A program made the translations under genes and the position numbers. DNA of 38,585 nucleotides. Origin: a virus. Location of the stretch: the IMG/VR virus record IMGVR_UViG_3300021407_000027, positions 1 through 38,585 of that record; one strand, given 5' to 3'. Within the stretch, counting starts at the first letter, position 1. Each line of letters starts with the position of its first letter. The notes below the pieces were generated by a model, which was not told the origin of the DNA, did no database searches, and saw only the letters and a program-made list of their open reading frames with translations. Of the stretch, positions 1 to 38,585 are shown in pieces.

Positions 1-40
1 AAAGCCCAACGAGCCAAACCAGTGTGCGGAGGAAGTTCAT
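1..40 (-). CDS. 5' end of a late gene with signal-peptide-like start (cut by window edge)
   Basis: Only 13 codons are visible: ATG at 38-40 (read leftward) gives MNFLRTLVWLVGL and then leaves the window. The start overlaps the stop of the upstream glycine-rich gene in an ATGA arrangement, so translation is probably coupled. One basic residue followed by a hydrophobic run looks like the beginning of a Sec signal peptide or a membrane anchor, matching the two genes before it. The product cannot be named from this much sequence. Confidence 0.5.
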   Translation of the reverse strand, partial: MNFLRTLVWLVGL

Positions 41-1134
41 GGGCACGACCCCCCGCCCCATGTCACGCAAATGAAGCCCGCGCCGCCTGAGCCCCCGGTG
101 CCCCCTGCCGTTACCCCAGTTCCCCCGCCTGCACCAGACGCACCGAAACCCGCATTGCCACCCGCGCCACCCGTTCCGGTTCCACCTGATCCACCGCCCC
201 CGCCACCGCCTCCCGCGCCGACTGTTGCGCTGTAGGCACCGTTGCCGCTCGTGGTTGAGTTCGCCCCATTACCACCGGAGCCCCCCGTTCCGCTCGCTAC
301 GCCGTTGCCGCCACCACCGCCACCGCCTGACCCCGATGGGGCATTTCCACCCGACGCCGCGCCACCTGCCTGCGCGTTTGGCCCTTTGCCTCCCGCTGCT
401 CCGGTTGAAGTTGTCGCGGCAGTTCCGATCGTCGCCCCAGTCAAGGTATCATTACCACCCGCACCGCCGCCTCCCCCTGAAGCTGCGGCGTTGGCGGTTC
501 CGCCTGCGAGGCTGTTCCCATTCAGACCAGTGACGCCTTGACCTCCATGACCTCCCGTTCCCGTCGCGTTGGAGTTTCCGCCAATAGCGGATGCTCCCTT
601 CGTCGCGCTTGTGGGGGCTGTGCCCGCGCCTGCTGCGTTGCCTGCGGTGGTCGTCGTGGCGCTGACGCCGGGGTTTGCTTTCCAAATTACTGTACCAGCA
701 CAGGTGCCGGTGGTTGTGGTGATGCAAGAGGCTTGGCCGGTGCCGCCTGAAGCGACGACGCCGCCAACCGTCGCGAAGCATGTTGCGCCACAGGTTGTCA
801 GGCCGGTGCTGGCCGTCGCGATTGTTCCACCTATGATGTAGTAGTATTCCCCAGTCGAACCGGAGCTGGAGCCCTGAGTTCCGCTCGTGAGACCGTTGCC
901 CCCCGCACCGCCCGACGAAACCACATAGACGTTGATTGTGCCGTTGCAGGCCGAACTTGGGGGGGTGAAGCTTCCCGTTGAGACGCCGCTGGTGCCGACG
1001 AGTTCGTAGTCGCCTGCAGCGCAACTGGTACCGCCGACAGAGGCGTTATAGTTTGAGTCGCGTGATTGCCCAAGCATCCCCGCGTGGAGAGGGGCGATGG
1101 CTAAGAATGCTAGGAGGACAGGGACTAGACGCAT
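37..1134 (-). CDS. Glycine-rich exported virion/tail-fibre-like protein
   Basis: The ATG at 1134 is chosen because it overlaps the stop of the upstream gene (TAATG) and begins a signal peptide: MRLVPVLLAFLAIAPLHAG, with basic n-region, hydrophobic core and an AxA-like cleavage site. A longer reading frame upstream is arginine-rich noise antisense to sense. The mature protein has an N-terminal part with several cysteines (SCAAGDYELV, SACNGTINVYVV, TTCGATCFATVGG, ASCITT), then a long Gly/Ala/Ser/Thr-rich region from about residue 170 to the end, full of GGxGG runs, closing with FICVTWGGGSCP. Such glycine-rich domains occur in phage tail-fibre tips and adhesins, but here the export signal is unexpected. 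Role inferred: surface-exposed virion or secreted adhesin-like protein; no catalytic motif seen. Confidence 0.75.
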   Translation of the reverse strand: MRLVPVLLAFLAIAPLHAGMLGQSRDSNYNASVGGTSCAAGDYELVGTSGVSTGSFTPPSSACNGTINVYVVSSGGAGGNGLTSGTQGSSSGSTGEYYYIIGGTIATASTGLTTCGATCFATVGGVVASGGTGQASCITTTTGTCAGTVIWKANPGVSATTTTAGNAAGAGTAPTSATKGASAIGGNSNATGTGGHGGQGVTGLNGNSLAGGTANAAASGGGGGAGGNDTLTGATIGTAATTSTGAAGGKGPNAQAGGAASGGNAPSGSGGGGGGGNGVASGTGGSGGNGANSTTSGNGAYSATVGAGGGGGGGGSGGTGTGGAGGNAGFGASGAGGGTGVTAGGTGGSGGAGFICVTWGGGSCP

Positions 1135-2087
1135 TAGATCGAATAGCCCCAAGCAGTAACGGAGACAACGCCACCGGAACCGGGGGCGCCTGAGACCACA
1201 GCGATGGAGGTGGTGACGGCTGAGGCGGGGATGCAGGGGACGAAGGCTTCTTCGGTTACGCCGAGACCGGACGCGAGAGGCGCGGTCCATTGAGTGAAGT
1301 TGAGGGTGCCGCTTATGGTGCCGGTTACAGTGGCGTTATTGGTTGCGGCTGCGGTAGCGTTGGCTCGGATGGAGAAGCCACAGATATAAGTGGTGTGGCC
1401 GGTGACTGCGGTGAGGGTTGCGGTTGTGGCGGCCGTGGTGCCGGTTGCGCTGGCTGTGATGGGGACAGCGGTGGCGGGATAGGGGGAGATAGAATCAACC
1501 GCGCCGATGTTGACGGTGTGGGTGGACTGCGCGGCGATAGGGGAGGTTAGGTCTGTGTGGAGTTGATTGTTTGAGGAGACGTCGTCAATCTTGAGCGCGA
1601 AGTTGGGCGTGCCAGTTTCGCCGAGTTGGTCCCATGTGGTGCCGTTGAAGCCGTAGAGAAAGGAGACAACTGGTAGATTGGTGGAGGAGGTCGCTACGCC
1701 GCTGGATGCATTGGAGGTGGAGCCGGTTAGGCCACCTGCTTTGATATTGACGAGGGTGTTGCCGTTGACATCGACTAGAGGGGCTACCATCTGGCCCGAG
1801 GTGTAGGTCGGGGGAGAGGAAAGGTATTCGTAACCGGAAGCCGTGCCCGCGGTAGGGAAGGTAGCGTTGAAGTTGGATGAGGTGCCTCCGCCTCCACCAC
1901 CTCCAGAAGTTATTAGTTTGCCGTTAGTGTCGCATTGGGCATAGATAAAGAGGCCGGAAGCAATGGTGGGAGGGGAGGAGTTATAGGCACAGACAAGGGG
2001 GATGCCGGTGCCCCCAGGAAGCCATTGCTGAGAGAAGGCGGGGATTGTTGCCAATAAGAAGGCTAAAGCGGCAAGGAAGCGTCTCAT
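1134..2087 (-). CDS. Signal-peptide-bearing virion-like protein (317 aa)
   Basis: The first about 20 residues form a clear Sec signal peptide (MRRFLAALAFLLATIPAFSQ). The mature part is Ser/Thr/Ala/Gly-rich and beta-type, with four cysteines (VCAYN, AQCDTN, YICGFS, VPCIPA). The C-terminal third (TTYICGFSIRA ... FVPCIPASAV ... VSVTAWGYSI) resembles a recurring family of phage structural or decoration proteins that end in a Trp-Gly-Tyr motif; I recognise the pattern but no named function. The start overlaps the terminase-like gene's stop by ATGA and its own stop overlaps the next start, so it sits in a coupled late operon. Export of a virion protein is odd. Confidence 0.75.
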   Translation of the reverse strand: MRRFLAALAFLLATIPAFSQQWLPGGTGIPLVCAYNSSPPTIASGLFIYAQCDTNGKLITSGGGGGGGTSSNFNATFPTAGTASGYEYLSSPPTYTSGQMVAPLVDVNGNTLVNIKAGGLTGSTSNASSGVATSSTNLPVVSFLYGFNGTTWDQLGETGTPNFALKIDDVSSNNQLHTDLTSPIAAQSTHTVNIGAVDSISPYPATAVPITASATGTTAATTATLTAVTGHTTYICGFSIRANATAAATNNATVTGTISGTLNFTQWTAPLASGLGVTEEAFVPCIPASAVTTSIAVVSGAPGSGGVVSVTAWGYSI

Positions 2088-2650
2088 TCTGCGGCGACCT
2101 TCTTAAGGGAGTTGGTGCGGTGAATCGCGGCCTCGAGTTCGGCGGCGTAGTTCACATTCACATTGAGGTTGGCGGACTTCTTGCCGTAGCCGAAGCGGTC
2201 CATAAGGTCCGAGACGACGGAAAGGGCGCGATTCATCGGGACGAGTTCGCCTCGATCGTCGGCGTCGTCGAAGTGATCGTGGATTGTGCGAAGGCCTTTG
2301 GCGATGGCGCTCACACTCATATTTGAGATGTGATCTTGCTCTTCGCGCCAACCTTCGTCAATCATATCGCGATAACGGGCAACGTTCTCTTGCATCGCGG
2401 GGTCATTGCGATAACGACTGACAGTGGCGAGAGAGACTCCCGCAACGTTGGCGACTTGGACATTGCTGAGACCAGAGGCCATCAAGCGCGCGATGTTGTG
2501 ATGGGAGTCACGGAGCTTCTGAATGCGAGCCCAAGGAGCCGACTTCTCCCGCAATGCAGGAAGGTCCGCCTCCGTGAGAGGGCGGACCGCGAGGATGTGA
2601 TAGGGGTTGCCGCGAGTATTGCGCGGCCGTTCACCGGGCTTTAGGGACAT
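2084..2650 (-). CDS. Probable small terminase subunit (HTH protein)
   Basis: A 188-aa protein with a basic N-terminus, a helix-turn-helix at about residues 50-84 (HHNIARLMASGLSNVQVA ... VSLATVSRYRNDP) and a helical, acidic C-terminal half. Phage small terminase subunits share this layout: an N-terminal DNA-binding HTH followed by an oligomerisation region. It lies promoter-proximal in the leftward late operon, where TerS normally sits ahead of TerL and portal. It is followed, unusually, not by TerL but by signal-peptide genes; TerL must lie outside the window. No strong Shine-Dalgarno precedes the ATG at 2650. Alternative: a late transcriptional regulator with the same HTH. Confidence 0.6.
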   Translation of the reverse strand: MSLKPGERPRNTRGNPYHILAVRPLTEADLPALREKSAPWARIQKLRDSHHNIARLMASGLSNVQVANVAGVSLATVSRYRNDPAMQENVARYRDMIDEGWREEQDHISNMSVSAIAKGLRTIHDHFDDADDRGELVPMNRALSVVSDLMDRFGYGKKSANLNVNVNYAAELEAAIHRTNSLKKVAAE

Positions 2651-2715
2651 GACTCAGTCGGGGTTTGAGGAGGCGGGCCAGTGGATGCGCGAGGGAGGTG
2701 CTTCATTGTCCTTCT

Positions 2716-2744
2716 AGGATGCCACAAACTTGCGCGAAAGTCAA
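2716..2744 (-). promoter_or_regulatory. Leftward sigma70-like promoter for the terminase operon
   Basis: On the minus strand TTGACT (2744-2739) is followed after exactly 17 bp by CATCCT (2721-2716). Transcription would start near 2709, about 60 nt before the terminase-like ATG at 2650. It lies just downstream (in the direction of transcription) of the hairpin at 2877-2903, so it can restart transcription after that terminator. The -10 is off consensus but resembles alphaproteobacterial promoters. Confidence 0.55.
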
Positions 2745-2786
2745 GAACATTCTTCTCGCGCAACACAAATTCTCGTGTCCAATCCG

Positions 2787-2805
2787 AATAATTCCGAGAA
2801 TTATT
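2787..2805. repeat. Perfect 8-bp inverted repeat, possible operator
   Basis: AATAATTC, 3-bp spacer CGA, GAATTATT. It sits about 45 bp upstream of the -35 of the leftward promoter, in an AT-rich stretch that also carries TTCTCG twice (near 2755 and 2770). A dimeric repressor or activator site is plausible; no regulator is assigned. Confidence 0.4.
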
Positions 2806-2876
2806 ATTAGATACACCAGTTCGATTTTTGCATATCGTGTATCGGAGGTGTCTGGGCGCGCCGGAAAGATGAAATT

Positions 2877-2903
2877 TTGGCCCCGGGGGTGAGCCGGGGC
2901 CAA
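2877..2903 (-). terminator. GC-rich hairpin, probable leftward terminator
   Basis: A perfect 10-bp stem (TTGGCCCCGG at 2877-2886 paired with CCGGGGCCAA at 2894-2903) with a 7-nt loop lies 15 bp past the stop of the small late gene 2919-3260. Downstream on the minus strand the sequence is AATTTCATCTTT, only moderately U-rich, so it may be a weak terminator or an mRNA 3' stabiliser. It separates that gene from the terminase operon. Confidence 0.55.
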
Positions 2904-2918
2904 GGTCTAGGACGATCG

Positions 2919-3260
2919 TTAACCCGCGATGAACTGGTTGAAGGAGATGACCTTGGTGCCGCCAGAGGTGGCAGCGGCCCAGGCGACGAGAACGCCATCA
3001 GTGTTAGGGCCAACATCACGGCCTAGGGTGACCACAAGGCGCTTGCCAGAGGGTGCGTCGACCTTGTCATCCAATGCCTGTTGCAGAGCAGCCTTGACTT
3101 GGCGAGCGTTGATCTCGGCCTCAACGGCAGCCATGGCGAGTTGCTGCAAGTCGCGAGGCATATCGGCAAAGGGAAGCTTGGCCCAGGATAGCTTCGCCTT
3201 GTCAGCGCGAAGGATCGCATCGGCAGCGGCGGAGGTCTGTGACTTGAATGCGATTGTCAT
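2919..3260 (-). CDS. Conserved-looking small late phage protein (113 aa), function unknown
   Basis: The start is the ATG at 3260: a GGAG Shine-Dalgarno lies 8 nt upstream and overlaps the earlier in-frame ATGs at 3272 and 3266. The protein begins MTIAFKSQTSAAADAILR, contains a helical middle (LQQLAMAAVEAEINARQVKAA) and ends with a beta-type segment (GKRLVVTLGRDVG ... VISFNQFIAG). No cysteine, membrane segment or catalytic motif is visible. It is the first gene of the leftward unit and is closed off by its own hairpin, suggesting separate or high expression. I do not recognise a function; a head-associated or DNA-binding accessory role would be speculation. Confidence 0.75.
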   Translation of the reverse strand: MTIAFKSQTSAAADAILRADKAKLSWAKLPFADMPRDLQQLAMAAVEAEINARQVKAALQQALDDKVDAPSGKRLVVTLGRDVGPNTDGVLVAWAAATSGGTKVISFNQFIAG

Positions 3261-3334
3261 GTTCATCTCCATTTGCGTCGCATAATCGCGACAATCACAG
3301 CCTCACATGGCAATGTGGCAGGAATGAGGCAATC

Positions 3335-3361
3335 AGTAATTAAATCGAAAGTAATTAAATC
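3335..3361. repeat. Tandem AT-rich 12-bp direct repeat
   Basis: AGTAATTAAATC occurs at 3335-3346 and again at 3350-3361 with a 3-bp GAA spacer, giving a 15-bp period. This is iteron-like or operator-like, and lies about 75 bp upstream of the leftward gene 2919-3260. Confidence 0.6.
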
Positions 3362-3378
3362 TTCTGGAATGCAGAAGC

Positions 3379-3414
3379 CCGAAGCCATCACTGAGGATAT
3401 GCCGAAGCCATCAC
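3379..3414. repeat. 13-bp direct repeat
   Basis: CCGAAGCCATCAC at 3379-3391 is repeated exactly at 3402-3414 (period 23 bp). It adjoins the AT-rich iteron-like repeat. Confidence 0.55.
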
Positions 3415-3475
3415 CATATCCATATCTCCATCCTGCGCGCCAACCTGACGCCAAATGCAGACTATTCCTAGACAC

Positions 3476-3515
3476 CTCTGAGATTTCCCTCCGATTTCCC
3501 TTGGACTCTGAGATT
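3476..3515. repeat. Interleaved direct repeats CTCTGAGATT and GATTTCCCT
   Basis: CTCTGAGATT is present at 3476-3485 and 3506-3515 (period 30). GATTTCCCT is present at 3482-3490 and 3493-3501 (period 11). The second CTCTGAGAT copy also has an inverted partner at 3648-3658 (ATCTCAGAGTC pairs with GACTCTGAGAT at 3504-3514). Confidence 0.5.
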
Positions 3516-3719
3516 CAGCGTGACCAAGGCCCATCTCCATCCCCCCAGCACCGACCATGGTCTTAGGGGTATCTTCCAAAAAAAAAAAATCTTAGAACAG
3601 GTATAGGTAGTAGGGATGGGAACGGGAATGGGTCGGTATTACTTCAGATCTCAGAGTCAGGGGTTGTTCGGAAGAAGGTCTCAGGGAGATCAGACTGGTT
3701 AAGGGGAATGTCTGAGGGC

Positions 3720-3760
3720 TTGACAATCAATTCAGTAGGTGATATACTTGATGGTATAAT
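3720..3760 (+). promoter_or_regulatory. Strong early rightward promoter(s)
   Basis: TTGACA (3720-3725), exact 17-bp spacer, TATACT (3743-3748) form a near-consensus sigma70 promoter. A second, extended -10 (TGG then TATAAT, 3752-3760) follows 12 bp further on. Either would start transcription at about 3755-3767, immediately ahead of the first early gene. The same TTGACAATC and ATGGTA-AAT elements recur at 9387-9415. Confidence 0.75.
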
Positions 3761-3780
3761 TGATAGAGCTGGACATATCA

Positions 3781-3978
3781 ATGCCAATGACAGATGCGGA
3801 ATATAAAAGCCTATCTGATCGCGATAAGGATATAGTCGATTGGTTCAGATGGTATATCTATGCCCATTGGTATTATCACTCGGAAACTGATGAAGAATGG
3901 CAGGCATTACTAAATAAATATGACTACGAACAGGCGCTGACGAGCGCGATGCAAAATCCGTGCCACGAGCCGTCATAA
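3781..3978 (+). CDS. Early protein, unknown function (65 aa)
   Basis: The first gene of the rightward early unit. I choose the ATG at 3781 because an in-frame TTG at 3760 would overlap the -10 element and lie before the transcription start; a further ATG at 3787 is also possible. The product is acidic and rich in aromatic residues (DIVDWFRWYIYAHWYYHSE), ending HEPS. No domain is recognised. Immediate-early position in a phage genome suggests a host-takeover or defence-interaction role, but that is inference from location only. Confidence 0.6.
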   Translation: MPMTDAEYKSLSDRDKDIVDWFRWYIYAHWYYHSETDEEWQALLNKYDYEQALTSAMQNPCHEPS

Positions 3979-4049
3979 TTCCGCCACAATCGCGGCGCAG
4001 ACTGTTGATCGTCGCCGCAAATCCGTGGCGATAGGAATGGAGCAATAAG

Positions 4050-4259
4050 ATGGCAACAATCAACGATAAAGAAATGATTGATCTCCTTGTAGCCAAGAAT
4101 GGCTACTATGCAGATGATCCAAGAGTGATGCGGATCATTGAGTACACAAATATGTTCGGCAAGACGGCCTATGGCATTGAGTATGAGCAAGACCTTGGCA
4201 AGTATACCCAAAGCAAATGGGTCAACAATCCCAAGGTATACTGGAGGGCTGAGTCATGA
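4050..4259 (+). CDS. Early protein, unknown function (69 aa)
   Basis: The ATG at 4050 is preceded by a GGAG Shine-Dalgarno at suitable distance. The protein starts MATINDKEMIDLLVAKNGYY, is Tyr-rich and mixed charge, and has no membrane segment or cysteine. Its stop overlaps the next start (ATGA at 4256-4259). No family recognised. Confidence 0.65.
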   Translation: MATINDKEMIDLLVAKNGYYADDPRVMRIIEYTNMFGKTAYGIEYEQDLGKYTQSKWVNNPKVYWRAES

Positions 4260-4366
4260 CCCACATCATCATCCCAATCATCACTATCTGGTTCGGGCTC
4301 AATGTCGTCGGTGTGCTAATCCTTGATATGGCGGCATTGAAGAGGGAGCAACGTCATGATCGCTGA
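4256..4366 (+). CDS. Single-pass membrane micropeptide (36 aa)
   Basis: The ATG at 4256 overlaps the preceding stop (ATGA). The 36-residue product starts MTHIIIPIITIWFGLNVVGV, one hydrophobic helix of about 22 residues, followed by a charged tail (KREQRHDR). Its end overlaps the next gene by 11 nt. The tight overlaps at both ends and the sensible membrane topology argue for a real gene. Role unknown; small phage membrane peptides can act in exclusion or host inhibition. Confidence 0.55.
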   Translation: MTHIIIPIITIWFGLNVVGVLILDMAALKREQRHDR

Positions 4367-4565
4367 TCACATCAAGCGCAATGCCCAGCGTCAGGGATAT
4401 GCTCGTGTCTGGTGCATCTGTGGCAAGCTTTCAGACTCCAGAGGCCGACATGAGCAACACGTCATCAACATGGCCGCTCTTGGCGAAGGCGCGGACAAAC
4501 ATCACACAAGCTCAATGATCGAAGCGCGGTTCAATAGCGACTTTGCTAAGATGATGGAATCGTGA
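4356..4565 (+). CDS. Early protein with possible metal-binding CxC/H motif (69 aa)
   Basis: The ATG at 4356 has GAGGGAG about 7 nt upstream, inside the preceding membrane-peptide gene. Residues VWCICGKLSDSRGRHEQHV give a Cys-x-Cys followed by His-x3-His spacing that could bind zinc, though this is not a recognised zinc-finger consensus. The rest is mixed helix. No family recognised. Confidence 0.6.
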   Translation: MIADHIKRNAQRQGYARVWCICGKLSDSRGRHEQHVINMAALGEGADKHHTSSMIEARFNSDFAKMMES

Positions 4566-4574
4566 TAGCAAGTC

Positions 4575-4603
4575 CATTGGCATCACATCCAAGGATGCCA
4601 ATG
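4575..4603. other. 10-bp perfect hairpin in intergenic gap
   Basis: CATTGGCATC (4575-4584), 9-nt loop, GATGCCAATG (4594-4603), directly followed by the palindrome TGCACGTGCA (4602-4611). No U-tract follows, so a classical rho-independent terminator is unlikely. It sits just after the stop at 4565, in a 169-nt gap that otherwise holds nothing I can name. Confidence 0.5.
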
Positions 4604-4734
4604 CACGTGCAATCACAATCCCGTGGTGCACAACAAAGTCCTCAAGTACCATAGAACGAAGCAACAGGACGTCCTAGCACGACCTACGCCCCGTTAGTGT
4701 ACATGGGACTCAACCGGATAGGATGCAACGCCTC

Positions 4735-5436
4735 ATGGCCACGCTTCAAATTCCGATTGCTAAGGGTGGGAAGGCTGCGGTCTTCTCATTTGACAGTGAT
4801 CTCTTCAATGACCTTCCTGCAGAAGTTCAGCTTGAGATCATTGGCGCCGGTGTTGAGAAGTTCCTCAATGCTGGTATGTCGTCCTCTGACAAATTCCCTG
4901 CACCGACAAAACTCGTTGGTGAGGAACTCGACAACGCCAAGACTGCGGCACTTGCCAAGGCCGAAGCGAACCTCGAAGACCTCAAAGCCGGGAAGATCAA
5001 GGTCAAATACGACGCCTCGAAGGCCAAGGCAAAGCCGGCTTCCGCCGAAGATCGCCAGATCCTCTCCGAAGCCAAGCGCCAAGCCATCGCTGTCCTCAAG
5101 AACCGTGCCAGAGCCCAAGGCATCAAGCCCCTCAGCGCTGTCCCGGCATCCAAGTGGACCGAACTGGCCCTCAAGGAAATCGAGGCCAATCCGAAGTACC
5201 TCGCTGATGCGAAGGCCACTATCGCCTCCCGCACCTCGACTACGTCGGAAATGGACCTTGCCTCTCTGATTATCATCAGTCCCGAAGCGGCAGCCAAGGC
5301 GAAAGCCAAGTCCGCCAAATCCAAGGTCGATGGCGATCAGGCTTCGGCAAAGCAGGCGGGAATGCCAAGGCCGCAAGGCAAGGGCAAAGTCCCCCCGGCC
5401 CGGCCGCAGCAGAACCCTCAGCACACAGCCCATTGA
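4735..5436 (+). CDS. Lys/Ala-rich early protein, function unknown (233 aa)
   Basis: Starts MATLQIPIAKGGKAAVFSFD; an alternative in-frame ATG at 4723 adds four residues, and the AGGA-type ribosome site does not decide between them. The N-terminal about 60 residues look folded (DLFNDLPAEVQLEIIGAGVE); the middle is a Lys/Ala-rich helical region with many basic residues; the last about 50 residues are Pro/Gln/Lys-rich and probably disordered (GKGKVPPARPQQNPQHTAH). The basic low-complexity tail suggests nucleic-acid association. A long antisense open frame is a compositional shadow. Early, between two structured non-coding gaps. No family recognised. Confidence 0.7.
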   Translation: MATLQIPIAKGGKAAVFSFDSDLFNDLPAEVQLEIIGAGVEKFLNAGMSSSDKFPAPTKLVGEELDNAKTAALAKAEANLEDLKAGKIKVKYDASKAKAKPASAEDRQILSEAKRQAIAVLKNRARAQGIKPLSAVPASKWTELALKEIEANPKYLADAKATIASRTSTTSEMDLASLIIISPEAAAKAKAKSAKSKVDGDQASAKQAGMPRPQGKGKVPPARPQQNPQHTAH

Positions 5437-5837
5437 TAGGGCTGCACTGAGCACGTGCCTTAAGCACCTTAAGCAGCAACGGGCACTCACTAGGCATAAC
5501 GGATTGATCGAGATGCGAAGACGGCTCCGCTTAGGTTTCGTACCCCACGGCCAGATCCATCCCAGTCCAGCCCACAGAAGCTCAGGATGCTAAAGACGTC
5601 CCAAGGTGACAACGTTAAGTCGTTGAGAGCATCTCTAAGTGATAGCATCACCTCTCAATAAGCAATGAGCAAGTACACAGGAGTAGCCCATCTACTCTTA
5701 TGCTCAGGATTGCCTTGGTCCGCTGAGGGGGATTGGTTCTCCATTCCCGTCCCCCTCAGCTCTCCCTTTCGAGATCAGGCTAACGGGCAATCCTGCCCAT
5801 AGAGCCCGATGAAAGCCCAAAGTTGGAGTAAGCCCAA
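5437..5837. other. 401-bp gap with several hairpins; possible structured leader or small RNA
   Basis: Contains a 9-bp tandem repeat CCTTAAGCA (5458-5475), palindromes GTGAT-agc-ATCAC (5639-5651) and GAGTAG-cccat-CTACTC (5681-5697), and the nested stems described at 5705-5795. The only candidate gene, a 45-codon frame at 5665-5802, lacks a ribosome site and runs straight through the hairpins. The density of complementary segments is higher than in any other gap in the window. Confidence 0.5.
5705..5795 (+). ncRNA. Nested stem structure, possible terminator/antiterminator or small RNA
   Basis: The outer 10-bp stem CAGGATTGCC (5705-5714) pairs with GGCAATCCTG (5786-5795). Inside it an 11-bp stem GCTGAGGGGGA (5722-5732) pairs with TCCCCCTCAGC (5750-5760), followed by TCTCCCTTTC. 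The right arm of the outer stem can alternatively fold locally as GGGCA-atcc-TGCCC (5785-5798), so two exclusive structures exist. The gene 5838-6701 begins about 40 nt downstream. Either a terminator with leader control or an independent RNA is possible. Confidence 0.45.
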
Positions 5838-6701
5838 ATGTCAATCGAAGCACCTCACACTACCGGCCTCTTCGCCGAGCTTCTGGAAGGGGCCAACGCC
5901 CTTGCCCAGAGGCCGACATTGATTGCCGAGAAGGACCAAGCGATCGCCGAGGCCAAAGCAGCTCATGATCGCGCCGAGTCCTTCGCCAATCGCCTCTGGC
6001 AGCGAGAAGCCGAGATCAGCGATCTCAAAGCCAAGCTGGAGGAAAAGGAGGCCGCTCTAGCCCAAGCCACCTTTCAGCACAGCGAACTTGGGTCTAAGCT
6101 TTCGCTTGTGGCATCTGTACTCAAGGATGTCATGGGGAACGCCACGGCGGCAATGGAGCTAGTGGAACCACCAAAGCCGGAGCCGGAGCTGGTCATTGGA
6201 GAGCCCGTCACCGTTGAGGGGGTCAAGACGTATGATCCGGACCCTACGCCGTCCACCGAAGCATCACAGTCTTCGGATACGAACCTTGGCTCAACGACTA
6301 CGAACTCCGAAAAACAGGTTGGTGGCCCTGTTGACCTCCCCGGCACCTTCATCCACAGTGAAGGCTTTATCGAAACCAAGGTCGGTGAGCATAGCATCAT
6401 CGAGCCGACACGTGGAGAGCCTTTCGTAACCTCGCCAGAGGATCAGAGTGCCTCGGGCCCTACTGCGTCGTCGATGGACGCGCCGTCAGCAGTTGCAGCG
6501 CCAGCAACTGGATCCTCGTCAGCCGACACTCCTGCCGTCAACTCAACCGCTGCCTCCTTGCCTAAGCCCTATTGGGAGAAGCCCAAAGACGAGGAATGGT
6601 TCTCTTGGGCCAAGGCCGGGAACGACGTTGCCCCTTGGGTCACGTTCAACTGGGACGAGAATGATGCTCTGAAGCGAGCTTATGCTATGAAGCGCGCTTA
6701 A
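5838..6701 (+). CDS. Coiled-coil plus low-complexity early protein (287 aa)
   Basis: The ATG at 5838 has GGAG 9 nt upstream. Residues about 25-80 form a heptad-type coiled coil (EIDQ-style charged repeats such as LKAKLEEKEAALAQA). Residues about 110-235 are Pro/Ser/Thr/Glu-rich and likely disordered. The last about 50 residues look folded and Trp-rich (KPYWEKPKDEEWFSWAKAG ... WVTFNWDENDAL), perhaps a binding module. It follows the structured RNA region and precedes a cluster of small genes. No family recognised; a scaffold or adaptor-like role in early infection is only a guess. Confidence 0.7.
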   Translation: MSIEAPHTTGLFAELLEGANALAQRPTLIAEKDQAIAEAKAAHDRAESFANRLWQREAEISDLKAKLEEKEAALAQATFQHSELGSKLSLVASVLKDVMGNATAAMELVEPPKPEPELVIGEPVTVEGVKTYDPDPTPSTEASQSSDTNLGSTTTNSEKQVGGPVDLPGTFIHSEGFIETKVGEHSIIEPTRGEPFVTSPEDQSASGPTASSMDAPSAVAAPATGSSSADTPAVNSTAASLPKPYWEKPKDEEWFSWAKAGNDVAPWVTFNWDENDALKRAYAMKRA

Positions 6702-6712
6702 CCCTAACGGAG

Positions 6713-6931
6713 ATGGGTGAGGCCAACAACCTCACCCAACAACCCCCAATGTTCTACCTCGTAGTCTACGTCACCGGCACCCTCTACGCCTACATCGGCC
6801 CAATGCCAGACGCATCCATCTGCAACGTTGCCAAATCCGGCTTCTATGAGGAATACCACGGCGGAAATGAAATCGTTGCCAAGTGTGAACAGCGTCAATC
6901 ATCCCCCTCCAGAATGGAGCAACCCTCATGA
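6713..6931 (+). CDS. Early protein, unknown function (72 aa)
   Basis: ATG at 6713 immediately follows ACGGAG, which is closer than usual; an internal ATG at 6749 (MFYLVVYVTGTLYAYIG) has no ribosome site. The N-terminal half contains a hydrophobic strand-like stretch, the rest is polar with two cysteines. The stop overlaps the next start (ATGA). No family recognised. Confidence 0.5.
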   Translation: MGEANNLTQQPPMFYLVVYVTGTLYAYIGPMPDASICNVAKSGFYEEYHGGNEIVAKCEQRQSSPSRMEQPS

Positions 6932-7188
6932 CCCGACGCATCAAGATCGAGACTCTAAGACGCGATCCTGATTGGACAGACGATCCAACTCTGATTGGCT
7001 ATCGTCGCCCAATCACCCATAGACAAGCATCAGCGATCATTAACGCCAACGTTGATGATTGCAAAGAGGAACACAATGGGCGCAGCGGCTGGTATCTGGT
7101 CCGTACCGCTGATAGCAGCCTCATGCTTGCTTGCTACCCTCATGGTGACACTTATCTCGCAACAGAAGCCTATAGGGGGACGCTATGA
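6928..7188 (+). CDS. Early basic protein, unknown function (86 aa)
   Basis: Starts MTRRIKIETLRRDPDWTDD with GGAG 8 nt upstream of the ATG, overlapping the previous stop by 4 nt. Mixed alpha/beta character; middle part THRQASAIINANVDDCKEEH could be a helix, C-terminal part beta. The stop overlaps the next start by ATGA. No domain recognised. Confidence 0.6.
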   Translation: MTRRIKIETLRRDPDWTDDPTLIGYRRPITHRQASAIINANVDDCKEEHNGRSGWYLVRTADSSLMLACYPHGDTYLATEAYRGTL

Positions 7189-7427
7189 CCCTCCATCGCA
7201 AAATCGGCGGCATTCATTGGTTCAGCCTCGGTCGCCTCCGCATCGCCTTTTGCATCAAGGCAAAGCCCACAACACGCATCCGCGTTCCTGATAGTGATGG
7301 CATCCCTGACTACATCACAGTCAAAGCTGACAACTATCATCGCCGTCACACCCTTGAGAGCCAAATCAAAGCCCACGTCCTCAAGACCTATTGCGCCGAA
7401 GAACGCAACATGTTTGGAGGGTTCTAG
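7185..7427 (+). CDS. Early basic protein, unknown function (80 aa)
   Basis: Begins MTLHRKIGGIHWFSLGRLRI after an AGGGGGA ribosome site. The protein is basic and beta-rich (TTRIRVPDSDGIPDYITV) with a helical C-terminus. Coupled to both neighbours. No family recognised. Confidence 0.6.
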   Translation: MTLHRKIGGIHWFSLGRLRIAFCIKAKPTTRIRVPDSDGIPDYITVKADNYHRRHTLESQIKAHVLKTYCAEERNMFGGF

Positions 7428-7429
7428 CA

Positions 7430-7732
7430 ATGACCCTCGCATCCTCCGCCGCCCCACCTCGTGCCCTCAAGATCTGGGCATCAGGCTCTGACATCTACAT
7501 CGAGATTCCAGGGCACAACGGAAAAGCCCCCTACATCACCCGCTACAACTATGACTCCCGTGGCGTGCATCTGCTACTGGAATTAATCGGCGCCCATCGC
7601 TGTGATTATGACTACATCGACACAGTGCCAAACGACTATCGCTCCAACTTCAACACTGGCCCCGGGGACGCTGTTCAACAAGCCTCCGCTGACCGGGCTC
7701 TTTTGGCCCTCAAAGCGATATTGCGCAAATGA
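7430..7732 (+). CDS. Early protein, unknown function (100 aa)
   Basis: The ATG at 7430 is chosen because GGAGGG lies 8 nt upstream and the gene then follows its neighbour by 2 nt; an upstream in-frame start at 7391 would overlap the preceding gene without a ribosome site. The protein has a beta-strand core (LKIWASGSDIYIEIPG ... ITRYNYDSRGVHLLLELIG) and an alpha C-terminus (ASADRALLALKAILRK). Stop overlaps next start (ATGA). No family recognised. Confidence 0.6.
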   Translation: MTLASSAAPPRALKIWASGSDIYIEIPGHNGKAPYITRYNYDSRGVHLLLELIGAHRCDYDYIDTVPNDYRSNFNTGPGDAVQQASADRALLALKAILRK

Positions 7733-7914
7733 CCGGGCTAAAGATAGCCTTGACTCTGATGCTATGTGCCTTCATCTATCTAGTTGTGGGTCTTACCATA
7801 GAGGGCTGCTTTAGTATAACCTTGCCTATCTGGCCCATGCTCAATCTATTTGGAGGAGGCTTTGTTATCAGCCTCCTCAGTCTTCTCTACATCATGTGGA
7901 CAGAGCAACTATGA
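7729..7914 (+). CDS. Small two-helix inner-membrane protein (61 aa)
   Basis: Two hydrophobic segments, about residues 4-25 (LKIALTLMLCAFIYLVVGL) and 38-57 (LNLFGGGFVISLLSLLYIMW), separated by a short loop. Both gene ends overlap neighbours by ATGA. It lies far from the late lysis genes, so an early membrane role such as superinfection exclusion is more likely than holin, though this is inference. Confidence 0.55.
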   Translation: MTGLKIALTLMLCAFIYLVVGLTIEGCFSITLPIWPMLNLFGGGFVISLLSLLYIMWTEQL

Positions 7915-8084
7915 CCACTGAGTCCCCATCCCAGCGCATCATGCGGCGCTTTGACCGCCTATCCCCAAAGCAGAGGGAGTTCTTCCGCAACTCCCTTTTC
8001 AACTGGTCAGTCAGCAAAGACCAATCTCAAATGACCGTAAAACAACTCCGAGCACGCGATGAGCACCTCCGCCATGCCCGCTAA
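7911..8084 (+). CDS. Early protein, unknown function (57 aa)
   Basis: ATG at 7911 overlaps the preceding stop (ATGA). Basic, helical product (MRRFDRLSPKQREFFRNSL ... MTVKQLRARDEHLRHAR). The helix spacing resembles small DNA-binding helical proteins, without a specific match. Confidence 0.55.
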   Translation: MTTESPSQRIMRRFDRLSPKQREFFRNSLFNWSVSKDQSQMTVKQLRARDEHLRHAR

Positions 8085-8277
8085 CACCATCATGGCATGG
8101 GGAGGACGACATCTGATCCGTGCCCTCTCATCAACCAAGTTCACAGTGGAGCCTATACATAAGCGTAAGCCTCATGCCTTTCACGACTCCCGTGGTTGGT
8201 GGCTAAGGCTCAATGATGGTAGTTGTATTCCGATGCATCTCGACTCTGGCACGTGGTATCTTAACCATGCTCGTTGA
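8074..8277 (+). CDS. Early protein, unknown function (67 aa)
   Basis: Taken from the ATG at 8074 (11-nt overlap with the preceding gene); ATG at 8059 or 8092 are alternatives and none has a clear ribosome site. The product is His/Trp-rich and beta-type (HAFHDSRGWWLRLNDGSC). No family recognised. Confidence 0.45.
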   Translation: MPANTIMAWGGRHLIRALSSTKFTVEPIHKRKPHAFHDSRGWWLRLNDGSCIPMHLDSGTWYLNHAR

Positions 8278-8590
8278 CCTTTCCCTCCCAGAAGGCACAG
8301 AGCTTGCCTACCTTCGCGGACCACAGCGCGGTTGGTGGGAAGCTCTGATCCGCCGTCGCCTTGATAGGGACTCCATGAGCATCGCCTATGCCGTTGGCTT
8401 TGGCACTGACCACAACCCAGACCACGCCATCACATTCGCCGTCGAGGCCCTTGAGCGCGATCCGCAACTGATCTCAGAGGCATTAGTCCAGCCAACCTGC
8501 GCTCTATCCAATCTCGACGCTGCCCTTGCCAACCTGCTCACCGCTACGCCTATGACGCCCTCAAAGCCCCTCTTCAAACTCAAATCCTAG
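8267..8590 (+). CDS. Early protein ending in shared SKPLFKLK peptide (107 aa)
   Basis: Starts MLVDLSLPEGTELAYLRGP, overlapping the preceding gene by 11 nt. A compact alpha/beta body is followed by a helix (SNLDAALANLLTATP) and the C-terminal peptide TPSKPLFKLKS. The same ending occurs on the protein encoded at 11108-11368, with otherwise dissimilar sequence, suggesting a common docking tail. No enzymatic motif. Function unknown. Confidence 0.6.
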   Translation: MLVDLSLPEGTELAYLRGPQRGWWEALIRRRLDRDSMSIAYAVGFGTDHNPDHAITFAVEALERDPQLISEALVQPTCALSNLDAALANLLTATPMTPSKPLFKLKS

Positions 8591-8599
8591 GGAACCCTA

Positions 8600-8830
8600 A
8601 TGAGCAAATATGAAACCCTCGGCGGCTACGTCACAAAGTCCGAAGCCTTCTCAAAGTTCATGCACCACATCCGCGAAGCCCAAGACCAAGCCCTCGTCAT
8701 CTCCCACCTCCTCCGCACCGAGGACACCAAAAAGGACGAGCTTTTGGCGACCGGCTGGCGCGGCATCGCTGAACTAATGGACCGCATTCACGCCCAAGTC
8801 CTCAAACTCGGCCAAGGGAAGATGCAATGA
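8600..8830 (+). CDS. Early helical protein, unknown function (76 aa)
   Basis: Begins MSKYETLGGYVTKSEAFSKF and is almost entirely alpha-helical, ending GQGKMQ. The last codons contain the ribosome site AAGGGAAG and overlap the next start by ATGA. No family recognised. Confidence 0.6.
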   Translation: MSKYETLGGYVTKSEAFSKFMHHIREAQDQALVISHLLRTEDTKKDELLATGWRGIAELMDRIHAQVLKLGQGKMQ

Positions 8831-9027
8831 TCGCGGCTCTCTCAAATAGATTCATTCTTACTATGTACCCAGATTCCACAGCGCGCCTTCAATTCGTTGA
8901 CGTGCGTCCAGATAACACTTCCGAACCGATCAGTGAACTAGTATTATCTCACAAGAATCTAGAGCAACTTGCGAATCTAATACAAAGTCAGTTGCACAAT
9001 GACCTTAGTCAAGGAAAAATGCAATGA
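8827..9027 (+). CDS. Early protein, unknown function (66 aa)
   Basis: Beta-strand N-terminus (RFILTMYPDSTARLQFVDV) and helical C-terminus (HKNLEQLANLIQSQLH). It ends SQGKMQ, nearly the same as the preceding protein's ending, because both junctions share a Shine-Dalgarno-plus-ATGA module. Its base composition is more AT-rich than its neighbours. Confidence 0.55.
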   Translation: MIAALSNRFILTMYPDSTARLQFVDVRPDNTSEPISELVLSHKNLEQLANLIQSQLHNDLSQGKMQ

Positions 9028-9356
9028 CCGCCGCCCCTGAGCCGGAGTTTCCAGCGGAGATGCTTGAGCGCTGCACCGCAGCGAAAGTACGACCCTTTCG
9101 CTGGGAAGACGTAGCAGAAAGCGCGAAATCCGCTCACAGATGGGAGACAGAGAATGTCCTCCGCACCGCCGAGGAATGGAAGCGGGAGCATGGAGAAGGG
9201 GACAAGATGCGTGAGGCGCTGGTGAAGGCGCGGCAGAGGATATTCGACTGCAAGCATAATGCTATGTTTAGCAGCAAAGACACGATTGTTCGACATGTCG
9301 CTGAATTGCTGCCTGAGATCGACGCCGCCCTCGGCACAGTAGAGAAAGAAAGATGA
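9024..9356 (+). CDS. Early acidic/helical protein, unknown function (110 aa)
   Basis: Starts MTAAPEPEFPAEMLERC with AAGGAAAA as ribosome site in the preceding gene. Mostly charged helices (TAEEWKREHGEGDKMREALV ...), two cysteines, no catalytic motif. Last gene before the internal promoter at 9387. Confidence 0.6.
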   Translation: MTAAPEPEFPAEMLERCTAAKVRPFRWEDVAESAKSAHRWETENVLRTAEEWKREHGEGDKMREALVKARQRIFDCKHNAMFSSKDTIVRHVAELLPEIDAALGTVEKER

Positions 9357-9365
9357 GCGCCATTA

Positions 9366-9379
9366 GTTTCAGGAGAAAC
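9366..9379. repeat. Small inverted repeat next to internal promoter
   Basis: GTTTC, 4-bp spacer AGGA, GAAAC. It ends 7 bp before the -35 of the promoter at 9387 and could be an operator half-pair. Short enough to be chance. Confidence 0.3.
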
Positions 9380-9386
9380 CTTCAGC

Positions 9387-9415
9387 TTGACAATCCCATC
9401 TACCTATGGTACAAT
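9387..9415 (+). promoter_or_regulatory. Second early rightward promoter
   Basis: TTGACA (9387-9392), 17-bp spacer, TACAAT (9410-9415) preceded by an extended -10 TGG. It lies in one of the few gaps of the early cluster, about 35 bp upstream of the gene 9450-9806, and matches the first promoter in TTGACAATC and ATGGTA-AAT blocks. Confidence 0.75.
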
Positions 9416-9449
9416 CAGACACAATCCAAAGAACCATGAGGATCTCTGA

Positions 9450-9806
9450 ATGAGCCTCCCTTCCCACCTCGACGCCTACGAGGACTGTCTCGATTACTTC
9501 GAGAAAGCCCTTGCCGATCCCTCCGGCATCCGCATCAGCTTCGACGACTATGGTCAAGCCAATCTCTTCACCATGCGGATGCACCAATGCCGCGCCTTGC
9601 ATCGCGCCTTGCATCGGCGCGTCTACGCTCCTGACGACCACCGCCATGGCCGCTCCGAGTTCGACAAGCTAATGGTCCGCCAGCCGCGCTATGATGACGT
9701 CGCGCATTGGTGGGTCTACGTCGAGCGCGCTGATGCCAGTGTCGTCTCGGTTGAGTCCCTAACGACTCTCTACACAGAGCCTCTTAAGGACAAGCACGAT
9801 GCCTGA
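9450..9806 (+). CDS. Early protein, unknown function (118 aa)
   Basis: First gene after the internal promoter; GAGGAT lies upstream of the ATG. The protein is acidic N-terminally (HLDAYEDCLDYFEKALADP), has a repeated RALHRALHRR segment and a beta C-terminus (VAHWWVYVERADASVVSVE). No known fold. It overlaps the next gene by 8 nt. Confidence 0.65.
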   Translation: MSLPSHLDAYEDCLDYFEKALADPSGIRISFDDYGQANLFTMRMHQCRALHRALHRRVYAPDDHRHGRSEFDKLMVRQPRYDDVAHWWVYVERADASVVSVESLTTLYTEPLKDKHDA

Positions 9807-9990
9807 ACAAAGATGGTACGTCACCTGCTGGGCGAATGCAACTCGCTATCCTGATATGATACCCGCACCCGAGGATGAAGTCTGGACCGTAAGTCTAAAC
9901 CCGAATGAGCCGGGATGGGAAAATGATTCGGACACTGATGGCTATGGCCTAACTAAGGCTTTCGCACAAGGAACTTGCAGATGCCGCTAA
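9799..9990 (+). CDS. Early acidic protein, unknown function (63 aa)
   Basis: Starts MPEQRWYVTCWANATRYP; Trp/Asp/Glu-rich with a CRCR C-terminus. A negatively charged small early protein could be a DNA mimic, but no evidence beyond composition. Overlaps both neighbours. Confidence 0.5.
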   Translation: MPEQRWYVTCWANATRYPDMIPAPEDEVWTVSLNPNEPGWENDSDTDGYGLTKAFAQGTCRCR

Positions 9991-10154
9991 TGAAAAATGG
10001 AAAGCGTCTCATGCATGAGCTTCGCATGTTGATAGCCGAGACGCTCATTAACTGGGCTTTTAGTATCATGCCACGTCAACACCCTGATGCTGCTATCTGG
10101 GCAAGATACATGGGTCTGGCAGTAGATGTGATCAAGGTGAGACACCATGCCTGA
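9981..10154 (+). CDS. Small basic helical protein (57 aa)
   Basis: ATG at 9981 lies inside the end of the preceding gene (10-nt overlap), with AAGGAA about 11 nt upstream. The product MPLMKNGKRLMHELRMLI ... is Met-rich and helical, with a second helix (AIWARYMGLAVDVIKV), ending 8 nt into the next gene. It fills an otherwise empty 156-nt space in a fully packed operon, which supports it being real. Function unknown. Confidence 0.5.
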   Translation: MPLMKNGKRLMHELRMLIAETLINWAFSIMPRQHPDAAIWARYMGLAVDVIKVRHHA

Positions 10155-10374
10155 ACCGCGCCCCGGCTACCTCTTCGACCTCATCAAAACCGCCTCCGAG
10201 CTTGACTTCGGTCTCCTAATCGAAACCGACAACGTGGAAGCGTGTCGCACGGATCTCTATGCCAAGCTCAAGAGCAACGGCATCTCAACCGAGGATCTCG
10301 ACATCCAAGTAGCCGTACCATCGACCCCCAACACCATCTACATCCTCAAGCGTAGTGTGGAACTTCCGGAATGA
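10147..10374 (+). CDS. Early protein, unknown function (75 aa)
   Basis: Alpha/beta product (LFDLIKTASELDFGLLIETD ... IYILKRSVELPE) with ribosome site AAGGTGAG upstream. The stop overlaps the next start by ATGA. No family recognised. Confidence 0.6.
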   Translation: MPEPRPGYLFDLIKTASELDFGLLIETDNVEACRTDLYAKLKSNGISTEDLDIQVAVPSTPNTIYILKRSVELPE

Positions 10375-10571
10375 AGGACCTCCACCTACTCATCAATCCG
10401 CCATTGGTCTTGTCTCTAGATAATCTCGCACCATTACTTCCAATAGCCTCAGGAACAGTTCATTATGTTGAGACAGTTCCTCAACGCAAAGAACGGCTGA
10501 GACGTGAGCATCGTCGTCTCTACATGCGTGAATGGCGTAAGAGAAGGAAGTCCCTTAATGACCAGCAATGA
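10371..10571 (+). CDS. Early protein with strongly basic tail (66 aa)
   Basis: A hydrophobic N-terminal half (LLINPPLVLSLDNLAPLLPI) is followed by a very basic helix (RKERLRREHRRLYMREW RKRRKS). The tail is typical of nucleic-acid or ribosome binding. Coupled to both neighbours by short overlaps. No family recognised. Confidence 0.55.
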   Translation: MKDLHLLINPPLVLSLDNLAPLLPIASGTVHYVETVPQRKERLRREHRRLYMREWRKRRKSLNDQQ

Positions 10572-10734
10572 CCTCCACCGCACCAACATCAACCTGCGCA
10601 AAGACGATGTCGAATACCTTCGCAATCTCTTAGGTTTCGGTTGGACCGAGAAGGTCCGCGAGATCGTTCACGAATACGTCCGAGAGATGCAGAAGCGCGA
10701 TCAGATCTACCCTTACGAGGTATTCAAGCAATGA
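10558..10734 (+). CDS. Ribbon-helix-helix-like DNA-binding protein (58 aa)
   Basis: Taken from the ATG at 10558, which overlaps the preceding stop region; a longer frame from 10504 lies wholly in the preceding gene. Short N-terminal strand (RTNINLRKDD) then two helices (VEYLRNLLG; TEKVREIVHEYVREMQ) give the size and layout of Arc/CopG-type ribbon-helix-helix proteins, which bind operators as dimers. It may repress phage or host promoters. No experimental or exact family match is claimed. Confidence 0.5.
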   Translation: MTSNDLHRTNINLRKDDVEYLRNLLGFGWTEKVREIVHEYVREMQKRDQIYPYEVFKQ

Positions 10735-10880
10735 CTCCCAACCTCAAGCCCACCTGCCACCACTGCGGTGAAGACATCGAACCTGATGACGAGACCCACG
10801 AGGACGAAGGCTATATCTATCACCTAGACTGCTGGGATGATCGCGATCTCGAGAACGAGGAGCTTGATAAGGATGAGTGA
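10731..10880 (+). CDS. Small zinc-ribbon/treble-clef-like protein (49 aa)
   Basis: Starts MTPNLKPTCHHCGEDIEP. A CxxC pair (CHHC) followed by His and Cys in YHLDCW gives a four-ligand zinc site, as in LIM or treble-clef minidomains. The remaining tail is very acidic (DDRDLENEELDKDE). It overlaps both neighbours. Likely protein-protein or nucleic-acid binding; target unknown. Confidence 0.55.
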   Translation: MTPNLKPTCHHCGEDIEPDDETHEDEGYIYHLDCWDDRDLENEELDKDE

Positions 10881-11121
10881 CCTAACCCCTCATGACTTAG
10901 AGCGTCTCCGAAAGCAAGACTTCTTCAACCGGCGCATTAATGCATTCATCGAGCGCTATTGCCCTCGCTCTTATGAAGGCCGCGATTTTGACATCGAGCT
11001 TCGAGGCTTGATCATGACTGCCTATGAGCTTGCTCAAGAGCCCTTTGCCTATGAACTGAGAGCATATCGCGATAATGCTGTTGACGCTGCAATGCTGAGG
11101 CCAATCAATGTCCGAACCTAG
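10873..11121 (+). CDS. Early helical protein, unknown function (82 aa)
   Basis: ATG at 10873 overlaps the preceding stop by 8 nt. The product (LTPHDLERLRKQDFFNRRI ...) is helical and charged with one cysteine. Overlaps the next gene by 14 nt. No family recognised. Confidence 0.55.
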   Translation: MSDLTPHDLERLRKQDFFNRRINAFIERYCPRSYEGRDFDIELRGLIMTAYELAQEPFAYELRAYRDNAVDAAMLRPINVRT

Positions 11122-11368
11122 CCCCCTCGATCTCCTGATGTCGCGAATCGAAGAGATCAACCACAAACAACCACCGATCCCAGCCCAGGACATCGACATC
11201 GTCATTGCCTATAATCGCCAGATGCGCCAACGCAAGGCTTCTGGAGAGAAAGTGCCAAAAGCCAAAGGCGCTGACGCGGCTAAGGTGATCCAAGCCCTAG
11301 ATGTCCTAATGTCAGCCACACCCAAAGTCGCATCCAAGCCCTTGTTTAAGCTAAAGGCCTCGTCATGA
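11108..11368 (+). CDS. Early protein ending in shared SKPLFKLK peptide (86 aa)
   Basis: Starts MSEPSPLDLLMSRIEEIN; a helical N-terminus, a basic linker (KASGEKVPKAKGADAAKV) and a C-terminal helix plus peptide (LDVLMSATP, then ASKPLFKLKASS). The ending matches the protein at 8267-8590 (ATP-x3-SKPLFKLK) although the bodies differ. Two early proteins may thus bind the same partner. No enzymatic motif. Confidence 0.6.
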   Translation: MSEPSPLDLLMSRIEEINHKQPPIPAQDIDIVIAYNRQMRQRKASGEKVPKAKGADAAKVIQALDVLMSATPKVASKPLFKLKASS

Positions 11369-11556
11369 TCTCTAAAAATCTAATCGAAGCATTAGACTTT
11401 GTTCGGCTATTTGCGGAAGAGGTAGCCCGTGACATGAAACTAAGTGATGCTGGAGACAGCTACATCTACATAGGTAGCATGAACAACGTAGAAGACCTAA
11501 AGAAAAGTCTATTAGATTTCCACGATCAGCGAGACTTCGACGATGACATTAGATGA
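11365..11556 (+). CDS. Early acidic protein, unknown function (63 aa)
   Basis: ATGA overlap with the preceding gene. Helical and acidic (LIEALDFVRLFAEEVARDM ... DFHDQRDFDDDIR). Overlaps the nuclease gene by 14 nt, so it is probably co-translated with it. No family recognised. Confidence 0.55.
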   Translation: MISKNLIEALDFVRLFAEEVARDMKLSDAGDSYIYIGSMNNVEDLKKSLLDFHDQRDFDDDIR

Positions 11557-12634
11557 AGAAATCGACTCCCTCATCATTGATGACAAGTCACTGAGCACTG
11601 AGCACGTGCATTCACCATCCCCATTCCTTCCAGGGACTAAGATTCAGTATGCATTTGATTCAACCACGATTAATGATTTGAAGACGTGTCCGAGGCTTTA
11701 TTACTATAAGCACATTGAAGGCTGGGCGTCGAAGGATGAGAGCATTCACCTTCGCTTCGGCATCGAGGTGCACCTTGCGCTTCAGCAATACGACATCTCA
11801 AGGAGCAACGGCATTGAGCATGAAGATGCACTTCACGACGTTGTACGCGAGCTCATGGAGAGGACAGCAAATTGGACTGTGGATGAGTCTACAAAGGTCG
11901 GGAAGTACAAGAATCGTTCAAATCTCGTTGGGCTTGTTATTGATTACCTCGACGCTCACGTTAACGATCCTGCCGAGACCTACATTATGGCAGACGGTAA
12001 ACCGGCGGTAGAGCTAAGCTTCCAGTTCGAGCTTGATTGGGGGCCAGAGGCATCGCAGATTGCTCATGATGTTGAAGTCGAGTACGGCGAACGTATGACT
12101 GTGTTATCTACAATGGAGCACGCGCAACCCTACATCCTCTCCGGCCACCTCGACAAAGTCGTGACCCTCCATGGCGCGCTTCTCGTAAAGGACTACAAAA
12201 CCACCACCACCGCCACCTCATCCTTCTACTTCAACCAATTCGAACCCCACACCCAAATGACCCTCTACACCCTCGCGGGAAAGGTGGTGCTGAATGCTCC
12301 CATCCGCGGTGTCGCGATTGACGCGCTCCAGATCCTCCTCGAAGAACCCCATCGCTTCACCCGCGGCTTCACCTATCGCACTCCAGATCAACTCGACGAG
12401 TTCCTCAACGACCTTGCCATCCTCTTCCGCGAGAACGAAGCCTATGCCACCCAAAACTACTGGCCTATGCGCGAATCCGGCTGCTCCAACTACCGCTCCG
12501 AAGCCGAAGGCCGCACTGGCTGCCCCTTCCGCGACATCTGCTCCAAGTCCCCCTCCGTGCGCGACCGTTTCCTTCGCGCCGACTTCATCAAACTCCCAGA
12601 GGATCAGAAATGGAACCCACTCAAGCCAAGATAG
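11543..12634 (+). CDS. PD-(D/E)XK nuclease, RecB/Cas4-like, with Fe-S-type cysteines
   Basis: A 363-aa member of the PD-(D/E)XK superfamily (RecB/AddB C-terminal or Cas4-like). Visible elements in order: SYSK-like entry with Cys49 (LKTCPRLYYYKHIEGW), His77 (FGIEVHLAL), Glu157 (VELSF), Asp204 (SGHLDKVV), and the catalytic D217-Y-K219 (VKDYKT). Three further cysteines lie near the C-terminus, Cys314, Cys327 and Cys333 (GCSNY, GCPFRDIC), which with Cys49 form the one-plus-three arrangement that binds a [4Fe-4S] cluster in AddB and Cas4. Likely a 5'-3' or 3'-5' DNA exonuclease for recombination, end processing or host DNA degradation. Next to an ATPase and ssDNA-binding protein, so a phage recombination module. 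The 5' third is less GC-rich than the rest. Confidence 0.8.
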   Translation: MTLDEEIDSLIIDDKSLSTEHVHSPSPFLPGTKIQYAFDSTTINDLKTCPRLYYYKHIEGWASKDESIHLRFGIEVHLALQQYDISRSNGIEHEDALHDVVRELMERTANWTVDESTKVGKYKNRSNLVGLVIDYLDAHVNDPAETYIMADGKPAVELSFQFELDWGPEASQIAHDVEVEYGERMTVLSTMEHAQPYILSGHLDKVVTLHGALLVKDYKTTTTATSSFYFNQFEPHTQMTLYTLAGKVVLNAPIRGVAIDALQILLEEPHRFTRGFTYRTPDQLDEFLNDLAILFRENEAYATQNYWPMRESGCSNYRSEAEGRTGCPFRDICSKSPSVRDRFLRADFIKLPEDQKWNPLKPR

Positions 12635-12969
12635 AGCGCCTTGAAACGGAGAACCGTTGGTTAAAAGAATTACTCATCGCCCGAACTGAGTTCATGCCGG
12701 CTGAGTGGGGTCTAAGTGTAATGGGCCGCGTTATAATGGGAGCGCTACTATCCAACAAGAATACAGTAACCCTTGAACATCTAGTGGAACTAATATACAT
12801 GTTCAACGAAGAGCCGTCCGACGCGAGAAGTTCCATACACGTCACGATATGCAAGATGCGAAAGAAATTAAAGCCATTCGGCATCTCTATCATCACCGAC
12901 TGGGGCACTGGCTTTCATCTATCCCCAACAGGCAAAGCAATCATCCTACAGAGTCTGCAAAATGGCTGA
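12610..12969 (+). CDS. Winged-helix (OmpR/PhoB-type) DNA-binding protein (119 aa)
   Basis: An N-terminal short coiled coil (IERLETENRWLKELLIAR) is followed by a winged helix resembling the effector domain of response regulators: helix pair at about 38-66, recognition helix at about 72-87 (ARSSIHVTICKMRKKLKPF), and wing with the signature IITDWGTGFHL (94-104). No receiver domain is present, so it is not a two-component regulator. Likely a phage transcription factor; targets unknown, although the repeats at 3261-3719 and the early promoters are candidates. Confidence 0.65.
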   Translation: MEPTQAKIERLETENRWLKELLIARTEFMPAEWGLSVMGRVIMGALLSNKNTVTLEHLVELIYMFNEEPSDARSSIHVTICKMRKKLKPFGISIITDWGTGFHLSPTGKAIILQSLQNG

Positions 12970-13189
12970 TCCTAACCCCATCCTTATCGGTCCGCGCTTC
13001 GTTATCTGGTCCGAGATCGAAGATATTCATGTCAATGGCTTCCTTCCAAAGGGGCTAAATGAATACTTCTTCTGGAAGGACCACGGACTAGCTATTGGCG
13101 ATCGCGTCAAGATCACAATACAGAAAGTAGAAGCCCATGCTGACTCCAAGCAACTTGATCATCCCGGACGAGTGGTGCCGGAAGCTTAA
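12962..13189 (+). CDS. Small protein, unknown function (75 aa)
   Basis: MADPNPILIGPRFVIWSEIE ... is a mostly beta protein with a possible OB/SH3-like strand pattern (IGDRVKITIQKVEAHA). It overlaps the winged-helix gene by 8 nt and the nucleotidyltransferase gene by 53 nt, an unusually long overlap here. No family recognised. Confidence 0.5.
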   Translation: MADPNPILIGPRFVIWSEIEDIHVNGFLPKGLNEYFFWKDHGLAIGDRVKITIQKVEAHADSKQLDHPGRVVPEA

Positions 13190-13658
13190 CGAACTTCAGG
13201 AACTAGATCCAGAAGCAATCCTCGCTGGAGGAGCCATTCGTGATCTATACTGCGGCGTTAAGGTAAAGGACCTAGATTTCTTCACCACTCACATACCATC
13301 ATGGCCAAAACAGAAGGGAGAATCAGATATTGATTATGAAGGTATGCAGTATGTCAACGCTGTTTTATCCTTCAATTGGGAGTTGCCTCTTAATGTTATA
13401 CTTATCAATAAAGTGTCCAATCTAGATCTGCTACACAGCTTTGACTTTGGCTTGTGTCAAATCGGCTTTGATGGCAAGAGTATTATAAAAACCGATGCTT
13501 TCCTTTGGGATTTCAAGTACAATCTTATGACTCTGCGCCATACAGAAAGATATCCTAGATCTATTCGGCGCTATTGCCGATGGAGCGATCGTTACAATTT
13601 TGACATAGCCATCCCACAACTCGACACAAAGGTCTTGCTCAATGCCCACCCTAAGTAG
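13137..13658 (+). CDS. Nucleotidyltransferase (poly(A) polymerase/CCA-enzyme head-like), 173 aa
   Basis: Contains the class II nucleotidyltransferase signature: GG (residues 31-32), R35-D36, G40, then D45-L-D47 (LAGGAIRDLYCGVKVKDLDFF), as in the head domain of tRNA CCA-adding enzymes and bacterial poly(A) polymerases. The protein stops after the head domain (about 170 aa against about 400 for full enzymes); neck, body and tail for tRNA recognition are missing. It could add nucleotides to tRNA or other RNA, or act as a MNT-like modifying enzyme. The start overlaps the previous gene by 53 nt, but the motif requires a start no later than about 13200. Confidence 0.7.
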   Translation: MLTPSNLIIPDEWCRKLNELQELDPEAILAGGAIRDLYCGVKVKDLDFFTTHIPSWPKQKGESDIDYEGMQYVNAVLSFNWELPLNVILINKVSNLDLLHSFDFGLCQIGFDGKSIIKTDAFLWDFKYNLMTLRHTERYPRSIRRYCRWSDRYNFDIAIPQLDTKVLLNAHPK

Positions 13659-14490
13659 CCACCCAACCCGAAGCATCGTCAAACTCCTAGCCTTTGGGGA
13701 AAGCAAAACAGGAAAGACCGGCTCCCTCGTGAGCCTAGTCCAAGCCGACTTCAAGCTCTTCATCCTCGACTTCGACAACCTTCTTGGCATCCTTCGGCGC
13801 AAGGTCCTCGAGGTCTGCCCCGACAAAGCCGACAACGTCCACTACATCTCTCTGATTGACAAATTCAAAGTCGGCATGAAAGGCACAGACTATGCGGGAA
13901 AGCCAACTGCTTGGCTGGAGTCACTTCGACTCCTTAACAACTGGCGGGATGGAGAAGAGGATTACGGTAACCCCGCCGAGTGGCCTGATGATCACATCCT
14001 CGTCATTGACTCTCTTAGCCGATGGTGTGATGCTGCATATAACCTACACGATCAAGCCACCCCCAAAACCGGAAAGAGCGGAGGTGACTACGATGGGCGC
14101 GCAGCTTATTGGTCTTCTCAAGATGATATGGAGAAGCAAATCGCCACGATAACCAGCCCAAGCTTCTCAATCAACACCATCGTGATCGGCCACGGTGTCT
14201 ACATGAAGCTCGATGACGGCACTACTCGTATCCTACCCCAAGGCATCGGCTCCAAGTTGAGCCCTCGCTTCCCCACCTACTTCCCCAACGTCGTCTACTA
14301 CCGCAACAAAGACGACAAGCGCACTATCCAACTCGAGTCCAATCGAATGGTGAACCTCTCCAACGACGCCTCCCTCACCGGAGACCTCCCCATCGAAACT
14401 GGCCTCGCGACTATATTCGCCGCGCTACGCGGGCAGCCGAGCGAAAGCAAACCCCAAGCCCGACACACCCTCAAGAGGATTAGTGCATGA
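13642..14490 (+). CDS. RecA/Sak4-like P-loop ATPase (282 aa)
   Basis: Walker A GESKTGKT at residues 19-26 and Walker B ILVIDSLSR at about 119-127, within a single RecA-like core. The size and position beside an exonuclease and ssDNA-binding protein match the phage Sak4-like/AAA_24 group, which act in single-strand annealing recombination and replication. Starts 17 nt inside the preceding gene. The C-terminal about 30 residues are basic and polar (SESKPQARHTLKRISA). A DnaB-loader-like role is an alternative. Confidence 0.7.
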   Translation: MPTLSSHPTRSIVKLLAFGESKTGKTGSLVSLVQADFKLFILDFDNLLGILRRKVLEVCPDKADNVHYISLIDKFKVGMKGTDYAGKPTAWLESLRLLNNWRDGEEDYGNPAEWPDDHILVIDSLSRWCDAAYNLHDQATPKTGKSGGDYDGRAAYWSSQDDMEKQIATITSPSFSINTIVIGHGVYMKLDDGTTRILPQGIGSKLSPRFPTYFPNVVYYRNKDDKRTIQLESNRMVNLSNDASLTGDLPIETGLATIFAALRGQPSESKPQARHTLKRISA

Positions 14491-14680
14491 CATGAAACTC
14501 AGGCTCACCATTTCAGCCTTCGGCGAACCAGGCTCTGGCAAGTCCACAGCCTTACGCCTAATAAAGAACGCCCTCAAAGACGCATGGCCAGACAAGAACA
14601 TTCAAGTCATTCGTGAGACTGTTCGTATGGCTGGGCATGAAATGATCTCCATCATCATCACACCAAAGGTATCCTCCTAA
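14483..14680 (+). CDS. Minimal P-loop protein or ATPase remnant (65 aa)
   Basis: Starts at GTG 14483 (GAGG 5 nt upstream; ATG 14492 would be too far from it). MHDMKLRLTISAFGEPGSGKST carries a classical Walker A (GEPGSGKST) followed by one helix and a strand, then stops before any Walker B. It is therefore too short for a complete NTPase. It may be a stand-alone nucleotide-binding peptide or a truncated kinase/ATPase. It overlaps the upstream gene by 8 nt and the downstream start by 1 nt. Confidence 0.6.
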   Translation: MHDMKLRLTISAFGEPGSGKSTALRLIKNALKDAWPDKNIQVIRETVRMAGHEMISIIITPKVSS

Positions 14681-15171
14681 TGAACGATAGCACCCCCAAC
14701 CTCACCAAAGCCCCCAACTTCGCCTCCATTATGGACGAGAGTCCAGACCATGTTGAACAGCCCAAGGCGCGTCCCGTTGGCCCATACATCTTCATCGTCG
14801 GCGCGCCAACCCACGGCAAGTCCAAACAGAAGGGAACCCCTTTCGTTCAGTTCCCGCTGCGTGCCCTCTCGGCCGAAGATGGAGTCGACCCTGACGCCCT
14901 CGAAGAGGCCGGTGGTATCGATGGCTTCAAAACCTCGATCACCTTCTACAAGACCGAGGACTCAATCTTTCGTCTCGACCTGTTCCATGAGCATTGCGGG
15001 ATTGATCTGAAGTCCGACAAGCATTCCCGCACCTCGCGCTGTGATATGGTCGTCAATGCACAGGTCCTCGGCATCGTGGAGCACGAATACCCCCGCGATC
15101 CCGAGACGAACGAACCCGACACAACGAAAGAGCCCTTCGTTCGCGTCAACAAGACCGCTCCGGCGGAGTGA
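14680..15171 (+). CDS. Probable single-stranded DNA-binding protein (163 aa)
   Basis: After a disordered N-terminus containing FASIMDESPDHVEQPK, the sequence has a beta-rich core (GPYIFIVGAPTHGKSKQKG, then FVQFPLRALSAEDGVD) and ends KTAPAE. Proteins of this layout accompany Sak4-like ATPases and family A polymerases in podoviruses and are thought to be OB-fold ssDNA-binding proteins. The THGKSKQKG segment looks superficially like a P-loop but aligns with a basic strand. Function is inferred from family resemblance and neighbourhood. Confidence 0.55.
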   Translation: MNDSTPNLTKAPNFASIMDESPDHVEQPKARPVGPYIFIVGAPTHGKSKQKGTPFVQFPLRALSAEDGVDPDALEEAGGIDGFKTSITFYKTEDSIFRLDLFHEHCGIDLKSDKHSRTSRCDMVVNAQVLGIVEHEYPRDPETNEPDTTKEPFVRVNKTAPAE

Positions 15172-15225
15172 TCCCGATCCAGCAGCGGGTTCTCCAACCA
15201 TGCCTTGACCGCTGTTGGTAGACTT

Positions 15226-15276
15226 GATTGGGAGGGCATTGATTGGCATCTCCGTTCTCCCAATCCTTTTCCTTCT
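15226..15276 (+). terminator. Rho-independent-type terminator within the replication operon
   Basis: A perfect 9-bp stem GATTGGGAG (15226-15234) / CTCCCAATC (15257-15265) with a 22-nt loop is followed by CTTTTCCTTCT. It lies in the 114-bp gap after the ssDNA-binding protein gene, the largest gap of this module. It would attenuate expression of the polymerase and helicase genes. Confidence 0.55.
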
Positions 15277-15285
15277 GGAGTCCTC

Positions 15286-15405
15286 ATGCTCTCAATCTCC
15301 TCAATTAACGGCGTGGTCCGCATAATGGTGAATAAAATAGTGGTCTGGGAGGGAACCATAGGAGAATGGTCTCATGCACTTGCTAGTGCCAAGGTCAAGG
15401 AGTGA
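15286..15405 (+). CDS. Micropeptide, unknown function (39 aa)
   Basis: ATG at 15286 with GGAG 6 nt upstream. Product MLSISSINGVVRIMVNKIVV ... ends ALASAKVKE. A longer frame from a TTG at 15205 runs through the terminator hairpin and is less likely. The hydrophobic, beta-like sequence is not a clear membrane helix. Low confidence. Confidence 0.4.
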   Translation: MLSISSINGVVRIMVNKIVVWEGTIGEWSHALASAKVKE

Positions 15406-15407
15406 TT

Positions 15408-15674
15408 ATGAGTGTGATTGAGACCCTCCAAGAGCGCCACATAACCCACGGCAGCTTTGCCGATAACGCGTTCTATTCACAAGACTTCAAGAAAACCCTC
15501 CATTCCTCAAAGGGTTGGTGGGATCTGCATCCAGTTCAGCAAGAAGCCCTTGATCAGATTGCGCTGAAGCTCTCGCGCATCCTCTCAACCGATGGCAAGC
15601 ACAGCGACAACTGGCACGATGTGGCAGGGTATGCAACCTTAGTTGAGAAGTGGTTGAAGGGAGAGCATCTGTGA
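15408..15674 (+). CDS. DUF6378-like protein (88 aa)
   Basis: ATG at 15408 has AAGGAG 5 nt upstream; a GTG at 15402 would overlap it. The sequence (ETLQERHITHGSFADNA ... QQEALDQIALKLSRIL ... HSDNWHDVAGYATLVEKWL) matches the small phage/bacterial family with conserved ERxxxYGSF-like start, ALxxIAxKxARI helix and WxDIAGYA motif, known as DUF6378. It resembles an all-alpha NTP pyrophosphatase-like fold, but activity is unproven. Confidence 0.7.
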   Translation: MSVIETLQERHITHGSFADNAFYSQDFKKTLHSSKGWWDLHPVQQEALDQIALKLSRILSTDGKHSDNWHDVAGYATLVEKWLKGEHL

Positions 15675-15841
15675 ACCGCTACGACAAGCCCTTTATCTTC
15701 CATCTAGAAGGTGACTGGTATCGTTGGTCACCAATAGCATCCCATCCGGTTATTTGTATATGGTGTGGATGTTGGATTGAGGTTCATTTAGATAAAATAC
15801 TAGAAGTAGTCAACAAGTACCAAGCACTATGCAGCAGATGA
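15671..15841 (+). CDS. Small cysteine-containing protein (56 aa)
   Basis: GTG start at 15671 overlaps the preceding stop (GTGA) and has GGGAG upstream. VICIWCGCWIEVH carries three closely spaced cysteines that may bind a metal. The end overlaps the UDG-exonuclease gene by 13 nt. No family recognised. Confidence 0.45.
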   Translation: MNRYDKPFIFHLEGDWYRWSPIASHPVICIWCGCWIEVHLDKILEVVNKYQALCSR

Positions 15842-16947
15842 CTCCACCAATCCTCTTCATCGGCGAAGCCCAAGGCGAGGACGAAGCCGTCTTCGGCGCA
15901 AGCTTCGTCGGCTCCTCGGGGATGGAACTCCTCCGCATGATGGACACCGCGGGGATCATCCACTTCGACAACCACGACCGCCACCACGTTTCCTCCTTCT
16001 ACTCAACCCGCAACCCTGCCCACACCAACTCTATCTGGGAACGCCATGCCGACCACATTCGTCGCACTAACGTCTTCCAACAGCATCCTCCCGGCAACGA
16101 CCTTAACTTCTTCTGCGGCGGCAAGTCCACCGCTATTGCAGGTTATCCAGCCCTCACTGGATCTAAATACATTCGCGCTGAGTTTGAACCCGAACTCGAC
16201 CGATTGTGTGCCGAGATTCTTGCTCTCAATCCTAATCTGGTGGTGTGTCTCGGCAATACTCCTCTGTGGGCTCTCAGCGCTAGAACGGCTATCACAAAGT
16301 GGCGCGGCGCTACGCTCTTATCAACGCACTGCATTAGCGATTACAAGCTTCTCCCTACTTATCATCCTGCTGCTGTTCTATACCAATATAGCCTGCGCCC
16401 CACAGCCGTAGCCGACCTTCAGAAAGCTCTACGCGAATCCCGCTACCCCGACCTCAGGAGACCCTCACGTGAAATCTGGATCGAGCCCACCCTCGAAGAC
16501 ATTGCCCAATGGTTCAGCAATTACAGGGCCTCATATCGAGATCGCGTACTCGCTACGGACATTGAGACGACAGGTTCACGGATTACATGCATTGGCTTTG
16601 GAACATCCGAGTCTGCCCTTGTTGTGCCATTTGATGACGAACGAACAAAGAGCGGAAGTTATTGGCCGACTCAACAAGCTGAGCGAGATTGCATTGAACT
16701 TATCCGCTCAGTGCTCGAGGACCCAACGATCAAGAAGGTCTTCCACAACGGACTCTACGACATCCCCTTCCTCTGGCGATCAGTCGGAATAAAAGTCCTC
16801 GGCGCGGTGCACGATACGATGCTGTTGATGCATAGCCTTCAACCTGAGTCGCTTAAGAGCCTAGGCTACTGCGGCTCCCTCTTCGCCGACGAATGCGCTT
16901 GGAAGAATCTTGGGGCCCATCACAAAACCATAAAGAGAGATGATTGA
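15829..16947 (+). CDS. Uracil-DNA-glycosylase-like domain fused to partial 3'-5' exonuclease domain
   Basis: Residues about 5-205 resemble the UDG superfamily (family 4/5-like): IGEAQGEDEA at 11-20 with FVGSSG, a TNVFQQHPPGND block, LGNTPLWAL and the HP motif TYHPAAVL. Residues about 235-372 resemble the DnaQ-like exonuclease domain of family A polymerases: ExoI DIETTG (244-249), ExoII FHNGLYDIPF (305-314), then HDTMLLMHSL. The protein ends TIKRDD before ExoIII, whose Y-x3-D lies at residues 23-27 of the polymerase encoded at 17132. It therefore seems to be the N-terminal half of a split UDG-exo-polymerase system. Whether the UDG domain cuts uracil or only binds it is unknown. Confidence 0.7.
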   Translation: MQQMTPPILFIGEAQGEDEAVFGASFVGSSGMELLRMMDTAGIIHFDNHDRHHVSSFYSTRNPAHTNSIWERHADHIRRTNVFQQHPPGNDLNFFCGGKSTAIAGYPALTGSKYIRAEFEPELDRLCAEILALNPNLVVCLGNTPLWALSARTAITKWRGATLLSTHCISDYKLLPTYHPAAVLYQYSLRPTAVADLQKALRESRYPDLRRPSREIWIEPTLEDIAQWFSNYRASYRDRVLATDIETTGSRITCIGFGTSESALVVPFDDERTKSGSYWPTQQAERDCIELIRSVLEDPTIKKVFHNGLYDIPFLWRSVGIKVLGAVHDTMLLMHSLQPESLKSLGYCGSLFADECAWKNLGAHHKTIKRDD

Positions 16948-17135
16948 TGGAAACCTTAATGAAACTATACTTGGAACTTGCCAACGTGGTGCCTTCAGAT
17001 TGCCTATCCTCTCGAGAACTGGCACTCCTAACAACGATTGAAGAAGCTCGAAAGCGGCTGGCAAAGGGAAGGGCGCTTTGGAATGGTCCATGTCATGAAT
17101 GTGATGCGGTGCTAGCCAAGGCCCTTAGCAAGTGA
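16947..17135 (+). CDS. Small protein inserted between exonuclease and polymerase halves (62 aa)
   Basis: ATG at 16947 overlaps the exonuclease stop by 1 nt (TGATG); its stop overlaps the polymerase GTG start (GTGA). The product is helical and basic (METLMKLYLELANVVPSDC ... IEEARKRLAKGRALW) with a late CxxC (GPCHECDAV). It is not a homing endonuclease or intein by length or motif. It might bridge the two halves of the replication enzyme, but no function is established. Confidence 0.55.
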   Translation: METLMKLYLELANVVPSDCLSSRELALLTTIEEARKRLAKGRALWNGPCHECDAVLAKALSK

Positions 17136-18736
17136 GAATCATCAACACCTCCCGCATCGACTCCTTCACGCTGAAAGGCTTTGATCGTGATCAAGTATAC
17201 AACGGCCTCGACGTCTGTGGCACGGCGGAGATCCTTGAGCCGATGCTATCGCAGCTCGATGACATCACATCTAGAACTTATCAATTCGAGCGCGACCTAC
17301 AGGGACCTGTATTGGAGATGGGTCTGCGAGGATGCCTCATTGATAAAGCTAGAAAAGCTCAGGTTATTGACGAGTTCTGGGAAGCGCTCGAAGTCCTCGA
17401 ACGAGACCTGAATCGCATTGTCATCGAAGGCGTGGGGATGCATGACTTCAACTGGCGCTCTAATCCAGATCGCCAGCGACTCTTCTACACCGAACTCGGC
17501 CTCCCAACGATCCGCAAGCAAGGCCGCCCCACCACAGACGATGACGCGCTGGATGAACTAGAGATCTACCCAATCGCGACTCAGATCGTCAAGCATATGC
17601 GAATGATGTCCGAGCTTGGCAAAAAGCTCTCAGTCCTACGAACAGAGATCGATGATGACGGACGAATTAGAACAAGCTATAACATTGCTGGAACGAGTAC
17701 GGGAAGATTTTCTTCGAGTCTCTCAGAATTTGGGACCGGAGGGAACCTACAGAATGTTGAAGAATCTCTTCGATCAATATTTATCGCGGACCCAGGCTTC
17801 AAATTTGCTAAATTCGATGCCAAGTCCTGTCAATCCCAAATCGTCGGCGCCATCTGTTGGAACCTCTTCAACGACTCCACCTACCTCGACGCCGTGGAGT
17901 CTGGAGATGTGCACACAGCAGTTGCTCGCCTCGTATGGCCTCACATGGGATGGACTGGAGACCTTCGGCGCGATAAGCATCTCGCAGAAACCCCATTCTA
18001 CCGACATTATACTCACCGTTTCATGTGCAAAAAGATTGGCCACGGCTCGAACTTCGGGGGAGAAGCAGCAGCCATCGCCTTAGAGACAAAGCTTCCCATT
18101 GACAAGATCGCCGAGTTCCAACCAAAATACTTCGAAGCGTTTCCAGCACTAAAGCAGCGCTTTGATTGGACGCGCAATGAGCTTAAGACAAAGCGCTGCC
18201 TCACCAGCCTTGGGGGACGCAGGCGTTATTTCTTTAAGCGCCCAAGTGATAAGAAATTGCTTAAAGAAGCCCTCGCCTACGATCCTCAGGAGACTGAGTC
18301 CTACGTCGTTAATACCGCTATGCTCAATATCTGGAAGCAGAACATTGCAATCTTAATGTTCCAAGACCATGACGCTCTAACCTTTATGTACCCCGAACGC
18401 GACGAATCCCGCATCATCCCCCTTATCCAACAATCCCTCCCAGTCCCCATCCCCCTCGCACACGGAAGAACATTAACCATCCCCTATGACGTTGAAGTCG
18501 GCTGGAACAAGGGACATTACGATGAACAAAGAAACCCCGACGGCCTTCGGGAATATAATGGATCGGACGACCGGCGTCGACGATCGCAAACTGCCATCAT
18601 GGATCGAGTCGTTCATCGAAGCGACAGAAAACCTAGACGCGCCATTGATCTATCGACGCTGGACCGCGATCTCGGTGTTGGCCGCGACGGTGACGCAGAG
18701 AGTCTGGGTCCGGACGAGCTCGAATCTGTTTCCTAA
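17132..18736 (+). CDS. Family A DNA polymerase (polymerase part, split from exonuclease)
   Basis: GTG start coupled to the preceding gene. Residues 23-27 (YNGLD) supply ExoIII. The polymerase core shows TSTGRFSSS and NLQNV (about 187-209), motif A FDAKSCQSQIVGA (D229; Q234 sits where most family A enzymes have Glu), O-helix RFMCKKIGHGSNFGG (R296, K300, H304, F308) and motif C QDHDAL (H413, D414, with Ala after). It lacks a complete N-terminal exonuclease domain. The family-typical end lies near PYDVEVGWNKG (451-461), yet the frame continues to residue 534, overlapping the helicase gene by 215 nt; the extra 71 residues are Arg/Asp-rich. Confidence 0.8.
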   Translation: MRIINTSRIDSFTLKGFDRDQVYNGLDVCGTAEILEPMLSQLDDITSRTYQFERDLQGPVLEMGLRGCLIDKARKAQVIDEFWEALEVLERDLNRIVIEGVGMHDFNWRSNPDRQRLFYTELGLPTIRKQGRPTTDDDALDELEIYPIATQIVKHMRMMSELGKKLSVLRTEIDDDGRIRTSYNIAGTSTGRFSSSLSEFGTGGNLQNVEESLRSIFIADPGFKFAKFDAKSCQSQIVGAICWNLFNDSTYLDAVESGDVHTAVARLVWPHMGWTGDLRRDKHLAETPFYRHYTHRFMCKKIGHGSNFGGEAAAIALETKLPIDKIAEFQPKYFEAFPALKQRFDWTRNELKTKRCLTSLGGRRRYFFKRPSDKKLLKEALAYDPQETESYVVNTAMLNIWKQNIAILMFQDHDALTFMYPERDESRIIPLIQQSLPVPIPLAHGRTLTIPYDVEVGWNKGHYDEQRNPDGLREYNGSDDRRRRSQTAIMDRVVHRSDRKPRRAIDLSTLDRDLGVGRDGDAESLGPDELESVS

Positions 18737-19766
18737 TCTGTACGTTTTTGTGATCGGCCACCCTGGAGTAGGGAAGTCCAGGACCATCGGCGTTGGCCGG
18801 AGGCTAGTTCAAGGTCTAAGCGAGTTCCATCTCGCGCCAATCTCGATGACCTTTGCAGCCCTAGTCGACGCGATGAATAAAGCCAAGACCACCATCGCCA
18901 TTCCTGGACAGGACCCAGTCTCATTCAATAGTCTGTATATCTGCGCGGATGAACTTGGTGCGTTCATTCACAAATACGAACCGGAGATGATTGATGGCTT
19001 AGCATCGTTCTATGATCCAACGCCCTATCGCCAGAAGCGCAGAGGCAACGATCTAGACATTCCTATTGAATCCCCTCAGGTCAATATCCTTGCTGGATCA
19101 ACCCCACAGAACCTCATCAGCTTCATGCCGGAGAAGGCTTGGGGAATGGGCTTCTCGTCTAGAATAATAATGGTTTTCTCAGATGAAAGGATTGTTGGAG
19201 ATGACTTCGCACCACGCGAAAGCGTTAAGATGGGCGCTCTTAAGCACGACCTCGCTGCCATTGCCAATCTCTGGGGACAGTTTCACGTTACAGCCGAGTA
19301 TCGTGACGCTGTCAACAATTGGCGTGCCCTCGGTGAGCCTCCGACGCCCAACCATCCAAAGCTCATTCATTACATCACCAGAAGAAAGACTCACCTCTAC
19401 AAGTTATCAATGGTATCTTCAATCGATCGTTCAAACTCTCTTTCGTTGACGCAAGAGGACTTCAATCGCGCTCTAGGTTGGCTAATCGAAGCCGAACTAA
19501 CAATGCCCGACATCTTCAAGGCAGGTTCCACCAACGTCGATGCCCAAGCAATTGACGAGATCTTCCACCTCATCAGCATCACGGAGAAAGAGCATGGTGT
19601 TTCAGAACAGCGTATCATCCGCTGGTGCACTGATCGCGTTCCAATCCACTCGATCGGTCGCGTTATTGACATTATGGAACGTAGCGGAAAGATTTATCTA
19701 TTGGGGGTAGATAACCGAAGCGGCGTGCGTTACTTCACCGCGAAGCCGCCACAGCAATCTTCTTAA
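18522..19766 (+). CDS. DUF3987-like helicase/primase-helicase ATPase (414 aa)
   Basis: ATG at 18522 has AAGGGA 8 nt upstream. The N-terminal segment (LPSWIESFIEATENLDAPLI) and the P-loop GHPGVGKS at residues 79-86 with Walker B CADELGAF (about 141-148) match the phage ATPase family with a DUF3987-like core that stands in for a replicative helicase. A further helical region (about 215-340) and a C-terminal winged-helix-like part follow (SEQRIIRWCTDRVPIHSIG). The first 71 codons overlap the polymerase frame. Last rightward gene; its stop overlaps the stop of the leftward gene 19763-20008 by 2 nt. Confidence 0.7.
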   Translation: MNKETPTAFGNIMDRTTGVDDRKLPSWIESFIEATENLDAPLIYRRWTAISVLAATVTQRVWVRTSSNLFPNLYVFVIGHPGVGKSRTIGVGRRLVQGLSEFHLAPISMTFAALVDAMNKAKTTIAIPGQDPVSFNSLYICADELGAFIHKYEPEMIDGLASFYDPTPYRQKRRGNDLDIPIESPQVNILAGSTPQNLISFMPEKAWGMGFSSRIIMVFSDERIVGDDFAPRESVKMGALKHDLAAIANLWGQFHVTAEYRDAVNNWRALGEPPTPNHPKLIHYITRRKTHLYKLSMVSSIDRSNSLSLTQEDFNRALGWLIEAELTMPDIFKAGSTNVDAQAIDEIFHLISITEKEHGVSEQRIIRWCTDRVPIHSIGRVIDIMERSGKIYLLGVDNRSGVRYFTAKPPQQSS

Positions 19767-20008
19767 GGCCCCTTCGCAACGATCTCTGCATGAAGCTTAA
19801 CAATCTCAGCCTTCAAGACTTCAATCTGCTCCATCATAAGTGTCCGCTGACTATTGACAATAGTATGAGTCTTATCTGTGATCTCGGCAACGTGCTCCAG
19901 TTTCCTTGCAGCGCCATTAGCAGTGACCCAGATAATTATCGAGTTCACAATGATCGCAATAGTAGGCGCGATTGCAATTGCCAAAGCCGCCAGTATATCA
20001 GGGCTCAT
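19763..20008 (-). CDS. Membrane-anchored coiled-coil protein, possible lysis accessory (81 aa)
   Basis: ATG at 20008. Begins MSPDILAALAIAIAPTIAII, a hydrophobic helix (about 3-29), followed by a charged helical region (LEHVAEITDKTHTIV ... EQIEVLKAEIVKLHAEIV). One N-terminal membrane segment plus periplasmic or cytoplasmic coiled coil is the layout of inner-membrane spanins or of holin-like proteins, but no lipoprotein partner is seen nearby. It ends the leftward late operon. Confidence 0.55.
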   Translation of the reverse strand: MSPDILAALAIAIAPTIAIIVNSIIIWVTANGAARKLEHVAEITDKTHTIVNSQRTLMMEQIEVLKAEIVKLHAEIVAKGP

Positions 20009-20258
20009 CCTCTCTCTCCTTCTCCACCCGCTCCAGCCGCTCCAGCCTTCGGATAAAATCAACTCGATACATCAACTCATCTGATCTATACACCGACATT
20101 GTGTCCTTCAGCGAGTCCAGCTTCTCAATGGCCGCCGCCAGCTTCCGCGCTGAGTTGATTGATAGTCCCCCGATATATCCTGCAATTGCCATCATTGTCG
20201 CGCCGAGGCCTTCTAGTATATCGCGAAGGATATTTGTTGTCCCACCGTCATCGCTCAT
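19998..20258 (-). CDS. Small late protein with hydrophobic segment (86 aa)
   Basis: ATG at 20258 overlaps the stop of the giant virion protein (ATGA). A glycine-rich hydrophobic segment (LGATMMAIAGYIGGLSIN, about 18-35) is followed by a charged helical tail ending RLERVEKEREDEP. Together with the next gene it forms a pair of short membrane-plus-helix proteins. Lysis or membrane role is inferred from topology only. Confidence 0.5.
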   Translation of the reverse strand: MSDDGGTTNILRDILEGLGATMMAIAGYIGGLSINSARKLAAAIEKLDSLKDTMSVYRSDELMYRVDFIRRLERLERVEKEREDEP

Positions 20259-23200
20259 TGAGTCCTTCCTGACAACCAGTCCTGTAGCGTTGGTGAGTGC
20301 CCCTTGAGAGTTCCATATCGCGATCCAACCAGCCACCCCCAAGGGCCTTTTGGATGCTCTGTGCCATGCTCGACGCCATAGCCGAATGCAGTCGCGTTGC
20401 CCATCGGCTGCGTGACCAGTCCCGTCAGCATCGCGGCGAGGCCCGATGAATCCTTGATCTTCCGCTGAGCGTGTGCAGGTGACACTGGTTGCTTCTTGAA
20501 TGCATCGCGATAGACATTCTCGGCCATCCGCGCGCCTGTGACAGCCATGCCTCCCGGAGTTGGATCGGTGCCATACAAGACACCATGAACAAAGTCGCGG
20601 ACTCCCGGCAAGCCGGAGGCCAAAGTGTAGGCGCCTCCCTTCCAAATCTTAGTGCCAAGGCCCTCATGCTTTGCATCCGGTCCCCCTGATGGGGAGACCA
20701 ATTCTTCAATAATCGCAGGCGCGATCACCGAGGCAAAGAGCGTCGCCGCGATGGCGGGAGCGTGAGTCTTAGCGCTTTCCCATCCACCTTCGGTTTTGAC
20801 ATCTCGCGTCATCTCCCCAGCGCGCCATAGCATCTCAAGTTGCCGATTGACAATATCATTGAAGAAGGTGTATACCGAGGTGAACCAAGGGTTCCAATCG
20901 CGCATGATCGCTGGTCGGTTCGTCAGTGAGGTTGATCCATGGGCACGCCTAACGGCCCTCTCCCCTGCATACACAGCATCACCATGACTCCTTCCCTCCT
21001 CCATCGCGGTTGTATATGCTGCTAGGAATGTGGGCTTGGCCGAGAGCATATCCGAATACGCCACCGGCTTAGCAGACAGCCTCCCCAACTGCGCCGACCA
21101 AGTCTGGCCGCGGCCTCCTGGGCGCTCCTTCAGCATCTCGCCGTAGAGTGTCTCCTCCCAATTCCGCTCTCGCCGCTGGATCTCGTGTTGCCCATTAACG
21201 AAGTCGTGATTGCTTAGGCTTGTCTCCGGGTTCACCCCGTCATAAAGGGCGCGATATGCCCGAAGCATATTCGTCGCGCCCACCTCCCGCACTGATAGGA
21301 TGAATGCCGTTGGTAGGTGCTTCATGACCGTGCCGGGATTGAAGCCGACTAGTCCGGTGACGAGGTTCTTCCGCCATTGCTCTAAGATTGAGTTAGCATA
21401 CCAAGTGTGAGTCGTGAGATAGTTCTGTCGATTAGCAACGCCTCTGAGATACGGCGTAACCAGATCGCGATACTCCATCCCCATCTTGGATGCAAGAGCA
21501 TCCTGAACGCGGCGGTCCATCAACAACTTTGATGCTTGAATAAGTGCTGGTCGCATCGCGATGTCATGCAGTTCCCGCGTGATCAGCATCGGCAATCGAG
21601 ACATATCGAGATTGATTGGTCCGGACGCGCCTGTGCGTTCCTTAGCCCATGAGGCTTGAGGCAAAGCGGATTGATAGTTGCTTTGAGTAAGCTTATCGAT
21701 GTCTAGCCTAGGTCCGCCTTTGAACTTTGAATGGTAGTCAATAGGCATATATCCGCCGCGGTATTCCCCGAAGCGCGTTTGAATTGGATCAATCCTGACA
21801 CGATCCGGAGTCATCCCCCCAGTCAGCGACCGATACATCGACGCGCCATGTCCCCACATGCCCTCAAAGACACCATCCCACACGCCTTGCGCCCAATCCC
21901 AATCTTCCTTCGTGGCGTGCTGATGCAGCCACGCCATGATCTCTTCGGGCTTAAGGCCATATCCCTTAGCCATCTTCATCAAGTTTGATTTGGCGCCGAA
22001 TGAGTTCCCAGCATTCAGCAACACCATCCGCAGATTCTCCCGCGTCATCTTAAAGAGCGGGCCGAAGCCGGAGCCATCATCTAGAGGAACGTGGAAGAGT
22101 GGATTGTCCACCTCTCTAGACAAATCAATTCGACCCTCTCCCTCCCGCCCCGCCTTCGAGGCATCCTCCAACTTCTTGGTAAACTCCTTCGCCCAGGACT
22201 CAGCTTGATTGGCGCCGTTGATAAGGTCCCGCATCACGTATTGATTCCACGGCCCCCATTGATCAAACTTATCAATGAAATTAAAAAGGGTCTCCATCTG
22301 CGTCACTGAGGCGAGATAGGTCCGAAGTTGACTGGTGTGTCTGCCGATCCAGCTTGCGCGTTCTCCTGAGATAGTGTACTCAATCTTCGGAAGGCGCTCT
22401 AGTTTGTCGGTCATGTCCTTGATGGCTTCAGCGCGATCAACAAGATCTCCCGCCCTCTGGATCTTGAGTTCATCGCGACCATGAAAGTCGAGGCTGCGAA
22501 GGCTGCCGCCCACCGCTCTGGCTTCCTCCCCATTAAGGTCCTTCCAGTTCCTCTTCCAAGAGGCTTCGGTGAGTTGATCCCAGATGTCCAACGGCCGCAA
22601 CATCGCTTGCTTAGCCGCGACAAAGTCACCCAAGGTCTTATCCGAACGGGCCGCGATGTCCTCAGCAACAGTCTGCATCCCGCGCCGGACCTTCTGCCCG
22701 ACCTTATCCATAATGACATGGGCCCAATTCAGATATTCCGGGTCAACAACCTTAACCTCGTTCTTCCCCGGAGCCTTCCACTTAGCCAGCTTCTTCATCA
22801 ACGCTTCGGTCTTAGCGATGTCCTTCTCTCGATTGAGGAGCTCTCGTGCAACATGAGCGCCAATGGCACGGCGTTGCAACGCCATCACTGTTGCCTTTGG
22901 ATCTTGCTCAAGCAATCCCTTAACGGCATCACTGTAGTTCTTGGAGACCTCAGCGAGCTTTGCTCTTGAGTTCACGTCCTTATTGGTGATAGCATCTGCA
23001 ATGCGCTTCGCTTCGTCTTTGATGGCAGTTTCAGTCAGCGTCTCGACCTTAGCCGACATGGCCGCGCCTTGGTATTCCTGAGTGACGATGTTCAAGGTGG
23101 TATCACTAAGAGCCTGATCATGCGCGGCTGTGAGGATATTTGATGGCAAGTCCCCATACTTCGCCATCATCCGGCGATCGGTCTCAAGCTTGACCATATT

Positions 23201-25201
23201 CCTGAGCATTTCATTTGGCGACCGCCCTGCCTTCAAGGCGTTATGCGCGGCCAGCGCATCAACCATTGCATCGCCAGATCCATACCCAAAATGAGCAGCA
23301 ACGTCATCAACACCAAGGCCGTTCTTAGAAACATAATGCGCAGGGAGGGCGGCCTTCTGGGCATCGTTCAAGTCATCTTCGCGAAGGGTGAAGCGCTGTT
23401 GGATCTTCTCGCCTTGGTGCTCCCCCGCGCCGATGAACATGTCCGCGGCGATATGTGGCTGGGCGCGGAGGTCGGCCTCGACTTCCTTCTCCATGTCCTT
23501 GCGGTTTGATTTCCACTCTGCCGTTTGTTCTTGCTTTTGCTGACGCTCAGCGCGACGCTCGGCAATGCTAACGTCCTCAGCATATTGATCCCGCGCCAGT
23601 TCTTGCAGATGCTGCCAATGCCCTTCGGGCAAGCCAACGGCTTTGGGATCGATAGCATCCAGCCCAATCAACATTGGATAGTCTGACCTTGCAGCCGATA
23701 GTGCCTGTGGCTTAGCCCCTCCTAGCTTGGCTTCTGTAGCCGCTAATTCTTCCTTAAGCTGCTGAATGTGTCCGTACTCAGGAGAGTCTACGGCATGAGG
23801 ACCTTGGCCTTGAACGTAATCTATCTCTTCCTGAAGGCCTTTGATATGCTCTTCATAATCCTTACGAGAAGCTGTACCCTCCTCAACGCGGCGTAGACGA
23901 TTAGCACCGCCTATAAGGTCCTCATTGATGTTAGCATATGCTTGTGCAACCGCCTCCGGCGCGGGACGGAAGACAGGATCCAACCCCGATGCCTGCCTGA
24001 CCTGACTGATAGCTGACGGCTCAGGTGGCGGCACCTCAGGACGCGTCACCCTTGACTCAGACGCAGTGATCCCCTCAGGCCACATTCGGATGTTGTCGTG
24101 AAGACCCTTCGCGACCGCAGGGTCCATGTGTGTGAGCCAGTCGGCGAGGGGGACTTCGACGTCTGCCCCGCTTGATTTGGCAGCATCCAGCTTCTGCTGA
24201 ATATCCGGCACCCAGCCAAGCTTGCCATCATCAGGCTCGGGGAGCTTATCGCCATAGAGCGCGCTGACTGCATCCCCCGCGATTGAGATTGATCGATCCC
24301 CAAGGTGCTGCTGAACGAACTTCTTAAAGAGTTCCGGTGATCGCTCCCACGTGGTTGATTGCTGAACCAGCTTTGAGGAATCCTCTAGGCTCTTCAACAA
24401 TACTTCATTATGCTTGGCCTTAGCAGTGTCCAGTTCCTTATTGATCCCGGCAGGCGGCTCCTTCCCTGCCATGATCCACGGCCCACCTGGCGCGTGCTCC
24501 GGCTTGATCATCTCGTATTCGGTTAGGGCCTTGGCTTCGCGCCCTAAGCTTTCGCTTCCGGTTAGACCTGTGATCCCGCCACCAATCGCGCCAGTGGTTG
24601 CCTCAAAGCCCGCAGAGAGCCCCCTCAAGGCCACCCCAGCGACGTTCAACGCAGAGGTCAGAGCGGTGTTCTCCATCCCACCTAAAAGTGATTTTGATGG
24701 GTCCAGGGCCGGGATCGCTCTGGCTGTGTCAGCCGCGGTGACGGGCATCAGCGGCCCCTCTCCCCAGCCTTCCTTGAGACCTTCGATGCCGCCTTTGATG
24801 AGGCCTTCGGCGCCTGCCTCGAAGCGCGGTGATAGCAAATCCGTTGCTTCGCGAAGGGCCTTGAGCGATCCTGATAGCGTATCTAAATGCCCCCAATCAT
24901 CATTGCTGACGATGGATGCCATTGGATCCGAGCCCGCATATTGGGCTAGGCTTTGATTGCCACCAACAATCCCCTGCGCGACCTGAGACTTGAGCCTCTC
25001 CTCAAAGCGCTTCGGGTCGAGATTGATGACATTGCTAGGGGCACCTGTAACCGCACCAAGCTGCGCCGATCTTGCAGCGGCATCGGCATCTGCATTAGCA
25101 TTAACCACCGCCAATGCAGCATGTCCACGCAAGACCGCGGCCCCAGCATCGCGATAGTCCGTACCGGGAGGTAGATCGACTATATCATTGTCCGGGGGCA
25201 T
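20255..25201 (-). CDS. Giant internal virion/ejection protein (1648 aa)
   Basis: By size and gene order this is the counterpart of T7 gp16, the large core protein ejected into the cell. No transglycosylase motif is visible in the N-terminus. Around residue 350 a segment (VEVPLADWLTHMDPAVAKGL) resembles a 'large polyvalent protein' module found in phage and mobile-element giant proteins; coiled coils follow at about 440-500 and later. Around residues 1330-1460 a region (QHEIQRRERNWEETLYGEM ... TFFNDIVNRQLEMLWR) matches the type of domain annotated LPD38. A hydrophobic stretch at about 1480-1500 (TLFASVIAPAIIEEL) may insert into the membrane. Start overlaps the upstream gene by 17 nt. Confidence 0.7.
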   Translation of the reverse strand: MPPDNDIVDLPPGTDYRDAGAAVLRGHAALAVVNANADADAAARSAQLGAVTGAPSNVINLDPKRFEERLKSQVAQGIVGGNQSLAQYAGSDPMASIVSNDDWGHLDTLSGSLKALREATDLLSPRFEAGAEGLIKGGIEGLKEGWGEGPLMPVTAADTARAIPALDPSKSLLGGMENTALTSALNVAGVALRGLSAGFEATTGAIGGGITGLTGSESLGREAKALTEYEMIKPEHAPGGPWIMAGKEPPAGINKELDTAKAKHNEVLLKSLEDSSKLVQQSTTWERSPELFKKFVQQHLGDRSISIAGDAVSALYGDKLPEPDDGKLGWVPDIQQKLDAAKSSGADVEVPLADWLTHMDPAVAKGLHDNIRMWPEGITASESRVTRPEVPPPEPSAISQVRQASGLDPVFRPAPEAVAQAYANINEDLIGGANRLRRVEEGTASRKDYEEHIKGLQEEIDYVQGQGPHAVDSPEYGHIQQLKEELAATEAKLGGAKPQALSAARSDYPMLIGLDAIDPKAVGLPEGHWQHLQELARDQYAEDVSIAERRAERQQKQEQTAEWKSNRKDMEKEVEADLRAQPHIAADMFIGAGEHQGEKIQQRFTLREDDLNDAQKAALPAHYVSKNGLGVDDVAAHFGYGSGDAMVDALAAHNALKAGRSPNEMLRNMVKLETDRRMMAKYGDLPSNILTAAHDQALSDTTLNIVTQEYQGAAMSAKVETLTETAIKDEAKRIADAITNKDVNSRAKLAEVSKNYSDAVKGLLEQDPKATVMALQRRAIGAHVARELLNREKDIAKTEALMKKLAKWKAPGKNEVKVVDPEYLNWAHVIMDKVGQKVRRGMQTVAEDIAARSDKTLGDFVAAKQAMLRPLDIWDQLTEASWKRNWKDLNGEEARAVGGSLRSLDFHGRDELKIQRAGDLVDRAEAIKDMTDKLERLPKIEYTISGERASWIGRHTSQLRTYLASVTQMETLFNFIDKFDQWGPWNQYVMRDLINGANQAESWAKEFTKKLEDASKAGREGEGRIDLSREVDNPLFHVPLDDGSGFGPLFKMTRENLRMVLLNAGNSFGAKSNLMKMAKGYGLKPEEIMAWLHQHATKEDWDWAQGVWDGVFEGMWGHGASMYRSLTGGMTPDRVRIDPIQTRFGEYRGGYMPIDYHSKFKGGPRLDIDKLTQSNYQSALPQASWAKERTGASGPINLDMSRLPMLITRELHDIAMRPALIQASKLLMDRRVQDALASKMGMEYRDLVTPYLRGVANRQNYLTTHTWYANSILEQWRKNLVTGLVGFNPGTVMKHLPTAFILSVREVGATNMLRAYRALYDGVNPETSLSNHDFVNGQHEIQRRERNWEETLYGEMLKERPGGRGQTWSAQLGRLSAKPVAYSDMLSAKPTFLAAYTTAMEEGRSHGDAVYAGERAVRRAHGSTSLTNRPAIMRDWNPWFTSVYTFFNDIVNRQLEMLWRAGEMTRDVKTEGGWESAKTHAPAIAATLFASVIAPAIIEELVSPSGGPDAKHEGLGTKIWKGGAYTLASGLPGVRDFVHGVLYGTDPTPGGMAVTGARMAENVYRDAFKKQPVSPAHAQRKIKDSSGLAAMLTGLVTQPMGNATAFGYGVEHGTEHPKGPWGWLVGSRYGTLKGHSPTLQDWLSGRTQ

Positions 25202-26927
25202 TAGTAGATCCCTTATCGATCAACACGTCATTCAACTTCTTGAGGAAGATCTTCTGAACATCATCGTCTGAGAGATTCATCCCCGGATGCTGTTGTCGGA
25301 TCTCTACGGCCTGAGCGTCTGATGGCTGATAGGCGTGGCCTTTTGTATTCCAAATGTACCCCGGTGAGATCACCTTATCCTGCAACAGCTTTGTCGCGAT
25401 GTCTGTGGCCATCTTGGGATCAATGACCTTCCCGGCCTCGCGAGCATTATCGAATGCCACCTGCAATGCGCCCCTGAACTCATTATACTCAGTAGTTCCT
25501 CTAGCGCCGATGCCATCAGTAATCTGCTGCTTCATATCCGACATCACCTGCTCAGTGGCTTTATCATGGAATCCCGCACTAGAGCCAGTAATCCGCATAC
25601 TATCTTGAAGCCGCATAAACTCCTTTCGTTGATCCATTGTTAAATCAACTTTCCTAAGATTTAGCTTTAAGAAATCCTCCAACTGAGCAGGATCATGTGA
25701 CATCCCGGTCAACTGTGTAGCCACGGATCTTCTATTATCAGTCAGGTTATTATCATTCTCAATGGTCTGCAAGTTGAGCTTATTGAGTTCCTCCAGTGTC
25801 TGCCCAGCACGATCTTCATTATCCTTAATATCCTTGAAGGCCGCTCTGTAATCAGGATCCTGCATATAGTCATCAAGTGTCCTAGGAGTCTTACCAGTGT
25901 TATCAAGTATGGCTTTGTTAACCGTGCTGACAGCGCGATCAAGATTCTGCTTCTTAATAGTGCTATCAACGGCATACTTAGTTCGCTCTTGCGCGATCGT
26001 GGCATCAACCCCCCGAGCATCCAACCCAGCTTTGTTAGCAGCATCAGTAACCGCTTTGATATTATCCGCCTCAGACTTGGTTGGATCATGAATCTTGTTG
26101 ACTATGTCCTTCGATTGATAATCGGCCTGAGAACTTTCAACAAGCTTATGGGCCTTATCCGCCCATTCACCGGAGATGCGCCCTTGCTTCTCAGCCTCAT
26201 CAAGAGCGGCTTTGGCCTCCGCTGGTTTCTGGCGATCGGCAAAGCCTTGAATACGTGCATAGGAGGTCTTACTATTCTCTGTGATTAAGTCTACTTTGGC
26301 AATGTCTGAATCTGGGGAGTATCCTCCATGATGGGCGCGCAGAGTAGCCGCGGCCGCGTTCCCGGCATAGGCCTTCTCAGTCGCCTGAGCATCATGTGGC
26401 TGGCTGGTGATAAGGAGATTGTTAGTATCTTGCTTGGCGCGAATGGTCTCGAGATCGTATTGCTTTAAGGCTTGGGCACTGTGGCTGGCACTATAGATAA
26501 ATAAACGGCTCTGGGTCGAGGAGGCATCATTTTGATAATACTCATTCGCCATCGGGTTGAGGTCAGAACCGTTCTTGATTCTGATGTCATCAAGATTCTT
26601 CTGAAGAGCCTTGAGAGCCTCAGGTCCAGCAGCCATTCCTCCCTTGGAGTCGAAGTCGGCCCATAGTTGCGCCTGTTCCTGTGCAGTTTTAACGGATGCC
26701 CCTCTGGCAGTGGCGTGATTAGTCAGGTCTTGGAACGCCATTGCGCGCTGGAAGAGTTCCTTACCCGCACCTTCCTGCACCTCCCCAAGACCTTGGACTG
26801 CCTGACCAATATTAGTGCCAAAGGCGGCAGCCGGAGCCTCGACATGGAACTCCGGCGTCGGCTCAAACCTTGGGCCTTGGGCTTGTGCTCCCTCAGGAGT
26901 GCCAGTGTATGGAACGCGATCAGCCAT
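25185..26927 (-). CDS. Internal virion protein (gp15-like position), 580 aa
   Basis: ATG at 26927 shares one base with the preceding stop (TGATG); a GTG at 26930 is an alternative. The protein is helical and polar, rich in Asn/Asp/Lys/Gln, without cysteine or membrane segment, and ends STNAPGQ. It lies between the small (gp14-like) and giant (gp16-like) core proteins, as T7 gp15 does. Function as an ejected core component is inferred from order and composition, not from motifs. Confidence 0.65.
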   Translation of the reverse strand: MADRVPYTGTPEGAQAQGPRFEPTPEFHVEAPAAAFGTNIGQAVQGLGEVQEGAGKELFQRAMAFQDLTNHATARGASVKTAQEQAQLWADFDSKGGMAAGPEALKALQKNLDDIRIKNGSDLNPMANEYYQNDASSTQSRLFIYSASHSAQALKQYDLETIRAKQDTNNLLITSQPHDAQATEKAYAGNAAAATLRAHHGGYSPDSDIAKVDLITENSKTSYARIQGFADRQKPAEAKAALDEAEKQGRISGEWADKAHKLVESSQADYQSKDIVNKIHDPTKSEADNIKAVTDAANKAGLDARGVDATIAQERTKYAVDSTIKKQNLDRAVSTVNKAILDNTGKTPRTLDDYMQDPDYRAAFKDIKDNEDRAGQTLEELNKLNLQTIENDNNLTDNRRSVATQLTGMSHDPAQLEDFLKLNLRKVDLTMDQRKEFMRLQDSMRITGSSAGFHDKATEQVMSDMKQQITDGIGARGTTEYNEFRGALQVAFDNAREAGKVIDPKMATDIATKLLQDKVISPGYIWNTKGHAYQPSDAQAVEIRQQHPGMNLSDDDVQKIFLKKLNDVLIDKGSTNAPGQ

Positions 26928-27508
26928 CACCCACCACCAAAGGTAGAGCCTTGAACTCTTTGACTAGGATCACCCCAAAGACCGGCCTTTTGCCCCTGTA
27001 GCCATTGCTGATCGACCGCGGAGGCGCCACCGATCAAAGACGTATCTGCCTTGATCATCCCGGCTGTTGCAGCATTGCGTCCTGCAACGACATCTGCTCC
27101 GGCTTGCGCAATATCCCCCGCGGCTAGATTGCGATAATTAAAGGCGGTCTTGGCCGCGTTGGAGCGAATCGCGGCCATGTCAGTCGCGCTCACCAATCTC
27201 TGTGATGCCTGCACCTGCGCCGCCGAGCCCGAGCGAATATCAAGCCCATGGGAAGCCTGAACGCTTTTGATTTGACCCAACTGTTGCGCGGCTTTGTAGC
27301 CGTAGAGCCCCGCCTGCTGCTCACCGATCTGTGAGGCATACTCTGCATTCTGATCCGCGATCGTTGCGTTAAGTCTTGCCACCCCAGCTTGGTAATCATA
27401 CATCTCCTTTTCGCTTTGGCCGGTTTCGTAGCCGCCAAGGGCACTCGTCAGCGAACCGAGAAGTGTCCCCCCGATACTGAACTCGCCAAGTGTGGTATTA
27501 TCAACCAT
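26927..27508 (-). CDS. Small internal virion protein (gp14-like), 193 aa
   Basis: ATG at 27508 (8-nt overlap with the preceding gene). MVDNTTLGEFSIGGTLLG is followed by long Ala/Gln-rich helices (YDYQAGVARLNATIADQNAE, then KAAQQLGQIKSVQASHGLD) and the block ASQRLVSATDMAAIRSNA. This is typical of T7 gp14-type internal core proteins, which form part of the ejection channel. The N-terminal hydrophobic/glycine segment may contact membrane. Confidence 0.7.
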   Translation of the reverse strand: MVDNTTLGEFSIGGTLLGSLTSALGGYETGQSEKEMYDYQAGVARLNATIADQNAEYASQIGEQQAGLYGYKAAQQLGQIKSVQASHGLDIRSGSAAQVQASQRLVSATDMAAIRSNAAKTAFNYRNLAAGDIAQAGADVVAGRNAATAGMIKADTSLIGGASAVDQQWLQGQKAGLWGDPSQRVQGSTFGGG

Positions 27509-27695
27509 GACTATTCTCTTGAAGTAGCATCCTAGCAAAGCGCCGTTCAAGTCGCGCGTCAGACAAGCGCTTAATGGCGGCTAAGATGGTCTGCGCATCC
27601 TCCCGTCGCGCCCCTTCCTCCAGCCATTGCCGTATCCTATGGTGCTCTATATGACCCAATAATTGCTCGTAGGATGGATTATCATCATATGGCAT
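27501..27695 (-). CDS. Small helical late protein (64 aa)
   Basis: MPYDDNPSYEQLLGHIEHHR ... is helical and basic (RLSDARLERRFARMLLQ). ATG overlaps the preceding stop by 1 nt. Its place between tail-tube and core genes suggests a tail or assembly factor; no family recognised. Confidence 0.55.
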   Translation of the reverse strand: MPYDDNPSYEQLLGHIEHHRIRQWLEEGARREDAQTILAAIKRLSDARLERRFARMLLQENSHG

Positions 27696-30355
27696 TAACG
27701 TTCCCTTCCCTCAGAGTTAAACCTTGGGAACACCCCAAGCACCGTAGCGGGATATGGATTGGATTGCTGAATGTAATATTGCCCCGGCACAGTATACGTT
27801 GGATCCAGAGTGGTGAATGCATCCCCATCAACCAGTCCTGCTACAATCTGTGATGGCTGCCCCGTCAGCATCGAGGATACATTCCCTGTAACAAGGTCTT
27901 TCATTGGAGTCAATGTCGAAGCTGAGGAACCAATCGACAAGCCAAGGGTATCGGCAACCCGCACCACAACTGAGTTGATGACTTTGGTCTTGGTCTGAAC
28001 TGTGGGTTCCCCGATCTCTAGAGGGAGGGTTTGGAGGTTACAATCAAACCCGAGACCGATGGTGACAGTGGTGTAGCCAGTGGCCCCGGGAGGTGTCGGC
28101 GCGAGGAGGGTGAAGGCCCCTGAGAGCGGCATCACAAAGGGAGTAATGGCAGTCACGTTGCCAAGGTTATCTTGTTGGAGTCCGGTGACGGTCTGGCCTG
28201 CTAGATGCGTGGCACCGGAGAAGCTTAAGGTTGGCGCGCCTGAGTATTGCTGACCCGAGTCCACACACCAGGAGGAAATGAGTCCGTTCGGGAATGCGCG
28301 ATCCGCGATGCGTTCGATGTATTGAACACTACTGCCGTTGATGGTACGGGTAACGGCAAGATAAACCGCATCAACCGTTCCTGCATCTGTTGTTGCTTCA
28401 GCTACTGAGCAGACGGAGGTGAAGACGCCATTGGTAGTGTTATGATGCGCCCAGCCTTGGAACTCTTGCTCTTTGAGGAAGGTTAAGGAAAGAAGAACGC
28501 CGTCGTTGCGGACGGCCCAGACTACGAAGAAGGGGGACTCTGCCCAGGCCCATTGGGTTAAGGAGAAGCCATAGAAGAGATGCGAAGCAATCAGTGAGAT
28601 GTCAGTGCCAGTGAAGACGTTGAAGTAGATGTTGTAGGCAAGGTCTCGAACTTGATTTCCTTTAGATTGGACAAAGAGAATATCATAGTTGGAGATGATC
28701 GGCGGCATGTCATTCGCGCCGATGAAGGATTGAGCAGTTGCGACAATGTTCTCAGGACTGACTGCCGCGCTGACTCCTTGGAAGCTACCACCGCCGTTGA
28801 CGACCCAAGCTGCTTGATCGGTGAAGATCAGCATGCCAGCAGGGACACTCACAATCGACTTGATGTTGTTGGGTTGATTGCTGACAAGAGTTCCAGTGAT
28901 CGCGTCAGAGGCTATCACTGGTTGATGGATGTTAAAGTTGTAGTAATCCCCGGGCTGAGACATGTAGAAGGTTTGAGGGGAGGCAACGGGCGCGGCAAGA
29001 ACAAGGCGCTGTTGGAAGAAAGCGCAGACAGAGGGGTTACCTGCTGAGGCTGGCTGGAGCGTTGCAGTAGCGGTGGCTCCTGAAGGCGTGAAGATCACTG
29101 ACGGCACGGTGCCATAACCAGCCCCAGGAGCCGTCATTACTACTTGGCTAACACCCCAGATAACGGTTGCGGTAGCGCCAGTGCCGACTCCTGAGGTGCT
29201 TGTTTGCGTTAATGGGTTGCTAGGAGTCGCGCCAGAGGTGATAGATCCAGGGCTTAGAATGGCCCATGAGGTGATCGCGCCCGAGGAGACTGTTAGCACC
29301 AACATTGAGATGCCAAAGCCAAAGCCAACGGTATCATTGACAACGAAGCCAGAACCTCCTGCGGTGATGGTTGGAAGCGCATTTGCCGAAAGAACAGCAA
29401 AAGCCGTGGCAGGAGTGGTTGGAGTCCCTCCGAAGGATACCACTGGAGTAGTAGTGTAGGTCCCAGGTGCTGTGACCAGAACCGATGCGACCCCGGGCGC
29501 GCCGAAGGGATTCTGTCCAACAGGGACGCCTTGTGAGAAGTCCGCGGCGATGTTGCTATCAACGAAGCTGGTCCCGGTACTATAGCCGATGTAGCCGAAT
29601 TGCACCGTTGGGGGCTGGACGCCAAAGGTGGAGATGTTAGCCGCGTAGACTTTATAGAAAGTCGCGCCGGTAACTGGCGTCCATGTGATTTGGTTTGATC
29701 CGTAAGAAGGGAAGACGCGAATGTCGGCTCTGGGGCCTACACCAACCGAGGTGGATGCTACTGATTCCTGTCCTGTGGATGTAACCGCGGTGACTTCATA
29801 GGTGTAGTAGGAATATCCAATAACGGGATTGGTTGGATATGGATCGTAGACGATAATAGGTAGAGAGGATGTAACCGCGACTCCAGTTGGCGCGGTGATT
29901 GTTGGCCCAATGGGAATCGCGGCCAAGATCCAACTCGTCGATGAGACATAAGTTAGAGAATAAGGAACGTAATTGGGATGTGTTAGGATCATCACATTCC
30001 CGGTCTGGGTGAACTTGAGCAGCGCTAAGTCCGCACCAGCATAGGGAGTAGAGATTTGGGAGCCAGCCACAACCGCGCCTTGGAATATGGCGCGCATATA
30101 GTTCTGGCCCCATTCAAGGGCGTAGCCGATGTTAAATCCAGCCTGGAAACGGATCAGACGAACGGGATGCGTTGAGTCATGAGCCGTCGCGACGTAGATC
30201 GTCCCCGGGCGCGTTGATGCACCTCCTCGATAATCGACGAAGAAGTTCTGCATCAAGGCCGCGCCAGAGCGGTACTTCTGGATGTCAACTCGGGCGTAGA
30301 GCTGCGGGGCCCATTCGCCAGAGTTGAAAGAGGCTTGGACGTGGGTTTCAGTCAT
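27695..30355 (-). CDS. Tail tubular protein B-like (gp12-like), 886 aa
   Basis: The N-terminus (ASFNSGEWAPQLYARVDIQ, then MQNFFVDYRGGASTRPGT) is characteristic of phage tail nozzle/stabilisation proteins of the T7 gp12 type. A beta-rich insertion at about residues 290-430 contains repeats of a GGSGFVVNDTVGFG / GAGYGTVPSVIFTPSG kind. The core resumes with FFQQRLVLAAPVASPQTFYM. It forms the nozzle at the end of the tail and probably contacts the receptor or tailspikes. Overlaps the SGNH gene start by ATGA. Confidence 0.8.
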   Translation of the reverse strand: MTETHVQASFNSGEWAPQLYARVDIQKYRSGAALMQNFFVDYRGGASTRPGTIYVATAHDSTHPVRLIRFQAGFNIGYALEWGQNYMRAIFQGAVVAGSQISTPYAGADLALLKFTQTGNVMILTHPNYVPYSLTYVSSTSWILAAIPIGPTITAPTGVAVTSSLPIIVYDPYPTNPVIGYSYYTYEVTAVTSTGQESVASTSVGVGPRADIRVFPSYGSNQITWTPVTGATFYKVYAANISTFGVQPPTVQFGYIGYSTGTSFVDSNIAADFSQGVPVGQNPFGAPGVASVLVTAPGTYTTTPVVSFGGTPTTPATAFAVLSANALPTITAGGSGFVVNDTVGFGFGISMLVLTVSSGAITSWAILSPGSITSGATPSNPLTQTSTSGVGTGATATVIWGVSQVVMTAPGAGYGTVPSVIFTPSGATATATLQPASAGNPSVCAFFQQRLVLAAPVASPQTFYMSQPGDYYNFNIHQPVIASDAITGTLVSNQPNNIKSIVSVPAGMLIFTDQAAWVVNGGGSFQGVSAAVSPENIVATAQSFIGANDMPPIISNYDILFVQSKGNQVRDLAYNIYFNVFTGTDISLIASHLFYGFSLTQWAWAESPFFVVWAVRNDGVLLSLTFLKEQEFQGWAHHNTTNGVFTSVCSVAEATTDAGTVDAVYLAVTRTINGSSVQYIERIADRAFPNGLISSWCVDSGQQYSGAPTLSFSGATHLAGQTVTGLQQDNLGNVTAITPFVMPLSGAFTLLAPTPPGATGYTTVTIGLGFDCNLQTLPLEIGEPTVQTKTKVINSVVVRVADTLGLSIGSSASTLTPMKDLVTGNVSSMLTGQPSQIVAGLVDGDAFTTLDPTYTVPGQYYIQQSNPYPATVLGVFPRFNSEGRER

Positions 30356-30684
30356 AGCCTCTTGGCCAACTTAGCATAAGAGCGGGGGTGGGGGTTGCCA
30401 TGAAAGGAGACCACACGGTCCCCGGGGCGGGCGGGGATGGACACCCCCCAGCCGATTGGGTTCAGCCAGATCACATGGTCAGCGTTGATCTTGGCCCTGA
30501 CTTGACGGTTGCATCTGCCCGGGCGATCGTTGACCCCGGAGGAAATGATGGCGATATCGAAGTGCTGTGGTGGGACATGGGCCGCGATCCAGCAACTAGA
30601 CATGCTGACCTTGGCAATGACAAGGCCTTTGAGGACCATGCCAATGCCAACGGCGATGCTATCGCCAATGATTAGTGTAGTCAT
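30352..30684 (-). CDS. Small SGNH/GDSL hydrolase-like protein (110 aa)
   Basis: ATG at 30684. MTTLIIGDSIAVGIG carries the GDS block I (Ser9 as nucleophile), SSGVND the block III Asn-Asp, and NPHPRSYAKLAKRL a block V-like His, with Asn in place of the usual Asp two residues before. At 110 aa it is shorter than typical SGNH enzymes (about 180-200). Likely a deacetylase or esterase acting on host surface polysaccharide or peptidoglycan. It lies between the two tail-tube genes, so it may be a virion component. Confidence 0.6.
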   Translation of the reverse strand: MTTLIIGDSIAVGIGMVLKGLVIAKVSMSSCWIAAHVPPQHFDIAIISSGVNDRPGRCNRQVRAKINADHVIWLNPIGWGVSIPARPGDRVVSFHGNPHPRSYAKLAKRL

Positions 30685-30688
30685 AGAA

Positions 30689-31837
30689 TCACCCAAAGAT
30701 CGGCCACATGCCGCCCCAATCAAAGCCACTAAAGGGGCCGGAATATGGCGAGGGGAAGTCGATGCCGCGGATGCGGACCCAATCGGGAGTCACGTCATTG
30801 ATAGTGAGGCCTTCGTTACCATCCCCGACCCTGGCCTGCGCGATGATCTGGTTTGCCTCTTGGACAGCCATGTTAGCGAGCTTCTTGTCACCGGTGAGAG
30901 GGATGGTAAGGCGCGCTCCAAGGACGAGGGACCAAGTCTCGATGAAGGCCTCGTCCATGATGTCGGGATCGGTGATGTCTTGGCAATAGGTGCAGATCGC
31001 GAACTCTTGATTGCAGAGCAAGACGCGTTGGGGAGAGGGAGAGCCAAAGGTAAGATTGAAGGTCGCGCCAGAGCCAGTGCCTGTGGTATAGGCTTGACTA
31101 ATGGGATTGGGCAATGGAGCGAAGTAGGAGCCTCCAACTATAGGCCCTTGGGCCACTCCACTCTGCAATGGCGCGGTTTGGGTGTTGTTGACCTGACTGA
31201 CAACGGAGATGCCAGTGATGACGCCACCGCTCACGCTCGTAACGAGAAGCTGAACCGGGCCGCCATAAGGCTGAATGCCTTGGGTCCAGGTGATGTCGCC
31301 GTTGGTCGGGTTGATCATCCCCGGGCCGTAGATGATGTCGCCGACGTTGTAGCCGGTTCCGCCAGAGACGATCGCGGCAGCGGTGACGGGATAGAATGTG
31401 TCGTTCTTGATATTGTACTTGACCGGCGGGCCTTGCCAGAAGCTGGATGCTCCACCAGTCACCGCGGTGGTGATGGGGACTCCACTGGCAAAACCTGTTA
31501 GCGTTGAGGGGATGACAAGGATCATCCTCTGGCAGTCATTGGGGTATTGGTACTCGTAGTTCCACGGCGGCGACGGCTGGCCGGGTTGCCAGAGAGTTGT
31601 CGCCGCCATGGTGTTTTCAGGTGTCCCCGGCGAGGAGGTGATATAGATCAGGTTGGCGGTTTTGGTCGCGAAGTTCCAAGGCGCCATGCGAATCAATCGC
31701 CGACGTGTGTTGTCGATAATGAGGTTGGCTTGGATTGCTTCGTTGGTCAGGTTTCCCGCAAGCTCGGCATCGGTCACGCTCGTGCGAGTGCCGGGGACTT
31801 GAAGAGCGCGATTGACGATGTCGGTTGCGGTGGTCAT
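30689..31837 (-). CDS. Tail tubular protein A-like (gp11-like), 382 aa
   Basis: MTTATDIVNRALQVPGTR ... IIDNTRRRLIRMAPWNFA matches the start of T7 gp11-type tail adaptor proteins (helical bundle, conserved APWNFA). It is about twice the length of gp11 because of an inserted beta domain (about residues 125-240) with a VSGGTGYNVGDIIYGPG motif, the same kind of insertion seen in the neighbouring gp12-like protein. The core resumes with LCNQEFAICTYCQDI ... EAFIETWSLVLGARL. Confidence 0.8.
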   Translation of the reverse strand: MTTATDIVNRALQVPGTRTSVTDAELAGNLTNEAIQANLIIDNTRRRLIRMAPWNFATKTANLIYITSSPGTPENTMAATTLWQPGQPSPPWNYEYQYPNDCQRMILVIPSTLTGFASGVPITTAVTGGASSFWQGPPVKYNIKNDTFYPVTAAAIVSGGTGYNVGDIIYGPGMINPTNGDITWTQGIQPYGGPVQLLVTSVSGGVITGISVVSQVNNTQTAPLQSGVAQGPIVGGSYFAPLPNPISQAYTTGTGSGATFNLTFGSPSPQRVLLCNQEFAICTYCQDITDPDIMDEAFIETWSLVLGARLTIPLTGDKKLANMAVQEANQIIAQARVGDGNEGLTINDVTPDWVRIRGIDFPSPYSGPFSGFDWGGMWPIFG

Positions 31838-31846
31838 GGCGACGCC

Positions 31847-31999
31847 TTATGGAAAGTAAGAGCGGAGTTTGTCTTCACCAGCTTTTGCCTTAGCGGTGAC
31901 AGCGTCCCACTGAGTCCCTGTCATTGGGGTCTTAGTGGCCTTGTCCCAATCAGCTTTGAGTTTGGCCGCGAGGGCGTCGTACTGTTCGCGAGGGGTCAT
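31847..31999 (-). CDS. Small late protein (50 aa)
   Basis: ATG at 31999 (AGGAG-type site in AAGGAGAAGC upstream), stop TAA at 31847-31849. MTPREQYDALAAKLKADWD ... is a helical, Trp-containing peptide (GTQWDAVTAKAKAGEDKLR). It sits 9 nt before the gp11-like gene. Real gene favoured by ribosome site and packing; function unknown. Confidence 0.6.
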   Translation of the reverse strand: MTPREQYDALAAKLKADWDKATKTPMTGTQWDAVTAKAKAGEDKLRSYFP

Positions 32000-32010
32000 G
32001 ATGCTTCTCC

Positions 32011-32328
32011 TTATGAAGAGGGTGTCGTAGTGGGAGTCGGCGTCGGAGTGGGAATCAGTCCCTTCGCCGTGGTGTCGAGACCGCCCATCTGAGTGTTCAG
32101 AGTGGCGAGAGTAGCCGTAGCCGCTTCCACCGCAGCATCGTTTCCATTGTTGACCGCGGCCTGAAGGGCAGCGACAGCCGCGGCAAAGTCAGAAGCAAAG
32201 CTAGAGATAGTGGTCGAGAGCGTGGCAACAGCCGCGGTAAGGGCAGAGTCATCGAGAGCGGACATGATTGTTTCCTTTAGTGCTGAGAGAGTTGCGGGAC
32301 TGAATGTTAACTCAATAGGTATAGGCAC
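32011..32328 (-). CDS. Ala/Thr-rich late protein (105 aa)
   Basis: GTG start at 32328 with AAGGGAG upstream; an ATG at 32265 with AAAGGA is an alternative (84 aa). The body is a long Ala/Thr/Ser helix (ALTAAVATLSTTISSFAS ...) and the end is a Pro/Thr tail (IPTPTPTPTTTPSS). Similar proteins in bacterial phages are unnamed tail or head accessory proteins. Confidence 0.6.
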   Translation of the reverse strand: MPIPIELTFSPATLSALKETIMSALDDSALTAAVATLSTTISSFASDFAAAVAALQAAVNNGNDAAVEAATATLATLNTQMGGLDTTAKGLIPTPTPTPTTTPSS

Positions 32329-32329
32329 A

Positions 32330-32527
32330 TTAGCGTCTCCCTTGGGTTCCAGAGTTGCTATAGTTGGTGCCGCCGAGGCCGGGGCCTTTATGCATCTGGC
32401 CCTTGGGGCCCACAGGCTCCTTGTAGGGCAGCGGCTTGACGCAACCGGTCATGTCGCCGCCGCAGGTAGCGCGATTGCCTCCTTGAGTCATAGTGCTGGG
32501 GAAGTCATCGAGGGGGTGCTTAGCCAT
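32330..32527 (-). CDS. Small late protein, cysteine-containing (65 aa)
   Basis: ATG at 32527 (MAKHPLDDFPSTMTQGG) overlaps the preceding stop by 8 nt. Gly/Pro/Lys-rich with a TCGGDMTGCVK segment. Probably partly disordered. No family recognised. Confidence 0.5.
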   Translation of the reverse strand: MAKHPLDDFPSTMTQGGNRATCGGDMTGCVKPLPYKEPVGPKGQMHKGPGLGGTNYSNSGTQGRR

Positions 32528-32954
32528 TGGAGTGGTGTCCTGGGGGAAAATGAGCAGCGGGGATCGCCTTTGGGCCCGTAGCAAGCGGGATTGGCCCTGA
32601 GTTGCTCTGAGACCGAGCCTCTCTGGCTTTCATAATGGCATCCGCCTGAGCTAGGGTCTTCTTATCCGCCTCAACCTGCTGCTGATCGAGGCCGACTTGA
32701 TCCACTCGAGCCTTAGCCATAGCCGCGGCGGCTAATACGGCATTCTCTTGATCAAGAGTAGCCTGATCAATATGCGACTTCTGCTGGGCCGCCTTCTTGG
32801 CCTCGATCGCGTCAGCCATCTCAGGCTTGGCCGCGGTCTCGGCGTCGGTGATCGCGGAATCAACCATATAGTTCAGAGCAGGATGCGCTCCTGGGTAGCC
32901 AAGAAGTTCCTTTTTCAAGAGAAGGAGCGAGAGTAGTTCAGAATGGTCGATCAT
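32520..32954 (-). CDS. Coiled-coil late protein (144 aa)
   Basis: A helical Ala/Gln/Asp/Lys-rich protein (KAAQQKSHIDQATLDQEN, VDQVGLDQQQVEADK) with DQ repeats that suggest a long coiled coil; the C-terminus is Pro/His-rich. The start overlaps the preceding stop by 1 nt. Possible scaffold, tape-like or tail-assembly accessory protein; no family assignment. Confidence 0.6.
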   Translation of the reverse strand: MIDHSELLSLLLLKKELLGYPGAHPALNYMVDSAITDAETAAKPEMADAIEAKKAAQQKSHIDQATLDQENAVLAAAAMAKARVDQVGLDQQQVEADKKTLAQADAIMKAREARSQSNSGPIPLATGPKAIPAAHFPPGHHSNG

Positions 32955-33154
32955 CAGTGTTTTCCTTGTGAGCCGCCTTTGTGGCAGGTGGTGGCGACGG
33001 GGGAGGGGGCGTTGAAGCCGCGGCCAGGGTCTTGATAGGGTCTGGTGCGGACGACTTGAAGCCCCATGTCTGCGACTTTAGGGACGGACTTGGCGGTGGC
33101 CTTTGGTTCGACCTTGGTCGCGGACATGGAGTTCATTCCTCTGCCTTGTTTCAT
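32954..33154 (-). CDS. Small basic late protein (66 aa)
   Basis: MKQGRGMNSMSATKVEPKAT ... is Lys/Pro-rich, ending GGSQGKH. An internal ATG a few codons on is possible. ATGA overlap with the preceding gene. Low complexity; function unknown. Confidence 0.45.
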   Translation of the reverse strand: MKQGRGMNSMSATKVEPKATAKSVPKVADMGLQVVRTRPYQDPGRGFNAPSPVATTCHKGGSQGKH

Positions 33155-33561
33155 ACTGAATGATCCTTTGCTGTTAGTTGACGGGAGTAGTCATAACGAT
33201 TTCCGCCCTTCTCCGTCATGTCCTGACGAACGCGCTCGAAGGTGCCTTGATCGCCATAGAGTTCATCGAGGAGATGGCGGAAGCGATCGTGGCAGCGCTC
33301 GATCTCACGGTTGAGGTACTTCGGCGGCACCATGCCTCCTTCGTGATGCAGGTTCCAGATGTCATGGACATCGTGGTAGTACATGATGAAGCGCCGCATC
33401 TTCTCTGGGACTTCGCTTTCGGCGTCTTTCATATACTTGACGACTTCGCGAAGTTCGAGCAAGATCGCCCTCATATCGCGGGCGACATTGTGGAGATCGG
33501 CGGCGAGTGTCTCGTCTTGATCGGTGAGCCGACCAGTAGCCTTGATGTTGATGTCGTTCAC
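33151..33561 (-). CDS. Late helical protein, unknown function (136 aa)
   Basis: GTG start at 33561 overlaps the stop of the preceding gene by GTGA. Helical, charged sequence (NVARDMRAILLELREVVKYM; HHEGGMVPPKYLNREIERCH). Five or more His and Tyr in the middle (MYYHDVHDIWNLHHE) could hint at metal binding. No family recognised. Confidence 0.6.
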   Translation of the reverse strand: MNDINIKATGRLTDQDETLAADLHNVARDMRAILLELREVVKYMKDAESEVPEKMRRFIMYYHDVHDIWNLHHEGGMVPPKYLNREIERCHDRFRHLLDELYGDQGTFERVRQDMTEKGGNRYDYSRQLTAKDHSV

Positions 33562-33719
33562 TTTGACTTCCGCTTCTTCATCGCGACAGAGAGTTGCTTG
33601 GTGCCGGTATCAGCTTTGTTGAACTCCTTGCCGACTTTCTGGGGAACGCCTCCAAAGCCGCCGGGAGTGTGAGCAGCCGCGGCCATCAGGCGCGCTTGGG
33701 GTTTGGATTTGCTTGGCAT
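33558..33719 (-). CDS. Small conserved phage protein of the MPSKSK type (53 aa)
   Basis: MPSKSKPQARLMAAAAHTPG, ending KADTGTKQLSVAMKKRKSK. The opening SKSKxQxRxMAAAAH and the EFNKADTGTK block match a recurrent small protein of many phage late operons, often near head and tail genes; function unproven. Very basic. Confidence 0.65.
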   Translation of the reverse strand: MPSKSKPQARLMAAAAHTPGGFGGVPQKVGKEFNKADTGTKQLSVAMKKRKSK

Positions 33720-33722
33720 AAC

Positions 33723-34013
33723 TTATCCTTTCGGGGCTTCCTTTGTGACCTGCGTCCCGGCAGGCGCGGTGACTTTGGTGTCCTTCGTGAGAGTCTGTGT
33801 CTGGATCGCGGGGGCGAGTGGACCGAAGACCGAGGCAGGCAGGAACGGATTGGCAATCAAGTAGACCGCCATGATGAAGGATGACCATGAGGTGATGTAT
33901 GGGCCCCAGGTTTCGGGGACGCCGAGTGGCAAGTGGATCGCGCCTTGTGATGCCGCGGCCACGAGCGCCATAACGATCATAACAAAGGTACCAAGTTGCT
34001 TCGTGCTGATCAT
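33723..34013 (-). CDS. Probable holin (96 aa, two membrane segments)
   Basis: Two hydrophobic segments, about residues 7-28 (LGTFVMIVMALVAAASQG) and 39-58 (ITSWSSFIMAVYLIANPFL), with a polar Thr/Lys tail (QTQTLTKDTKVTAPAG). It overlaps the endolysin stop by ATGA. Pairing with a lysozyme-type gene is the classical holin/endolysin arrangement, here with the holin second. No signature motif exists for this class. Confidence 0.6.
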   Translation of the reverse strand: MISTKQLGTFVMIVMALVAAASQGAIHLPLGVPETWGPYITSWSSFIMAVYLIANPFLPASVFGPLAPAIQTQTLTKDTKVTAPAGTQVTKEAPKG

Positions 34014-34828
34014 GATGATTTCACCGTTGTGGTTGGGATGATCTTGGCAAGTTCAGCCGCGATCAAGCCAGGGAGGGCTCCTGTTAGCTGAGCAATGAGA
34101 GGGGTGACGATGGAGGTCACGATAGTAGTTGGGTCAAGGGAGACTACCGGTGGAGTAGTGCCAGTAGTTGGAGTTGTAGTTCCCGTCACTGTTACCGGAA
34201 GCGCGACTCCAGTCTGCGCGATGACTTCCTTGACGAGACTAGCGACGACTGCGTCAATTAAGGCTAAGAGGAATGGGTTCAAGGTCGAGGCTCCTGTTGG
34301 TGCTGGGGCTGGGATTGGGACTGGAGTAGGCTTTGGTGCTGGGGTTGGAGTTGGAACTGGCGCGACCACCTGCGGTACAGCCGCATCAAGAGTCTGGGCG
34401 AAGGCGACAGAGCGCGAGATCTCAGCGGAGGGGTTAGCAGGACCTTCGTATTGAGTGACGAAGAGAGTGATGAATGGAGTATAGGCCATGCCGGATTGTA
34501 TCGCGGCCCAGACGTTGCTATAGCTGTTGGCGCATTCGGTTAGGATGAAGTCGAGTTGGGTGTTAACGGCAGTGGGGGACTCGCCTTTAGCCGTAGCGAA
34601 GGCTTGAAGCGCGGCTTGGCGGGGGCCGTTCCACGAGGCGATGCCAAAGGCGCCCCCGCCAAATAGGACACCCCCAGTATCAGTTGAGCCTGTTGCTGGC
34701 TGCGGTCCTGGATTTAGCTGTGACTCCCCAGCATAGCAGACCGAGACAATGCCAATAGCAGGGCCACGTGCGATGCCTTTCTGGAGATAGTGCGTTACTG
34801 CGTCAATCGCGACTTGAGGTACTGCCAT
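34010..34828 (-). CDS. Endolysin, phage-tail-lysozyme-type (272 aa)
   Basis: ATG at 34828 with AAGGAG 6 nt upstream. The N-terminal about 145 residues resemble the Phage_lysozyme2 family (PF18013): Glu35 in YAGESQLNPG as likely catalytic acid, then GGGAFGIASWNGPRQAALQ and TQLDFILTE. Residues about 155-182 are a Pro-rich linker (PVPTPTPAPKPTPVPIPA), followed by a hydrophobic/amphipathic C-terminal region (LNPFLLALIDAVVASLVKEV). The tail might help it cross or perturb the outer membrane. Sits next to the holin. Confidence 0.7.
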   Translation of the reverse strand: MAVPQVAIDAVTHYLQKGIARGPAIGIVSVCYAGESQLNPGPQPATGSTDTGGVLFGGGAFGIASWNGPRQAALQAFATAKGESPTAVNTQLDFILTECANSYSNVWAAIQSGMAYTPFITLFVTQYEGPANPSAEISRSVAFAQTLDAAVPQVVAPVPTPTPAPKPTPVPIPAPAPTGASTLNPFLLALIDAVVASLVKEVIAQTGVALPVTVTGTTTPTTGTTPPVVSLDPTTIVTSIVTPLIAQLTGALPGLIAAELAKIIPTTTVKSS

Positions 34829-34837
34829 TTGGGCTCC

Positions 34838-36697
34838 TTATAGGGTTCCGTTCTTGATGCCGTTGATGAAGATGCGATAGGAACTGGCAGGGGCTGCACC
34901 ACCGTTGATGAAGAAGCTGGATATGAATGTATCAGTGTTGCCATTAAGTTGAAGGTTGAGGAACGTGTTGCCCGTGGCGCTGTTGAAGAAGCCTACATTG
35001 CTAGTGTAAGCGGTGTTGAAGGTGAAGCTATCGTTCCAGATATGGGCCATGGTAACAGTGGTGTTGTACATATAGTGAGTGCCGGTGGGCGCACTAGCAA
35101 CACCCTGAATATCAAAATGGGAGTTGGTTAGAGATGTGCCAAGGAAATCGGCAATGTAGCCAGTGGTACCTACTAGTTGAGTAGTGAAGGGGAAGAGGAT
35201 CCCACTCATACGCAAGGAGTCGATGGTACCTTGCGTCTCGAGCATTGATGGCCAGTAGTCGGCCTCGACTTTGATGTCAATGTCTTGGGAGTTCTTGATG
35301 TAGATGGGATAGGCGTTACCGGGATAACTGGCACCTCCTCCGCTGATCTGGGCGGTATAGAATTGATAGAAGGAGATGTCATTAGAGGCTTCGATGTAAA
35401 GGGCGAAGCCGCCGCCGGTGCTTAAGGAGGAGCAGCCAAGGCACTTCATACCATCGGTACCAATAGCGGTGGCGTAGTAGGTGCCATAAGTGGGCGTGAC
35501 TGAGAGGGGGTTGTTAGTGGTTAGAGCGAAGCCGTAGTCTCCAGAGACGCCGACGTTGGTCCAAGTGGAGAGGCCACCGCCGTTGTTAAAGGAGATCGGG
35601 ATGCTGTTGATACCTTCTTTGAGGTTGATCACGACATTGTTGAGCGCGATGTCGGCGCCGCCGGGGGAGCCGGTGTATGTGTCGGCGCTGGAGCCGAGGA
35701 GGAGGCCGTACTTTGAGGCATTGGTTAGGCCAACAGATGAGATCGCGATGTTGTTGAAGTGAATGGAATTGCCGCCAATGCAGTCAAAGACCTCAGCGCT
35801 GGTCTGGCCAAGGAGTACAGAGCCGACTGAAGGCGTGGCATTGACGAGATTGAAGCCGGGGAATTGCGCCACAGTGCCGTTGATTGTGAGGCCTACTTTG
35901 TTATGGCAATCAAGTGGGGTGGCGATCTTGTTTTTGCCGGGAGGCATGTTAAGAGCGTTGCCAGTGCCTGAGAGCGCGTTGATGGCATTCTGCCAAGGTG
36001 TGCTTTCATCAGTGGCCCCGGTCATGTCCACCGCGCCAAATTCGCGGCTGTCGGCGCCCGTTGAAGGCCAAACCGCGAGCCAGCATTTGCCATCGGAAGA
36101 GGTGACTTGGGAGCCGCCGTCGCCGGTGCCGGAGAATAAGGAGCAGGCGGAATTGCTAGAGTTGTAGATCTGTGGAGGGGCATCGCCTTGATTGGCGTAG
36201 CCTAAGCGGAGGACTTGGGCGCTGGCTGTGGAGGCGAGAGCAGATAGCGCCGTGTTGTTGGCCGCGATAGAGAGAGCAGATCCAGCAACGGCAGTGGATC
36301 CAGTGTAGATCGCGAGGTTGCCAATGACACCCGAGCCAACTGTACCACTTCCGCTCGGGGAGCAGGCGACGCTGGAGAGACCTCCTGAGGCGTCATAGAC
36401 TGCGCATTGACCATTGGTGGTGGTGCCATCAATAACTGGGAACTTGGTGGTAGTACCGGATCTGGTGCCTTGAGTGAAGCCGTTACCAGCCGCGTTGCCG
36501 ATGACGGGAAGGTTAGGAGTGATAGTGCCCGTTATGGAGCCAGTGCCGAATTGGTTCACAAACGCGGTCGAGGCGCAGGAGTTGGAGGAGTCTCCAGCAG
36601 GGCGCGTTGGGCATGTTGGGTTCTGGGCATGGGCCGACCCAAAGGCGAACCAAAGCGCGGTGAGAGCGACAGCGGCGATGAGGACTCGTTTAGACAT
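34838..36697 (-). CDS. Beta-helix tailspike-like protein with N-terminal signal peptide (619 aa)
   Basis: ATG at 36697 starts MSKRVLIAAVALTALWFAFG followed by SAHAQ, a textbook Sec signal peptide. Next come paired cysteines (TCPTRPAGDSSNSC; QCAVYDASGGLSSVAC) in a Ser/Gly-rich stretch. From about residue 220 a pectate-lyase/glycosidase-type right-handed beta-helix begins (REFGAVDMTGATDESTP, PPGKNKIATPLDC). The body shows strand-turn repeats and the C-terminus is Ser/Asn/Phe-rich. Tailspikes bind and cut surface polysaccharide. The export signal is unusual: tailspikes normally fold in the cytoplasm, so the segment may instead anchor the spike in the virion. Confidence 0.7.
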   Translation of the reverse strand: MSKRVLIAAVALTALWFAFGSAHAQNPTCPTRPAGDSSNSCASTAFVNQFGTGSITGTITPNLPVIGNAAGNGFTQGTRSGTTTKFPVIDGTTTNGQCAVYDASGGLSSVACSPSGSGTVGSGVIGNLAIYTGSTAVAGSALSIAANNTALSALASTASAQVLRLGYANQGDAPPQIYNSSNSACSLFSGTGDGGSQVTSSDGKCWLAVWPSTGADSREFGAVDMTGATDESTPWQNAINALSGTGNALNMPPGKNKIATPLDCHNKVGLTINGTVAQFPGFNLVNATPSVGSVLLGQTSAEVFDCIGGNSIHFNNIAISSVGLTNASKYGLLLGSSADTYTGSPGGADIALNNVVINLKEGINSIPISFNNGGGLSTWTNVGVSGDYGFALTTNNPLSVTPTYGTYYATAIGTDGMKCLGCSSLSTGGGFALYIEASNDISFYQFYTAQISGGGASYPGNAYPIYIKNSQDIDIKVEADYWPSMLETQGTIDSLRMSGILFPFTTQLVGTTGYIADFLGTSLTNSHFDIQGVASAPTGTHYMYNTTVTMAHIWNDSFTFNTAYTSNVGFFNSATGNTFLNLQLNGNTDTFISSFFINGGAAPASSYRIFINGIKNGTL

Positions 36698-37052
36698 TGC
36701 TATCAACCACTGTGAGAGGGTTGCCGGATCCACTTGCCGCGAAGGCTTGCCAAGGCTTTTGGCATTCACCGGTTATGGTCAGGGTGCCTCCATTAGCATA
36801 GACGCGGAAGCATCCCCCAAGGGCAGCTGTAGTTGGAACAAGAGCGACATCGCTGCCTGAGCCAATAACGAAGGAAGGAGCAAAGAACACGTCAACAGTT
36901 CCTGGATTGTGAACCGTGATTGATTGACGCTGAGAATTAGTGCCAATCACTTGTTGTGGAGTTGTAGTGAGATTATTGAAGGCGTAGACACGGCCACCAC
37001 TAGCGGAGCTTACCGTTCCGGGGGAGCCGACACTAGTGGTGATCGTGGACAT
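36690..37052 (-). CDS. Small decoration-type virion protein (120 aa)
   Basis: Beta-rich protein (RQSITVHNPGTVDVFFAPSF) followed by GGCFRVYANGGTLTITGEC and ending LTVVDSNV. The HNPGTVDVFFAPS pattern is common in small phage structural or head-fibre proteins. It overlaps the tailspike start by 8 nt. Exact role unknown. Confidence 0.6.
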   Translation of the reverse strand: MSTITTSVGSPGTVSSASGGRVYAFNNLTTTPQQVIGTNSQRQSITVHNPGTVDVFFAPSFVIGSGSDVALVPTTAALGGCFRVYANGGTLTITGECQKPWQAFAASGSGNPLTVVDSNV

Positions 37053-37056
37053 TGGG

Positions 37057-37587
37057 TTAGCCTTTTAGTCGGATGGTGTCAGGGGCGCGAGAAGCGAGCT
37101 GCTGCTCGGCCATCAGTTGCGTTAGGGAGGCGAGGGCGCCGACGAGTTGATCCATTCCTGGGATCATGATTGGCTGAGGAGTCACATCAGCGCGATCAAC
37201 GACAGCCTGAGAGTAGTTCTGCTCAGCGCGCTCAGGCTTATAGGCCCAAAGACTCTGGAAGCTATCAGAGATTTCCTGAGCCTCCTCGTCTTGGGGGATC
37301 ATATCGGGAGTGGGGTCGCCGAAGATTTCGATTTCTCCTGGGAGGCCCTTGCCCTTAAAGACAATGACCTCACCTTCAGCATCATCCATGTTGCCCCCGG
37401 CTGAGACTGGAACACCCACCTGATTCCGATTGGTCCAGCACTTGGGGTCGGCGGGATCGAGAAGGCGCGGAACGATGAACTCCTTTTCGACAAGATCGCC
37501 CGAGGCGCGATCAGTGTGGGAATAGCGCCATTTGGCGGGGCGCACTGTGTTGATGTAGTGCGGGCATGCAAGTTTCCATCGCGCCAT
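37057..37587 (-). CDS. Conserved phage structural-module protein (176 aa)
   Basis: ATG at 37587 follows the preceding stop by 1 nt. MARWKLACPHYINTVRPAKW ... FGDPTPDMIPQDEEAQEI matches a recurrent phage protein family located between head and tail genes. It has an acidic C-terminal half and no enzymatic motif. Function unknown. Confidence 0.65.
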   Translation of the reverse strand: MARWKLACPHYINTVRPAKWRYSHTDRASGDLVEKEFIVPRLLDPADPKCWTNRNQVGVPVSAGGNMDDAEGEVIVFKGKGLPGEIEIFGDPTPDMIPQDEEAQEISDSFQSLWAYKPERAEQNYSQAVVDRADVTPQPIMIPGMDQLVGALASLTQLMAEQQLASRAPDTIRLKG

Positions 37588-37588
37588 T

Positions 37589-38239
37589 TCAATTCTCCGC
37601 CCATTCGAAGGTGATGTTGAGGAGTCCGGTGGCAATCGTCTTGCCATCGAGGTTGATGCAGATTTGTTGGACTACGGTCCCAGCTTTAGGGATGTCCCAA
37701 GACTGACTGAACAACGTGACCGCACCCGGACCTGCTTCGATCTGGGTGATTGGATTGGTCGCGGTGGTGGTGACCGGGAACGGCACGGCTTGACCCCAGA
37801 GAAGATTAGGGGTAGTGTCGTTCACGGTTCCGTTGGTGGTCCAGGCAGTGACAGTCGCGGTGGCGGCAGCATTGCTTGGGTTTAGAGGTGCCGCAACTGG
37901 AAGTGCTAGGCCGGTTGCTGGAGTGCCTGCGGTGTCGAGACTGTGGTTGAGGTTTAGCAGAACCGGGGTCGTGATGGCTGTAGCCGCGGTGCCTGAGATC
38001 AACACGCGTCGTAGGCTCACCGTCTTGGTGGTGGAGCCGTTGAGGCACATGATGTCAGTGGCCGAGGAGGCTGGAGCCAATAGCACCGCCGTGGCTGTGT
38101 AGGTCGGTTGACCCACGACGGCACAGATCACGCCGATTTGCGGAACGGTGTTGACGCCACAGACTTGTGCATGCGCTGGAGTGGTGGCTGGGGCAGCGAG
38201 CCCCAGCGCCAGCGCAACTAAGAGGAAGAACCTTTTCAT
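37589..38239 (-). CDS. Signal-peptide-bearing virion-like protein (216 aa)
   Basis: ATG at 38239 with AGGAG 7 nt upstream. MKRFFLLVALALGLAAPAT followed by TPAHAQ is a strong Sec signal peptide. The mature protein is beta-rich with four cysteines (QVCGVN, GVICAVV, IMCLNG, QICINLDG) and ends LLNITFEWAEN. It resembles small decoration or head-fibre proteins but is predicted to be exported. Same pattern as the genes at 37-2087. Confidence 0.7.
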   Translation of the reverse strand: MKRFFLLVALALGLAAPATTPAHAQVCGVNTVPQIGVICAVVGQPTYTATAVLLAPASSATDIMCLNGSTTKTVSLRRVLISGTAATAITTPVLLNLNHSLDTAGTPATGLALPVAAPLNPSNAAATATVTAWTTNGTVNDTTPNLLWGQAVPFPVTTTATNPITQIEAGPGAVTLFSQSWDIPKAGTVVQQICINLDGKTIATGLLNITFEWAEN

Positions 38240-38251
38240 TGCGCGCTCCTG

Positions 38252-38585
38252 TTAGTTAGCGATATTGATACCGGCTTGATAGCCGGAGAGGGCGCCGGTT
38301 GTGCCGACGATCTGTTCTTGCTTGTCGAGCGCGATCCACGCCTCGAGAGAGGAGGTGGTGAAGGTGCCGACCACGATGGTACGCATCCGGAGGTATCGCG
38401 GGAGAACCTGTTCCCAGATCACCCTCGGCATATCGACATTGGCAAGTTGAGCTCCAATAATGAGATTCGCCACCGCGATGACGGGAGAGGTCCACATCAC
38501 AGTGTAGGAGCCGGGGGCGCCGGAGCCATTGTCAGGGGCGCCGGAAAGCTCAAGCTGGACGCTGGTGCCGCCGACCCATGCGATG
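38252..38585 (-). CDS. C-terminal part of a capsid-cement (Bbp16-like) protein, cut by window edge
   Basis: About 110 residues are present, open at the right edge: VQLELSGAPDNGSGAPG ... then IIGAQLANVDMPRV, YLRMRTIVVGTFTTSSLEAW and GYQAGINIAN at the end. Beta-rich with the YLRMRTIVVGTFTT pattern of Bbp16-type capsid cement/decoration proteins, which follow the major capsid gene. This implies that the major capsid gene lies just outside the window to the right. Confidence 0.5.
   Translation of the reverse strand, partial: IAWVGGTSVQLELSGAPDNGSGAPGSYTVMWTSPVIAVANLIIGAQLANVDMPRVIWEQVLPRYLRMRTIVVGTFTTSSLEAWIALDKQEQIVGTTGALSGYQAGINIAN

Follow-up and report, generated by a model that had tools for sequence, protein, structure and literature searches.

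Predicted export signals and even-numbered cysteines in late proteins of a BPP-1-like podovirus contig and its uncultured relatives

Tailed phages are taught to mature entirely in the cytoplasm. A 38,585-base record from an uncultured virus, given as linear (IMGVR_UViG_3300021407_000027; analyzed whole and called the window here), raised the question of why late genes of such a phage should begin with export signals, as a first-pass annotation had claimed, and what their products would do outside the cytoplasm. Four complete genes are concerned, named A to D (Table 1).

The sequence identifies the window as part of a BPP-1-like podovirus genome (Rauchvirus relative). Its 886-aa tail protein shared 33% identity with Bbp13 of Bordetella phage BPP-1 across 82% of the length, and the gene order, as seen in relatives, was that of the BPP-1 group. 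The late genes of the window were on the minus strand. The window did not contain the segment from TerL to the capsid gene; judged from the map of a relative (G001; 50,043 bases), this segment should fall past both contig ends. The export-signal genes had been described as one cluster of late genes. Such genes were confirmed, but in two clusters, at the same two sites as in G001. Site 1 held B and A between the small and (by synteny) the large terminase genes, and site 2 held D and C, flanked by the Bbp16-like head gene on one side and the tail tubular genes on the other. In G001, TerS was followed by two export-signal genes and by a 502-aa gene occupying the place of TerL. After the head block and Bbp16 came D, a pair of genes without signals, C and an exported protein of 1127 aa; the tail tubular genes lay further on. 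The G001 homologue of the HTH gene upstream of B was syntenic, standing before these two export-signal genes and the 502-aa gene.

Table 1. Features of the two export-signal sites in the window.
Feature	Coordinates	Strand	Description
X	1..40	-	Next coupled gene, first 13 codons only (MNFLRTLVWLVGL); ATGA overlap with stop of A
A	37..1134	-	Predicted exported glycine-rich adhesin-like protein, 365 aa; 8 mature Cys; QSRDSNYN directly behind signal
B	1134..2087	-	Predicted exported protein, 317 aa, 4 Cys; C-terminal all-beta domain with invariant Cys pair
B conserved C-terminal beta domain	1137..1532	-	From alignment of family; AF2 pLDDT 81
HTH protein, small-terminase-like	2084..2650	-	Upstream of B; weak terminase and HTH matches
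C	34838..36697	-	Predicted exported tail-fiber/tailspike-like protein, 619 aa, 10 Cys; mature N-terminus QNPTCPTRPAGDSSNSCASTAFV
120-aa protein	36690..37052	-	No signal; between D and C; synteny conserved
196-aa protein	37057..37647	-	No signal; between D and C; synteny conserved
D	37589..38239	-	Predicted exported beta protein, 216 aa; invariant Cys pair C65, C194
Bbp16-like head protein	38252..38584	-	5'-truncated at contig end; marks position behind major capsid gene

Other genes of the window were recorded alongside these sites. A Phage_lysozyme2 (tail-lysozyme domain) gene without a signal was found at 34010-34828, overlapped by a holin-like gene at 33723-34013 with two hydrophobic segments; because of the second segment the holin-like product was read as a membrane protein despite its score under the signal rule, and the two genes are likely a lysis pair adjoining tail fiber gene C. 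The tail tubular proteins (27695-30355 and 30689-31837) were longer than those of BPP-1 (886 versus 681 and 382 versus 223 residues), apparently through inserted segments. A small GDSIAVG...SSGVND protein (30352-30729) looked SGNH-hydrolase-like by eye and had no PHROG match; its gene and the end of the tail tubular A gene overlap. The polymerase gene was separate from a fused exonuclease-like gene (15829-16947 and 17132-18736); by eye, the fused gene combined a uracil-DNA-glycosylase-like N-terminus with a 3'-5' exonuclease-like C-terminus.

Signals were called with a transparent home-made rule (basic n-region, hydrophobic h-region, AxA-type site), complemented by tests of conservation and cysteine parity; signals accepted by eye were counted separately from rule calls. 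The first-pass claim that the complete genes start with Sec-type signals held for all four, each of textbook type by the rule, with the three features of Sec export and signal peptidase I (SPI) processing in place. The signals (caret, predicted cleavage) were MRLVPVLLAFLAIAPLHA^G for A, MRRFLAALAFLLATIPAFS^QQ for B, MSKRVLIAAVALTALWFAFGSAHA^QN for C and MKRFFLLVALALGLAAPATTPAHA^QV for D; for B and D the mark is our own reading, the rule having placed cleavage at 17 and 18, respectively. Gene starts were well defined: A by a TAATG overlap with the stop of B, B by an ATGA overlap with the preceding gene, C by overlap with the stop of the upstream gene, and D by an AGGAG 6 bases upstream. Several cysteines in the mature parts were likewise borne out, with all four counts even (8, 4, 10 and 4 in A to D). 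The 1648-aa and 581-aa late proteins of the window contained zero cysteines. With the first 60 residues shuffled at constant composition, the rule fired at rates of 0.2-0.7% for A, B and C; the rate for D, with an N-terminus very rich in A/V/L, was 4.9%. The same rule flagged 0 of 70 late genes in four cultured relatives (BPP-1, Caulobacter SR18, Pseudomonas Ab31 and Vibrio MZH0603).

Relatives of B were found in 57 IMG/VR loci. A signal was present in 42 of the 43 distinct B-domain open reading frames (ORFs) by the rule and in the 43rd (L114) by eye. Alignment of the family brought out a beta domain conserved at the C-terminus, in which one pair of cysteines was invariant, and the stretch between signal and domain was freely variable; the shortest members, at 137-143 aa, were hardly more than signal plus domain. 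Of the 41 loci usable for this comparison, 34 had an exported ORF beginning -18 to +1 nt from the B stop (28 by the rule, six by eye). The QSRDSNYN motif of A occurred in 15 distinct ORFs in related loci, all 15 with export-type signals: 13 by the rule, one by eye, and one (L026/L088) with a twin-arginine (Tat)-type signal in front of the same motif. Further twin-arginine-type signals were observed in late cassettes at L067:11277-12851, L080:2269-4491, L091:14216-15142, L097:6400-8673 and L104:2237-3730, besides the A-type gene of L088; a few members may therefore be exported folded.

The B-domain alignment had no match in GTDB genomes, searched for prophage or host copies, and tblastn against cultured phages gave no match for B, for the A homologue of L061 or for a Tat-type member. 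PHROG and Pfam yielded nothing for A, B or D. The B domain had no significant fold match in the PDB (best E 0.002, TM 0.45), and on these values a carbohydrate-binding reading of the domain is not claimed.

The mature motif of C (CPTRPxGDxxNxCAxTxFV), searched as a DNA pattern, was found in 35 viral contigs and in none of the GTDB genomes. A signal directly preceded the motif in 35 of 35 cases (31 by the rule; L138, L147, L148 and L154 by eye). Sequence downstream of the motif varied, giving the tail-fiber arrangement of a conserved N-terminal module and a variable body, and the constant module would plausibly serve attachment. Relatives of D occurred in 39 loci, and 29 of 31 distinct ORFs had a signal; the other two were ORF fragments, and for one of the 29 (L131) the rule call was made on a wrong start, the correct one being MRKLLLSSAAWALAASAALAQ. 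Two cysteines were invariant in the D family. No tblastn match to D was found in cultured phages, with a second family member queried too, and no confident fold match. The N-terminal signals were thus kept among homologues throughout, as the first-pass annotation had proposed to check: 43 of 43 for B, 35 of 35 for the C motif, 15 of 15 for the A motif and 29 of 29 intact ORFs for D.

Extracytoplasmic proteins are known for even cysteine counts (PMC7678975). Parity was compared among cysteine-containing proteins in the loci around these families, using representatives clustered at 40% identity. An even mature count was found in 103 of 118 signal-bearing proteins and in 124 of 300 no-signal neighbors (Fisher p 1.4e-18), numbers to be read with the IMG/VR loci coming partly from related samples and the families, after deduplication of ORFs, still being of shared ancestry. 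With at least two cysteines and at least 120 residues, the counts were 97 of 106 and 101 of 193. Spurious ORFs in the no-signal set should lie near chance parity and so should not have made the contrast. The signal-bearing set showed the expected preference for even numbers, and the B and D families had invariant pairs in addition. Given this excess, the four families are very likely exported to an oxidising compartment, and disulfide bonds may be presumed in A to D.

Signal and cysteines also went together. A cysteine-free form of the C motif (PxGDNxTxxATTxFV) was found in 50 ORFs, 46 of them without a signal; a rule-predicted signal thus accompanied 4 of 50 cysteine-free motifs versus 35 of 35 of the cysteine version (p 9e-20). 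Three cysteine-free tail-fiber-motif proteins (L184, L185 and L188) had a good signal peptide and are possible intermediates. In a BFVD search the B domain came structurally closest to P26059B_0041, an uncharacterised 126-aa protein of the cultured Curvibacter phage P26059B. It shared the fold (TM 0.80, 32% identity in the structural alignment) but, unlike B, had neither signal peptide nor cysteine. Kinship of the two was supported by profile comparison (hhalign E 0.003), though with a low probability score.

Exported genes held comparable positions in other contigs. Seven genes with rule-predicted signals stood between the Bbp16 homologue and the tail tubular gene in L075. In L087, L091 and L108, exported genes followed, at a distance of a few genes, a very long ORF without cysteines; this ORF may encode a podovirus ejection protein or the tape measure of a siphovirus. 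Two further proteins were recorded: a 943-aa late protein with a lipoprotein-like N-terminus (MKKFLCIVFAVALAACAPIID; L087:11872-14703), and a signal-bearing 612-aa protein with 6 cysteines in all, encoded among early genes outside the late operon (G001:40648-42486; L247).

Some members bore a likeness to tail fibers. C matched phrog_33320 and, in part, the tail fibers of Bcep781 and Bcep43, and its motif resembled annotated tail fiber/collar proteins of cultured phages. Exported family members matched several tail-fiber PHROGs, Peptidase_S74, pectate lyase, Gly_rich_2, LamG and GDSL, each of these in only one to three of 115 exported members. No other tail-fiber candidate stood out among the profile matches of the window. 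A to D had no match to a lysis family and did not qualify as spanins or SAR endolysins.

The reading we prefer, and hold to be slightly better than an even bet, is that A to D are exported, SPI-processed, disulfide-closed tail-fiber or adhesin proteins that dock on a partner and recognise a surface with a variable body. They would leave the cytoplasm by the host Sec pathway, be cut by signal peptidase I and close their disulfide bonds in the periplasm. Docking on the partner would then fall to short conserved motifs close to the processed N-terminus (CPTRPxGDxxNxCASTAFV in C, VNxVPQVG in D and QSRDSNYN in A), and recognition of a surface sugar or protein to the long variable part. Of the options first raised for these proteins, periplasmic processing is well supported as a prediction by the conserved sites and cysteine parity. 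An adhesin role fits best, on account of the gene sites, the tail-fiber matches and the constant N-terminus with variable body; for a secreted matrix no specific support was found. The partner would most likely be the virion tail or head-tail region, reached once lysis opens the envelope. The disulfide bonds, docking, attachment to the virion after lysis and receptor binding are all proposed from sequence. Against the preferred reading, a tailed phage matures in the cytoplasm, so docking of exported A to D would need a further route. In addition, BPP-1, Caulobacter SR18, Pseudomonas Ab31 and Vibrio MZH0603 manage without export signals in this block, A, B and D drew no profile match and D no confident fold match, and a conventional fiber gene could lie in the missing genome segment. 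The broader proposal, that a large group of tailed phages completes its virions outside the cytoplasm, with receptor-binding fibers that are exported, are processed and disulfide-locked in the periplasm and join tails only at lysis, is put forward tentatively, the odds being somewhat against it.

The main rival holds that the proteins are exported and disulfide-bonded but never on the virion, acting outside the cytoplasm before or after lysis as free depolymerases, adhesins, decoys or a superinfection block. A cleavable signal is naturally read as export, matches to secreted enzymes (cellulase, arabinofuranosidase, GDSL lipase, pectate lyase) occur among the members, Tat signals are seen in a few, and no assembly step outside the cytoplasm is needed. 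We nonetheless regard free factors as rather unlikely. If they were free factors, the present sequence would offer no evident receptor-binding protein for these phages, and at least four different exported proteins per genome are many for exclusion. Moreover, several members match tail-fiber families and the S74 chaperone typical of virion fibers, and the short conserved motifs near the mature N-terminus, followed by variable bodies, look like docking modules.

Unconventional anchoring had also been suggested: uncleaved signals would hold the proteins, or tails attached to them, at the inner membrane, or the hydrophobic segment would itself bind the virion. Hydrophobic N-termini taken alone are compatible with this, but the AxA^Q-type sites are conserved, the conserved motifs begin within a few residues of it, the even cysteine counts presuppose transfer to the oxidising side, and in L026/L088 a Tat-type signal replaces the usual one before the same mature motif. 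Anchoring is accordingly disfavored as improbable. We think it quite improbable, too, that A to D are host-derived cargo genes (morons) unrelated to tails. Cargo could plausibly insert between the terminase genes or behind the head gene; yet the GTDB pattern scan returned neither a B-domain relative nor a C-motif match, phage contigs carry the families repeatedly and in a set order (B then A, D then C), and tail-fiber motifs are present. Chance or gene-calling artefact in an alanine/leucine-rich genome, to which the home-made predictor and the shuffle rate of D might point, was rejected as scarcely credible on conservation and parity, with 15 to 43 distinct homologues per family keeping the signal, none flagged among the cultured relatives, the parity p-value given above and coupled starts.

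If true, a widespread exported and disulfide-bonded fiber-like set would mean either a virion assembly step outside the cytoplasm or free adhesins released before lysis. Either outcome changes how receptor-binding proteins are sought and expressed, and such proteins may misfold in the E. coli cytoplasm without disulfide formation. The host Sec and Dsb systems become candidate host factors for these phages.

Among known systems, the coat proteins pIII and pVIII of filamentous phages are virion proteins made with Sec signals, and filamentous virions are extruded as they assemble at the membrane; the window and its relatives represent instead tailed dsDNA phages with a tail lysozyme. BPP-1 (Rauchvirus) shares the order TerS-TerL-portal-MCP-Bbp16-tail tubular and the related tail protein Bbp13 but, unlike the window, has no export-signal genes in the block from TerS to the tail tubular genes. 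The fiber/collar proteins of Bordetella PHB04, Dinoroseobacter R5C, Cyanophage PP and Rhizobium RL2RES carry a motif (PxGDNSTxIATTAFV) similar to that of C, but one without cysteines and in proteins without a signal peptide. The feature itself is wider than this window, being common to many uncultured phage contigs. Sets of such genes had been called little described, and the open literature, to which the search was confined (subscription papers being outside its scope), indeed gave no description of sets of signal-bearing tail proteins; a single cultured case had been noted all the same. Bcep781 gp49 and Bcep43 gp48, the Naesvirus tail fiber of Burkholderia phages, are about 46% identical to C over 83 residues. 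Like C, Bcep781 gp49 has a Sec-type N-terminus (MNMKKNKHVLFGVLLTACGLPAFA^Q), with 14 cysteines behind the predicted site; unlike C, it is a lone protein in a baseplate-bearing phage and has a different mature N-terminus. Bcep781 is a cultured soil phage, its tail fiber gene stands two genes behind the baseplate wedge gene, and the record of gp49 reads "possible tail fiber; possible signal peptide domain," so that a cultured precedent, noted as a possible signal peptide, exists.

Follow-up and report, generated by a model that had tools for sequence, protein, structure and literature searches.

The locus examined here lies within the window, the whole 38,585-nucleotide stretch of viral DNA that was analysed (IMG/VR record IMGVR_UViG_3300021407_000027). 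Its genes and features, with positions given in the window, are as follows, "exo" denoting the UDG-exonuclease protein and "pol" the DNA polymerase.

15829..16947, plus strand: UDG-exonuclease gene (372 aa), with a UDG-fold domain and an exonuclease half that carries ExoI and ExoII without ExoIII
16558..16575, plus strand: ExoI, DIETTG, exo residues 244-249, with catalytic D244 and E246
16741..16770, plus strand: ExoII, FHNGLYDIPF, exo residues 305-314, with N307 and D311
16810..16812, plus strand: exo H328, the co-varying partner of pol R54 (covariation analysis)
16927..16944, plus strand: TIKRDD, the C-terminal tail of exo, present in the split clade only
16947..17135, plus strand: 62-aa ORF inside the break, a predicted passenger gene (ATG at 16947, stop ending at 17135)
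17132..18736, plus strand: family-A DNA polymerase gene (534 aa, GTG start, DNA_pol_A match)
17132..17197, plus strand: N-terminal extension of pol, the 22 residues preceding ExoIII, with I3, I4 and T6 conserved
17198..17212, plus strand: ExoIII, YNGLD, pol residues 23-27, with catalytic Y23 and D27, located in the polymerase chain
17291..17293, plus strand: pol R54, the co-varying partner of exo H328 (covariation analysis)

The ORF coordinates and motifs agree with the original prediction that ExoI and ExoII lie on the UDG-exonuclease protein and ExoIII on the downstream polymerase, and that a 62-aa gene occupies the break; this ORF shares 1 nt with exo and 4 nt with pol, and 184 nt separate the exo stop from the pol start. 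In Pfam searches, exo matched UDG at residues 5-194 (E 1.5e-14) and DNA_pol_A_exo1 at residues 225-341 (E 4.5e-9), and pol matched DNA_pol_A (PF00476) at residues 90-460 (E 1e-28); in these general searches neither protein, nor any break ORF, matched an intein domain. One PHROG family of 1445 positions, phrog_17, is matched by both halves in order, by exo at 535-783 and by pol at 809-1248. The DNA_pol_A domain with its palm motifs places the polymerase in family A. All of the DEDDy residues are present in the gene set, and the profile aligns with the ExoI, ExoII and ExoIII segments of Klenow; a complete exonuclease site was sought in each protein, and neither chain alone has the full DEDDy set.

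The window exo used as a query found only two loci. The collected set comprised 149 distinct related loci that contain both genes. The identical break occurs in all 149, with no locus encoding the DEDDy residues in a single fused polypeptide; the split is therefore not a chance feature of the window, and the break point is common to these loci, as the prediction had proposed to check. The gap between exo and pol is at most 3 nt in 60/149 loci and at least 100 nt in 86/149. The enzyme is fused in L002, L003, L004, L006, L008 and most loci of a further collected set. Fused UDG-exo-PolA proteins, including those of Microcystis phage Mel-JY34, ctMlz233, LS06 and their IMG/VR kin, have the same domain order and motifs as the window proteins at 27-32% identity (tblastn), but are single polypeptides with a shorter WK-to-YN spacing and with neither the TIKRD tail nor the MKIIxT start. 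The isolated Caulobacter phage Kuura has the same break between ExoII and ExoIII as the window; it differs in carrying two other small genes there (98 and 102 aa) and in lacking the TIKRD tail. The window clade and the Kuura-like phages form one clade against the fused rows (SH-aLRT 95, in a rapidly built tree that contains several long branches).

TIKRDD and YNGLD had been read as one block shared with fused homologues. This reading was not sustained, the WK-to-YN spacing being 35 residues in split forms (33-38, n=138) vs 17 in fused forms (16-23, n=19); the split clade has added both the TIKRD tail and the MKIIxT start. In the tail, T is conserved in 135, K in 130 and D in 125 of 141 rows. 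We rejected the possibility that the tail is a mere ribosome-binding site: its R codons are CGN in 27 rows vs AGR in 63, and the T and I upstream show conservation as well, which suggests that it is the amino acids that are kept.

The contents of the break are variable. No gene at all is present in 60/149 distinct loci, and the ORFs that occupy the remaining breaks are mostly unrelated to each other. Phages 94-98% identical in the flanking DNA differ in the presence of a break gene, and at least 34 changes between empty and filled states were counted on the tree, a count made without L071 (pol frame disturbed at its start), one short row and the loci with a 20-99 nt gap. Families of homing or recombination endonucleases (HNH_3, Endonuclease_7, LAGLIDADG_3 or GIY-YIG) are matched by 13 of 82 break ORFs. 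For HNH_3, 12 of 58 matches fall in breaks, which make up 1.1% of the sequence; the 58 matches come from 137 records, of which 24 had positions mapped and the remainder were counted as outside the break. In neither Pfam nor PHROG did the window 62-aa ORF match a family at E<=0.001, so that no homing endonuclease gene was found in the window's own break; it had no relative among the related loci compared with it, and its best match in phage records was not significant (E 0.7). The insert of L044 ends in a copy of KRDE/ATGA, and a break ORF of L167 ends in TIKRDE. These two cases resemble a junction duplication at the right end of inserts, which was dropped as a general feature because the 11 nt preceding the pol start match their own exo tail no better than the tails of other loci (2.99 in both comparisons, 79 filled loci).

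Endonuclease insertion is a plausible cause of the split. The alternative origin, fission by ordinary mutation followed by later colonisation of the new gene boundary by endonucleases, as happens beside other essential phage genes, is in our estimate evenly balanced, and it is compatible with the explanation that we prefer below. In its favor, HNH_3 matches flank the gene pair from outside as well, immediately 5' of exo in 7 and 3' of pol in 4 of the 24 mapped records, such genes are described near DNA polymerase genes in an excerpt of PMC10448857, and the same order of events is raised for gene 43 of phage 25 in the review PMC2988022, as excerpted. Against it, the excerpted review presents endonuclease insertion as an established route by which phage genes are split (PMC2988022), and the break shows a strong enrichment of endonuclease ORFs, although neither point dates the fission.

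To assess the catalytic residues, we examined an alignment of 141 rows. D244 and E246 are present in 135/135 readable rows (the other 6 are truncated), D311 in 139/139, and Y23 and D27 in 140/140. Together with pol T31 these residues are invariant in the readable rows, whereas adjoining columns vary. The palm residues are likewise retained, D229, R296 and K300 in 140/140 readable rows and H413 and D414 in 137/137. One would expect an active site to suffer from being split, and the exonuclease half could then be only a UDG-like or scaffold subunit without proofreading, beside a polymerase that has no exonuclease; the invariance of the catalytic residues amid variable neighbors argues against this reading, which we consider improbable.

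Covariation between the two chains was assessed by mfDCA on 121 paired rows of the 141, leaving out the short rows, L071 and two Kuura-like rows. The strongest inter-protein pair was exo328-pol54, with a z of 14.1 compared to 7.4 for the next pair and to best control values of 7.7 and 7.6 (random re-pairing) and 7.6 (swap with the nearest relative). Pairs between the exonuclease domain and pol residues 1-50 accounted for 11 of the top 50, vs 2.6 expected by area and 3, 3 and 6 in the controls. The exo328-pol54 pair behaves as a correlated switch, H/R vs E/K, with counts of 44/23/4/46 for E/D or H at exo328 against K or R at pol54 (Fisher 8.5e-11; second-best of 135 pol sites, 1.8e-4). Independent pairs on the tree changed in the same way in 8.0 cases vs 0.7, and correcting for phylogeny weakens the signal (median p about 0.02, range 0.002-0.45). 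Two other high-scoring inter-protein pairs, 353-21 and 363-21, failed the tree-based test. The exo328-pol54 pair may represent a domain-interface contact distant from the catalytic center.

The AF2 model of exo has a pLDDT of 90.9; its UDG part (residues 4-208) matches 1ui1 with a Z of 17.4, and its exonuclease part (residues 215-337) matches EXD2 with a Z of 12.9. A read-through chain of locus L035, in which one TAA is read as Q, was modeled with a pLDDT of 89 and a pTM of 0.83 and matches Klenow (1kln) with a Z of 29.8 and an rmsd of 3.0 over 545 aligned residues; this model joins the chains via one residue and is thus no test of binding. A strand predicted at residues 339-342 of this chain is a stretch of the pol N-terminal extension. 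The TIKRDD tail is modeled at low confidence in both the exo and the L035 models. Structure matches missing from the fold lists were not counted as evidence.

Since neither protein holds the whole DEDDy site, catalytic residues are kept on both, and the chains co-vary, the exonuclease is likely assembled in trans from two chains, and we infer a physical exo-pol complex with exonuclease activity. That the ORFs are joined after all into one fused polymerase, via an intron, intein, frameshift or stop read-through, is very unlikely. Some breaks do hold endonuclease ORFs of types often seen in introns, exo and pol are in one frame with only a stop codon between them in 6/150 loci, and an intron was suggested for a split PolA by the authors of PMC10580990, as excerpted. 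However, the 60/149 loci without notable intervening sequence still encode exo and pol as two ORFs, the first closed by a stop codon and the second opened by a new start codon, the frame offset spans all three frames across loci, and both edges of the break have their own conserved sequence with start and stop signals, a translation boundary that a group I intron would not leave. Rfam searches for intron RNA were negative at E<=1 across the window break, and in 17 loci, the majority of which carry endonuclease ORFs, nothing reached the gathering score. Least credible of all is a role for the small protein in bridging the halves structurally or assisting their assembly, the part of the predicted trans assembly that fell away while two-chain assembly stood: the window ORF does sit exactly in the break, overlapping both neighbors, so that all three genes are probably translated in step, yet empty breaks, unrelated break ORFs, near-identical phages differing in its presence and its lack of a homologue among the related loci compared with it all speak against a bridge.

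The explanation that we prefer, and hold to be highly probable, is a two-subunit family-A polymerase with an old, fixed fission, a shared proofreading site and a junction that serves as an insertion site, with the 62-aa ORF as a passenger. The first subunit would consist of the UDG domain and the first two thirds of the DEDDy 3'-5' exonuclease (ExoI and ExoII), and the second would begin with the missing ExoIII helix, followed by thumb, palm and fingers. The subunits would be translated separately and then bind, forming one proofreading site from D244, E246 and D311 of the exo chain and Y23 and D27 of the pol chain. The fission would be old and probably single, predating the separation of the window clade from the Kuura-like phages, and now fixed; homing-type endonucleases and unrelated small genes, the 62-aa ORF being one of them, would enter and leave the junction with both subunits intact.

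In the NrdA of Aeromonas phage Aeh1, the split divides the active site itself. This phage enzyme is likewise split by a small intervening gene (mobE) into two polypeptides that need reassembly, and the split ribonucleotide reductase is fully functional according to the excerpted review (PMC2988022). As in Aeh1 nrdA, the break in the window interrupts an enzyme that relatives make as one fused protein. The two cases differ in the enzyme and in that the excerpts describe the Aeh1 split for one phage with the mobE endonuclease in the break, whereas here all 149 loci have the split as a fixed feature, with a break that is variable in content and often empty. T4-type 43A/43B of Aeromonas phages 25 and 44RR is also a two-polypeptide replicative polymerase, of family B rather than family A, and what separates its two genes is either a homing endonuclease or an untranslated spacer; the phage 25 halves co-purify and have polymerase activity (PMC2988022, as excerpted). 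By analogy, the split proofreading enzyme most likely works like the Aeh1 reductase and 43A/43B. The OM43 phages MEP401 and MEP402 (Zobellviridae) likewise encode a family-A polymerase in two ORFs with a small ORF of unknown function between them (excerpt of PMC10580990; OP830906), but their break falls within the polymerase domain (exonuclease and N-terminal PolA, then C-terminal PolA), so that the exonuclease site stays in one chain. The break is also within the polymerase domain in Vibrio phage VS-ABTNL-3 and in L110, L111 and L116. The excerpts of the Kuura paper (PMC9959647) do not mention its split, and in excerpts of the CC-licensed PMC literature, a search that most subscription papers fall outside, we found no account of a PolA divided between ExoII and ExoIII.

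In many uncultured phages, which form a large group, the proofreading part of the replication enzyme is cut in two, and two proteins probably join to form one active site. Most likely the fission is old and fixed, and endonucleases and passenger genes came to settle at its junction. Gene callers will tend to label the first half UDG or hypothetical protein, as in Kuura, and the second half a polymerase without proofreading. It is conceivable, if rather doubtful, that proofreading is controlled by assembly: pol alone would extend without proofreading, docking of UDG-exo would complete the site and add a uracil- or DNA-binding module, the mutation rate would vary with the subunit ratio, and break genes would tune that ratio via translational coupling. 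A replicative polymerase with one proofreading site common to its two chains, fixed throughout a large clade of phages, would be a split enzyme made by nature, which changes in subunit supply could switch, and would offer a means to study how an essential enzyme withstands the fission of its gene. This polymerase family is cut at three other places too, and these several cut sites make it a good system in which to ask whether homing endonucleases cause such breaks or only exploit them.

Computational analysis of the 38,585-base record, which comes from an uncultured virus, confirmed the predicted arrangement, in which an ORF of 62 aa lies between a UDG-exonuclease ORF (exo) and the ORF of a family-A polymerase (pol), overlapping them by 1 and 4 nt:

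15829-16947, UDG-exonuclease ORF (exo), 372 aa
16947-17135, 62-aa ORF at the break between exo and pol
17132-18736, family-A polymerase ORF (pol), 534 aa

The exonuclease motifs are divided as originally predicted, with ExoI (D244, E246) and ExoII (D311) on exo and ExoIII (Y23, D27) on pol. Both proteins matched one PHROG family, in adjoining parts and in the same order, and alignment of the joined family profile identified the Klenow fragment segments FDTETDS, QNLKYD and RYAAEDADVT as the counterparts of ExoI, ExoII and ExoIII. The pol tail is longer in the window than in most relatives, and its overlap with the next ORF, which is primase/helicase-like (phrog_14296), reaches up to 251 nt (18486-18736) when that ORF is taken from its first start codon. 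Palm motif A (17816-17839; pol residues 229-236) reads DAKSCQSQ, with Q at residue 234, where 129 of the 141 rows have E; 10 rows besides the window also carry Q. We take this residue to be the steric-gate position, Klenow Glu710, and therefore sugar discrimination may be altered.

Relatives were gathered from IMG/VR, GTDB genomes and phage records. Those lying outside the fused clan numbered 328 loci, 302 of them with both genes; removing duplicates left 149 distinct loci, and filtering at 95% left 141 non-redundant ones. Not one of the 149 distinct loci was fused, and exo ended and pol started at the same place throughout, so that they have the break point in common. Caulobacter phage Kuura, the closest relative to have been isolated, is broken at this point too, with two different small genes in the gap. 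Fused forms were found in more remote relatives (Mel-JY34, ctMlz233, LS06, vir526, EBPR podovirus 3, and most loci of one further set). A quick tree of 41 rows, with some long branches, grouped the split forms of the window clade with the Kuura-like pair to the exclusion of the fused rows (SH-aLRT 95), so a single old fission would be the simplest reading. Other members of the family are broken elsewhere: after the UDG domain (L108:1362-1662; L114:3645-3945), after ExoIII (ctLwi270; L005:2986-3138, with a zinc-ribbon-like ORF of 86 aa across the break), or before palm motif A (VS-ABTNL-3, L007:5147-5739; L110:4686-4942; L111; L116:4707-5594). An ORF of L105 also stops before palm motif A, at 548 aa. 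In searches of CC-licensed PMC papers, no description of a PolA break between ExoII and ExoIII was found. The PolA of MEP401/402 is split with a small ORF, but that break lies inside the polymerase domain, unlike the ExoII/ExoIII break of the window (PMC10580990). The window system would work like the split NrdA of Aeh1 and the 43A/43B polymerases (PMC2988022).

The window UDG-exonuclease was predicted to fold confidently (pLDDT 90.9). Model residues 4-208 matched family-4 UDG/UdgX (1ui1, Z 17.4), and the UDG domain (15838-16452) is family-4 UDG/UdgX-like by predicted fold. Residues 215-337 matched the EXD2 exonuclease domain with Z 12.9; because this match runs along the EXD2 domain only to its chain residue 196, exo is predicted to carry a partial exonuclease fold. 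In the related locus L035, exo and pol are in the same frame with one TAA between them, and the read-through chain gave a predicted fold (pLDDT 89.0, pTM 0.83) in which 545 residues aligned with Klenow 1kln (Z 29.8, rmsd 3.0). This model shows that the exo and pol sequences, when folded as a single chain, can jointly form a complete Klenow-like fold. The WK-to-YN spacing is 35 residues in split forms (33-38, n=138) vs. 17 in fused forms (16-23, n=19), and the split forms have conserved new ends, T-I-K-R-D on exo and M-K/R-I-I-x-T on pol. The tail of exo has low confidence in both models, and the start of pol is a predicted strand. These ends may aid docking, in a manner not visible in the models.

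Splicing or frameshifting across the break was rejected, because the gap is often absent, a fresh start codon lies at the stop, and every frame offset is used, leaving nothing to splice or shift; Rfam detected no intron around the window's break or in the 17 loci scanned, most of them with endonuclease ORFs. The suggestion that the small protein is a required bridge also failed, since such a protein is missing in 60 of the 149 relatives and is swapped for unrelated ones in others. The gap is at most 3 nt in those 60 loci (29 overlap by 4 nt and 16 by 1 nt), 4-99 nt in three, and 100-1071 nt in 86. In a first set of 119 non-redundant loci, the 71 with gaps of at least 20 nt yielded 83 break ORFs, mostly unrelated to one another. 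When 82 of these were scanned (one displaced polymerase piece was left out), 13 matched endonuclease families: HNH_3 (8), Endonuclease_7 (3), LAGLIDADG_3 (1) and GIY-YIG (1, just below its cut-off in one of two scans). Other matches were to dNMP kinase, RNase H, a T7 gp5.9-like protein and DUF6378.

Empty and filled breaks occur in phages that are almost identical. The flanks of L086 (1-nt overlap) and L024 (344 nt) are 98% and 94% identical, and L040, L041 and L045 (4-nt overlap) share 93-97% flank identity both with L042 and L043 (194 nt) and with L044 and L048 (225 nt, different content). A tree of 117 rows requires no fewer than 34 switches between empty and filled and no fewer than 12 in endonuclease presence. 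The break accounts for 1.1% of the bases in 137 whole records (2.51 Mb) and contains 12 of their 58 HNH_3 matches (0.64 expected). In the 24 records whose matches were mapped to positions, HNH_3 also lay directly 5' of exo in seven (L009, L034, L052, L064, L081, L179, L257) and directly 3' of pol in four (L009, L024, L060, L348). Endonucleases thus use each of the gene pair's three borders; because HNH_3 occurs in the break and beside both genes, the endonucleases seek the polymerase neighbourhood, the break being one of several sites. By eye, a 90-aa ORF 5' of exo in the window (15402-15674; PHROG matches named phosphofructokinase) resembles the break ORF of L061 (L061:552-815), which would fit break passengers being recruited from nearby genes. 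Two breaks carry sequence like the exo tail: TIKRDE closes a break ORF of L167 (L167:3379-3570), and a copy of the KRDE/ATGA junction lies at the end of the insert in L044. General junction duplication at insert ends was rejected, none being found across 79 loci.

Six residues were conserved wherever the 141 non-redundant rows could be read: D244 and E246 in 135/135, D311 in 139/139, and Y23, D27 and T31 in 140/140, the unreadable cells being truncated contigs and L071, whose pol frame is disturbed at the start. When 121 paired rows with 604 variable columns (effective number 107) were analysed by mean-field DCA, exo328-pol54 came out as by far the top inter-protein pair, with z 14.1 (next 7.4) vs. 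control maxima of 7.7 and 7.6 for two random re-pairings and 7.6 for one swap with nearest relatives. The pair alternates between E/K and H/R: in 117 rows, E or D with K occurred 44 times, H with R 46, E or D with R 23, and H with K 4 (Fisher 8.5e-11; next of 135 pol sites, 1.8e-4). Over 17 independent branches, pol54 shifted the same way in 8.0 and the other way in 0.7 (median p about 0.02). The 11 fused rows read have R and Q at these positions. Of the 50 top pairs, 11 joined the exonuclease domain to the pol N-terminus, against 2.6 expected from area and 3, 3 and 6 in the controls. The conservation and covariation argue that selection acts on the two halves as a single enzyme.
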